A stretch of 64,000 nucleotides of DNA from contig OX359192.1 in assembly GCA_947172415.1 (NCBI GenBank), positions 6,202,501-6,266,500 on the forward strand, in the 5' to 3' direction. Origin of the DNA: Chondrosia reniformis. Taxonomy: Eukaryota > Porifera > Demospongiae > Chondrillida > Chondrillidae. The position numbers were made by a program, and so were the translations under genes. How positions within the stretch are numbered: position 1 is the stretch's first letter; each line of letters begins with the position of its first letter. Positions 1-64,000 of this stretch are shown here, in pieces. Below the pieces are notes generated by a model. It worked only from the letters and a program-made list of their open reading frames with translations, was not told where the DNA came from and made no database searches.

Positions 1-2978
1 GTCAGCATGCTCACAGCTTCAAAGAATCCTTGAAAGCTCATTCTGTCTTTAGGGTTGACCTTTAGGAGCTGTACCAACAGTTTGGTCACTTGAGCTGCAA
101 ATTCCCTATAACCACATTCCAGCATGTGACGGCACTCACAACAATTGTACTATACTTACTATTAGTACTTACCTTGAAATTCTGTCCTGAACGTCTGTGG
201 GCAACTCGTGGATGTACCTAACAGGATAGGAGTTCCTCTCAAAGGCAATGGCATCACCTTTCTTCTCCAAAATAGGAAGAATCTTTTGCAAAACCTACAT
301 CAGGCAAGAGAGACAGAAATCAAATGAAAGACTACTACTTTCTGTTACTAGTACAAAATACTCACAGCATAAAATCCACACTGACCCACAAGGCACTTGT
401 AAAGAAGAGCTCCAATGCTCCAAAGATCCACTTTAGCATTGTAAGGCTGCAAACCATATTTAAAGACACACGCACTCAGCCACAGAGAAATGTACAGTTA
501 ACAATCATAGATACAAGGATACCTAATGTATTACCAGTGACAGATGTAGGTGTCACAGCAAGCAATGAGGGAGAGATATAGCAAATCTGACTTAATTACC
601 ATCCAAAGTTCTATAGGCTTTATCCCAAGTCATAAGTCTGGTAATTGTGACTTGTGTACTTTTATATGACTCCTTAAGTAATAGGTATACCCTTCTTGCA
701 TTTTTGTGGGATAATGCATTGTATAATATCATATATTTATTCAAGTCCTAGACCAAGGTACTATAAATGTTGTTAATTCATGCAAACTTACAGTTTTTCC
801 ATCAGTCATAACACAATGCAGTGCTTCTGGTGCCTATAAACATACAAGACAAGATACATACCGAATTACCAATAGAAAGTATGTGAAGGGGTTAACAGGT
901 TGGGGCCTTACACTGCCAGCAAACTGACCAACTCCCTAACTGCAGACAGAGACTGACTATACTCAGTACATACAATCCTTCACTAGTAATGCTATCAACA
1001 AAATGGTGGTTATACTTACCATAAAGACTGGCGTTCCGGCTAGAGAATGCAGATCTATTGTCTTTTTGTTTCCTTCATCCTTATAGTATCTGGCGAAACC
1101 AAAATCTGCAATCTTAAACTACAAACATTGTAAGGATGTAGGGTAAACACTAAATTACTGCAAAGCATTCACTTGGAACATGTTATTGTCAAAGTAATGT
1201 CACCTGCATCTTCTGTGTTACTGGATCTATCTTCACAAGAATATTCTGTGGTTTCAGATCTCTGTGGACAATATTCCTGTTTTGTAGGACCTTCATTCCT
1301 TCAGCTTTAATAGATGCACACAATAACATAGCGGTAAACATAAATATATGGACGTGTACATATTCCTACTAGCTAATATTGGGTAGCATATAGTACACTG
1401 TTTAGACCCTTCAATTGAGTATTTTGATAAAAAGCTCTATCATTTAACCCATTAAAACTATATTCATACATAACCCCATTATAACTATATTCATACATCA
1501 CCCCATTATAACTATATTCATACATCACCCCATTATAACTAAATTCATCCCTTACCCATTATAACTATATTCATGACTTACCCATTTGCAAAAGAAACAA
1601 TTTTGTTTCTTTTTGTCCAAATGAAGACTTCTTGACATAATATTCCAAGTCAAAATCACATAATTCAGTGAAGAGTATTAAATCTCCTGAAGATTTCTGA
1701 ATACAAGTAAAACAAATACTGACTGTTAGGACAAGAGGCTAGCAGTGACTCACTGGTATAGGGGGGTACTACTAATACAGCTATACTAGGCTTAGATAAT
1801 GGCATATCCTTCAGAGATGTTTGTCAACTCACCACATCGTGCCACAACCGAACTACATAAGGACAATCCTTTAAGTCCCTTAAGATGGAGATTTCTCTCA
1901 TCATGTTCTCAACTGCCTTTGGATCATTAATTCTCTCTTTCAAGACATACTTGACAGCAATATCAGCCGCACCCATGTTATCCTACAGAAGGAGGAGAAG
2001 CATACATAGAATGACTGAACAAGGCAGATTGAAGCCTTTAAGGTAATGACAGCTGGAGTGGGCCCAGCTTTGATGGGTGGAGCATGGGACAAACTGTGAA
2101 ATGATTTCGTATGTTTAGATACAAAGGTATCACTTGTGTGGTACAGTTCACAAAAAGGTAACACAGTTACTGAACAAAGGAAATGAACTACACAATATAT
2201 GTTAGTTAGTCATTACTGCAATTCCTTCAGTGTCAGATGACATAATGATCATATAAGGATAATTGTTTACTTCCATGCAATTAAGATAGTAATCATGAGG
2301 ACTACCTATCACTGCTTAATCCAACACATCCTATAAATGTAACTCTTAAATTAATGAAGGCAAAAATTCGCCTAATTCAAAAGTATCAACAGTCAAATCC
2401 TTTTAAAAAAAGGATATTAAAAAATTATTATTAGATAGTGGCCATCAATGTATGTGATAGAGTCTAAATCCTGTTGTCTATTGTTTGTTTCATTTACACT
2501 AACTGTATTGTAGGCTACAGCTAATGAATATAGTTTCCTTTCGATTGTTCACTCTAATTATAGACTGTATATCGACAAGCGTAAGAATACATCTCTAGAT
2601 CTGGGGAGGTAGCAGCACACGTAGAGATCGTTGAGGATTATATGACCAGTAGTTAAGTGGACCTCGGATTGAGCTAATCCAACGAACAAGGACACTCGAA
2701 GTGGGGTTCAAGAATACTTCGGCGCTTCTTAGTTGTTTATCAATAAGCCCCCAAACAACTATTGTAGTAAAAATCGTTCCTTTAATAATTCGTAGTAACA
2801 CATACAAGTGCAGAGTGTTTCCTAAACATGTGAATCGACCGACCTTACTCCATCCCAAATAGACCTTGCCGTACGATCCTTCTCCTAGCTTCTGTGAGTG
2901 AGACCAGGTGTAGCCACACATGCCAAAGATGTCAGAAGTAGGGAAGTCTGACTGTTTCGGACGAGCCCTGGCGAGCAT
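1..2978 (-). CDS. ULK/ATG1-like serine/threonine kinase (3' end outside window)
   Basis: A multi-exon protein kinase read on the minus strand. Exon 1 (about 2845-2978) starts with ATG at 2978 and carries the glycine loop LGEGSYGKVYLGW. Next come about 1834-1987 (AVKY-type lysine, here IAVKYVLKER), 1583-1698 (hinge LFTELCDFDLEYYV), 1204-1306 (catalytic loop VHRDLKPQNIL), 1020-1118 (IADFGFARYY, then AGTPVFM), 792-833 (APEALH), 366-446 (KVDLWSIGALLYKCLVGQ) and about 175-296. A last piece at 1-131 shows VNPKDRMS. All catalytic motifs (K, HRD, DFG, APE) are present, so an active kinase is expected. The DFGFARY activation segment and the LQMAEGMKVL helix are ULK/ATG1-like, which suggests an autophagy-type kinase, but no C-terminal domain is visible to confirm the subfamily. 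The phase between the last two exons does not close cleanly by eye, so one boundary there is uncertain. Confidence 0.8.
1449..1585. repeat. 27-bp tandem repeat in kinase intron
   Basis: About five degenerate copies of a roughly 27-bp unit, core attataactatattcatac, each followed by an acccc/taccc run. It lies in the intron between the VHRDLKPQNIL exon and the hinge exon, directly beside that exon's splice donor. Confidence 0.8.
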
Positions 2979-3028
2979 ATTGGTTCGATGCTACTAGTAC
3001 AAGTATCCTGGAATATCATAGAACCGGG

Positions 3029-3103
3029 CCTTTATAAATAGGGAATATGGACGGGGATTTACGCGAGTTGAATTTTTAGCATCACACGAGGGATGACGTA
3101 AAC
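3029..3103 (-). promoter_or_regulatory. Probable kinase promoter: TATA and CRE-like element
   Basis: Read on the minus strand, TATAAAGG sits at 3029-3036, about 50 bp upstream of the kinase ATG at 2978. A TGACGTAA-type CREB/ATF site lies near 3094-3101. Both are motif matches only; no start-site data are available. Confidence 0.45.
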
Positions 3104-3771
3104 TCCATAAATGGACAAGTGTTTACTTCCATGCGATTGATGTAACTAGTAGTAAATTAAGAGGATTTCCTTTCGCAGTTTATGGAAGGCTGTTAATCCT
3201 GGTAAAGCAAGTACAGCCACAAATTAGGCAATTCTAAAAATTACAACATCTCATCCATGAAGACATATTATGCATCAACGTATATAGCTAATTGCAATAT
3301 CAAAACTCAAGCCCTGTTTAAGGAGAAATTGAAAGAACATAGATTGTATAGACACTAATTGTCAATTATATGTATTTTTTAAATTTTGTTGTCTATTGAA
3401 TTATTTGTTTATCAATAGTATAAATAGATGTAGTATATGAAGCTTTCATTTTATTTGATGCCCAAAGAATACTGCCTTCGATAAAGCAGTTGTGTACATA
3501 TACGCACATGTAAAACTTATAATTAGTCATATGACCATCATGCAAGATAAAGATCTGCAACTGGCCTAAAGACCGCTCTCAGGACATGAATGAGTTATTA
3601 CAACAATCTTATATAATTTGAGCAAGTATAAAAATTGAAATTTAAAAATATATATATTAAAAGAAACAACCATGCAATTAATATAGCATGTAGATTTATT
3701 GTCAAAATCATTGTTCAATCTTGCTAATTCTATAGTTGATTTCAGTACATATTCTATTTCTAACATTTCTC
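3104..3771. other. Non-coding spacer
   Basis: AT-rich sequence between the kinase promoter and the 3' end of the orphan gene. No supported gene, RNA or repeat was seen. Confidence 0.5.
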
Positions 3772-4797
3772 TCAAAGTGGGGAAACCCTGCAACTGGATG
3801 AATACCTCTTTAGTCTGAGAAACCTCTTGATGTTGAACATACAACCTTTCTTGTCCTTCTTAAGAGAGGTGGAGGCAGTGGGAATTTCTGAAGCTGTACA
3901 GCAATGAAGCTGCACATTGGATTGAGCACTTGATAATTCTTCTATTCCATTCCAACAAATTTTTGGCTTCATTATTGGTCTTCTGTTGGAAGTTTGGACT
4001 TCCAAATCCATGATATCTAACCGTGGCTTTAAGAATCTATTTTCTTCTTCAATTTGAGATTCAGAGTTAATTTCATGTAGGGTAACCTCCTGAAAATCGT
4101 GAGTATTGAAATAGCTGTCAAGTGACTGAATACTCTCATTTAGAGTGATGATACTTAATTGAGAAAAGGAATCTGTTGTTCTAGTAATATCTGACAAAAG
4201 AGCAGTGGATTTTATACAATCACGAGTATAAGTATTTCCTTTTGGAGCTGCCTGGATTGTTACATTAGCATCACATACTATTCCACTGTCGTATTGCGTT
4301 GTCAATGGCCAGTACTCTTGGCAATCCTCAACAACTGACGTACAGCTGCTACTAGCGCTAGTTAGAGGCGAGTCATAGACAAATGCAGGCTGTCGCGAGC
4401 TTCGTGGATACACATTCTCTTCATCCATGTACCAAATGCTTGGTATTTTAAGGGCTTCCTTTCTGCTAGTCTTGGGAACGGTTGGTGTTCCGCACGGATG
4501 ACTATCAATCTGCCAGTTCCATCTTTCGGCATCTTCCCACGGGAACGATCCTTTTGGGGCTAGTACCATTTTTCGTTTAATAGGTTCGGGTACCACGATC
4601 TGATCTAACAGCTTTTTTACTGAATTTGGAATTGCTCCGTGTTTCTTCATTGGATCTTTCCGCATTTTGTTGATCCACGACTTAAGACGACGTCTTTGGA
4701 TTACAGTTTGAAGTTTCTCGATGATCTTCATGGCCAATACACTCAAAATAAGCAACTTTGTAGTGATCAAATTAATAAGGTATCTCTTCACACTCAC
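3772..4797 (-). CDS. Uncharacterised 341-residue protein, single exon
   Basis: An uninterrupted 341-codon frame on the minus strand, by far the longest in this otherwise stop-rich area, so probably real. I do not recognise a family. The first 20 or so residues are hydrophobic-basic. A second in-frame Met at residue 23 (MKIIEKLQTVIQRRRLKSW) is a plausible alternative start. Residues 30-75 are strongly basic. The middle (about 130-280) is Ser/Thr-rich, low complexity and probably disordered. The C-terminus is again basic (KKDKKGCMFNIKRFLRLKR). The layout suggests a disordered adaptor or regulatory protein, but that is a guess. It ends about 800 bp upstream of the kinase gene and is transcribed the same way. 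Confidence 0.6.
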   Translation of the reverse strand: MSVKRYLINLITTKLLILSVLAMKIIEKLQTVIQRRRLKSWINKMRKDPMKKHGAIPNSVKKLLDQIVVPEPIKRKMVLAPKGSFPWEDAERWNWQIDSHPCGTPTVPKTSRKEALKIPSIWYMDEENVYPRSSRQPAFVYDSPLTSASSSCTSVVEDCQEYWPLTTQYDSGIVCDANVTIQAAPKGNTYTRDCIKSTALLSDITRTTDSFSQLSIITLNESIQSLDSYFNTHDFQEVTLHEINSESQIEEENRFLKPRLDIMDLEVQTSNRRPIMKPKICWNGIEELSSAQSNVQLHCCTASEIPTASTSLKKDKKGCMFNIKRFLRLKRYSSSCRVSPL

Positions 4798-7700
4798 TGA
4801 ATAAAATTTTCTGCAGAATAATGAGTGGTCATACCAAGGCGAAATTCAATTGGTTGACGTTGTCGCCATGGTTTTAATTTTTCAAAATTGCAAATAGCCA
4901 ATGGCAGTTTAATAATACAGCAAATCTACTTTTCGAGTCAACGAGTGCTCACAAATTGAGACAAGATCATTTGCATGCGTCCTTCAAAAAGAACCCTGGC
5001 GTCCTTCATTAATAGAGATCGAGAAAATTGGTACCAGAAAATTACTAACTAGGCCCAGCTAGCTATGGCCCTATATCTCATGCATATGTGTGTGTAATAT
5101 ATTATACAGCCATATTTAGGGCAGCTGAAACTACCATTTGGACATATTATGTAGATAGTAGGTAGTTGACAGTGAACAGCTGTAATAGATAATTATGCAC
5201 TTATATGTAAGTCATTCAACAACAATTGACAATTGTCAGGTGACTATAATTATTTAGGTGAAGCTACTGCTTGACTAGGTACACATGCATGAAGTTAACT
5301 TCATTGAGTGACAGCCATGCACATGAACAGTACTTTGTCCTATTAGAAACATTAATTTCCAGGAACTTCCCCTTGTTGTCATGGAAACCATAATATAGAT
5401 AAGAGCTCATACAAAGGTTTCATGTAAATGTCTAATTATAGATGCACATGCACCTAACACACACTCTTAACAAATATGTAGAGGATAGTACATGAAGGGA
5501 GTTTATTTATTTGTACACTATTCAGTCTGTATCATTTATACACTGTTTGGGGTGTTTGTTAATCCTGTATGGGAAAACAATAAAATGTATCTGTATAATA
5601 AGTTAGACACGGTTTTCTAAAAATAATGAAACAAGAAAGTGATATTCTACTATAGCTTTTTCAGTCTATTCTATTTACTTTAGCCTCATACCATAAAGGT
5701 TACCATAAAGGTTAAAGTCAACAAAATGATTTATTCTTGACAATGATTTCACTTTACTAATACCAGAGGGCAGTCAAAGTACAGTAGGATAGAGTTGTTG
5801 CCATGGTTATGTACATGAGGTACTATTGCCAAATGTATCCAGCATACAGTAACCAAGGCAACATGTATACCAAAGCCTCACTTGTTAATATTATTGACAA
5901 TTACATACACACAACAAATGATAACTACAAAATAAAGGTGTACAATGATTAGTGCAGTAAGTTAAGGTTGCTATAGGCTTTCATCTTCCCATGCAGTATA
6001 GAGCATTGTAATTCTTTAGTTTAAGGGGGGATTACAAATGTCAAGTTTATAACAAGATGGCATTGTAACTCCCAAAGAAGTTGTTATTCAATTGTGTAGT
6101 GCATACTCAGACCCAAAACATGTTATTGCATCAACCACTGTCATGTGCTGTTACAGTGAAACAGTTAAACATAGAAGTCTTAATGATAATTTAAAAGTCT
6201 ACAAAATTCTCTACCTATAGTAGTCACAGATAGGTCCTGTTAAAAGGACATGCACATAAAGTACACACACTACATCACCTTTACATCAGCAAATTAATGT
6301 TTGCTTCTTCATGTACATCAATTAATAATGACTTGGGGGAGAAACTGTCTGATTTACATAGGGATCAGCTGTCTAGGTGAAGATACCACTTGATTTACAT
6401 GTGTGAAGTTTGTTTTACAATTGAGAGCCATATAAACTATTGATTACTATATCTCCATTTGAATGGTTGCCAGGGACCTGCACCTGGTTGTTATGGAGAC
6501 TTTTCTATAATGGTATATAGGCTATACAGAAGCAAACAAGATGTACACTGTAAGCACATATAGACACGGTGAAATGACACCTCGATCAGATGACCAGCAC
6601 TGTATCCCAAATGAGTGTAGCCATAACTACTAGGAGCTGGAATGGACCCTAAATCAGGTATACCTGATTGAATTTAATCTAGGTCATAGAATAGTAAAAA
6701 CAAATAGATTATCTAAGTAGCTACAGAACCAAGTAAATATTTAACAGTTTTACAATTTACGTACTAACTAATGTTAAAGCCAATAAATCCATTCAAATGC
6801 TAAATCTGTTAGTCCCATTGAACAAAAATTGTCCAGATCCTTTACAGTTGTCACTGCTGATTACATGCATATTCTTCCCTTGATCCAATACCTTCCTTAA
6901 CTCTCTTTACCACTCGAGTGGGTTTTAAGCCAATAGCTTTAGTGGTTCCTTACCACTTAGTCCTTCTTCTTTCTTAATTGGACATGTTGCTAGGTAACTG
7001 ACATTTGACAATTCTTCTGTGTGAAAATAAATTAAAAGTATAGACTGCACGAAAAGCCATATACTTGTGTAATCAAATGTTACTTCATATAAATTATAAA
7101 TTATACTTGATGTACAAATTACATTTTGAACAGTCTTACAAGTATTCTTATATAAGGTAAAAATGCTGATTAATATTATGTTAATCATAACAAAAGAAAA
7201 ACATCTATTATAGACTTTATTTAAAGCGGCTATATAGTTTGTATGATTTCCTAAACAAAATGACCTACCAATCAGTTTTAACGCATGTTCGCCAATAGGC
7301 TAGGCAAAATCTTCAGTAGCAACGGCCATTTTGGATTCACAAATTGATTGAGCAATAGGAATACCGGTGGTGAAAAATAGGGGTGATACACAACTCGCTA
7401 GTCTGCGTTTGCTCATATACAGAAGATGCAAAATTGTGGCACTTAGTTAAAACATCTGTATCCTTGATTTTCAATGTCCTGTGTTATGCATAAAACATGC
7501 CGCTTGATTCATGCGCTCGCAAGAGCTTGTACATAAAAGATCACTGCTGAAATAATCAAATACTGATAGCTTATTTATTAATTAAGCATTTCTATTCATG
7601 GGGTCACTGTACATGTTATGATTTGCTGCCATGAATGATTTCTAATCGAAAATCAATAACAATAACAATTTGCTGAATAGGCCGGGTTATGTTCTGCATG

Positions 7701-7804
7701 TTGTCTATTGTTCTTGAACATGACCTCGAAAACAATAGCAAAATTTTAGTTTCCGCCAAGTTCACGATGTTTCCCGCCGACAATTTCTTATAAATAGGCA
7801 AGGA
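4798..7804. other. Long non-coding stretch with a diverged duplicated segment
   Basis: No supported coding exon. Two segments, about 5236-5400 and 6360-6510, share a recognisable order of short blocks (taggtgaag, then acatg..tgaagtt, then gagwgccat, then gttgtyatggara), consistent with an old duplication or two copies of a dispersed repeat. Short frames here are AT-rich and lack motifs. Confidence 0.45.
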
Positions 7805-8664
7805 AAATTTCAGTCATTGGCCTCCGGGCTATCAACTCTGGAGGTCTGCTTTGGTGCGGATCGATGCGAAAACCGTGGTAGGAGCACGACCATGGTACCA
7901 TGCGACAAAGGGTCATCGGTGTTCGTATAGTGGGGTGGTCTCTCTACCTATGCTACCATGGGCTAGTGCCTGGAGATGTATCTCACTATTAATCCTGCTT
8001 GTGTGTTAAATTGGCACTTGCGGGATTCTCACTATACGACCCGTACCTGGAGGAGCGTGGGTCCAGTGCCACTACGTAGTCGGTCAGGAACCCCTGTTGT
8101 AGGCTGCAGCTTCAGGTTGGTTTGGAAGGCATTTGCATTTTAATTTGTATTCAGTTTTCGTATCCATGCATCAATGCAGTATTTCATTGTATATCATGTA
8201 TTTTCAATTCTTTTCTTATAGTTCAGTGAACTGATGGGTCCCTACTCTAAAGCGCCTGGCCGATCCCAATGAGCTAAAGTCTGTGTACAGTGCTCTCAAG
8301 CTGCGTTGTGTGCACATGATGATTCTCATTGGTGGGAGTTTGTGGTCCGCCAGGGTCGGGCTTGTTCTGTCCGTAGCGTGAGGCAGTGCAGGACTAGTAA
8401 CTGGTCACAGGTCGGTCAGGTACGCCGGACCGTTCCCGAGCAACTTCTCTTGCGACGCAAGTAGTGGAAGTGTCAAACAGAGTTGAAAAACCGGAGGCCA
8501 TTTGGGGCACGAAGTACTTCTACCTCCTCGTGGTGTGCCCTGGGATCACCTTTACACTCAGTAAAGTGATGCGAAACGAAGTACTGCAGCACCGTTCCAG
8601 TAACACTCAAAAGGAGATCGAAGAAACAGCATGGTCTCTTTACAACCATGAAGAACTTGTTTAA
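7805..8664 (+). other. GC-rich island: possible spliced non-coding RNA or degraded gene
   Basis: This block is visibly richer in G+C than the sequence on either side. A 10-bp perfect complement (tcgtatagtg at 7923-7932 with cactatacga at 8030-8039) could form a long-range helix. An intron-like segment begins at CAG|gttggt (about 8117) and ends with a pyrimidine tract and ttcttatag at 8220. Beyond that, two overlapping frames look coding-like but broken: one reads KRLADPNELKSVYSALKLRC, and the other, in a different frame, runs to a stop at 8463. A further frame with ATG at 8464 ends at 8664. Nothing matched a known RNA or protein family by eye. It could be a spliced non-coding RNA, a frameshifted pseudogene or a transposon remnant. 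Confidence 0.4.
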
Positions 8665-9000
8665 GAACTCGAACATTTTTTGACCTTTTTTAAATTTAAA
8701 ACCATGTACAAGTATATGCTTATTTCAGAATTGTCAAATGAAACAAAAATATTGATGATCATTTTACAGTGGTTATATACTTGTCGATAATGATGAATTA
8801 TTCATAAATGAGATTGCTATAATAAAATATAACCCAGTTCATCACATATGTAAGCATTCAGGATACTCTTGTAAATTATTGCATAACTAGTATTATAAAA
8901 ATCCAAAGGCTGGCCCATGTCTCTTAGATTGCTGCAATGTTGCAGGACATAGACATGTATCATAAGTGTCATTCGTATTGTAAGTAATAAACAAGAAAAA

Positions 9001-9190
9001 GGAAAAAGGGAAAAAGGACGAAAGTAAAAAGAAAAAGAAAAAGAGGACCAAAGTAAAACGAAAAAAAAGGGAAAAAGGACGAAAGTAAAACGAAAAAGAA
9101 AAAAAGGGAAAAAGGACGAAAGTAAAACGAAAAAGAAAAAAAGGGAAAAAGGACGAAAGTAAAACGAAAAAGAAAAAAAGGGAAAAAGAA
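9001..9190. repeat. 37-bp polypurine minisatellite
   Basis: Four near-identical units with gggaaaaaggac at 9069, 9106, 9143 and 9180 (exact 37-bp spacing), preceded by one more degenerate copy. One strand is almost all purine, so triplex (H-DNA) formation is possible. Apparent Phe-rich proteins read from the other strand are artefacts of this composition. Confidence 0.9.
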
Positions 9191-9890
9191 AGATGCATTC
9201 TCCAGAATGAAGAGAGGGGTAGCGTAAACTCTTGAATATTTGGAATATACCGTTATAACACATAAAGAATATTTGATTTGTATTAAATTTTAGACTGATA
9301 TCGATTATATACAAATGGATTCAAATTAGGTTAAAGGGAAGTCCTTTTGGGTGACCATACATCCTTAGCTAATTGTTTTTGAAGTATGCATGCCAAGGTT
9401 TTGGGATGTCATCATCGATGCTTTAAGATCGGCTTTAGATCTTAAAGTTCCCCTATTTTTCCAAGGGGATGTTTGGCAACTATAAAAGATGTTCGTATAA
9501 GCTTTCAAATTACACCTTATGATTTCTCTACTAGAACTAGGCACATAAAATACATTAAAAGATTCAACTTGTATACATATTTTAAGAAAATTGATACCTC
9601 AAGTTTATGAAATTAAAATTGGTTCTGATTCTGTACAATAAAGAGAGAATTTAAACGTCACATCACTTGATCATACATTTATAGTAATTTTAGATTTTGG
9701 GTGGTCTTGCTGAATCAAAGTAGCTTTCCATATTCCCTTTTGGACTAAACCAACTATTTTATCAATTCCACTTCTTGCATTATTGGTATTGATTGAATAA
9801 TCCACTATAAAACTGACCTGTAGACAAAGTGGTGGAAAAATATTCGATACCATGCGTACAGCAACTTTGTGATTGATAAATATCTTAAGT
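9191..9890. other. Intergenic region downstream of the IPT/PA14/FN3 gene
   Basis: It lies just past the stop codon of the next gene and should contain its 3' UTR. No independent gene is supported; the open stretch 9671-9890 is beyond the stop in the correct frame. Confidence 0.5.
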
Positions 9891-12800
9891 TTATACTTTA
9901 GCCAGAGGCCTTGGGGCAATTTCATCCCTGTCCTCAACATCAAATAACAATGTGCCGGCATCAAAAACCTCATTTGATACCTAAATATGTAAACAGCACA
10001 GTAATGCATGTATACATAACCAACAAAATGAGGATACAGTTGAGTTACCTACTTTATTGAGAGCATCTCTTAGAAGATTATCTAAATAACCTTTTGGAGG
10101 TACAGGAATAGAGTTCCCAAAGTCCTGGACAAGTTTCTATAGCAAAAAACTTTAATATTTAAGCTTTTTATAGGCATTGAAAGTAGAACTGTATACAGCA
10201 TCACAAATTTGCAGTACCTCTTTCTTGTTGCTAGCTCTCAAGTAGTCCTCAAAGCAAAGTGAACTAACATCTACAAGAAGAATCAGCTGAAGTAGATATA
10301 ATTAAGCAGTAAATGATTGTACTCTTACCTCCAACACAATCAATGCCTTCCCAACATGAATTACACTGACACGTTCCAGTAAAAGAGGCACAAGGATTAC
10401 CGCTACCACACTTGTTTTTACATTGGTCAATGCAGAAGGGAGGGTTGTACAAGCCAATGCTGCAGCCTTCACCTTTAGATGAGAATTGAAGATTAAAAAC
10501 TACGTACACATTCTTAACCACAAAAGTGTACTTAATTGTATCTCCATCACTTCTGTGTAGTTGCTTGGGCCTTCTTCAGAATATTCTCTTAAGGTGACTA
10601 AATATGTGTTTAAGGATATCAGATCCACAAAAGTCGTCTGATAGTCAGAATCAGATGAGACAGACGCTTGTATTAGCTGTGTCATAGTATGATTACTCTC
10701 CCTGTGCTTGAGCATAACCTCAAAGTGAGTGCCAATGATTGGAGATTGGTCACTAGTACTCCATGTTACTACTAACGTGCTCATTTCTGTCTGGTGTAGA
10801 TAAATTGATACCGGTGGAAATGGTACTAGGTAATCAAGCAGAGCAAGGTTATGCTACTGACAAGGGAAGCATGCAGTTCTTAAAGGATCTGCCTCTTACC
10901 ACATCTTTCTGGTTGGTATCTCATTACCACTGAAAAATTGCCTGGACCATCACCTGTGAATCCCCTAACTGTAAAATTGTACTCTCCGTCCACATCAAGA
11001 TCATCCATTGTGAGGCTGTAGAAAGTCTGATTCTGTTCAACTACTGCAATCTGGAATAGCTCAGTTTGACCAATACTAGATGTTCTCATTACTTCATACT
11101 GACTGATGACCCAACCTCGGCCATGAAGGTCATTTTGCCAGACCAACTCCCACGGTCCAGGACAGTGTCGTTGAATCCCCAAGATAGGAGGTGGGGGAAC
11201 TGTATAGATGGAGAGGATCACGTATTCTAACAACCACTAGCACTGTTCTCTTAAACCACTCACTGCATCGCTGTGGGAAGAAGTAAAAGATTTCTGAATA
11301 ATTTCCCAGTCCTTCTATACCAACACTAGAGACTTGTATACTGTGTTCCTGGGACATATTCAAACCATACAGATCAATTTTATGTGACTTGTTTGAAGAT
11401 TCAGATGATGTAGCGGCTACATCCAAATATCTAGTGGGTGAATCAGCTGCTATGAATCTAATCTGAAAGCCAATAATATCCACATTTGTGAAATTTGGTT
11501 CATTCCAAGACAACACCCACGTATAAGGACACTGTCTAGTTACTGTTAAATTCCATGGAGGAGTAGGCACTGTATAAAAATGGAATAACAACTTCTCTCT
11601 TACAACACACATGCTATATAACACAGTCACCTACCACATCTTGGTGGGTGGACATTCAAATCTGTTGAATATTTACCAGTTCCTTCTATTCCTACTGCAC
11701 TAATGTTAATTGTGTATTCATTACTGATATTGAATGTTGTTATGTTGATGATATAATCTTTTATTTCCTGATTGACAATTGGAACTTCCACCAAAATTTG
11801 GCTATCCATTGAGCTTGAAATAAGTACTTGAAATTTTGTCAGGTTCCAAACGGCTTCCTGTACCCGTATCCATGACACCATCCACACCATATGGGGACAG
11901 TCCCTATCAACAAACACATCAGTAGGCGGTGCCGGTACTACAAGAAAGAAACACAAGTTTAAGTCTTTTTACAGCCAACTGAATATACTGATCATGAAAA
12001 ATGGTTGCGGTAAAGGCCTACAGCATCTTCCTGTGAAGACAGGTAGTGCTCCAGAAAAGTTTCCAGGGCCTTCAATAGAGTGAGGCTTCAGTTTGAATAA
12101 ATACTCCCTATCCAGTTCCAGGTAGGACAGATCCAAAATAAAATCTGTTTGATTATCTGTAAAATCTGTCAAATTTATGGTTACTGTATCATTAGAGTTG
12201 CCATCTTCCCAGTATACAATTTCATATCTTGTTATGATCCAAGGCCTGTCATTTGATGTGTGCCAGTACAACATCCACTGACTGGGACAGTCTCTTGCAG
12301 CAGTTACATTCTCAGGCGGTGTAGCATCTGCACAAATCAAAGAAAATTAGAGTAAATGAGGAAGGGAGATGGACTTGTTAGACTCAGATCTAACCTCTGT
12401 AATAGAACGAACAAGGACTTCTGGGAGTGGTCCAGTAGCTATGGAAGGGTCTTCCTCCAGAACAACTGGCTGCTCTACCTTTTACATTTACTAATAACTA
12501 GAACAGGCACATATAATTACATACATTATACGTACATTCAGCATGGTGGACTACAGACAACATGATGGACTCATATTATCTAAGCGTATTCACATACATA
12601 TGTAAGTAAACTCTGATAATACAGTATGTACCCACAAGGTAAACAAAATGGTACTTACTAAGTGGAGGTACTTCCTAACCAAAAGTAAATAATATACATG
12701 GAGATATACAAAATGATTTGGGTTATAATGAATATGTACGTTGCAAGAAAATGACCATATGTATTATCCCAGGTAAGTACATACATACTAATTGAGTTTC

Positions 12801-15800
12801 GCTGTATTGTATATACTGAAAAGTTATTTACACAAACTATACAGTTAGTATTAGTGTCTAATGGATATGGAGTGCCTTTAAGTACTTGTGGAGTAGTCTC
12901 CGCTGTTCTTAGCATGTGACCAGGAATTGGTCTTGAGAAATAACCAGCAATAATTGCCTAATGAAATGAAATATATGAAATCCAATGCAAAATTATTTGT
13001 AAAATGTTCTAACTTGAAAAATATTAGCAGATCCTCTTTCAATATTTGCTCTTAATTCAAAACTTGGCTGAGGTCCAGGCCTTTCTACATACTGGATATG
13101 AATATTTCTGCCAGGACAGTAGCGGCCAATTCTGTCCCTGTTGTACGTAGTTGTCCAAACACTGAGTTTCCCAGTAATATTGGAAAATTCATTCAATGCC
13201 TGTTTTATAATTTCATTGTCAGCATCATAAGGTAGCACTTGGGTGGACATGTTCATTAAACTCAACACAAAAGTGCCACCAACTGGAGCACTTTGAGTAC
13301 GGATTGGATAAAAAAGAAAGGAATACAGACTTGATCCACTTATGTTTGCCAGGATCGGAGAAAGCTCGTAAGGATGGCATAGAGAGGGGTGAATCTCAAA
13401 TGCTACAGTAACATTTCTCAAAGTGGTGGTGCTGTTGAAGTCAGGAAATTCCTCATACTCTGATACTCTTCTGAGTGAATGCAAAGCCATACCATTGGGT
13501 CTTGCTGCTCTGTTTATCTGTCAAACACAGACAATACTAAATTAAATTTTGATTAGATACAGGATTACGTGAGGTACATCAAACATACAAAACTTCACGA
13601 GACAGCAGTAAAGACATATATCATGGCCAACTAAAAGGTGAAAAGTTTGATAAATAATTGTACAAATGCATTTGAGTCACAAACCACTTCTGTATATATT
13701 AGTTCTGATGAAAAAGAGAGCTGATCAATGTAATACTGTTGCCATAGTGCAGTGTCATCTGCATAAAACCCAAAGCCTTCAACTTCAACAAGAGAGGAAT
13801 TGGACAGGCCCAATCCTTCACGAATGATTTCATCCAGATTTGAACATGTATAATTCCATCTACATTACAAAAATGTCTTTATGGAGTAGAACACCACAAA
13901 AACACTTCAATTACAATTAAAGACCACTTACTGATCATTCATAGTTATTTTATTTGCTGCTTTAGAATCGTAATCAGGAAGAAGAGGAGAGAGAGTTGTA
14001 CTATTGACTTCCCCCACTAGTGGAACATACTGCCAGTCGGGGATGCCATTTAGCTTTAATGCCAGATTGACTTGAGTCCCATTACCTACCTTGTAGGCCA
14101 TACAGAGATATGGATAAGCTCCTGTATCAAGCCTAAAAGATATTCAGTATACATGTAAGTAAGCATAAGTGTATGTGCTCTCAATTTAATGCTGCTGATA
14201 GCAAGGAGAAGGACCAAAGTGTTAATATCTATCCGTATCCAACGATTTAAGGGACACACTTTCTGATTATCTCACAAAAACAAGTATTTCAAGTTTAAAA
14301 ACTCGTGGGGCTACCCCCCCCCCCCCCCCCCCCGAATTAACTTGAATTACTTGGCCACTTCGTTGGGATTTAATATAATCTTAACAATTGAGGACGCTTA
14401 AGTGTCCTGAACTTTTATAAATAAAGCTTCATAAAAACATTTTTCTGTTTTATACACTCACCTATAACTAGTGCCTTGAAATGCCTGTGCCCGACCATCT
14501 TTTACCTTTTAAAAGAAAGTGATAGAGCCACTGTATATATACAAGTTAGATGATCAGTAAAATTCAATCAATATCAAATGACTATGCAGTCAGTGCTGAT
14601 AGAACATTGACATACCTCTAATGAGTATCTGCCACAGTAAGACTCGTATTCAACAGATTGAGGCGAGCGACTGTCCCAGCTAACCCAACCCTCCTCTGAA
14701 GCCACTTCAAAGTCATACACATGATCATCATACAAAGATACATTAACCGTTCTACTGCATTGCGCAACAAATAAACCAGTCAGAACATCTTCAACTAGTG
14801 TGCATGGAGAGTGAGAACAATGGAACTGTAAGAATCATAATTTAATTATATTAAAATAAACTTACTCATTTCAAAAGTGATATTGTACAAAGGAAGTGGT
14901 TTAGTGGTCCATTCTTCCCAGTTGAATTCAATAAAAGTTTCATTGCTATTGTTAAGGTATTCAGCAATATCAATAGAGAAATCCAGCTGGTATTGTTCAT
15001 AGACATAGGAAGAATGTCGCAATCTCACATCATCCCTTTGCCTAACAACCTGTTTGGACTCATTATACAGATACTGTGAGTTTGGCAGCTGAAACCCGAC
15101 CTACAGCAATACAGAACCTCTAGGCTACTACTGATAAATAGGCATACATAATACATACTAACATATAATATATATACACCAATATACATAGTACATTCAT
15201 TTACACTAAAAGCTCTACACACCTTCAAAAAATCTCCTCCTCCTTGTTCTTTCATAATCCCTCTTAGAAGATAGGTTTCATTTGAATTTAAAGACAAAGG
15301 ACCACTTCTTGATGAAGCAACCCTTCTCCACTCATTAAACTTAAACGAATTGTAATATTCAAAGGAGTTATGCGTTTGGTAATTCCAGGCAACCCTAAAT
15401 ACAAGCATTGCACTATTAATATATTAATGTATGGGGCGACTCTTAAATCCACTCTTGTTTGACAAGGAACTTGCAAAGAACATTGCTGAACCAATGTTAG
15501 TCAAGTGATTTGTTTATTGTAATGATTATCTATGGACAATTGTCTAGCTATAACAGTGTTTTTATATACTCCTATAGTTAGCTAGATTTACCCACCATAT
15601 AAAAATACTTCATACTACACTTAAATATAAATTAGAAATAAACACTGAAATGCCATTCAAGATGGTAACTCTAACTCTAAGAGACTTACAGGCTTAGATC
15701 TGATATATTTGTGCCCTGAGCTATGAGGATCTCCATTCTGTCATCTGTGGAGCCCCAAAGGTGATGAACATTAGACACAACTGGTGTGAAAAAGGCTTCA

Positions 15801-18316
15801 TATACTTCTCCATAAATATCATCCCTACACATAAATGTACGTATATCGTGTATAAACACAAATGTATATGAACAAAATCTCCCAACGTATAGAATATATA
15901 TACATGAAAAATCTAATACACCATTTTCCTACATGCCATGCCTACTCTTTCAAAAAACCTATAGGGAACTAAACCTGGAGAGAGTTAATGCAATGTAATG
16001 TAATTAATCATTGGAAACCCAGACCAACCAAGTGATTGAAGATATATTTTGGGTTGGGAGACTGAAGTCATACTAAAATGGCTCACAGTCATCCAAAATG
16101 AGAAAAATCTTCAAATCACCATGCACCAGGCAACTGTTTCACCCTCCTTTGGGCTCATCAGTGTGGTACACTCTGGTGATGAGTCTGGGCGACTACCTTC
16201 AGTTATTAATCCATCACATTACTTATGGTTTTAAAAAGATGGAGTCTACAAACATACATACATGAATACCTGCTAATGTCAACTGGTTCAAAGTTTACAA
16301 ATAGAGAATATTCATCTGGCTGATCTGGGTACTTTTCAGATGAATATAGATCATTTACATCGACCCCAGTGATATTATTGTACTTAATTGCCCGAACACC
16401 TCTACTACCTGCAGACAAGAGTACAGGAAACTGGTGAATTTGTGGTGTGGTGTACATGCATATGTTGCTATGGAAACAATTCCACAACATTTCAAGACCT
16501 CCTGGTTGAAACGTTCAACTTGTGGAATCAATAGAATTGTTGCTGAGGCTCAAAAAAGCTAGTGTATACATACTGCAATCATTTGCTTACCAATAAACCG
16601 TAGACCACTCTCAACTAGTGAGAAGGTGCCATTATCAGAAGCTACAGTATCATTCCTATATATAGGTAGGGTTACACATTGAATGCACTCATCTGACAGA
16701 TTAACCAGAGGACAGGGCAGATTATCAATTGTTACAGATACTTCTGACATATTGCTTCCAAATCCTACTCCATTAATAGTGATAAGCTCATTCCCAGTGT
16801 AAAAGCTTGCAAAGGGATATACATCATGTACGTCTACATCACCAGAAAAATACTTATGATAAAAATAGACAATTAGATTTAGAAATATATTGGAGTCCTT
16901 TATAAAGTGTACCTGCAAACACTTCTAACTGTATTAGTTGTGCCTTGGGTCCAAGAAGAAAAGACTGACTGTGTCGCCAAGAGATACCAGAATTATCAGC
17001 AAGTAATACTGTCAGATTGTAAAACCCTGGAGGAGCATTGACTCTACACTGAAACCAAGTATATCCGTCACGTCTAAACATGCTGTAGTACTGATTAGTA
17101 TCAGGATTTGTGAGATTACAGTGACCATTCCTCCCAAGGGAGACTGAAGCAATTCCATCAGCATTATTAGGCATCTTGACTCCTGTAAAAGCAATAAGTT
17201 CCCCAGATGGAACTGCCTGTGGTCTAATATATTGAAGCTATATAATAAAACCAGGAAAGTGACATGTCCATGCACTTGGGTTATAATATATATTCTTTGT
17301 ATGGGATGTCACAATAATAAACAATTATTATTATTATTATATAAGACTGTGACTTATTCCCAACCAGCGTACCATAACTGAAATCAGAAAAAAGATGGCC
17401 CAACCAGGTTTGGTTTACAAGTCACATAGAGTATAGATCATCATACGTAGTACTGCTGCATCTTGAGTGGGGTGAGTGGGGGTGTTTGTGTGTGCTTTAT
17501 AAAAATGGATGTTTTTACATACATAATACAAAACTTAGTGTCACTTAGTGTGTTATATAGGTCACTAGCTATATACGTATATATGTAGACTGTGACTTCG
17601 TTTAATTGGACCAGGTATATTTTGTCAAGGAACCACTGGCTAAGGGTCTGCATGCGTATGCCTCTGTTTTATATATTATTGTCATTTACTACTGATCATG
17701 GCTGGATATACGAACAATGCGACTGGTATTTAAGGACCTGAGGAGATCTAAATTGACTCCTAAAATCTGTTTGCTGGTCTAGATCGTACAAACCTCAGAT
17801 GTTCTGCTCCACCTGTAAGTAAACCTTGAGGTTGACGTGTATGTAGTACCATTGGCTACCAAATTAACAATTAAGCCAGAGCTGTATCCTCCCTCCCATC
17901 CACGGGGATACGGTACGGTAGTGCAAACCAGTTCAGAGCTAGAAATAGCATCCCTAATTGAGTGAAATAGGCCAATGAAAGAGTATACTGTAAGTAATTA
18001 TCATGACATCCTCAATTTACCAATCAATGGGACTGCAGTCGATGTCCACTCCAAATAAAACTGTCGTATTTCCCTGCAGCAGTGTTTCGAAACCTTCTCC
18101 AATTATCGTTACCTTTGTTCCTCCACTGATTGATCCGTCTCTGGGGTTAATACTGACTATATCTGCTCAAAGAGTTAGGAATTGTCATCACCGCACGCTT
18201 TCAATGTATATAATCACAGCATAGCACCACTTACTAATGGATGCACATAAACACTTTAGAAAGGAAAGATAAACTATAAATAAACAAGGAGCAGACAGAG
18301 AGCTAAGCCGCCCCAT
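9891..18316 (-). CDS. Secreted IPT/PA14/FN3/EGF multidomain protein (fibrocystin-L ectodomain-like)
   Basis: ATG at 18316 opens a signal-peptide exon (18235-18316; hydrophobic APCLFIVYLSFLKCL). Then come IPT/TIG modules near 18003-18170 with 17820-17945 (SGGTKVTIIGEGFETL), 16935-17175, and 16600-16850 (NELITINGVGFGSN). A PA14-like region spans about 14860-16410 (GSRGVRAIKYNNITGVDVND; NSNETYLLRGIMKEQGGG). Exons at about 13015-14860 resemble the repeats that follow PA14 in fibrocystin-L (PVGGTFVLSLMNM). Five FN3-like domains follow, roughly one per exon (about 11990-12327, 11629-11937, 11265-11570, 10899-11202, 10511-10800). An EGF-like domain lies at about 10330-10470 (CKNKCGSGNPCASFTGTCQC). 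A short acidic tail ends in APRPLAKV and TAA at 9891-9893. Many N-glycosylation sites occur. No transmembrane segment, G8 or parallel beta-helix domain was seen, so it is probably secreted or anchored by an undetected exon. Domain order is inferred from visible exons; some small exons may be missed. Confidence 0.65.
14292..14420. repeat. Dispersed element with a C20 homopolymer (intronic)
   Basis: The 21-bp string at 14292-14312 (ending aaactcgtggggct) recurs exactly at 52762-52782 beside the satellite array. It is followed by 20 consecutive C residues (14314-14333) and a cgaattaacttgaatta stretch that also has a related counterpart after 52790. A near-palindrome around aggacgcttaagtgtcct lies further downstream. 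It is probably a fragment of a short transposable element; the poly-C tract may be a polymerase-slippage product. Confidence 0.55.
17300..17432. repeat. Dispersed repeat with (TTA)n tract, copy 1
   Basis: An ATT/TTA microsatellite is joined to a block containing actgaaatcag, then gatggcccaacca, then tttacaagtcac. The same block in reverse complement, again joined to an ATT microsatellite, occurs at about 20322-20420. The pair looks like a SINE or MITE family with a trinucleotide tail. Confidence 0.6.
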
Positions 18317-18405
18317 TGCAAAGTGGGTCATGTGACCACACCACGCCCATTGTTCCATGTAAACACTATTTTTCTTGGAACGAATATTTTGATGGTTTAT
18401 TGGTA
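18317..18405. promoter_or_regulatory. 89-bp bidirectional promoter region
   Basis: Only 89 bp separate the ATG of the minus-strand IPT/PA14/FN3 gene (18316) from the likely ATG of the plus-strand SAMHD1-like gene (18406). The interval contains an E-box within gggtcatgtgacc (about 18326-18338) and a GC/KLF-type box ccacgccc (about 18342-18349). No TATA box is evident. Both 5' UTRs must be very short or overlap. If the plus gene has a further upstream non-coding exon, the geometry changes. Confidence 0.55.
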
Positions 18406-21400
18406 ATGGCACTCGAATACAAGGTAGGAGAACAATTACAAGGAATACTTATTTTCGTTTTACGGCACGTATCACCTCGCAGTATAGAGACATACTTATT
18501 GCAAAAATGTGCGATCGATCTGGAAACTACGAGATTTTAAATATTTGTTCCACTTATCATGGTCATATCTTGACGAGTGGTAAGAGCTCTATATATAGTC
18601 TATTTTTTTAATATTTCAGATTATCAAGGATCCCGTTCATGGGACTGTTAAACTTCATCCCCTATTAGTCAAAATTATCGACACACCTCAATTTCAGAGA
18701 CTCAGACATATAAAGATTCTTGGAGCTTGTGTTTTCGTCTACCCAGGGGCATCTCACACCAGATTCGAGCATTGTATTGGGTGAGGATTAGATGATAGGA
18801 ATGTATATGGGGCAACCACTAGCCCATAAGGGTACTATTATAAGGTACCGAATCAGCAATGAGTTGTACAATGCAGTTAACAACGTATACATAATTACAT
18901 CAATTCTCTTCATTGGATACATATATTGATGTATATATATATATACATGTTGTACTAATAGGACTGCATATTTGGCAAATAAACTACTGAAAAACTTAAG
19001 GGATAACTCAGCTGAGCATGGTAGAACATTAGATGATGTTGTGACAGATGAAGACAGATTATGTTTGGAAATAGCAGCTCTCTGCCATGATTTAGGTTTG
19101 CCAATAACTCTGTATTTAAGCGCATATATACTATACACTCTCTTCATTGAATTTGAACCATAATAATCTTATGTATACTACTTTTGTGTAAAATATACAG
19201 CTGCTAGAATGAAATGTCAGAACTGATACAAACAATAAATTGTTGTGAAGCCTAAATTTGATATGAGAAAGACATATTACAATGAAAAACAATTTGCATT
19301 GGATTGTGTAACTATGATCACTTGTTTATATATATATGTGCCCATTTAATAAAATAATAGCCTGAAAGACTACACTGTATATATAATTATGCCTTTGAGC
19401 AATTTGCTATAACTAATAAGTAATTTTAAGTGTCATAAACACCAAATGTTCCCATCATAGAAACTATGTATACACATGCACACACACATATATCAGTACA
19501 GCAGTACTCTCTAAGTAGGGATATATATATTGCTATAAGTATGAGTATATATGTAAATATATATATATTGATGCCACTATTAATTTGTCTGTGCATTTAT
19601 TTATGAGTAGCTGACCACTTGTTTGTAGGTGCCCTGCCTTACGGATTAGCATTGGATAAATGTTTTGAAATGTTTCTGCATGAAAACCCCAAAATGACAG
19701 CAAAAGTATGCATTCATTATATATATTGGGATTTCACACTTTTTCATGTTAATAAACAATATACAGACATTTGCTTCACTCTCTTATGAAATTTATTGAA
19801 GAATCAGTGCTTTATGCGTGTCTAGGGGCAAATGGATTATAGCTATAGGGCAATGACAATGTTTCAACATTTGTATAAAAAGAATAATCTGGAAGGAGAT
19901 TTTAAACGTTTTTTCACAAGGAACCTTGATAAGAATCTTTTATTCATAAAGGAACTGATTTTTGGAAGCCCACTTAATGGTAGCAAGGTAAAGCAATAGT
20001 TATATATACATGTCTGTTATGTACAATACCTCAGTACAAAATTAAAGAAGTATATATGTACGTATTATTACCAAATGTCCCGTTTTTAATAATTTAAAAT
20101 GTAAATTATTTAATGAGTGTAATATTACTAATCCCTATTTTTTAATCTCTAACAAATGTACATAAGTGCCTCTATATCCTCTCATATCCTAATAAACAAA
20201 TCACCAACTGTATCTATCTCATGTACTTACATCACACATCAGTCACCTAGTTTTATTTAACATGTAGTTTTATAAATGCATATATACAATTTACTTTCTC
20301 CCCCATCCCCGATGTCTTTAGTGTGACTTGTAAACACTTGTGGTTGGGCTATCTTTACTGATTTCAGTTTTGTATAGCATATCAAAATAATAAACAATCA
20401 TTATTATTATTATTATTATGAGGTTTCATTAATGTACTTATTAATTTTGTAGAATTATGGAGGAAGGGTTGAAGATAACAAGAAATTCTTATACAAGGTA
20501 GCATTTACTGTACATATGTATTTAACTTACTAATTCTTTGCAGGATGCATGCACTAATCTTATCAACATTTGTTATATTGACGGTATACATGTCTCTCTT
20601 TGTCATACATGCTTTTATATCATCTCAGATTCTTTATTGCATGTCTATGTATTATATGTAGATTATAAGAAACTGCCAAAATGGTGTTGATATTCACAAG
20701 TGGGACTATTTGACAAGAAACAGTAAAGGACTAGACATCTCAATCAGCTTAGATGTTTATCGATTTCTAGAATGTGTTCAAGTGGATGAAAAATTTGAAA
20801 TGATTATGATACCAATCAAAGTTAGTTTTTGTCAGATAGTTTTTGTGTATATATAATCTGTAATCTTTCACTTCTGAATATTACAAACATAATATAGCTT
20901 CACAACAACCTATTCGCCTTATTCTCTGAACGACAGCTGCTGTGCAGAACAGCCTGCCAGCACAAGACAGTCATTGCCATTGAGTACATGTAAGTACATA
21001 ATTACATTCACATGCAGTTAGGTTAATTGGGCATGTACACTTTCATTCAAGAATAATTTAAGCACTTTTACCTGCAGACATGTGGTTGATACACATGCAT
21101 ATAATCCTAAGGAAATATACAACAGAAAAGGCTACCTTTCATATTTGCAATTATTTAGGAACCCCTATATATGTGATGACATTTGAAGTCAGTATGTAAT
21201 CAGGTCACAGTATACGTACATGGGTAGCCCTCTTTCTATTTTAAGGAAACTGCCTGAATTTACTCACGGTAAATTTTACTATATATTTATAAATGCTTAG
21301 GATTGCTGATATCTTTTGGGCTGCAGAAAAAGCAGGACTGTTACCATTTCCTGGGTTAGTTCTTTCAAGTGAGCAGTTAAATGTTCCCTGATGCAGGTCT

Positions 21401-23065
21401 ACAGAGTTGAAAAGTTACTGGTTATCACCGAATAGATTTTTTAGCTTTTTAAGGTCCCTATGTGTATGCAATAGTAACCCTGTATAACACGTATATATAT
21501 GATTTCCTTTCACCTCACAATTTATTTACAAACTATATATGGGTATATTGTGTCTAGTGTAGTGAGAATGTATATATTCTCAGAGTTGACTGTATATTTA
21601 TTTCATTATAAGAATGAAAGAAGATTTGATCAATGTATAATTCATTCTCAGGTCAAAAGTGACTTTAATGGAATGTCTAGTCCATGGGGACATGGAAGCA
21701 CTGACTAATCTAAAAGATAGTATTTTGGATATCATTAGGTTCCAAGCTTCCTCCTGTCAACATGAAGAGGCACATAAAGTTTGTAGTCTGTAATAAAAGA
21801 ATTATTTTATTGTAATAAATTGTTTTTATCAACTGTAATAAGGTTTTGAACCTCTTTGAGTTTCTTGATCAGAGGAAATTGTATCGCCAAGGTTACTTCA
21901 AGAAAGGTCCATTGCCACAACTCAAGACTGATCCTTATTCTAAAGATGTAATGTTTATGATTTTCATATAATATACAATACTATTGCATATAGTTTTTAC
22001 CTTTTGTATAGCGATACATCGGGGAAATACTAAGCAGAGCCAAAAGCAGTACAAAACTAAAAAGTGAAGATGTCTTCATTCATGTGGGTTAATATAATGA
22101 TTTTCACATAATATACAATACTATTTGTATAGTGATGCATACATGTATATATGCGTGTATGCATCACTATACATCTCACTATTTACAATGTGCTGACAAA
22201 TACAAAATGTACAGATCACCTGCTTTGACTATGGGAATGGCCAAGATAATCCAATAAAAATGGCATATTTCTATGACAAGAAGAATCCGTTTAGAAGAAC
22301 ACAGATGTCAGATTCCCAAATGTCTTTGATGTACCCAAAAACATTTCAAGAATATCAGTTTCATTTCTATGTAAAGTTTCTGGATCTTGAAAGTAGAAGA
22401 GAAGCTGAGGAGTACGTTCATACACATGAACCTAAAAAGTACAAGCTGTGTTGCACTCTGTTTGTATATATACAGGAGATTAAAGGTTACATACATACAT
22501 ACATATGATCAGTTGATCAATCAAAGGGTGAATAGAAAACAGTATAAAATACCTATGATAGTTAATCTAAAAGGGACTCAGAGATAGAATTGTTGTATTG
22601 CTGTGGCAATCATTGCTCAGTAACAGGGCACAGATAGCTAATGCCAGTAGCCATAGGCCTGCATAAGTTCATTCCTATATATAGTTATTTCATACACCCC
22701 CTTTGATTAATCGATAAAATATATACATGTGGTGTTATATACAGTACTATACAATATGTCAATTAATTAATTTGATTAACCTGAAAGCCTAATTTTTGTG
22801 ACTAAAGGTGTTGCCTGGAGTGGTATAGAACCATTTCACAATCATCAAATGTAGAAGACCATTCTAGCCCCAAAGAGATCACACCAACCAAGGTATATAT
22901 ATATGGGTCTAGCATGTAATTCCTTTATGCGGTGACGTGTATCATGCATGCATGCATGCATTTGATTCTTTCTGAATAATCCCAAAGGTACAAGATGATT
23001 GGAAGAGGAGCAGTAAAGGAAAGAGTAGTGTTAGTAAACAGCTGACATTTCATGATCCTCCTTAA
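18406..23065 (+). CDS. SAMHD1-like HD-domain protein, predicted catalytically impaired
   Basis: About 15 exons: 18406-18423, 18620-18780, 18962-19095, 19629-19705, 19826-19987, 20453-20497, 20662-20820, 20898-20989, 21301-21354, 21652-21778, 21843-21947, 22012-22083, 22215-22411, 22808-22892 and 22988-23065, giving about 520 residues. Family marks are [61 protein letters not shown], and a C-terminal segment with [16 protein letters not shown]1 is a dNTP triphosphohydrolase. Metal ligands corresponding to human H167, H206 and D207 are present (RFEH, CHD). The position of D311 is His (DIHKWDY), and catalytic H210, H215 and H233 align with Ala, Leu and Tyr ([23 protein letters not shown]). No SAM domain precedes the HD domain. 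The reading frame and splice sites look intact, so this seems a maintained pseudoenzyme rather than a decayed gene. Human residue numbers are from general knowledge. Confidence 0.8.
20322..20420. repeat. Dispersed repeat with (ATT)n tract, copy 2 (inverted)
   Basis: Reverse-complement partner of the element at 17300-17432. It contains gtgacttgtaaac, ggttgggctatctt and actgatttcag, then seven ATT triplets. It lies in an intron of the SAMHD1-like gene. Confidence 0.6.
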
Positions 23066-23353
23066 TTCCAAGAATCAGTAGCATTGCATGGCTGTGGTTC
23101 ACTACTTTAGATCATATATATATACTGTATAGTTCCTTTCAGTGCAATTATGTGTATGCATGTACACAAAATCTTGGTGTCCTTAGCTGTGCTCATGAAC
23201 ACCATAAAATGCATGGACTCTCTTTATTCCATTATTCTTGCTAATAAGCAGTTTTAGTCAAATATATATGTTTGCTGTTTCAATTCACATTAATACAGCA
23301 CAAATACAGAAAATATAATTTCATATTAATAGTCTGTCTCTGGCTATATCTGT

Positions 23354-24802
23354 TCAAAATGTAATATTGTTATCACCTAGTCTGGTTAAGGGGGGATCCC
23401 TTCCACAAAGAAGACATAGGGAATGGACTTCACTCTTAAACTCATCAATATTTATAAACCCCACAAGCATGTGTCTTGTACCCCCATTTAATTGGAATCC
23501 TTTACGTCTATGCACCAGTCTGCGGTTGTTGAACACCAAAATGCTGCCTTCATTCAAGATAAACTCTTTTTTCAAAGGAGCTGCCATCAAGTAATGAAGA
23601 AACCTTTTCCTTGCTCTATAATAGGGCTCTACCAGGCCACCATCCACACACAGTGGTAGCTCCGTCCCAGGGTCCCAAATGACGGCTGTTACTACATTAT
23701 CCAACCCCACAGAAATCAGTGGTCTCTGCTGCTCAAAGTGTACCATTGGACGATCCATGAATTTGAGGTTTTCAAACTGAACACCCAGCCTCACTGGCAC
23801 CTTGGTCAGAATCTCAAAATCCTCTGGGTAGACTTCACGGAATTGTTCAGCCAAGCAAAGAACATCTACCAAACTGCTCTCTCCTCCCACTACAGAGCTA
23901 CCTCTCTTGTAGCAGTGAATCAGCTGTATACCAGGGGTGCTCTCGTAGTACGGCATGTCCTGATGGTACTCCAGCTCTCCAGTGGAATATACTTGATCAT
24001 CGATATCGTCATTTACAGCACTGGCCTCAGTTGCCAAGATTGATGAAATTGTACCATAGATATTTCCTCTTAGCTTGTATATCTGATTACCCAGAACTGA
24101 AACAGCATCCTCTATAGGTGGAACACGGTTGACTATTGTAAGACCATCTTCCACCAGTTGAAGTAGCCAAGCCAAACGAACTTTATCAGAGTCCAAAATG
24201 GCTTGAAAGGAGAATTCTGATGGAGGTCCCACTAGAGGTTTGGGTCTTGCATCTTTGGCTAGACTCCTAGCTTTGTCTGCTCCATAACTGTACCGCACTA
24301 GCCAACTGAAGGGATACACTCCTTTGTGATCAGCCTCTTCTCTCCAAGTCACCACTAATTTGTCTCCCACAACTTCTGCTTCATTGATGGTGTAGGCTTC
24401 CAGAAGATTCTCCGGGGCCATTAACGGTCTGCCCGATTTAGGGTGCTTGCATTTCGGACAAGAGCAATGGTGTCTTAGCCAAACTGCGTGGTAGCTCGAG
24501 TCAAGGGCAACTGGTACGCTTCCTACAACTCTGACAGTCTTTCTGTCTGACGAAACAGTCACAGAAGCTTGTAGGGAAGTGGAGAAGGCACGCATTGCAA
24601 AGGTATACCCGTGAACTCTCTTCCCGTGTTCAATCGTAATAGAGGTTGAATGTATTCCATTCTGAATCTCTTTATAGCATTTCCTGCTAAAGTAAATATT
24701 CTGGCATTCGGCTGCGGTGCGCCTCTGAAACCAGTAATTACGTAGTAAATACGGAATAGCTACATTGACGCTTCTCTTGACACATTTCATTGAAGCAAAC
24801 AT
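23354..24802 (-). CDS. Gamma-butyrobetaine / trimethyllysine dioxygenase-like, intronless
   Basis: A 482-residue uninterrupted frame of the 2-oxoglutarate/Fe(II) TauD-type family used in carnitine synthesis. The N-terminal zinc domain shows CSCPKC (C113, C115, C118) and H159 before PFSWL. The iron triad is H280 and D282 in YHQDMPYYE, and H431 in RLVHRR. R443 in GTRHMLVGF is the likely 2-oxoglutarate anchor. The HxD is HQD. Residues 1-90 extend beyond the cytosolic butyrobetaine enzyme, are basic and lack acidic clusters at the start, so a mitochondrial presequence is possible, which would favour a trimethyllysine-type role. Butyrobetaine and trimethyllysine dioxygenase cannot be separated by eye. 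It is intronless, unlike most neighbours. A second in-frame Met at residue 5 is an alternative start. Confidence 0.85.
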   Translation of the reverse strand: MFASMKCVKRSVNVAIPYLLRNYWFQRRTAAECQNIYFSRKCYKEIQNGIHSTSITIEHGKRVHGYTFAMRAFSTSLQASVTVSSDRKTVRVVGSVPVALDSSYHAVWLRHHCSCPKCKHPKSGRPLMAPENLLEAYTINEAEVVGDKLVVTWREEADHKGVYPFSWLVRYSYGADKARSLAKDARPKPLVGPPSEFSFQAILDSDKVRLAWLLQLVEDGLTIVNRVPPIEDAVSVLGNQIYKLRGNIYGTISSILATEASAVNDDIDDQVYSTGELEYHQDMPYYESTPGIQLIHCYKRGSSVVGGESSLVDVLCLAEQFREVYPEDFEILTKVPVRLGVQFENLKFMDRPMVHFEQQRPLISVGLDNVVTAVIWDPGTELPLCVDGGLVEPYYRARKRFLHYLMAAPLKKEFILNEGSILVFNNRRLVHRRKGFQLNGGTRHMLVGFINIDEFKSEVHSLCLLCGRDPPLTRLGDNNITF

Positions 24803-24849
24803 ATCTAGGTTTCTGTAAGTCTATGGCACGCCGTTTGTAACAAAAATCA

Positions 24850-24926
24850 CCACTCTCTCGCGACGTCGTCGCCGAACCATATGACGTCTGAGAAATCTTT
24901 ACGACGTCGCGAGAGAGTGGCACGTG
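24850..24926. promoter_or_regulatory. Perfect 20-bp inverted repeat with CG-rich regulatory motifs
   Basis: ccactctctcgcgacgtcgt at 24850-24869 is the exact reverse complement of 24901-24920, around a 31-bp spacer. Each arm holds tcgcga and gacgtc. The spacer holds a CRE-like tgacgtc, and an E-box cacgtg follows at 24921-24926. It begins 48 bp upstream of the dioxygenase ATG (24802), so it probably forms the core promoter or a cruciform element there. It could alternatively be a very short foldback element. Confidence 0.7.
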
Positions 24927-25231
24927 CACGTCACTCACATTTTCTAGTCCAAAGCCAGCACTGTGCCAACGTTATGGTCCCATGTCCATGCCCAGTTGAT
25001 ATATTCCCCTTACGTTGCATACTGACGTAACCACATAGTATAGTCTACATCTCTTCTGTTTGGGTTTTAGATATTGCACCCAAACCATTGAAAAGGTCAC
25101 ATGTTCATTATATTAATTTCACAAGCAGTTACTCCTTCATACATCTAACAAGCAGTGACCTACTGTAGTGCATATCTATCAAGTAGTGACCTACTGTATC
25201 ACTATCTTGTAAAATGATCACCTAGGTATTA
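24927..25231. other. Intergenic spacer
   Basis: It separates the dioxygenase promoter from the 3' end of the PM20D2-like gene. A short direct repeat, aagcagtgacctactgta / aagtagtgacctactgta, lies near 25150-25198. No gene is supported. Confidence 0.5.
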
Positions 25232-26422
25232 TTACAAAACGACATTAGTTTTAAATTCAGACTGGATGTCAGAAAGAAGCATTTGATTTTTCATAACATC
25301 TGCAGCAGTCATTGCCAAGGCTTTCCCCATTGCTATGGTGATGTCATGTGCTCTTGAGGTATCTGCTAGCTCTGTAAACTCAATGGTGTGGTTAAAAGCT
25401 GATCCAATACAATAAAGTGGGTGAATGGAGGGGACACATTGAGACACATCTCCCATGTCTGAAGAAAGAAGAAGCTTAGGTTCTCGGTTATTGTGTGGAT
25501 TTGAAAGGTCAATTTTCAAGCTGATGCAGTGTTTTCTGAACACCTCTGCTAATGTGTGATTGCTTCTAAGGCCTTCATAATTAAAACCAGTTTCCTTGAT
25601 CAACAGTTTGCAATTTGTAGCTACAGCAGCACTTTCCAAGCATGCATACACCTTTCCATAGAGAATCTTGTATTCACTGGACTCTGGTGCTCTTATACAC
25701 ACCTTGATACGACTCTCACTTGGAATGACATATGTTTCTGCTCCGCCATGTGATATCACAGATTGCAGTCTCCAGGTTGGCTTCATTTGTTGCCTCAAGA
25801 GTGACAGAGAGTTATATGCCATAACAGCAGCATCCAGTGCATTTCTCCCTTCCCAGGGGAATGCTGAGGCATGGGCCTCCTTACCCTCAAATGTGACCTC
25901 TATCTCATGGGCCTTCAGGACAATGGGTGTGACATCATTGCATGAAGCAGGATGGACCATCATGGCAACATCTACACAATCAAAGTAGCCTGCCTTGAGT
26001 AAAACGATCTTTCCTCCTCCGCACTCTTCTGCTGGGGTGCCCAGTACAGTTATAGTACCCTTTAGATTGGGCATCTTCTCCAGAACTGCTTTAATTCCAA
26101 CTGCAGCAACGATTCCAGCTTCTGCTATTAAATTGTGGCCACATCCGTGACCAATGTTCGGTAGAGCATCATATTCGCATAGAATAGCCACATTCGGTCT
26201 GCTGGACCCGAAGGTAGCCTTGAAAGCGGTTGACATTCCAGCAACGTTCCTCTCCATCGAGAAACCCTCCGCCTCCAGGGTTTTGATTAGTAAGCTGGAA
26301 GCAAAGTGTTCTTTGAAGTTTAATTCGGGGTTCTCCCATATTTTGTGACCGACAGTTTTCAAGAGGGAAAGTCTACAGTCAATTGCTGAGTCGATCACAA
26401 GCGTTGCTTTAGATTCCTCCAT
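25232..26422 (-). CDS. PM20D2-like M20 metallopeptidase/amidohydrolase, intronless
   Basis: A 396-residue M20-family protein in one exon. Metal-site and catalytic motifs are LCEYDALPNIGHGCGHN (C94, H96), GTPAEECGGGK (E132/E133), MMVHPA (H157) and EAHAS (H184). The dimerisation-domain segment and a conserved C-terminal histidine region (GSAFNHTIEFTELADT) follow. Length and motifs fit the amidohydrolase subgroup that contains animal PM20D2, a dipeptidase acting on beta-alanyl and gamma-aminobutyryl dipeptides of basic amino acids. Substrate is inferred from family only. No signal peptide, so probably cytosolic. It lies upstream of and in the same direction as the other intronless enzyme gene. 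Confidence 0.85.
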   Translation of the reverse strand: MEESKATLVIDSAIDCRLSLLKTVGHKIWENPELNFKEHFASSLLIKTLEAEGFSMERNVAGMSTAFKATFGSSRPNVAILCEYDALPNIGHGCGHNLIAEAGIVAAVGIKAVLEKMPNLKGTITVLGTPAEECGGGKIVLLKAGYFDCVDVAMMVHPASCNDVTPIVLKAHEIEVTFEGKEAHASAFPWEGRNALDAAVMAYNSLSLLRQQMKPTWRLQSVISHGGAETYVIPSESRIKVCIRAPESSEYKILYGKVYACLESAAVATNCKLLIKETGFNYEGLRSNHTLAEVFRKHCISLKIDLSNPHNNREPKLLLSSDMGDVSQCVPSIHPLYCIGSAFNHTIEFTELADTSRAHDITIAMGKALAMTAADVMKNQMLLSDIQSEFKTNVVL

Positions 26423-26839
26423 TTTTACTTGAGTGTGACTTATCTATGTCTAGAGCCTAACACATCTATAATCTCTATATAGCACCATTAGAGTAAAATG
26501 GATCAAAATCAAAGTGTACATGAATTCACTATATAATCTATATGTGCGTAGGTTAGTGTTACTTTAATCTGAGTGTATTGCTAATCATATACCAGTTTAA
26601 TATGAGCTGCAACTCTCCCAAATGAGCTGAAATGAAGCTATAATAATTGGTGACAGTATACACATCTATAAAGTATATTTACTCAATGTGTTCTTGAAAA
26701 TTGATGTTCATCAATATTTGCCCTAATTACTCTTTAAGAATAGTTACCTAAAGTGCTACAGTTAATTAATCAAGAAATAATTGATTCAATAAATAGTTTT
26801 TTTTATAACACACATAAAATAAATATGATCAAAACATTC
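26423..26839. other. Intergenic spacer
   Basis: AT-rich interval holding the presumed PM20D2-like promoter and the 3' UTR of the UNC93-like gene. No gene or clear motif was seen. Confidence 0.5.
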
Positions 26840-28799
26840 TTATTTATGGTCTGAAACATTATAAATTCCCTTAGAGTTTCGCATTACCATCCATTCTCCA
26901 AAGCATCCTTCAGCAATTAGAAAGCACAGTACGGCAATACACAGCAAAGTAAGCATAACCCAGAGATAATAGCTAATTTGAAACACGCTAGTTATGCTTG
27001 ATAGAAAGAAGCCTGTAGCACCTCCAGCTGCATATGCTGTCCAAGTGAGACTAAACACAGCCTCCTTCTCCAAACCATCACCAACTTTAATACCAACATA
27101 TACTACAAACATATAAAATTTTTGAACAAACACACATTAGCATATATTTCTTACTGAACTATTACATTACTTACTGAAAGGTAACACTAGCCACATTCCA
27201 TCCACTATTCCCCATCCAAAGGAGGTTAAGAACACCATTATGTAACTGGGAACTCTCTCCCAGAACAACATGAACAAGATCATTCCAGCTTGCAAAAGAC
27301 CGCCAGTAAGGGCAAGGAAGGTTCGTGAGGTGTAAACACTAATCTTCTCAATCAAGAAGGAACTGCTCATGCTCCCAATAGCCCAAACAATAACTGTCAG
27401 ACCAATAAGTCCGCTCCCAAGACATTCAGCTGTAAAGTGCTGTTATAGAGGGATAACATGGTAAAGTGGCTATAAAACAGTAAAGTAAAAGTAAAATATT
27501 GAATATCAGCTTGGCTATATTCTCACATTTGTATAGATCTAAATAAAAATGAAACCTACTTCATCATTAAAGAGACTCCATGTAGACTTACACATATGTA
27601 GTACTAAGCACTCAAAAGTGTACATTTGAAATTGGGCTTACAAAATGCCAAAATTACAACACTACATCTCTTGTAGGCTGCACAAAAGGTATAATTTACC
27701 TAAGGTGTACTCATGTAATAGCTCAGTACCAACGCACCCTTGTAAACAAACTGAAGTAAAATCCTTGGTCTAATCCAGTATAAAAAGGAAGCAATAAGAT
27801 TAAGAAATATTGGAATTTGAAAAAACATTTTACTAGTCTACCAAATGTTTGTTTCAAGTGCCTCCATAACTCAGAAAAAAACTTTCTTGCTTTCATTTTT
27901 GGTTTTTCTGAGTCACTTGGAGCTATACCTGCAAGAATTGATGCAACTACCACAAAGAAGACACTGAGAGAAACTAGGCTGTAATAAGCCCACTCTGAGG
28001 TTGATGAAATGTCAATAGCTTCACTGCAACTGTATGATGGTCCTGGACTAGTATTAGTGAATGACGTTTCGTTCATGATAGCACCTTTAGTTTGATTCTC
28101 AGAAGCAGTCACATCATCCAGCAACAGTATTACTGTAGAGGTAACACTTCCTAGTGCTACCCCAGCAGTTAGTGCACACACAGTTATACTGTGGAACCTA
28201 GAAATGAGCTTATCTACATTTGTGTTCTTGTACTTTGGGTGGTTAACAAGGATTAAGGCTGTATCGCTGGCATACGAGGATACAGAAGTAAACAAGGGAC
28301 CACAAGCAATACCCACATTTATAGCTGCAGGAACTAAAAGGTAATAGGAAGGATAGTAAAATGCCAAGTAGTAAGCAATGGACATTAGAAGGGACAATAA
28401 TAACGCCCTCTTTTTGCCCAAAAAGGTTACAAGAGTCGGTCCAATAATAATGGATGCTAACCAAAAGAGCCACACAGTTCCCAGAGTTACTGACCCCAGC
28501 AGAACACCATAGAATGAGGTAGCGACACCGCCTAGGGCATAGTAAGATCCGTTCACAAGCAAGAAGCTCAGCCATGCCAAGACGAGCTTGGTAAATTCTC
28601 TCTTCGGGTAGACTGCAATAGGTATCTTGGTAACATCACCAACACAATTAATTGACGCGTTCTTCTGTTCCTTCTTCACTGAGATTGCCTCTTCTGTTAG
28701 CGGGTTGACCGCTTGTATAACGTCAGCCATCTGTAAATCCGTGTTTGCATTTTGTTTGCTCTGTAAATTAGGCGTAACCCGACCAATTTGCGACCGCAA
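26840..28799 (-). CDS. UNC93-like (UNC93A-type) membrane protein, copy 1
   Basis: Three exons: about 27738-28799, 27175-27439 and 26840-27102. The product is a polytopic protein of the UNC93 branch of the major facilitator superfamily with about 11-12 hydrophobic segments. Recognisable parts are FLLVNGSYYALGGVATSFYG, the AECLGSGLIGL segment at the start of exon 2, and a long luminal loop with NxS/T sites (residues about 235-260). Two starts are possible: Met at 28799 or the in-frame MADVIQAV at 28730. The second avoids a basic leader and fits the family better. UNC93A proteins are membrane proteins of poorly defined transport or regulatory role. Gene structure matches the second copy at 50696-52656. 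Confidence 0.8.
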
Positions 28800-29158
28800 G
28801 GTGACAGTCGATATTTCTTCCGGTGAACGTATTGGCTACATCGTGGGTGAATGTGCATACTTAGCATTGAAACATGGCGTGCAATCTTCGAAATATTACC
28901 CAGCCCATGACATTTTTATATACCTACATCTCCACCTTTTTGCTAATGATATTTTGTCCATCAAATCCGGTTGCAGATACACACCATATTTCAGTTTTAC
29001 ACATAAAACTTGTCATAAAGATATTATCCTCTCTTCTCTTACATCATTTTGTTAAATAATATCTATGTAAAATACAGGTAAAAATTAACAATGACAAATA
29101 TCTGGTTCAGCACATATGATACCAATACAGTAGTCATTAAAAAGGTTCTTCTACAAAG
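28800..29158. other. Intergenic region
   Basis: About 360 bp between the upstream end of the UNC93-like gene and the stop codon of the FRRS1-like gene, so it holds the UNC93 promoter and the FRRS1-like 3' UTR. Short plus-strand frames here have no family features. Confidence 0.45.
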
Positions 29159-32100
29159 TTAGACCCCGCAAAACAGTAGACCAACAATGAGAGCAGTAAA
29201 CAAAGCAGCTTGCGTAGAGGAGCCAGTCAACAGAATACATCTAAACCTTTTGGCCTTATCCTACGAGAGAAAGAGAATCACAAAGGTTAACTTCTATATC
29301 AATAGTATCTTCAAACACAATTTTTAACATACCCTTTTGTGCCTTATTAGGTCTAGGCTGTCGTTAATGTCAACAACCCCTAGTTCATCTTCAGAAGTGT
29401 CATCCAACTGCTTCCAACTGACCTTCTCAAACTCCACATCTGCATAGTAGGAACAATGGGAATGCATGTCATGCATGCAGTGCATCACAGAAGAAGAAGG
29501 AAAAAGAGGAGTTCTGTCTTCATACTTCTGTGCAGGTCATACTTATGTGCATGTCCGCCCAAGCTGTTGGCGAAGGAAGTGGTGTCTTAGAGCAATCATT
29601 TAAAGAGAACCTGCCTAATACAGTCACCTGGGAACTACCTAATCTAGCTGAATTAGACAAGTGACTAGATTAGTTAAAAGTACAGTAGAGTCCTCTTAAT
29701 TGCACAGCCTTGCAACTGAGGGAAATTATGGAAATAGCAGGAATATATACAGTTAAAGGGAGTTCTATATATTTGCCATATAGTGATACATTCATTTAAA
29801 GGGTTTGTAATATGTACATAGAATATAAACAGAGACTGTACAAGAGAGGTGATTGTGACATGATCAACTAGTGTAGAGTGTAACTGGTTTAGTAGTTTGA
29901 GGTCCAGTACCTATTTCAGGTTAGGCAATAGTTACAAAAAAGAAGTTCAATTATTGGATTAAAAGGAGCTACATCAGGCAGCAGCCGTGTTTCTTGAAGA
30001 GAGTGGAGTGGTGATAACTATTCCATTGTTGTCACACACTATGTAAAACCATGTATGTCTATGCTTACAGAGAGTATCTCAGTACAGATAATATACGTAC
30101 ACATAGTACGTACATAAGTATAATACATGAGACACTCTACAAATCAAATTAGTGGAATGGAAGAAATGGCTTGTTGATTACCTGAACGTTTCCACTGTCC
30201 ATACTCCAACAGAAAGGATATGAAGAAGGTGAATGCAATTGATACAGCAATGCTACCATAAATGTAAGGCTTAGCACAGTTGTGACCCTCCAATAGCCAC
30301 ACACCATAAAAACATAGGAACGCTACAATAGTGGTGAGAAATGAGTACCATGTAACCATTCATTAGGGGCAAGGAACACATGCTATTACTATACAGAACA
30401 CATTAACAACTATAATAGCAATACCTCCTATTAGAAACACCATAATACCAAGACACCTGTGAAACCAGTTGAATGCTATTCTCCTACAAAAGAGAGAAGC
30501 ACTCTAAGTCTGGTGTACATTTGTACTTATTCTGTATATACAGATACATACATATGTATATATACGTACATAACAGCACAGTTATAATACAGTTAACACT
30601 TGACAATCCTAACTAAAACACACAGGAGCAGAGCCATGTTGTATGATGCTACACATGTTTTGAAACAGTAAAAGGCTTCTATTTTCTGGTGGTCATAACC
30701 AGCTGTCCTGTGTTTGCTTCCCAGCAATTGCTTCTTTCATGTTTTTTTCTTTTTCATGTTTGAGAATGATTACTTGTGGTTTGATTATCACTTTGATATT
30801 CATGAGACAACAAAAGCCAACATGTCCAACTGCATATAAAACTGTTCAACATGTCTGTGCTAAATGTCATAACTCACCTCTTCAGTTTATTGTCTGGAGG
30901 AGGTCTGAAGAATGCTACAATTACCTGTTGTTTGCATGTAAAGATATGTATAAGTAAGGAGTAACTTCATTATATATCATGTTACTGCATATACAACAAT
31001 ATAATTCAATTGATTTGGACCATACTAATTCTCTATTTAGGTCACGCCTTATTCAGGGTACAATAAACTATTACATTTATACTCGTTACATACGTACCTG
31101 TGATGTGGCCAATGAGATACAAATAATGCCTAGAATAGGATGCAAGTCCTATAACAAACAAGATGGTACCAATGAACAGAAATGCCTCCTCAATATACGT
31201 ATATCTTCACATGTCCACTGCCAGTAGGAGACTTACTATATGAAACTCTAAAGAAGTGTGAGCCAGTGCAAGACCGAAGGCAACAAACAGTGTAAGGGCA
31301 GATGGAATCATCAGCATCATGTGAACCTGTGGACATTAAAGTGAACAACTTGGACACTGTGGTACAAAAGTACAGATGGATGGATGAATACGTGGTAGTG
31401 ACAATTAGTCAAACCACAAGACACAATGAAACATCATGAAGAGGGAAAAGGATGAAAGCAGCAATTATTGGGAATTTTGAACCCAGGAAAGCTGGTTTAA
31501 CCCCTTAAGTCCCATTAACCACTTAACCACTGGGTTGTATATATCCGCGGTTTAAAATATTGTGCACTCGAAAAGAAAATAATATGAATACATGCATCTT
31601 AATATAATCAGTGAATGTTATACATACAGAAATATCACATAGTTTTTGCATAATTGTTTATTAAATATTGCTATAAAAAGAGAAAAATGCAGATATACGA
31701 AAAAAATGCAAGGAATTTGGAAGTTCATAAATTCAGTATGTCAGTATGATTATAAAACACATCAAAATTGAACCCAAGATGGGTTTACATAGAAACTGTG
31801 ACTACCAATTCGGTACATGGGCAATGAAAACTTAACTGTATATAAAGACCACATCTACTGTACAATCACCTTCAAGGCTCACATATTCACATTAGTACTA
31901 GTAACATCTATATACATGTATCTACACCATTGTATCAATACTATTGTATTTTATGTCTTTGAACCTAAGTACGTACCTTAATCCATCTTGGTCCCAGTAT
32001 CTCCTTAGAATGTCTTGCTATTAGCATACCAGTTGGTACGAGGAATACAAATATGACTGTCATAAGGCTCCCTATAAGACATCAACAAGACCATTTAAAT

Positions 32101-34738
32101 AGTGAACTGGCATTCCAAATGTTGCAATACTAGGGTAGGTATGTTGATGCTTAAGTGACACATAGCAGACTTCCTAACGTGTCACTAACTGTCATAAAAC
32201 TTTAAATATTAATACTATGCACTTTCAAATTGCCAAATTTTAGTTGCTAACAAATACAATGGAAGTTGGTCAGCTATCTGAGGTTCTTTTGATGATTTTT
32301 TGTTATCTTGGATGACTGGGAGGCAATCACTGGTTGCCAATTAATAGGACTTTGGTCCCCTAGCCAAGATCAGACTTTGGTCTCTTTGCTGGTCGGTGTA
32401 ATATTTTCCAGTGATTATCTAATTTCTAAACACATTGAACTAATGTTCCCCTTTAAACGTTTGTCTGTGTTGTATTCTGTCACCCACCCCCTGGTGATAT
32501 TCTGTCCCCCACCCCCTGGTGATATTCTGTCCCCCACCCCCTGGTGATATTCTGTCCCCCACCCCCTGGTGATATTCTGTCACCCACCCCCTGGTGATAT
32601 TCTGTCCCCCACCCCCTGGTGATATTCTGTCCCCCACCCCCTGGTGATATTCTGTCCCCCACCCCCTGGTGATATTTTTGTCCCCCACCCCCTGGTGATA
32701 TTCTGTCCCCCACCCCCTGGTGATATTCTGTCCCCCACCCCCTGGTGATATTTTTGTCGCCTTACCATGAAGCCTAATGGCCACATCACGCCAGCTATCA
32801 CCTTCCAAAGGACCACTAGTGCAGTTGGATGTAAAGTCTACCTCTGCCTTGAGTACCTTTATCCACATATGATGCTGCAGGGGAGTGGCCCCATTCTCAG
32901 ATTCTAAAGAAGAAAGACAACTATCCAAGTCAACAAGCTTAGTAACTTTTGGTGCAACAGGCCTGCCTACCTTTCAAAGGTCCCACTGCAAGCAGAACAT
33001 GCCAGGAGTGGTTAAGATTAAATCCGTGCATTGAATCATTAACAATGACACATCTTGTGAAACTGCAAAAAATGTACACACTTTAATGGTGTGCTATACA
33101 CTGTAGTGGCGTGCTATACACTGTAGTGGCGTGCTATACACTGTAGTGGCATGCTATACACTGTAGTGACGTGCTATACACTGTAGTGGCATGCTATACA
33201 CTGTAGTGACGTGCTATACACTGTAGTGGCGTGCTATACACTGTAGTGGCGTGCTATACACTGTAGTGGCGTGCTATACACTGTAGTGGCGTGCTATACA
33301 CTGTAGTGGCGTGCTATACATATATGACACATCAGTAGCAGTACCTGCAGTGTCCTATTCCATCTGCCACACTGCCATGCTCCAAGTGGATACCTCCCTA
33401 GAAGGGACAAACCAGCTAGTTAGTTGCCTAGGAAACCGTGGCATGTTCTATAGTAAATATGCTTAAATACAATTCAGGAAATGCTCGTAACAGTCTACCT
33501 CAACAAAGAAAACAATTATTCATCTTGTTGTGGAAGAACATTCTCTAAGTAGGAAGTATCTATTAACTAGTTCTCCTACAGTGCTAGGAAAAATGTCCTT
33601 TGTACAACTACTTTAAAGGTCTTACTTGGTCGGAGTCTATTGTGTTGGTTGGGTCAGCATTGTTCCATCCATCCAGCACAGTCACATTCCTCTGGTCCCC
33701 TTCGTGGGGAAATAAACAAATCATAGCATCCGAATTTGCCTGTTAAAAATATAAGCACCCACAAGCATTAATTCATATGGTGCATACAACAATATTACAT
33801 GCGACCAAAGTGTAATGAATATACTTATTCACAATCTGCAGTGGCAGATTTAGGGGATGCTCTGCACACCTCCTCCGAATTTTAGTTTGTATATTACGAT
33901 AAATACTATTCAAACCCCATCATTCACTTTCTCTGTTGCACTCCTATATACGTAACTTAGCACCCCTTTATAATCTTCTATATCTGCTCCCAGTCTGGTA
34001 GTTGAATTTATACAAAACAAAAAAGTGTTAGACATGCTACACATAAGAATGTACCATGGCAACCTGCTACGTTGGTAATACACATCTGCATTTATCTTTT
34101 TGAACATCAGTAACAAGTGACCACTTTAGTGATGTACGATCAGAAGATGGAGTTATGTACATTGAAGGGAAACTCGATATACAAGTACCATTTTGTTGTC
34201 TGCTGATAGTCCGATGGCAGCCCAGCTTCCTCTACTTGATGGTTGTCCAAGCGATAGCTTTGTCGTTAAGCGGAAGTGTACCATCTCTCCATTATCAGTT
34301 GGCTCCCAGGTCAACCTGAAAACACACCCGCCATCTTGACAACCGTTTGGAAAGGCCACCTCTCTAAGCTCATCACATGCGGACGTATCCTACAGTGGTA
34401 CAGTACGCTAACCACCAGAATACTGAGGCAAAGAGCTCGTGGCTCTTTAACAAGAGAAATTAATGCTACACTTAGAAATGTCCATTATTCGGGAAGTGAA
34501 GGGAAGTAGCCATGCGATACATTATGCCATACCTCTTCTCCGACATTGTGTTCGCTGTGCTTCTTCTGTATCAAACGGCGAACACTGGTTTCCTAAGGAA
34601 TGGACGAATTGGGTTTCGGGAGGTTGGCACGCCAAATCACGGTCAATTTACCTGAGCGACTGTGTCATCTTTCTTTCCGATAGATAAGTGTAATACAAGT
34701 AGAAGATATAAAAGTTTAGAGAGAACAGAAATGGCCAT
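29159..34738 (-). CDS. FRRS1-like DOMON / cytochrome b561 ferric reductase
   Basis: ATG at 34738 opens a signal-peptide exon (34652-34738: MAISVLSKLLYLLLVLHLS). The DOMON domain is in about 34189-34389 (CQDGGCVFRLTWEPTDNG; RGSWAAIGLSAD), 33626-33740, 33345-33400, 32970-33063 and 32766-32905. The membrane-bound b561 part follows in about 31977-32071 (VPTGMLIARH), 31237-31327 (LTLFVAFGLALAH), 31098-31208 (LASYSRHYLYLIGH), 30422-30484 (FNWFHRCLGIMVFLIGG), and a further membrane exon around 30183-30358. Acidic tail exon 29335-29440 and a final hydrophobic exon 29159-29261 end the protein. Histidines at family positions (ARH, HMM, RHY, NWFHR) should bind two haems. The likely role is transmembrane electron transfer to ferric iron, as in FRRS1. 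No reelin domain was recognised. An exon bearing an odd CSPFDT segment may lie around 34520-34580. The TM exon boundary near 31200 is uncertain. Confidence 0.75.
32461..32757. repeat. 25-bp G-rich minisatellite at a splice donor
   Basis: Eleven copies of a 25-bp unit with ctggtgatatt at 32491, 32516, 32541, 32566, 32591, 32616, 32641, 32666, 32692, 32717 and 32742; one step is 26 bp. On the transcribed (minus) strand each unit carries GGGG and GGGGG runs. The array starts about 9 nt inside the intron of the FRRS1-like gene, after the donor CATG|gtaag at 32766. The unit is open in all three minus-strand frames, which makes spurious Gly-rich reading frames. Confidence 0.95.
33091..33330. repeat. 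20-bp minisatellite in FRRS1-like intron
   Basis: Twelve units of gtgctatacactgtagtggc at exact 20-bp spacing (33091 to 33311). Variants are limited to a few positions (g/a at unit start and at position 18), indicating recent expansion. Confidence 0.95.
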
Positions 34739-35108
34739 TTTGTCCACCTGCAGCAGATTGGTAGTCGTTACCTAACCTTGGCGTAGTTTTAGCACGTCAC
34801 CTCATCGAGACTTTATGCGCCTCTTTTATATCCTTTTATATAGATACTATACGTTCCATCATATAAAAAATGTCACCTACACTCGAGCACAGTGATTAAT
34901 ATTAGATGTGCATGTGTATGTATTAGATTATTCATGTGTATATGAACAGAGGTAAAGATGCAATACAGAATTATTAAAGTAATAATCAGCAGTAATTAAT
35001 TTGAAGCTGTCAAGTACATGATAAACAAGACCAAAATTGTAGGACACGTAATATTAGTGTTAGCTAGTAGGATAATGTAAGCACATTGTGATTGCTCTCA
35101 GGAAAGAA
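34739..35108. other. Intergenic region: FRRS1-like promoter and SRCR gene 3' UTR
   Basis: No gene supported. The start of the interval must contain the promoter of the FRRS1-like gene, but no clear core motif was seen. Confidence 0.45.
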
Positions 35109-38100
35109 CTACGCAACAAACTTATTCTCAAAGATGGCATTAGCAGTGGAAATGGTTGTGTTATTCTTGCTTTCCGGTTCTTCAACATTGGACACCATCT
35201 CAGAGTTGACATGCGTGCTCCTAGCATATAGAAAAGTTATCAGTCAGGAGTGTAATAGCTAAAATGAAGTTACTTTCCAATCTCCCTTGTTACAGCATGT
35301 ACAGTACTTTTTGGGTCGGTTGTCCATTTGAACAAACTGTCCCACTAGAATGATGTCGTCATGCATGCAGTGATAACCTTTTACGATTACTGATTACAAT
35401 GTCTGGTCCGGATAACCGACCCAAAAAGTATTGTAGATATTAATATGCCCTATTCTACTGATAATATCCATGATGGCACTCACTTGGTAAAATTATTGAG
35501 TGTGACTGCCATACCACTTTTCCCAGTGGTTTTGCTGACACAGCATCTAATGATGTCAGAATGCACATATGATAATCATTAATATATGTACACATTCGTA
35601 CTAGGTTGGTATATTATCTGCTGTGTTGAATGCGACTTACCTCTTTAGGATACAGAAGATAAAGGCTACAGTCACCCCAACTGCTAGGACAGTGACAATT
35701 GGAATAATAACTAATTTAGCATCTACCACTAGAGACAGGAAACAGAATGTTTAAAGTGTATAATACACTGACATATCTATCTACATGGAACATGGCTATT
35801 TTATTTATAATATTTTAAGTAAATATGTAATGTATAATGAAATAAAAGTTATACACCTTACCATATTCCTGAGGGGACAGATCAGGAGGATCACATACCA
35901 CTCCAATATCTTCTGAATGAAAGCACGAATTTGGAACTGCAATTGAACTAAAACCTTTGCATTCTTTTAGATGTGTCTCATAACCTATGCACCTGATGTT
36001 ACTCAGTAAGATATGCCCCTCCCCAGGTCCAAACTCCTCATAGTTGGCTGTTCTATTCAGCTTTCCATAGTTGAGAGATCTGCACACCACATTACTGGCC
36101 TTATCATCCCAGTCATCGCCGCACACAGTCCCCCATGTTCCCTCATACTGTATCTCCACTCTTCCCTCATAAGGCACTTTGCCATCAACTAGCCTGATAT
36201 TTATAGTGGCTGTATATAGAGTATATGTATATACAGTAAGTATATAAAGTAGTATTTTGGATTTGCTTTACAAATTTACCTAAATATAAAACTTAGTTCC
36301 CTATATAGGTACTCTATTTCACTGTTAATTACACTTCTTATTATTAATTCATGGTTCATGACAATAACATACGAGAAGAAGAAAGTTTGCAACCTTGCTC
36401 TTCAGTAACTTGTGAAAAGGCTTTATTATTCCCTGCAAGCATGTACAATAACAAGACAGTCTCCATGAATTAGTATATTTATTTGTGTGCAGATTGTAGC
36501 TAATGTGCTAACCAGTGCATTGAACACCAGCTTTTGTAATTAGAGGATCTGTGAAACTTGCTAGTCCTAAATGACCGCAGTGCCAAAGAGATGTTTCATT
36601 ACCAGTGCAGTTCACCTCATCCAACCAAAGTCTACAAAAGTACTGGTCATCGTAGTAGACAATCCTCCTGGCATCCCCTGCTCCCAGCTGTCTGCATACA
36701 ACGTGTCCATCCTCCAAGTCCCAAGAAGTACTACTCACATGTCCCCATTCCCCTTTGTACCTGACTTGCACCTTCCCTTCCCAGTGGCTGCTTCCTCCTA
36801 CTAACCTGACTTCAGGTAGATCAATAGTTTCATCTGTGTGTCACAAATAAAACAATTTTTAGTGTAATAATCATAAGATAGGGCAAATGCCAAATCATTA
36901 GAAGCTATCACTGGTAATTGAACCCAGGATAGCTGGTTTAGCAACCATTGCTCTGCCAACTGATCATGAGCTATACATAATTACATTATTATATGCATAC
37001 TATGAAACTCTTTGAACAGCTAGCAGGTTTCAAAAGATATGAAAGTATGTATATAACTCAGAAAGGGGGCTGTTAAAATTTGAAACCCATGAAATTAATC
37101 TATTAGTACATGTTTGAGCACCCTTTGAAACCTGGTTGTTCAAGAAGTTTCAAATATAGGTTTCATGCCATATGAAACCTGAAATTTGATCCTGTGACGT
37201 GGGTGCGTATGATTGCTCACTTGTGCAAATTACTCCAGCCAAGTGGTACGGAAAATCATTTGCAAGTTTAAAATTACAACCATCTTCTGCCCAGGTGAAT
37301 AAGCAGTCAGCCAGACTAGTTTCATCCCCTCTGCATATCACTTTGTCTACAAAGAGGTTGATTTTGTTGAGAGAATATTCAAACCTGTCTCCAGAGTTTC
37401 TTATTGCTGACAAAGCCTCCCTATACCCGAGCTGTCTGCAGAAAACATGAGCTGCTCTTATATCCCAGTGATTTCCACAAATGTTCCCCCAGAGCCCACC
37501 AAACTGTATCTCTGCCAGCCCTTCACTGCTCAATTCCCCTTTGGCAACCTTAACATTAATTTCATTTGAAAGAGTAGTATCTATTAATGAAGGAGGAAAG
37601 TACATAATCCTGTTACTTTAACTATGATGTTTTTATCATACTTGAGCAAACAACTCCAAACTGGTCTTTCCCACAAGGTTTTGCTTTCAAAGTGATGTTT
37701 TTACAAGAATGAGGTGACTCTTCGCTACCATTACAAGCCAACTGACACCAGTGATAACTAAACCCAAAGCCAACAGGTTGGACATCAGCAAGAGGTATTC
37801 CACTGGAATAGCCCAAGTGTCTGCATATCACATCTGCTGTAGCTTTCTTCTGACTCACCCAACACAGACCATTCCAACTTTCATCCAAAAATACCTCAAC
37901 TCTCCCAAAATGAGGTTTATCACTGCCTACTAGTCTAACTTGATAATAATCTACTTCCTCAATTGTTTCATCTATATACATAATACAGAAAGACTCCATG
38001 TATGATATATGTCTATGTACACTAATGGTGCACATTGACTTACTTCCACATTCAACAGCTACACCAACTGGATATATGCAAACATCAGCATGAGCACTGG

Positions 38101-39005
38101 AATTAACCATCTGTAGTCCAGGAAAGGTGCAATCCATCAGTCTCTCCTCATCTCCTCTGCAGTGGATATCGCGGATCCACATTACACCAGGAAGGCCACC
38201 GTGGATCTCACCAGTATACGTCTTCAAAACTCTCGCATATCCCATTTCTCTGCATACCACCAGAGCTGCCTCAAGGGACCATTTATTCCCACAAATCATT
38301 CCCATGGTACCATTATAATGAATGTTCACTAGACCACTAGAATGAGAAATGCTCTGCTTGTCTGTTAGCAGCAGTGTAAAATTGTAAGGATCATCTGCAT
38401 AGTGAAAGAGATCATTTTTTCCTATTCCTCTGAAACTATATATCTATATATATACACCACTGTTGTTTCTAAAAGACTACATGTACATATATATACTAAT
38501 AAACATTTATGGTTTAACATAAATTGGTATTTAATATTTAGTATTCAAGTCATAAAGTTATGACACCTGTACATATATATATACAACATATATACACACC
38601 TCACCTGTACATCCAACATATACATAACCAGTAATACATTCTCTCTTCCAATGACCATCATGCCTGCATTTATAAAATTTATCTTCTGTTCCTTCACAAT
38701 TCACATAATCTATCCATCCATGTCCATCAAACAAAGAGTCATAAAGTACAACAGAGGTATAGCTGACCCTACGATAGCCAAGCTCCCTACACACAACTGC
38801 TGCATCAGCATTTCCCCAATGTGATCCACATACTGGCAGCCATGTGTCCCTCACTTTGATGAGAAGCTGGCCAGAGCTATCACTCTTGTTGTAATTAACT
38901 TCAGTTGTAGAGGTTAATATCACTTCAATATCAAGTATAGAATGTTCTAGACCAAGTTTTAGAAAACATACTGTACATGTATATATATTGATACCTTGTA
39001 ACTTG

Positions 39006-39043
<38 letters not shown>

Positions 39044-40911
39044 GTATATTCATTGTAATTTGCATATTAGATATGTATATTTAGACACAATCAATCAAGA
39101 AGTTTAACAAATTCTCTTACTCCTTGAACACTCAAGTTCAACTACTTCAGTAGATGCTGAAACACACTGGGATGGTTCGTTTTGATAACAATGCAATATG
39201 CTGTCTTCAATACCAGTACAATTGAAAAAGTTTGACCACATCACACTAAAAGTACTTCCTATTCGAGATACAAGATTGCTTTTTAAATTATAGTTGGTAC
39301 TGAGATAGCCCTCAAACCCAAGCTGATGGCAGAGTACTCTTCCATCAAATTCTTGAAATTCTGGCCTGCATAATCCTCCCCAAGTGCTGTTGAAGTACAA
39401 GGAGACAAGTCCTCTGTAGCTTTTGTCTCCAAATACTAACTTCACAGATCCTTCAGCAAAATCTACAAATTTGAAGTTAAAAAGGACCATTATTGATGGG
39501 ATACATTTAGGGGGGCAGGAGGGGACATTTGCTTTTGCTTGCTTTAATCTTGTCCCCTTCTTGAAATTTTGTAAGATTGTCAATTTGATGTCAATATATA
39601 TAATGATAGTTTTAAACAGTAGTTCTTCTATATTTTTTCTATTCCAAATTAATGTTAATAATTTCTTTCTACAGTGATAATTGTCAATTAAAGACGTGCT
39701 AACTGCATAGTTACTCTAATGACTAGCTATGCATCTATAGAATTAAGGATAACCCGTCTAGGTCCCTCAAATACATAAAAACATTTAGCTTCCATATACT
39801 TGTCCTCCATGTTACTTGGAAACTCAGTTTTGCCCCCCTCCCCCTTGAATAATTTTCTAAATACGGCACTGTTTATTAGGATCAAATATACTACAGTAAG
39901 GTGAATATTAATTATATTAAAATCTAAGCAGCTACATGTTGCAATTCAATTTAACTCTATTTACATGCCCAGTGACATTATTGTAATTGGATTACCTGTA
40001 CACTCCAAACCAGCGAATTGAGGTCCTTTACAAGTTGAATGAGTTATTTCGCAGTCAAATTCACTTTGACATTTTATATCAAATTTGGGAAGAGATTCAT
40101 TCAAATGATTAACGAAGGTGCTGCTTTTGTATAAAACAATGTGTCCTTTGTAGTTTAACCTTTTGCATAGGATATCTGCTGTGGGAATGCTGAGAGTATC
40201 TCCACAGACTGAACCCCACACTCCATCTACAAAAATTTCCACTTGTCCTTCTGTTTTATCACTCCCTCCAATCAATTTTACGTCAGCTGTGTACAGAAGC
40301 AAGTAATATAGTTACTATAAGGAGCCTATAGCACCTCCCTTTAAGTATAGCAGTGACGTCCCGAAAAAAAGAAATTTGCTATATACATGCAGAATATAAA
40401 TAACTTACGCAAGCAATTTACAGCGGCATCGCAATGAATTGGTGACATACAAAAAAATGAGGGTATTATAGTACAGTCCAATAAATTTGTTTCATTTCCT
40501 TCACAACCGATAAACGTTAACGCAGGTACGTATACTTCTTCATCCAGTCTTGGGCTGCAGAAATAACGTTCTGCTGCAGGGTAGCCAAGTTGACGACATG
40601 CTACCTCTGCTTCCTTCATCACCCAACCTCCTTGGCTCCACTCAATATTCGTCACACAAATAGTGTGCCAGGAATCATTCAAGTAAACTTCGACGCGCCC
40701 GTTGGTTGATGCGAAACCGTTGACCTTTCGGATGGTACTGTCACTTTCTAGATCTCTTGTGAAACCTGTGATAAAAGCGAGCTATAAGTCTTATACTCAT
40801 GGATCCAAATATACATGCAAGCGGGCCCTAACCATTAACGACTGTAACTGCTACATTGCTTAAGAGTGCTACCAAAAGACTAAATGCGGCCAGGAATTGG
40901 AATCTCATCAT
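35109..40911 (-). CDS. Type I membrane protein with nine SRCR domains
   Basis: ATGATG at 40911 opens a signal peptide (FQFLAAFSLLVALLSNVAV). Nine scavenger-receptor cysteine-rich domains follow, about one per exon: 40406-40767, 39990-40286, 39117-39460, 38605-38930, 38042-38400, 37640-37970, 37220-37590, 36512-36835 and 35868-36213. Typical motifs are WGSVCGD, VVCRELGY, CRGDE and GVVCD. The last domain is the most canonical (GTWGTVCGDDWDDKASNVVC), and the first and third are diverged. One transmembrane helix is encoded at 35641-35729 (LVIIPIVTVLAVGVTVAFIF). A short cytoplasmic tail ends at TAG 35109-35111 (NAIFENKFVA). SRCR arrays are abundant in sponges and linked to recognition and aggregation; this role is inferred. 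Domain 8 lacks the usual first Cys of the CGD motif (WGHVSSTSW). Confidence 0.85.
35300..35435. mobile_element. Tc1/mariner-type MITE with TA target duplication
   Basis: Terminal inverted repeats of 24 bp lie at 35302-35325 and 35410-35433, with two mismatches between arms; the shared core is actttttgggtcggtt. Each end is flanked by TA (35300-35301 and 35434-35435), the standard Tc1/mariner duplication. Length between TA sites is 132 bp, with no coding capacity. It sits in the intron between the transmembrane and tail exons of the SRCR gene. Confidence 0.85.
36888..36975 (-). repeat. tRNA-derived SINE-like fragment
   Basis: On the minus strand it reads gatcagttggcagagcaatg (like a tRNA D-arm/A box), then a short stem and cctgggttcaattaccag (like a T-arm/B box). 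The acceptor stem is not maintained, so it is not a working tRNA. A related 3' half (aaccagct.tcctgggttcaa) occurs at about 31468-31502 in the FRRS1-like gene. Confidence 0.5.
37158..37180. repeat. Short inverted repeat in SRCR intron
   Basis: aggtttcat (37158-37166) is exactly inverted at 37172-37180 around five bases. Several further ggtttcaaa/tttgaaacc copies lie between 37010 and 37170, suggesting a small foldback repeat. Confidence 0.5.
39009..39043. repeat. (TA)n microsatellite
   Basis: About 17 uninterrupted TA dinucleotides in an intron of the SRCR gene. Confidence 0.95.
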
Positions 40912-41100
40912 TGATAACTCTTCTATACAGGAATGGAGGTAATCGCTTCAGTGAAAACCTATATATGTATATATACGTACGTGTACCACAAGCTCGACAA
41001 TTGTAGTGTTAAACCAACGGAAGCAAGGACAATTTACGTAATATTTCAAATTGATATCTATTACTGATTTTCTGGCAAACAACAAATACATTGTTATCGT

Positions 41101-44100
41101 TTAATCTAATATAAAAACACTAGAAAATTCCTTTTCACAGAGTTTTCGAACTTCCTCTAAAGATAGAGAAAGACTTTGACTTAAATCAAGGTAATAATAA
41201 GTTGGAGTATAACATACCACAAACATCAAAAAAATTTAATCCCTTCTGGAAAAAAACGGCAAACTGCCTCTGACCAGACTTTCTGTACACCAACCACATG
41301 TTGACTTCTGTCTGCATAATTACCTCACATACATCAAGACTGTAGAAAAGATAAACTAAGCTCAGTCTATTTCTTGGAATCACATACATATATACGTATC
41401 TATATAGATAACCAAATACGTAAATAATCATATTCTTTCTATCTATGTATATATTAAACATAATAATATGTATACAACACACACAACATATACAATATAC
41501 ACATATTATATATGGTTCTCCTCTTACTGTTGATGTTCTTTATCTACATCGATCAAAAGTCTCATCATTTCTTTCTGGTTAAAGACTGAAACAACACTAC
41601 CTTTTTTATATAACATCGGAGATTTAACAGCCAAATTCATAGAATTGAAATAAATGTATCTATACTGCAGATCTATTCTGTAAAAAGGTTAAAATGTTCA
41701 TGTAACACTTCAAACAGAAGGTTAGTCAAAAATTATGTTTCCTTGACCTACGTACTGGGTAGCTTTGCTTTTATTCTTAAAGTCTTGTATTTGCTGTGCT
41801 ATAGACCTAAGCTCAGCATAGGTAGATTCCAATTTCTTTATAACCTTTGAAGTCACATCAGCTATATGTATGTACAATTAAAAACAGTGATATGTTTTGG
41901 AGCAGAATTAATTGAGGAGGCAACAAGCAATTTATAAATTGTCATCAACAATATAGAGAATAAAAACACATTGAGCATGTAACTAGGGCGCATGTCTATT
42001 TTAACCAAGTGCAATATATTGGTTCAGTATCTTTACTCCATTATTGGTACGGTATGTTATCAGACCCTTCTGCCTCTGCCCAAATAAAAATGGCAGAAGG
42101 GTAGGAGACTACCCTTTAAACCACAAACCCAGCTCTCAGTATAGTGGCTGGTGCTAAGTGTGAAGCCAATGAGTTCTCACTCATGACTGAATGTCTGTAT
42201 ACTGTAGCTAGCCAGCCAATCATTAGTAACCAATCTTCAGTAAAACTGGAGAGCAGCTGCTAGTCAAATGTAAATTAGACTACAACACCATTTGTATACA
42301 CTTCAAACCACTTGCATACACAATCTTCTGTCCAACCATGACTACTTTACAAGGAGTGTTAGACTAAAGTTCTAGAGGTAACTAAGTGTCTTGCAACTGT
42401 CAACATTAGCACATGACTCACTTTGAAAAAAGAGGCAAAGTGATATGTTCATTGTCTGTACAAGAACAAACACAATAATATAAATGTCTAGTACAATAAA
42501 AGTCAAAGTAATACACCACAAAGTGCAAGCAGAAAAACAGATATCTCGACTTTGCAACAACTCTTATTTTTGCTCACAGCCTACAAGGATACTTCCTGAA
42601 CTAGTCTTCTTAAAATACATTAGCATACTGCACAAACAATATATACATATGTACATAGGATGGCTCATTTAGAAGCTACACTTCTCAAAGGATCTATCTA
42701 TAAATTTGATGAAGTTGGAGACTTTATTATTTCATTATTACAATGTCAGTTCCACTTAGGTGGTTAAGTGGAACCAACCCTTTGAACCACAAACCCAGCT
42801 AAGTATACCTGGTTGAGGTTACGTGTCAAGACCATTGTGTTTCAGCTATATACATTGCTCACAGAAGTGTCACAGATACAGGTGAAGCATACTATAATTG
42901 TATTCACGTCCTATATTTTATGGGCCTTCCCTTAGTACGTATGTGATAGGTCTAGTAATACAGTCCATTTGCATTTCCTTAGCCATATATGCACGTGCCA
43001 ACCATATCTACAGGACAGTGGTATTTAGATATATTATTCATATGCACACAATGTAAACCTTCAGAAAGTGACTTCTGAAGCCACACTTCTTAAAGAGTCA
43101 GTCTATGAGTTGCTGATATATATATGGTATACATACATCAGTCCTTTTCTGGAAATTAGAGAGTTACCACATATACGTACGTACGTACATTATACACTGC
43201 GAGCTGACATCTCTTCATTTCCCCATCCACAACAATGTGTGCTAGCTTACACTTCAGGGCGTCCAGCTCACCAGTGTTTGGACCAAGAAGATAGCTATAA
43301 TACAAAGAGTGCATCTTGCTAATTAATGTCAAGTGGCCTCTGGTTTCAATTACATTCACTCCATTTGTGCTGCCTGGCAACACAAATAGATAGGTAAATT
43401 TAGAGGTCAAACATCTATTCATCAGAATAGTTATAACATTAAATTTTAGAATTAAATCAATGGCACACAAACTTAGTAATGTTTAGTGTAGCCTTATTGT
43501 GGAGACAACCATTATGCTTTGAGGATGAATGGCCTACTGTAGATAAGGCACAAGCATGACACATGCGTATGTATGTACTTCTTAGTATGCGAACTAAACA
43601 AAATATTAGTAACGTACACTCCCTTTGAGTTGTCTGACGGAGGTGGAGCTGATATCAAGGGAAGCTTGACAAGTGACTGTTTCATGGAAGACTAAAGTTA
43701 TGAAAAATTAAAATAGCAAACAGCAGTGTATTTAGGACTGAAAAATAGAGATAGATTTTAAAGACTGTTTAGGAACAATAAACTGTTCTAGATGCAGGAA
43801 AGCTTGCCAATCTAGCTTATATTCATAAAAGACTCTTATCAGGCCATTCGTACCACACTAATACAGGCGTTCACATTCACACAGCAAAATACACTATGAC
43901 AATGTTTCATTCCTATGTATGGTGAAGCCTGTCAAGTGATCTGGCTAATGTCGATGGGATTGCCCTTTGCAATCCTATCAAGTAGCTACATATACAGTAT
44001 ATGTAAATCAGAAACATGAAAAAACATCAAGTGAATAGAATAAATATTCATTGCTACATTATGATGAATTATTAATGAGCTTTCCATGGCAGCACAATTA

Positions 44101-46054
44101 AAGTAATTTCAGAATGTTTCAGTTTACAGATCAGCTTCAGCTGACATGACAAACGGTTAAATTATACATAGCAACTTTCAATTTAATTTAATTATTCTAC
44201 TTTTAGATCATTCAGTGGCTATTACATCATATATTTCAGTATGACCTAACATTACATAATCTGTATTATCTGACCAGTCACACTTTTTATATCTGAAGTA
44301 TAACTTAACTGTTGCTAAGGATTAAGGTTTAAATGTCCTGGAGGTACTATGAGAAGCTCATTAATTAGTGAAGTAATAGTCTGCCATACATCAACTTCTC
44401 CATGCTGGGGAATAAGAGATGTTGTAAGGTAGTTGTAAAACACTTGCATGTCTTCTCTCTCCAAACCACTCCTAATAGGTACAGAATTATAGGCAACCAT
44501 ATTTGTTGGTAATCATGGAAAATAAGAGCCCAGTAGAGGACAACATGATAAATAAGAGCCCAGTAGAGGCAACACGATAAATAAGAGCCCAGTAAAGGGC
44601 AGCCGTCAAATAAGAGCCCAGTAAAGGACGACTTGATAAATAAGAGCCTAGTATAGAAATAATTATAATAAGAGCCGAAGATTAAATGCATTAATAAGCA
44701 CCTAGTGGAGGTTCAATGTCACATAATCAAACTCCTAACTAACCAAACCAACTGGTTATGGTGCATTATTACTACCCGCTTCAAGTACCTATAGCAAGAG
44801 AATCAACCATGTACATGACATTATGCAGTTATTCTTGATATATGTAGAGAATTTCTACTCTTAGGTCTTCATGATCTCAACAAATACTCCCTATCAATTC
44901 ATGGCATACATAATACAGGGTTGCCTTAGAAGTGTCACTATAGGTACTTGTTTTGAGATTCCAATTTGTTCACAAACTGATGTGCTTTCATAAATACAGC
45001 CGTATTCAGAGGTAGAAACTGTATTCCTTCATACACAGTAAAAATGCTAAGGTCTTTAAAATTTATACTTGGGACATACTGCAGAAGAGAAGAGAAGATA
45101 ATCTCTAAAGTTTCCTGGATTCCTAATCATCCACTGTGTCTCTCTTACTGTAGAATAAAAATCTGATAACTGTTGCACGAGTGAGGACTGTCCCACAAGA
45201 TCAATAATGTCCTCAAAAAAGCCATGGAACAAGAGGAATGTTCTGTAAGCAAGCTTTAGTATGCCCTGGAGTGCCATTTTCTGAATGAGAGAGAGAGAGA
45301 GAGAACTTGATCCATCTTTTGAGGAATGAGTGTCCATTCCTATACATAACTTTACAATTGTGCAACATATGTACATACATTGACAGTATCATCAAAATAT
45401 TCTGTCACTTGCTCTCCTTCAATGATAACGGATGCATGGGGAACAAGCACAGTCTGAAAGTAGAGAAATGGAGACTGAGATAAAATGGAATATGCAGGAG
45501 CTACAGGTTTATCAAAAAATAAGGTTATAAACACAATGACTTAATGTATCATGATAACATATAGGTATTCGTACATATACAAATACACATAGATGTATGT
45601 AGCTGCTATTCGTTTACCATTGAAATCCAAAGATCTGGTTCTGCTTGAAAGAAAACCTGTTTCTTCTTCTTGGATACGATGGCTTCGCACGACTCGTCGG
45701 GATTAAATGACCTATGATAGCAGTCGAGAACTGTTAACTCATATACAGCATACGTACACAGATATAAACAGCTTACCCAGAAAAGGCAATAATAGCCGTT
45801 GTGAGTCCTACTGTCTTAACTTTAGTGTCCATGTTTTCATCCTCCGGATAATAATAAAGTATTTTCTTATGTTCCTAAAGTAATGGTCCGTGGAAACATC
45901 ACAGCTTATAACTTCTCTTCCTCAGTATCACTGTAGCACAAACCTCGCCCTCTTTGTTTCCAAGTTTTGGGTTGAAAATGAAAAAGTTTTTAAGCTTTGG
46001 GCGGAGATCCGTTCCATCGCTGTCTACATTGCTAACAGACTTCTTTTCGGCCAT
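41101..46054 (-). CDS. CCZ1: CCZ1, subunit of the MON1-CCZ1 RAB7 exchange factor
   Basis: Spliced gene starting with ATG at 46054. Exon 1 (45944-46054) carries LKNFFIFNPKLGNKEGE; exon 2 (45777-45874) carries HKKILYYYPEDEN and VKTVGLTTAIIAFSG. Next are 45619-45711 (QVFFQAEPDLWISM), about 45370-45455, 45130-45290, 44945-45060 (EGIQFLPLNTAVFMKAHQF), about 44315-44500 (SGLEREDMQVFYNYLTTSLI), 43620-43690, 43180-43375, 41760-41870, 41525-41650 (YIYFNSMNLAVKSPML), about 41215-41340 and 41101-41165 (EEVRKLCEKEF, TAA at 41101-41103). These match CCZ1 in order from first to last exon, including the N-terminal longin-type region. CCZ1 with MON1 activates RAB7 on late endosomes and autophagosomes. Some central exon boundaries are approximate. 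Confidence 0.9.
42100..42135. repeat. Short dispersed repeat, two copies in CCZ1 introns
   Basis: ccctttaaaccacaaaccca here recurs with one difference at about 42776-42797 (ccctttgaaccacaaaccca). In both cases agct follows. It may be a fragment of the tRNA-like SINE family. Confidence 0.4.
44510..44690. repeat. About 30-bp tandem repeat in CCZ1 intron
   Basis: Five degenerate copies with core aaataagagcccagtagagg, spaced about 28-32 bp. It lies directly 5' (in transcription) of the SGLEREDM exon. Confidence 0.85.
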
Positions 46055-46171
46055 TTTGTGTGCTCAGTTTTGCGGTTTCCATGACGTCAGAGTTATTGTT
46101 AGATGGCGGTATTGTGCACGTGCTAAGAGGATAAATCTGTTTCTGATTCATTTAGAGTTCTTCTAGTCGAA
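46055..46171. promoter_or_regulatory. 117-bp divergent promoter of CCZ1 and DDX5/17
   Basis: Between ATGs at 46054 (-) and 46172 (+). It contains a full palindromic CRE, tgacgtca (46082-46089), a YY1-type agatggcgg (about 46101-46109) and an E-box cacgtg inside gcacgtgc (46116-46123). No TATA box. All three are typical of housekeeping bidirectional promoters. Confidence 0.7.
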
Positions 46172-50473
<4,302 letters not shown>

Positions 50474-50695
50474 AAAGAGTGTTCTTTCCAGCTCAAGAAC
50501 CACAAACGATTTCCTGTAAACTTATATCTAAATTATTATAATTGTAACTAACCTTCTTAATTCACATATACGTACCATGATTACTATAATGGTAACCACT
50601 TACATACAGTTTTACTATTAAATAAATTGTATTTAAAGAAACAGTATATTTAGTTTAATCAAGTTGTACATGTTGAAGTGTAACTATAGTGCCTT

Positions 50696-52656
50696 TTAGA
50701 ATATTTGACCGGAACTTGCATACAGTATAACAGCATGGTCACGTAGGCTGTATTCCCCTTTCTGTGGACAAGGACTCTTCCTGGTGCAGAGCTTCTCTCC
50801 ATGGAAAGCCTCAGCCAAAAGGTATGCTATCAATGTCACAACTGCAAGACCCACAATGGTCCACAAGTTGGCACTAACTGGAATTGAACTGGAAATAAAG
50901 TAATTCAGGGCACCTCCAAAGGCCACAAAAGCCCAGAATAGTCCAAATGCTTCTGTAGCAAGATTATCTTTGCTTCCAACAATACCAAAGTAAACTGAAC
51001 ACATAGGGAAAGTCACAAAACCAATAAAATTGAGACATACACATGTCCAGCATATACTGTATAGTTAAGCGATTAATACTTTTGTAATATAAATGGAGCA
51101 TACAGATTTACACATGTACACATGAGGCAAATAATCCCATTTTAGTTAGGGCAGCCAGGGATTTCTACAATGTGTATAACATAATAAAACTATAATATAC
51201 AGTTTAAACTCAAACAGTATAGTACTCACTTAATGGTATAACATTCCAAAAGGTGCTCACCAGTCCTGAAACAATCGCAGCTACAAACACTACAATAACA
51301 TTAGGCTGCCTCTCCCAAAATATCAGAAACAGATAGGCAGACAAGTGAACACAAGTTATCAATATAGCAGCTGCTGTTCTAGTTGTATAGGGAGTGAATC
51401 GACCAACAGAAATACTCACTGTAAAACCAGCTACAGACCACACAGTGATGGCAAGTCCAACAAAACCAATTCCAATGCATTCAGTAATGAAGTACTATAT
51501 ACGTACATGTAGAACATGTGCATGTATATAGTCTAGTTGCATTTCTGATCAGACATGTGCATACCATACCCTAAACATGAAATTTATGCATGAATGTGTT
51601 CCATTCATGCATAAATAAATGTTTCCCCTCTTACAAAGTATAGGCATATGTATCTCTATTCATGAATACCAATTAATGGTGATTCTAAGAATTGATCAGT
51701 AATCAGAGTCATGTGCATGTCTGTACCTTTGAAAATAGTCCATAAAAGAAGCCATTATCAAATCCTGCCAATATACCTCCAAGAAGTGGAAAGACATATT
51801 GCCATTTTAGAAACAACTGTAACATTGAAATAAGTCTATTTTTCAAATCCTTTAACACTTTTTTCTTGGATTTCAAACTCAAATTTGCATCATTTGGTAG
51901 AAATATAGATAATACAACAGCAACTAAACCAAGTCCTGTTGCTGTACCAATTACCTGGTAATATGTAGCTGAAGTTATTGCTCCCAGAGTGGTTGGCTGT
52001 ACACACTCAGTCTCATTTACTGTGAAGCTAGTTGAGTTAAGGAAGACTGCATCTGTGAGGAAAAAGGCTGATGAAACGGCATTACCACTGGCCATACCTA
52101 GCCTTATACTAAATACAAATATGGACTGGAAGTAGGACACATATTTGTGAGTGTTTTTCTTAACATCCCCAGGCTTGTTCTGACCAATCACACGAGCACT
52201 CTGATTAAAGTAAGTAGGACTGCCTGTATATACGAAACCGAACCCTAATCCTGACAGAATTGAACCTGGCACAAATGTATACCAAGAAGGATAGAAACAG
52301 CAAAGCGTAAAAGACATATAAGCAATACTGCCCGCTAGGATTACCAACTTCAATCCAATAAGGTCGATGACAGCAGGGCACAAGAGATTACCAATAACCC
52401 AGAAGAACCATTGAAGACCAAGTGACACAAATCCAAGGAATTCATGTAGGGAAGTTAGAGTTCCTGCTAAAGAATAATAGCCAAAGTTACAAAACATCGC
52501 AATACTACCAACCAAAGCCACGTTACAGTAGGCCCTCCTGACGGATACAGGACGGCTGTAGCTGACCTTACAAGAGTTAGTTTCTACTTCCTCGAGTTTA
52601 GTCTCACGAGGTGTGTTCGACCCGTCGCTCAACGAAGCCATGGGTTTCTCTGACAT
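50696..52656 (-). CDS. UNC93-like (UNC93A-type) membrane protein, copy 2
   Basis: Three exons: 51727-52656, 51230-51494 and about 50696-50994. ATG at 52656 (MSEKPMASLSDGSN) starts a soluble N-terminus, then polytopic membrane segments of the UNC93 family: VGSIAMFCNFGYYSLAGTL, YFITECIGIGFVGLAITVW at the start of exon 2, and LWTIVGLAVVTLIAYLLAEA near the end. Exon 2 starts at the same protein position as in the other copy (HFTAECLGSG versus YFITECIGIG), and both exons 2 are 265 nt, so the two genes are paralogues with conserved introns. It converges tail-to-tail on DDX5/17 (222 bp apart) and its 5' end lies under 180 bp from satellite DNA. Confidence 0.8.
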
Positions 52657-52829
52657 GTGTTAGCTGAATAAAAGTTAATGATTTACTGCTTCTTATTTGA
52701 TAAGGTTACGAACAGGAAGCCATTTTAAAACCTACTTCTGAAAAACAAGTTTAAACCAAGTAGTTTAAAAACTCGTGGGGCTCCCGCCCACGAATGAACT
52801 GGATAAAATTAACGATGGAAAAGCTTCGT
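52657..52829. promoter_or_regulatory. Promoter side of UNC93-like copy 2 / satellite boundary
   Basis: It holds the presumed promoter of the minus-strand UNC93-like gene and, at 52762-52829, a copy of the dispersed element also seen at 14292. The element includes the hairpin tcgtggg..cccacga (52773-52793). Satellite monomers start right after it. Confidence 0.45.
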
Positions 52830-53923
52830 TAATGTACATTGAGGGCTGTAACTTAATCAAATGGAGAGATATGAAGCTAACACTTTGTGTCAGCATTCAC
52901 AGACATTTATACAGCATGTCCAATGAGTTTTTGAAATTGTGATGGAACTTAAAATTTGCCCTATCTCTCACCATACATTAACTTTGTATACCAGAATTTA
53001 ATGCACATTGAGGGCTGTAACTCAATCAAATGGAGAGATATGAAGCTAACACTTTGTGTCAGCATTCACAGACATCTATAGAGCATGTCCAATGAGTTTT
53101 TGAAATTTAGATGGAACTTAAAATTTGCCCTATCTCTCACCATACATTAACTTTGTATACCAGAATTTAATGCACATTGAGGGCTGTAACTCAATCAAAT
53201 GGAGAGATATGAAGCTAATACTTTGTGTCAGCATTCACAGACATCTATAGAGCATGTCCAATGAGTTTTTGAAATTTAGATGGAACTTAAAATTTGCCCT
53301 ATCTCTCACCATACATTAACTTTGTATACCAGAATTTGATGCACATTGAGGGCTGTAACTCAATAAAATGGAGAGGTATGAAGGTAACACTTTGTGTCAG
53401 CATTCACAGACACCTATAGAGTATGTCCAATGAGTTTTTGAAATTTTGATGGAACTTAAAATTTGCCCTATCTCTCACCATACATTAACTTTGTATACCA
53501 GAATTTAATGCACATTGAGGGCTGTAACTCAATCAAATGGAGAGATATGAAGCTAACACTTTGTGTCAGCATTCACAGACATCTATACAGCATGTCCAAT
53601 GAGTTTTTGAAATTTAGATGGAACTTAAAATTTGCCCTATCTCTCACCATACATTAACTTTGTATACCAGAATTTAATGCACATTGAGGGCTGTAACTCA
53701 ATCAAATGGAGAGATATGAAGCTAACACTTTGTGTCAGCATTCACAGACATCTATACAGCATGTCCAATGAGTTTTTGAAATTTAGATGGAACTTAAAAT
53801 TTGCCCTATCTCTCACCATACATTAACTTTGTATACCAGAATTTAATGTACATTGAGGGCTGTCACTCTATCAAATGGAGAGATATGAAGCTAAATGTTT
53901 GTGTCAGCATTCACAGACATCTA
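52830..53923. repeat. Satellite array, block 1 (169-bp monomers)
   Basis: About six tandem monomers; ccatacattaac recurs at 52971, 53140, 53309, 53478, 53647 and 53816, i.e. 169-bp spacing. Each monomer contains ctttgtgtcagcattcacag. Reading frames of 64 codons within it are by-products of the repeat. Confidence 0.97.
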
Positions 53924-54956
53924 ATAAAACCGGCCTACTTGAAATATCGATCATAGACATTAATATCGTATAGGCGATAAATATCGAACCTCTCACTATA
54001 TCTAGTTTTCTGTATCATGAAAAGTCGCTCTCCTCCCTCCACCAAGACACATACAGGCTTTTATCCATTTGCCACAGTTTTGAGATGTATTGGAAATACT
54101 TCGTATGTGTGTAAAATTGCTTGGAGCGATTCACTGGTCTGGAATTAAAGTGGAATAAATTGACGATTTCTCGAAAATAATTGGGATGAGAAAAGTCGTT
54201 CTCCTCGGCCCATCAAGACACTTACAGGACTTTTTTCGCTTTTCCCAGTTTTCAGGTGAACCACAAATACTGCCTATGTCTTTGAACTTGCTTGAAAGAA
54301 TTCACTGATCTGGAAATAACGAGAAATATATTAAAAAAGTCCTAACCACAACCGTTTTCTTTGGACAAAACTTCATATAAATAGAAGCGAAAAACCTTAT
54401 ATAGTAGGCCTACCTGGACACATCTCTATGGTGGTTGCGGTTCCCATAGAGGTTGGTAGCGCTTAGACTCTGAAGCTGTCTCCTAATCGGTTGGTGCCAT
54501 AGAGACGTGCTCACCAATAATCCGGATTTCGGGGGGGTTCCACGTAATGTGGGATTGGCATCTGATATCTTAGGATTCATATGAGTCGGCCATATCGAGA
54601 AGAACTGGTTCTTCTCACGCAAGTGACACCCAAAGCTCAACTCGGCAGAGCGTTACCACCGATCCCGGCCTATGAGCGTCGTGGATGGTAGCGTTCGGTA
54701 TGGTCCAACTGTTTTTCTTTGGAGTTTCGTTGGCTGTCGATTGACGAAATTTCACTTCAACGAGATCCATATAAAATATATGGATAGATAGTACTTCAAT
54801 AACAATCAAGTACTACACAGTGCATATCCCTATGTATAAAAAATTGGAAAGTATTCTAGATTTTCAGATATAGTATGGAATTTTGTCTTTCTTATAATAT
54901 TAGACCTTCTAACGGTCGGCCATATATAGTATTACGCAATTTTCTCTAACAAAACA
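53924..54956. repeat. Satellite spacer unit, copy 1
   Basis: About 1,033 bp of non-monomer DNA starting at aataaaaccggcc and ending before gtacattatc. It contains an internal diverged duplication of about 171 bp (gaaaagtcg at 54019 and 54190), a perfect hairpin gagaagaactggttcttctc (54597-54616), and an 8-bp foldback atccatat..atatggat near 54765. Frames of 76 and 64 codons on the minus strand are kept in all copies but have no recognisable domain. Nearly identical copies occur at 59399 and 61694. Confidence 0.93.
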
Positions 54957-57900
54957 GTACATTATCTGTAGTTCTGTAACTCTATCAATTAATGGAGAGA
55001 TATGAAGCTAAATCTTTGTGTCAGCATTCACAGACATCTATAGAATATGTCCATTGGGTTTGTGAAATTTTGATGAAATTTAAAATTTGCCCTATCTCTC
55101 ACCATACATTAACTTTGTATACCAGAATTTAATGTACATTGAAGGCTGTCACTCTATCAAATGGAGAGATATGAAGCTAAATCTTTGTGTCAGCATTCAC
55201 AGACATCTATAGAATATGTCCAATGGCTTTGTGAAATTTTGATGAAATTTAAAATTTGCCCTATCTCTCACCATACATTAACTTTGTATACCAGAATTTA
55301 ATGTACATTGAAGGCTGTCACTCTATCAAATGGAGAGATATGAAGCTAACACTTTGTGTCAGCATTCACAGACATCTATAGAGCATGTCCAATGAGTTTT
55401 TGAAATTTAGATGGAACTTAAAATTTGCCCTATCTCTCACCATACATTAACTTTATACCAGAATTTAATGCACATTGAGGGCTGTAACTCAATCAAATGG
55501 AGAGATATGAAGCTAACACTTTGTGTCAGCATTCACAGACATCTATAGAGCATGTCCAATGAGTTTTTGAAATTTAGATGGAACTTAAAATTTGCCCTAT
55601 CTCTCACCATACATTAACTTTATACCAGAATTTAATGCACATTGAGGACTGTAACTCAATAAAATGGAGAGGTATGAAGGTAACACTTTGTGTCAGCATT
55701 CACAGACATCTATAGAGCATGTCTAAAGTGTTTTTGAAATTTAGATGGAACTTAAAATTTGCCCTATCTCTCACCATACATTAACTTTATACCAGAATTT
55801 AATGCACATTGAGGGCTGTAACTCAATCAAATGGAGAGATATGAAGCTAACACTTTGTGTCAGCATTCACAGACATCTATAGAGCATGTCCAATGAGTTT
55901 TTGAAATTTAGATGGAACTTAAAATTTGCCCTATCTCTCACCATACATTAACTTTATACCAGAATTTAATGCACATTGAGGACTGTAACTCAATAAAATG
56001 GAGAGGTATGAAGGTAACACTTTGTGTCAGCATTCACAGACATCTATAGAGCATGTCTAAAGTGTTTTTGAAATTTAGATGGAACTTAAAATTTGCCCTA
56101 TCTCTCACCATACATTAACTTTATACCAGAATTTAATGCACATTGAGGACTGTAACTCAATAAAATGGAGAGGTATGAAGGTAACACTTTGTGTCAGCAT
56201 TCACAGACATCTATAGAGCATGTCTAAAGTGTTTTTGAAATTTAGATGGAACTTAAAATTTGCCCTATCTCTCACCATACATTAACTTTATACCAGAATT
56301 TAATGCACATTGAGGACTGTAACTCAATAAAATGGAGAGGTATGAAGGTAACACTTTGTGTCAGCATTCACAGACATCTATAGAGCATGTCTAAAGTGTT
56401 TTTGAAATTTAGATGGAACTTAAAATTTGCCCTATCTCTCACCATACATTAACTTTATACCAGAATTTAATGCACATTGAAGGCTGTCACTCTATCAAAT
56501 GGAGAGATATGAAGGTAACACTTTGTGTCAGCATTCACAGACATCTATAGAGCATGTCCAATGAGTTTTTGAAATTTAGATGGAACTTAAAATTTGCCCT
56601 ATCTCTCACCATACATTAACTTTGTATACCAGAATTTAATGCACATTGAGGGCTGTAACTCAATCAAATGGAGAGATATGAAACTAACACTTTGTGTCAG
56701 CATTCACAGACATCTATAGAGCATGTCCAATGAGTTTTTGAAATTTACATGGAACTTAAAATTTGCCCTATCTCTCACCATACATTAACTTTATACCAGA
56801 ATTTAATGCACATTGAGGACTGTAACTCAATAAAATGGAGAGGTATGAAGGTAACACTTTGTGTCAGCATTCACAGACATCTATAGAGCATGTCTAAAGT
56901 GTTTTTGAAATTTAGATGGAACTTAAAATTTGCCCTATCTCTCACCATACATTAACTTTATACCAGAATTTAATGCACATTGAGGGCTGTAACTCAATCA
57001 AATGGAGAGATATGAAGCTAACACTTTGTGTCAGCATTCACAGACATCTATAGAGCATGTCCAATGAGTTTTTGAAATTTAGATGGAACTTAAAATTTGC
57101 CCTATCTCTCACCATACATTAACTTTGTATACCAGAATTTAATGCACATTGAGGGCTGTAACTCAATCAAATGGAGAGATATGAAGCTAACACTTTGTGT
57201 CAGCATTCACAGACATCTATAGAGCATGTCCAATGAGTTTGTGAAATTTAGATGGAACTTAAAATTTGCCCTATCTCTCACCATACATTAACTTTATACC
57301 AGAATTTAATGCACATTGAGGACTGTAACTCAATAAAATGGAGAGGTATGAAGGTAACACTTTGTGTCAGCATTCACAGACATCTATAGAGCATGTCTAA
57401 AGTGTTTTTGAAATTTAGATGGAACTTAAAATTTGCCCTATCTCTCACCATACATTAACTTTATACCAGAATTTAATGCACATTGAGGACTGTAACTCAA
57501 TAAAATGGAGAGGTATGAAGGTAACACTTTGTGTCAGCATTCACAGACATCTATAGAGCATGTCTAAAGTGTTTTTGAAATTTAGATGGAACTTAAAATT
57601 TGCCCTATCTCTCACCATACATTAACTTTATACCAGAATTTAATGCACATTGAGGACTGTAACTCAATAAAATGGAGAGGTATGAAGGTAACACTTTGTG
57701 TCAGCATTCACAGACATCTATAGAGCATGTCTAAAGTGTTTTTGAAATTTAGATGGAACTTAAAATTTGCCCTATCTCTCACCATACATTAACTTTATAC
57801 CAGAATTTAATGCACATTGAAGGCTGTCACTCTATCAAATGGAGAGATATGAAGGTAACACTTTGTGTCAGCATTCACAGACATCTATAGAGCATGTCCA

Positions 57901-59398
57901 ATGAGTTTTTGAAATTTAGATGGAACTTAAAATTTGCCCTATCTCTCACCATACATTAACTTTGTATACCAGAATTTAATGCACATTGAGGGCTGTAACT
58001 CAATCAAATGGAGAGATATGAAGCTAACACTTTGTGTCAGCATTCACAGACATCTATAGAGCATGTCCAATGAGTTTTTGAAATTTAGATGGAACTTAAA
58101 ATTTGCCCTATCTCTCACCATACATTAACTTTATACCAGAATTTAATGCACATTGAGGACTGTAACTCAATCAAATGGAGAGGTATGAAGCTAACACTTT
58201 GTGTCAGCATTCACAGACATCTATAGAGCATGTCTAAAGTGTTTTTGAAATTTAGATGGAACTTAAAATTTGCCCTATCTCTCACCATACATTAACTTTA
58301 TACCAGAATTTAATGCACATTGAGGACTGTAACTCAATAAAATGGAGAGGTATGAAGGTAACACTTTGTGTCAGCATTCACAGACATCTATAGAGCATGT
58401 CTAAAGTGTTTTTGAAATTTAGATGGAACTTAAAATTTGCCCTATCTCTCACCATACATTAACTTTGTATACCAGAATTTAATGTACATTGAAGGCTGTC
58501 ACTCTATCAAATGGAGAGATATGAAGCTAACACTTTGTGTCAGCATTCACAGACATCTATAGAGCATGTCCAATGAGTTTTTGAAATTTAGATGGAACTT
58601 AAAATTTGCCCTATCTCTCACCATACATTAACTTTATACCAGAATTTAATGCACATTGAGGACTGTAACTCAATAAAATGGAGAGGTATGAAGGTAACAC
58701 TTTGTGTCAGCATTCACAGACATCTATAGAGCATGTCTAAAGTGTTTTTGAAATTTAGATGGAACTTAAAATTTGCCCTATCTCTCACCATACATTAACT
58801 TTATACTAGAATTTAATGCACATTGAGGACTGTAACTCAATAAAATGGAGAGGTATGAAGGTAACACTTTGTGTCAGCATTCACAGACATCTATAGAGCA
58901 TGTCCAATGAGTTTTTGAAATTTAGATGGAACTTAAAATTTGCCCTATCTCTCACCATACATTAACTTTATACCAGAATTTAATGCACATTGAGGACTGT
59001 AACTCAATAAAATGGAGAGGTATGAAGGTAACACTTTGTGTCAGCATTCACAGACATCTATAGAGCATGTCCAATGAGTTTTTGAAATTTAGATGGAACT
59101 TAAAATTTGCCCTATCTCTCACCATACATTAACTTTGTATACCAGAATTTAATGTACATTGAAGGCTGTCACTCTATCAAATGGAGAGATATGAAGCTAA
59201 CACTTTGTGTCAGCATTCACAGACATCTATACAGCATGTCCAATGAGTTTTTGAAATTTAGATGGAACTTAAAATTTGCCCTATCTCTCACCATACATTA
59301 ACTTTGTATACCAGAATTTAATGTACATTGAGGGCTGTCACTCTATCAAATGGAGAGATATGAAGCTAAATGTTTGTGTCAGCATTCACAGACATCTA
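54957..59398. repeat. Satellite array, block 2 with ordered monomer subtypes
   Basis: About 26 monomers of 169 bp or, where actttgtatacc becomes actttatacc, 167 bp. Three subtypes are visible: A (gagggctgtaactcaatc), B (gaggactgtaactcaataaa with aaggtaacac and gtctaaagtg), and C (gaaggctgtcactctatc). The run B-B-B-C recurs at about 55970, 57310 and 58650. Confidence 0.95.
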
Positions 59399-60432
59399 AT
59401 AAAACCGGCCTACTTGAAATATCGATCATAGACATTAATATCGTATAGGCGATAAATATCGAACCTCTCACTATATCTAGTTTTCTGTATCATGAAAAGT
59501 CGCTCTCCTCCCTCCACCAAGACACATACAGGCTTTTATCCATTTGCCACAGTTTTGAGATGTATTGGAAATACTTCGTATGTGTGTAAAATTGCTTGGA
59601 ACGATTCACTGGTCTGGAATTAAAGTGGAATAAATTGACGATTTCTCGAAAATAATTGGGATGAGAAAAGTCGTTCTCCTCGGCCCATCAAGACACTTAC
59701 AGGACTTTTTTCGCTTTTCCCAGTTTTCAGGTGAACCACAAATACTGCCTATGTCTTTGAACTTGCTTGAAAGAATTCACTGATCTGGAAATAACGAGAA
59801 ATATATTAAAAAAGGTCCTAACCACAACCGTTTTCTTTGGACAAAACTTCATATAAATAGAAGCGAAAAACCTTATATAGTAGGCCTACCTGGACACATC
59901 TCTATGGTGGTTGCGGTTCCCATAGAGGTTGGTAGCGCTTAGACTCTGAAGCTGTCTCCTAATCGGTTGGTGCCATAGAGACGTGCTCACCAATAATCCG
60001 GATTTCGGGGGGGTTCCACGTAATGTGGGATTGGCATCTGATATCTTAGGATTCATATGAGTCGGCCATATCGAGAAGAACTGGTTCTTCTCACGCAAGT
60101 GACACCCAAAGCTCAACTCGGCAGAGCGTTACCACCGATCCCGGCCTATGAGCGTCGTGGATGGTAGCGTTCGGTATGGTCCAACTGTTTTTCTTTGGAG
60201 TTTCGTTGGCTGTCGATTGACGAAATTTCACTTCAACGAGATCCATATAAAATATATGGATAGATAGTACTTCAATAACAATCAAGTACTACACAGTGCA
60301 TATCCCTATGTATAAAAAATTGGAAAGTATTCTAGATTTTCAGATATAGTATGGAATTTTGTCTTTCTTATAATATTAGACCTTCTAACGGTCGGCCATA
60401 TATAGTATTACGCAATTTTCTCTAACAAAACA
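59399..60432. repeat. Satellite spacer unit, copy 2
   Basis: 1,034 bp, near-identical to copy 1. Visible differences are a single added g in the aaaaaaggtcc run and ggaacgattc for ggagcgattc. It starts the first 2,295-bp higher-order unit. Confidence 0.95.
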
Positions 60433-61693
60433 GTACATTATCTGTAGTTCTGTAACTCTATCAATTAATGGAGAGATATGAAGCTAAATCTTTGTGTCAG
60501 CATTCACAGACATCTATAGAGCATGTCCAATGAGTTTTTGAAATTTAGATGGAACTTAAAATTTGCCCTATCTCTCACCATACATTAACTTTATACCAGA
60601 ATTTAATGCACATTGAGGGCTGTAACTCAATCAAATGGAGAGATATGAAGCTAACACTTTGTGTCAGCATTCACAGACATCTATAGAGCATGTCCAATGA
60701 GTTTTTGAAATTTAGATGGAACTTAAAATTTGCCCTATCTCTCACCATACATTAACTTTGTATACCAGAATTTAATGCACATTGAGGGCTGTAACTCAAT
60801 CAAATGGAGAGATATGAAGCTAACACTTTGTGTCAGCATTCACAGACATCTATAGAGCATGTCCAATGAGTTTTTGAAATTTAGATGGAACTTAAAATTT
60901 GCCCTATCTCTCACCATACATTAACTTTGTATACCAGAATTTAATGCACATTGAGGGCTGTAACTCAATCAAATGGAGAGATATGAAGCTAACACTTTGT
61001 GTCAGCATTCACAGACATCTATAGAGCATGTCCAATGAGTTTTTGAAATTTAGATGGAACTTAAAATTTGCCCTATCTCTCACCATACATTAACTTTATA
61101 CCAGAATTTAATGCACATTGAGGACTGTAACTCAATAAAATGGAGAGGTATGAAGGTAACACTTTGTGTCAGCATTCACAGACATCTATAGAGCATGTCT
61201 AAAGTGTTTTTGAAATTTAGATGGAACTTAAAATTTGCCCTATCTCTCACCATACATTAACTTTATACCAGAATTTAATGCACATTGAGGACTGTAACTC
61301 AATAAAATGGAGAGGTATGAAGGTAACACTTTGTGTCAGCATTCACAGACATCTATAGAGCATGTCCAATGAGTTTTTGAAATTTAGATGGAACTTAAAA
61401 TTTGCCCTATCTCTCACCATACATTAACTTTGTATACCAGAATTTAATGTACATTGAAGGCTGTCACTCTATCAAATGGAGAGATATGAAGCTAACACTT
61501 TGTGTCAGCATTCACAGACATCTATACAGCATGTCCAATGAGTTTTTGAAATTTAGATGGAACTTAAAATTTGCCCTATCTCTCACCATACATTAACTTT
61601 GTATACCAGAATTTAATGTACATTGAGGGCTGTCACTCTATCAAATGGAGAGATATGAAGCTAAATGTTTGTGTCAGCATTCACAGACATCTA
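60433..61693. repeat. Satellite array, block 3
   Basis: 1,261 bp, about 7.5 monomers in the order partial C, A, A, A, B, B, C, C'. With the preceding spacer it makes a 2,295-bp higher-order repeat. Confidence 0.95.
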
Positions 61694-62727
61694 ATAAAAC
61701 CGGCCTACTTGAAATATCGATCATAGACATTAATATCGTATAGGCGATAAATATCGAACCTCTCACTATATCTAGTTTTCTGTATCATGAAAAGTCGCTC
61801 TCCTCCCTCCACCAAGACACATACAGGCTTTTATCCATTTGCCACAGTTTTGAGATGTATTGGAAATACTTCGTATGTGTGTAAAATTGCTTGGAACGAT
61901 TCACTGGTCTGGAATTAAAGTGGAATAAATTGACGATTTCTCGAAAATAATTGGGATGAGAAAAGTCGTTCTCCTCGGCCCATCAAGACACTTACAGGAC
62001 TTTTTTCGCTTTTCCCAGTTTTCAGGTGAACCACAAATACTGCCTATGTCTTTGAACTTGCTTGAAAGAATTCACTGATCTGGAAATAACGAGAAATATA
62101 TTAAAAAAGGTCCTAACCACAACCGTTTTCTTTGGACAAAACTTCATATAAATAGAAGCGAAAAACCTTATATAGTAGGCCTACCTGGACACATCTCTAT
62201 GGTGGTTGCGGTTCCCATAGAGGTTGGTAGCGCTTAGACTCTGAAGCTGTCTCCTAATCGGTTGGTGCCATAGAGACGTGCTCACCAATAATCCGGATTT
62301 CGGGGGGGTTCCACGTAATGTGGGATTGGCATCTGATATCTTAGGATTCATATGAGTCGGCCATATCGAGAAGAACTGGTTCTTCTCACGCAAGTGACAC
62401 CCAAAGCTCAACTCGGCAGAGCGTTACCACCGATCCCGGCCTATGAGCGTCGTGGATGGTAGCGTTCGGTATGGTCCAACTGTTTTTCTTTGGAGTTTCG
62501 TTGGCTGTCGATTGACGAAATTTCACTTCAACGAGATCCATATAAAATATATGGATAGATAGTACTTCAATAACAATCAAGTACTACACAGTGCATATCC
62601 CTATGTATAAAAAATTGGAAAGTATTCTAGATTTTCAGATATAGTATGGAATTTTGTCTTTCTTATAATATTAGACCTTCTAACGGTCGGCCATATATAG
62701 TATTACGCAATTTTCTCTAACAAAACA
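61694..62727. repeat. Satellite spacer unit, copy 3
   Basis: 1,034 bp, exactly 2,295 bp after copy 2, and identical to it wherever I compared by eye. Confidence 0.95.
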
Positions 62728-63988
62728 GTACATTATCTGTAGTTCTGTAACTCTATCAATTAATGGAGAGATATGAAGCTAAATCTTTGTGTCAGCATTC
62801 ACAGACATCTATAGAGCATGTCCAATGAGTTTTTGAAATTTAGATGGAACTTAAAATTTGCCCTATCTCTCACCATACATTAACTTTATACCAGAATTTA
62901 ATGCACATTGAGGGCTGTAACTCAATCAAATGGAGAGATATGAAGCTAACACTTTGTGTCAGCATTCACAGACATCTATAGAGCATGTCCAATGAGTTTT
63001 TGAAATTTAGATGGAACTTAAAATTTGCCCTATCTCTCACCATACATTAACTTTGTATACCAGAATTTAATGCACATTGAGGGCTGTAACTCAATCAAAT
63101 GGAGAGATATGAAGCTAACACTTTGTGTCAGCATTCACAGACATCTATAGAGCATGTCCAATGAGTTTTTGAAATTTAGATGGAACTTAAAATTTGCCCT
63201 ATCTCTCACCATACATTAACTTTGTATACCAGAATTTAATGCACATTGAGGGCTGTAACTCAATCAAATGGAGAGATATGAAGCTAACACTTTGTGTCAG
63301 CATTCACAGACATCTATAGAGCATGTCCAATGAGTTTTTGAAATTTAGATGGAACTTAAAATTTGCCCTATCTCTCACCATACATTAACTTTATACCAGA
63401 ATTTAATGCACATTGAGGACTGTAACTCAATAAAATGGAGAGGTATGAAGGTAACACTTTGTGTCAGCATTCACAGACATCTATAGAGCATGTCTAAAGT
63501 GTTTTTGAAATTTAGATGGAACTTAAAATTTGCCCTATCTCTCACCATACATTAACTTTATACCAGAATTTAATGCACATTGAGGACTGTAACTCAATAA
63601 AATGGAGAGGTATGAAGGTAACACTTTGTGTCAGCATTCACAGACATCTATAGAGCATGTCCAATGAGTTTTTGAAATTTAGATGGAACTTAAAATTTGC
63701 CCTATCTCTCACCATACATTAACTTTGTATACCAGAATTTAATGTACATTGAAGGCTGTCACTCTATCAAATGGAGAGATATGAAGCTAACACTTTGTGT
63801 CAGCATTCACAGACATCTATACAGCATGTCCAATGAGTTTTTGAAATTTAGATGGAACTTAAAATTTGCCCTATCTCTCACCATACATTAACTTTGTATA
63901 CCAGAATTTAATGTACATTGAGGGCTGTCACTCTATCAAATGGAGAGATATGAAGCTAAATGTTTGTGTCAGCATTCACAGACATCTA
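62728..63988. repeat. Satellite array, block 4
   Basis: 1,261 bp with the same monomer order as block 3, apparently identical to it. Confidence 0.95.
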
Positions 63989-64000
63989 ATAAAACCGGCC
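63989..64000. repeat. Satellite spacer unit, copy 4 (cut by window end)
   Basis: The first 12 bp (ataaaaccggcc) of the next spacer, exactly 2,295 bp after copy 3, so the higher-order array continues beyond the window. Confidence 0.9.

Follow-up and report, generated by a model that had tools for sequence, protein, structure and literature searches.

Comparable repeat systems

Repeats of 5S and 45S rDNA consist of an RNA gene and a spacer whose sub-repeats differ in copy number and build up satellite arrays, and a report on tomato (PMC2679016) gives a precedent for satellites derived from rDNA spacers. The repeat of the sponge Chondrosia reniformis described here has the same build, but its core is not rRNA according to Rfam, its units are dispersed, and its promoter is of the snRNA type. 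Alpha-satellite-like higher-order repeats resemble it in monomers of about 170 bp and a local, homogenised multi-monomer unit; the sponge array differs in the absence of a CENP-B box, in its many loci per chromosome, and in the 1-kb gene-like spacer contained in the unit. Dispersed satellites of the oyster type, which a published account links to Helitrons (PMC10048060), are likewise short arrays scattered genome-wide, but the sponge repeat has no recognised mobile-element ends and carries an RNA-like core with a promoter. With the U1, U2, and U5 snRNA genes of the host genome, the core shares the motif ACCACAA (at -55/-56 in the host genes and at -59 in the core), a conserved RNA part, and the multicopy state. 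It differs from them in having no sequence match, in its hundreds of copies versus 6-8 matches for each host gene, and in being a repeat with a terminal T-run and 169-bp sub-repeats between the genes. Among the open-licence papers listed on sponge centromeres, satellites, and spliced leaders, on 7SK and its evolution, on satellites with snRNA genes, and on multicopy noncoding RNAs with PSE and TATA, no title or abstract opening describes a repeat of this kind.

The large unit of the sponge array is very probably an RNA-gene repeat and not a centromeric higher-order repeat, with a predicted gene of about 310 nt behind an snRNA-type promoter in more than 800 copies. Such a gene, present in hundreds of copies and matching no Rfam model, would be unusual for an animal, and sponges branch early.

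Organization of the satellite array

The window, i.e., the whole stretch of 64,000 nucleotides analysed, corresponds to C4:6202501-6266500 of a genome of 117,379,552 bases in 15 contigs. The genome note of C. reniformis (PMC12181767) gives 117.37 Mb, 14 chromosomes, and a mitochondrion, and has no word starting with 'centromer', 'telomer', or 'satellite'. The satellite extends over positions 52830-63988 of the window (Table 1), and Tandem Repeats Finder placed arrays of period 169/167 at the four monomer blocks, the first of them beginning at 52829.

Table 1. Features of the satellite array and of the predicted RNA gene copies in the window.
Feature	Position in window	Strand	Remarks
Monomer block 1: 6 full 169/167-bp monomers plus another truncated at monomer position 80	52830..53923	+	
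Spacer copy 1, 1,051 bp	53924..54974	+	
PSE-like element ACCACAACCGTTTTC, 59 bp before first core base	54345..54359	+	shared ACCACAA; low mismatch in 45 copies
TATA box TATAAATAG at -28	54376..54384	+	
Predicted ~310-nt RNA gene copy 1: conserved core and terminal T-run	54404..54716	+	conservation, G+C, fold
Monomer block 2	54974..59398	+	
Spacer copy 2, 99.8% to spacer copy 1	59399..60450	+	
Predicted RNA gene copy 2; PSE from 59821, TATA from 59852	59880..60192	+	
2,295-bp unit 1, identical to unit 2	59399..61693	+	
Monomer block 3	60450..61693	+	
2,295-bp unit 2; contains spacer copy 3 (61694-62745)	61694..63988	+	
Predicted RNA gene copy 3; PSE from 62116, TATA from 62147	62175..62487	+	
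Monomer block 4; next spacer starts at 63989 and exits the window	62745..63988	+	

A preliminary description of this DNA had reported monomers of 169 or 167 bp at 52830-64000, at least three subtypes in a recurring B-B-B-C order, and exact 2,295-bp units, and had read them as a centromere-like satellite. The monomers and their order were borne out. Forty-three full monomers are present in the window (167 bp long in 23 cases and 169 bp in 20), and grouping at 98.5% identity gave 12 subtypes in the order ABBCBB / DEFGFGGGHFGBFGGGHFGIEGJKL / BBFGKL / BBFGKL, in which the GGG-H run, equivalent to the B-B-B-C of the preliminary description, is found twice. The exact units were confirmed, with limits. 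Two complete adjacent units have 0 differences in 2,295 positions, each composed of a spacer of 1,051/1,052 bp and about 7.4 monomers, and exact identity is limited to these two; a third unit starts at 63989 and leaves the window. From the first spacer of the window to the next the distance is 5,475 bp, and distances of 1,625 and 9,699 bp occur further along chromosome 4, so that 2,295 bp is only a local unit.

At the loci read, the first monomer downstream of the spacer begins at monomer position 17-19. The monomer that precedes the spacer breaks off at position 77-80 on chromosomes 2, 4, 5, 9, 10, and 14 and at three of five chromosome-8 loci; this break is absent on chromosome 3 and in the chromosome-8 loci L021 and L022. 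Copies on chromosome 6 are shorter.

Conserved core of the spacer

The spacer is present in each unit, as had been reported, but its conserved, gene-like nature had been missed. A core of about 307 bp, at spacer positions 481-787 (window 54404-54710 in the first copy), was recognized in an alignment of 46 copies. Twenty-six of them come from 30 spacer matches in the window and in loci fetched by monomer, a set blind to the core; four of the matches, three of them partial and the fourth from chromosome 5, were left out. The 20 added copies all have the exact core 31-mer (16 from chromosome 1, three from chromosome 2, and one from chromosome 11). Mismatch against the majority was computed on 45 copies, with L043 dropped as the first half of its core is unrelated sequence; the aligned copies, neighbours especially, are related and are not independent samples.

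Mismatch in the core is 0.42% (0.93% with L043 kept) and rises to 8.6% just downstream, at spacer 811-866. In the blind set of 26 copies the core has 0.50%, compared to 6.6% at 811-866 and 3.9% at 96-410; the corresponding value for 96-410 in all 45 copies, 11.5%, is inflated by misalignment. Upstream of the core, islands of low mismatch at 421-436 (PSE, 2.9%) and 452-461 (TATA, 4.7%) flank a stretch with 14.7% at 437-451, and 6.7% was obtained at 462-480; downstream of the core, the value at 794-810 is 3.3% (all in 45 copies). The conserved unit thus has defined ends, as mismatch drops at spacer 481 and climbs past the T-run at 788-793. With up to three differences allowed, the core 56-mer is found in 45 of 46 copies and bases 811-866 in 22 of 46, with 38 versus 0 exact copies.

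The core is kept also where its upstream sequence is not. In L032 and L047, blastn matches nothing upstream of position 421, and in L035, L036, L039, L042, L044, and L046 the upstream match is limited to about 140 bp at 73-80%, while the cores of these eight copies have 0-6 mismatches in 307 positions. The G+C content of the core is 52% versus 31-37% around it, and an internal TTTT is absent. Copy L036 is core-like up to the T-run and diverges directly after it, as expected if the gene ends there. It breaks four predicted pairs (609:639, 665:782, 728:770, and 746:755) and is probably a decayed copy. L033 lost five bases of the core. L043 (C1:9238350-9239650) retains just the latter half of the core, starting at spacer position 599, fused to unrelated DNA.

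Selection on an RNA product would be the cause of this region-limited conservation, although the same pattern could arise by gene conversion confined to the core. A TA insertion common to 12 of 46 copies lies on different backgrounds, which suggests exchange between copies. A coding function of the core was rejected, since its longest ORF has 80 aa, on the minus strand, and these 12 copies have the 2-bp insertion there.

Putative promoter elements

If the core is a gene, the conserved islands upstream of it should be promoter elements, and this was tested on the host snRNA genes. Genes for U6, U2, U1, U5, and MRP were searched in the same genome, and their upstream DNA was read. The motif ACCACAA was found at -55/-56 in all 21 matches of U1 (7), U2 (6), and U5 (8), several of which are recent copies of each other, and downstream of it there are usually two free letters, then a purine and T's. 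The element ACCACAACCGTTTTC lies 59 bases before spacer position 481, and a start at 478-481 fits. One host U1 gene has ACCACAACCGTTTCC, which shares 14 of 15 letters with the element of the core. As a background, both strands of the first 52 kb of the window contain ACCACAA-NN-R-TTT once (about one per 104 kb, strands summed) and AACCACAA eight times. The core has thus the PSE in common with host snRNA genes, as a gene of the snRNA type (SNAPc/PSE-driven) would.

The TATA box TATAAATAG at -28 has counterparts at -28 in host U6 and at -30 in MRP, and some U1 and U2 genes also have a TATA. Of the features of type-3 pol III genes, TATA and T-run are present in the core repeat; ACCACAA is absent from the better of two U6 matches and from the one MRP gene read, and any role of this element with pol III is hypothetical. 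The T-run favours pol III as the putative polymerase, while the PSE is of the U1/U2/U5 kind.

Nature of the predicted RNA

In the predicted fold of the core, 214 of 306 positions are paired. Compared with shuffles, the fold energy gave z of -2.0 for the core and -2.3 when its reverse strand was folded, with -3.0 for the domain at the 3' end and -1.1 for a 411-nt piece; fold energy of a single strand was rejected as proof of an RNA, being weak when the reverse strand also reaches -2.3. Pair 502:527 is U-A in 41, U-G in three, and C-G in one of the 45 copies, and a two-sided change was seen at one pair only, in one copy. An insertion found in five copies from chromosomes 2, 8, and 10, which is 29 nt long in four of them and shorter in C10b, is predicted to fold into a stem of seven pairs with a UUCG loop.

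No match was obtained in Rfam 15, either for the array at gathering cut-offs, for the spacer at E<=5, or for the core at E<=10. ARAGORN (bacterial code) found no tRNA in the spacer, and a likeness to a tRNA D-arm that had been noticed by eye was discarded. Strings of the telomerase template and of the hammerhead are absent from the core in a simple string test. Bacterial, viral, and phage matches were not found with one exact 31-mer, one exact 28-mer, and blastn of the core.

The RNA favoured on these grounds would be an unnamed or strongly diverged member of the snRNA class, with the function, most likely, of an abundant nuclear RNA. A known kind too diverged for Rfam, such as a sponge spliced-leader RNA or 7SK, is compatible with the RNA-gene reading and is possible, if doubtful. 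Spliced-leader genes are multicopy, and a spliced leader would account for the copy number; usual spliced-leader RNAs are far shorter than the candidate RNA of about 310 nt. A convincing donor or Sm site was not seen in it, and a possible hairpin of the Sm type past the T-run is broken at one pair in up to 15 of 45 copies. Trans-splicing has been reported in the glass sponge Aphrocallistes vastus (PMC10282587). The size and promoter of the core suit 7SK, and the Rfam 7SK model found nothing in the genome at E<=10 (19 of 1,797 candidates scored). The 7SK hallmarks were not recovered, since the core itself has no Rfam match and the GAUC pair in the 5' hairpin is missing. GAUC is the HEXIM interface of 7SK (PMC8406779), and the single GATC of the core, at core position 258, is not the GAUC stem contacting HEXIM.

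That the RNA represents a new family, abundant, structured, and about 310 nt long, with an snRNA-type promoter, more than 800 near-identical genes, and a spacer turned into a dispersed satellite, is a real possibility, if short of an even chance; such an RNA would have a role distinct from those of splicing RNAs and 7SK, or the satellite would be spreading with its own RNA gene. If transcribed, the core would represent a major unnamed RNA of the sponge, or its missing 7SK, or a spliced leader.

Genome-wide distribution

Few copies confined to this locus, which the preliminary description had set against a centromere, are not what the assembly contains. With up to three mismatches allowed, a monomer segment of 41 bases gave 6,201 genome matches (control 0), equal to at least 1.05 Mb, and the 56-mer of the spacer core has 866 (control 0), balanced between the strands (429 plus and 437 minus). 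The core 31-mer has 809 matches (control 0), and a 73-mer over the promoter 377, versus the 866 of the core 56-mer. The 31-mer is interrupted by the insertion of some copies, which may explain part of the gap between 809 and 866.

Among the matches listed, 71 places on chromosome 1 match at least one of three core/promoter patterns exactly; joined by a 50-kb rule, they form 21 irregularly spaced clusters, on average about one per 0.5 Mb. The longest interval on chromosome 1 that lacks exact core copies measures 2.69 Mb, at 2.99-5.68 Mb. Copies are present on at least 12 of 14 chromosomes (1-11 and 14), often at several loci each, among the matches listed. The window array is about 14.6 kb long, with its right end at C4:6269961. 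Other arrays measure tens of kb, as about 40 kb at C5:6.67-6.71 Mb and about 36 kb between the edges seen at C1:7.05-7.09 Mb, the latter with one exact core copy among the matches listed, and some loci carry a single core copy.

Nucleosome-sized monomers, a homogenised nested unit, and several thousand copies would suit a monocentric centromeric or pericentromeric satellite with the RNA-like core as a passenger. This reading is very improbable, as one main cluster per chromosome would be expected and 21 are found on chromosome 1, with several loci often on other chromosomes. The arrays of about 14.6-40 kb do not support it either, no CENP-B box was found in the array, and greater conservation of a passenger core than of the monomers is not expected. 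What stands of the preliminary reading is a real, homogenised, and nested satellite of nucleosome-sized monomers; what does not is the centromere, with copies at many loci per chromosome. Such a centromere-looking satellite is better read as RNA-gene spacer DNA, and monomer length and nesting alone are insufficient to call centromeres.

C. reniformis is not known to be holocentric, and a repeat-based holocentromere, in which the scattered short arrays jointly form a diffuse centromere like Tyba of Rhynchospora, is very improbable. The dispersed arrays of about 170-bp monomers and the mean density of their clusters on chromosome 1 would suit it, and diffuse repeat-based centromeres are described from plants (PMC10954556, PMC11538461). 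The irregular spacing, the 2.69-Mb gap, and the loci with a single core copy argue against it, and it leaves the conservation of promoter and core unexplained.

The dispersal of more than 800 copies in both orientations also recalls a non-autonomous mobile element, Helitron-like or of another kind, that contains tandem repeats, the core being its conserved working part; elements of this kind are reported to seed satellites in other animals (PMC10048060). This origin is unlikely, as 19 array edges compared by eye, among which two edge pairs are copies of each other, revealed no common end or target-site duplication, and a Helitron would not be expected to carry an snRNA promoter.

Proposed formation of the repeat

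Returning to the RNA-gene repeat, a structured RNA of about 310 nt would be encoded by the three copies in the window behind the snRNA-type promoter, where the PSE should bind SNAPc, the TATA lies 28 bp before the putative start, and the gene would end at the T-run. The 169-bp monomers would be sub-repeats of the intergenic spacer of this gene, like the sub-repeats of rDNA spacers. Unequal exchange would make them grow and shrink in number, which would produce the local period of 2,295 bp and, at some sites, long gene-poor satellite arrays. The units would have spread over most chromosomes, with the RNA part kept near-identical by selection together with exchange between copies.

Duplicated array and other repeats

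A near-copy of the window array is located at C4:6281857-6297575. The array with its left flank (window 51830-64000) recurs about 27 kb further along chromosome 4, at C4:6280857-6297575 (L010-L012). The flanks of the duplicated arrays are 99.9% (left) and 100% (right) identical, each over 1,000 bp, and L012 has extra pieces of the left flank with 93.9% and 97.6%.

A second tandem repeat, with a period of about 105 bp, was noted at L009:4575-5672, L012:2189-3286, the left part of L027, and L013 near 7592-7687. It neighbours 169-bp arrays of chromosomes 4 and 10, and a single unit of it is present at an array edge on chromosome 1. Within the spacer, positions 96-238 and 267-409 (window 54019-54161 and 54190-54332) are a diverged pair of about 171-bp repeats, 75.7% alike. 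Other minisatellites of the window are at 32473-32752, 33078-33320, 8993-9188, 1448-1574, and 44520-44653, with periods of 25, 20, 37, 27, and 29 bp, respectively.
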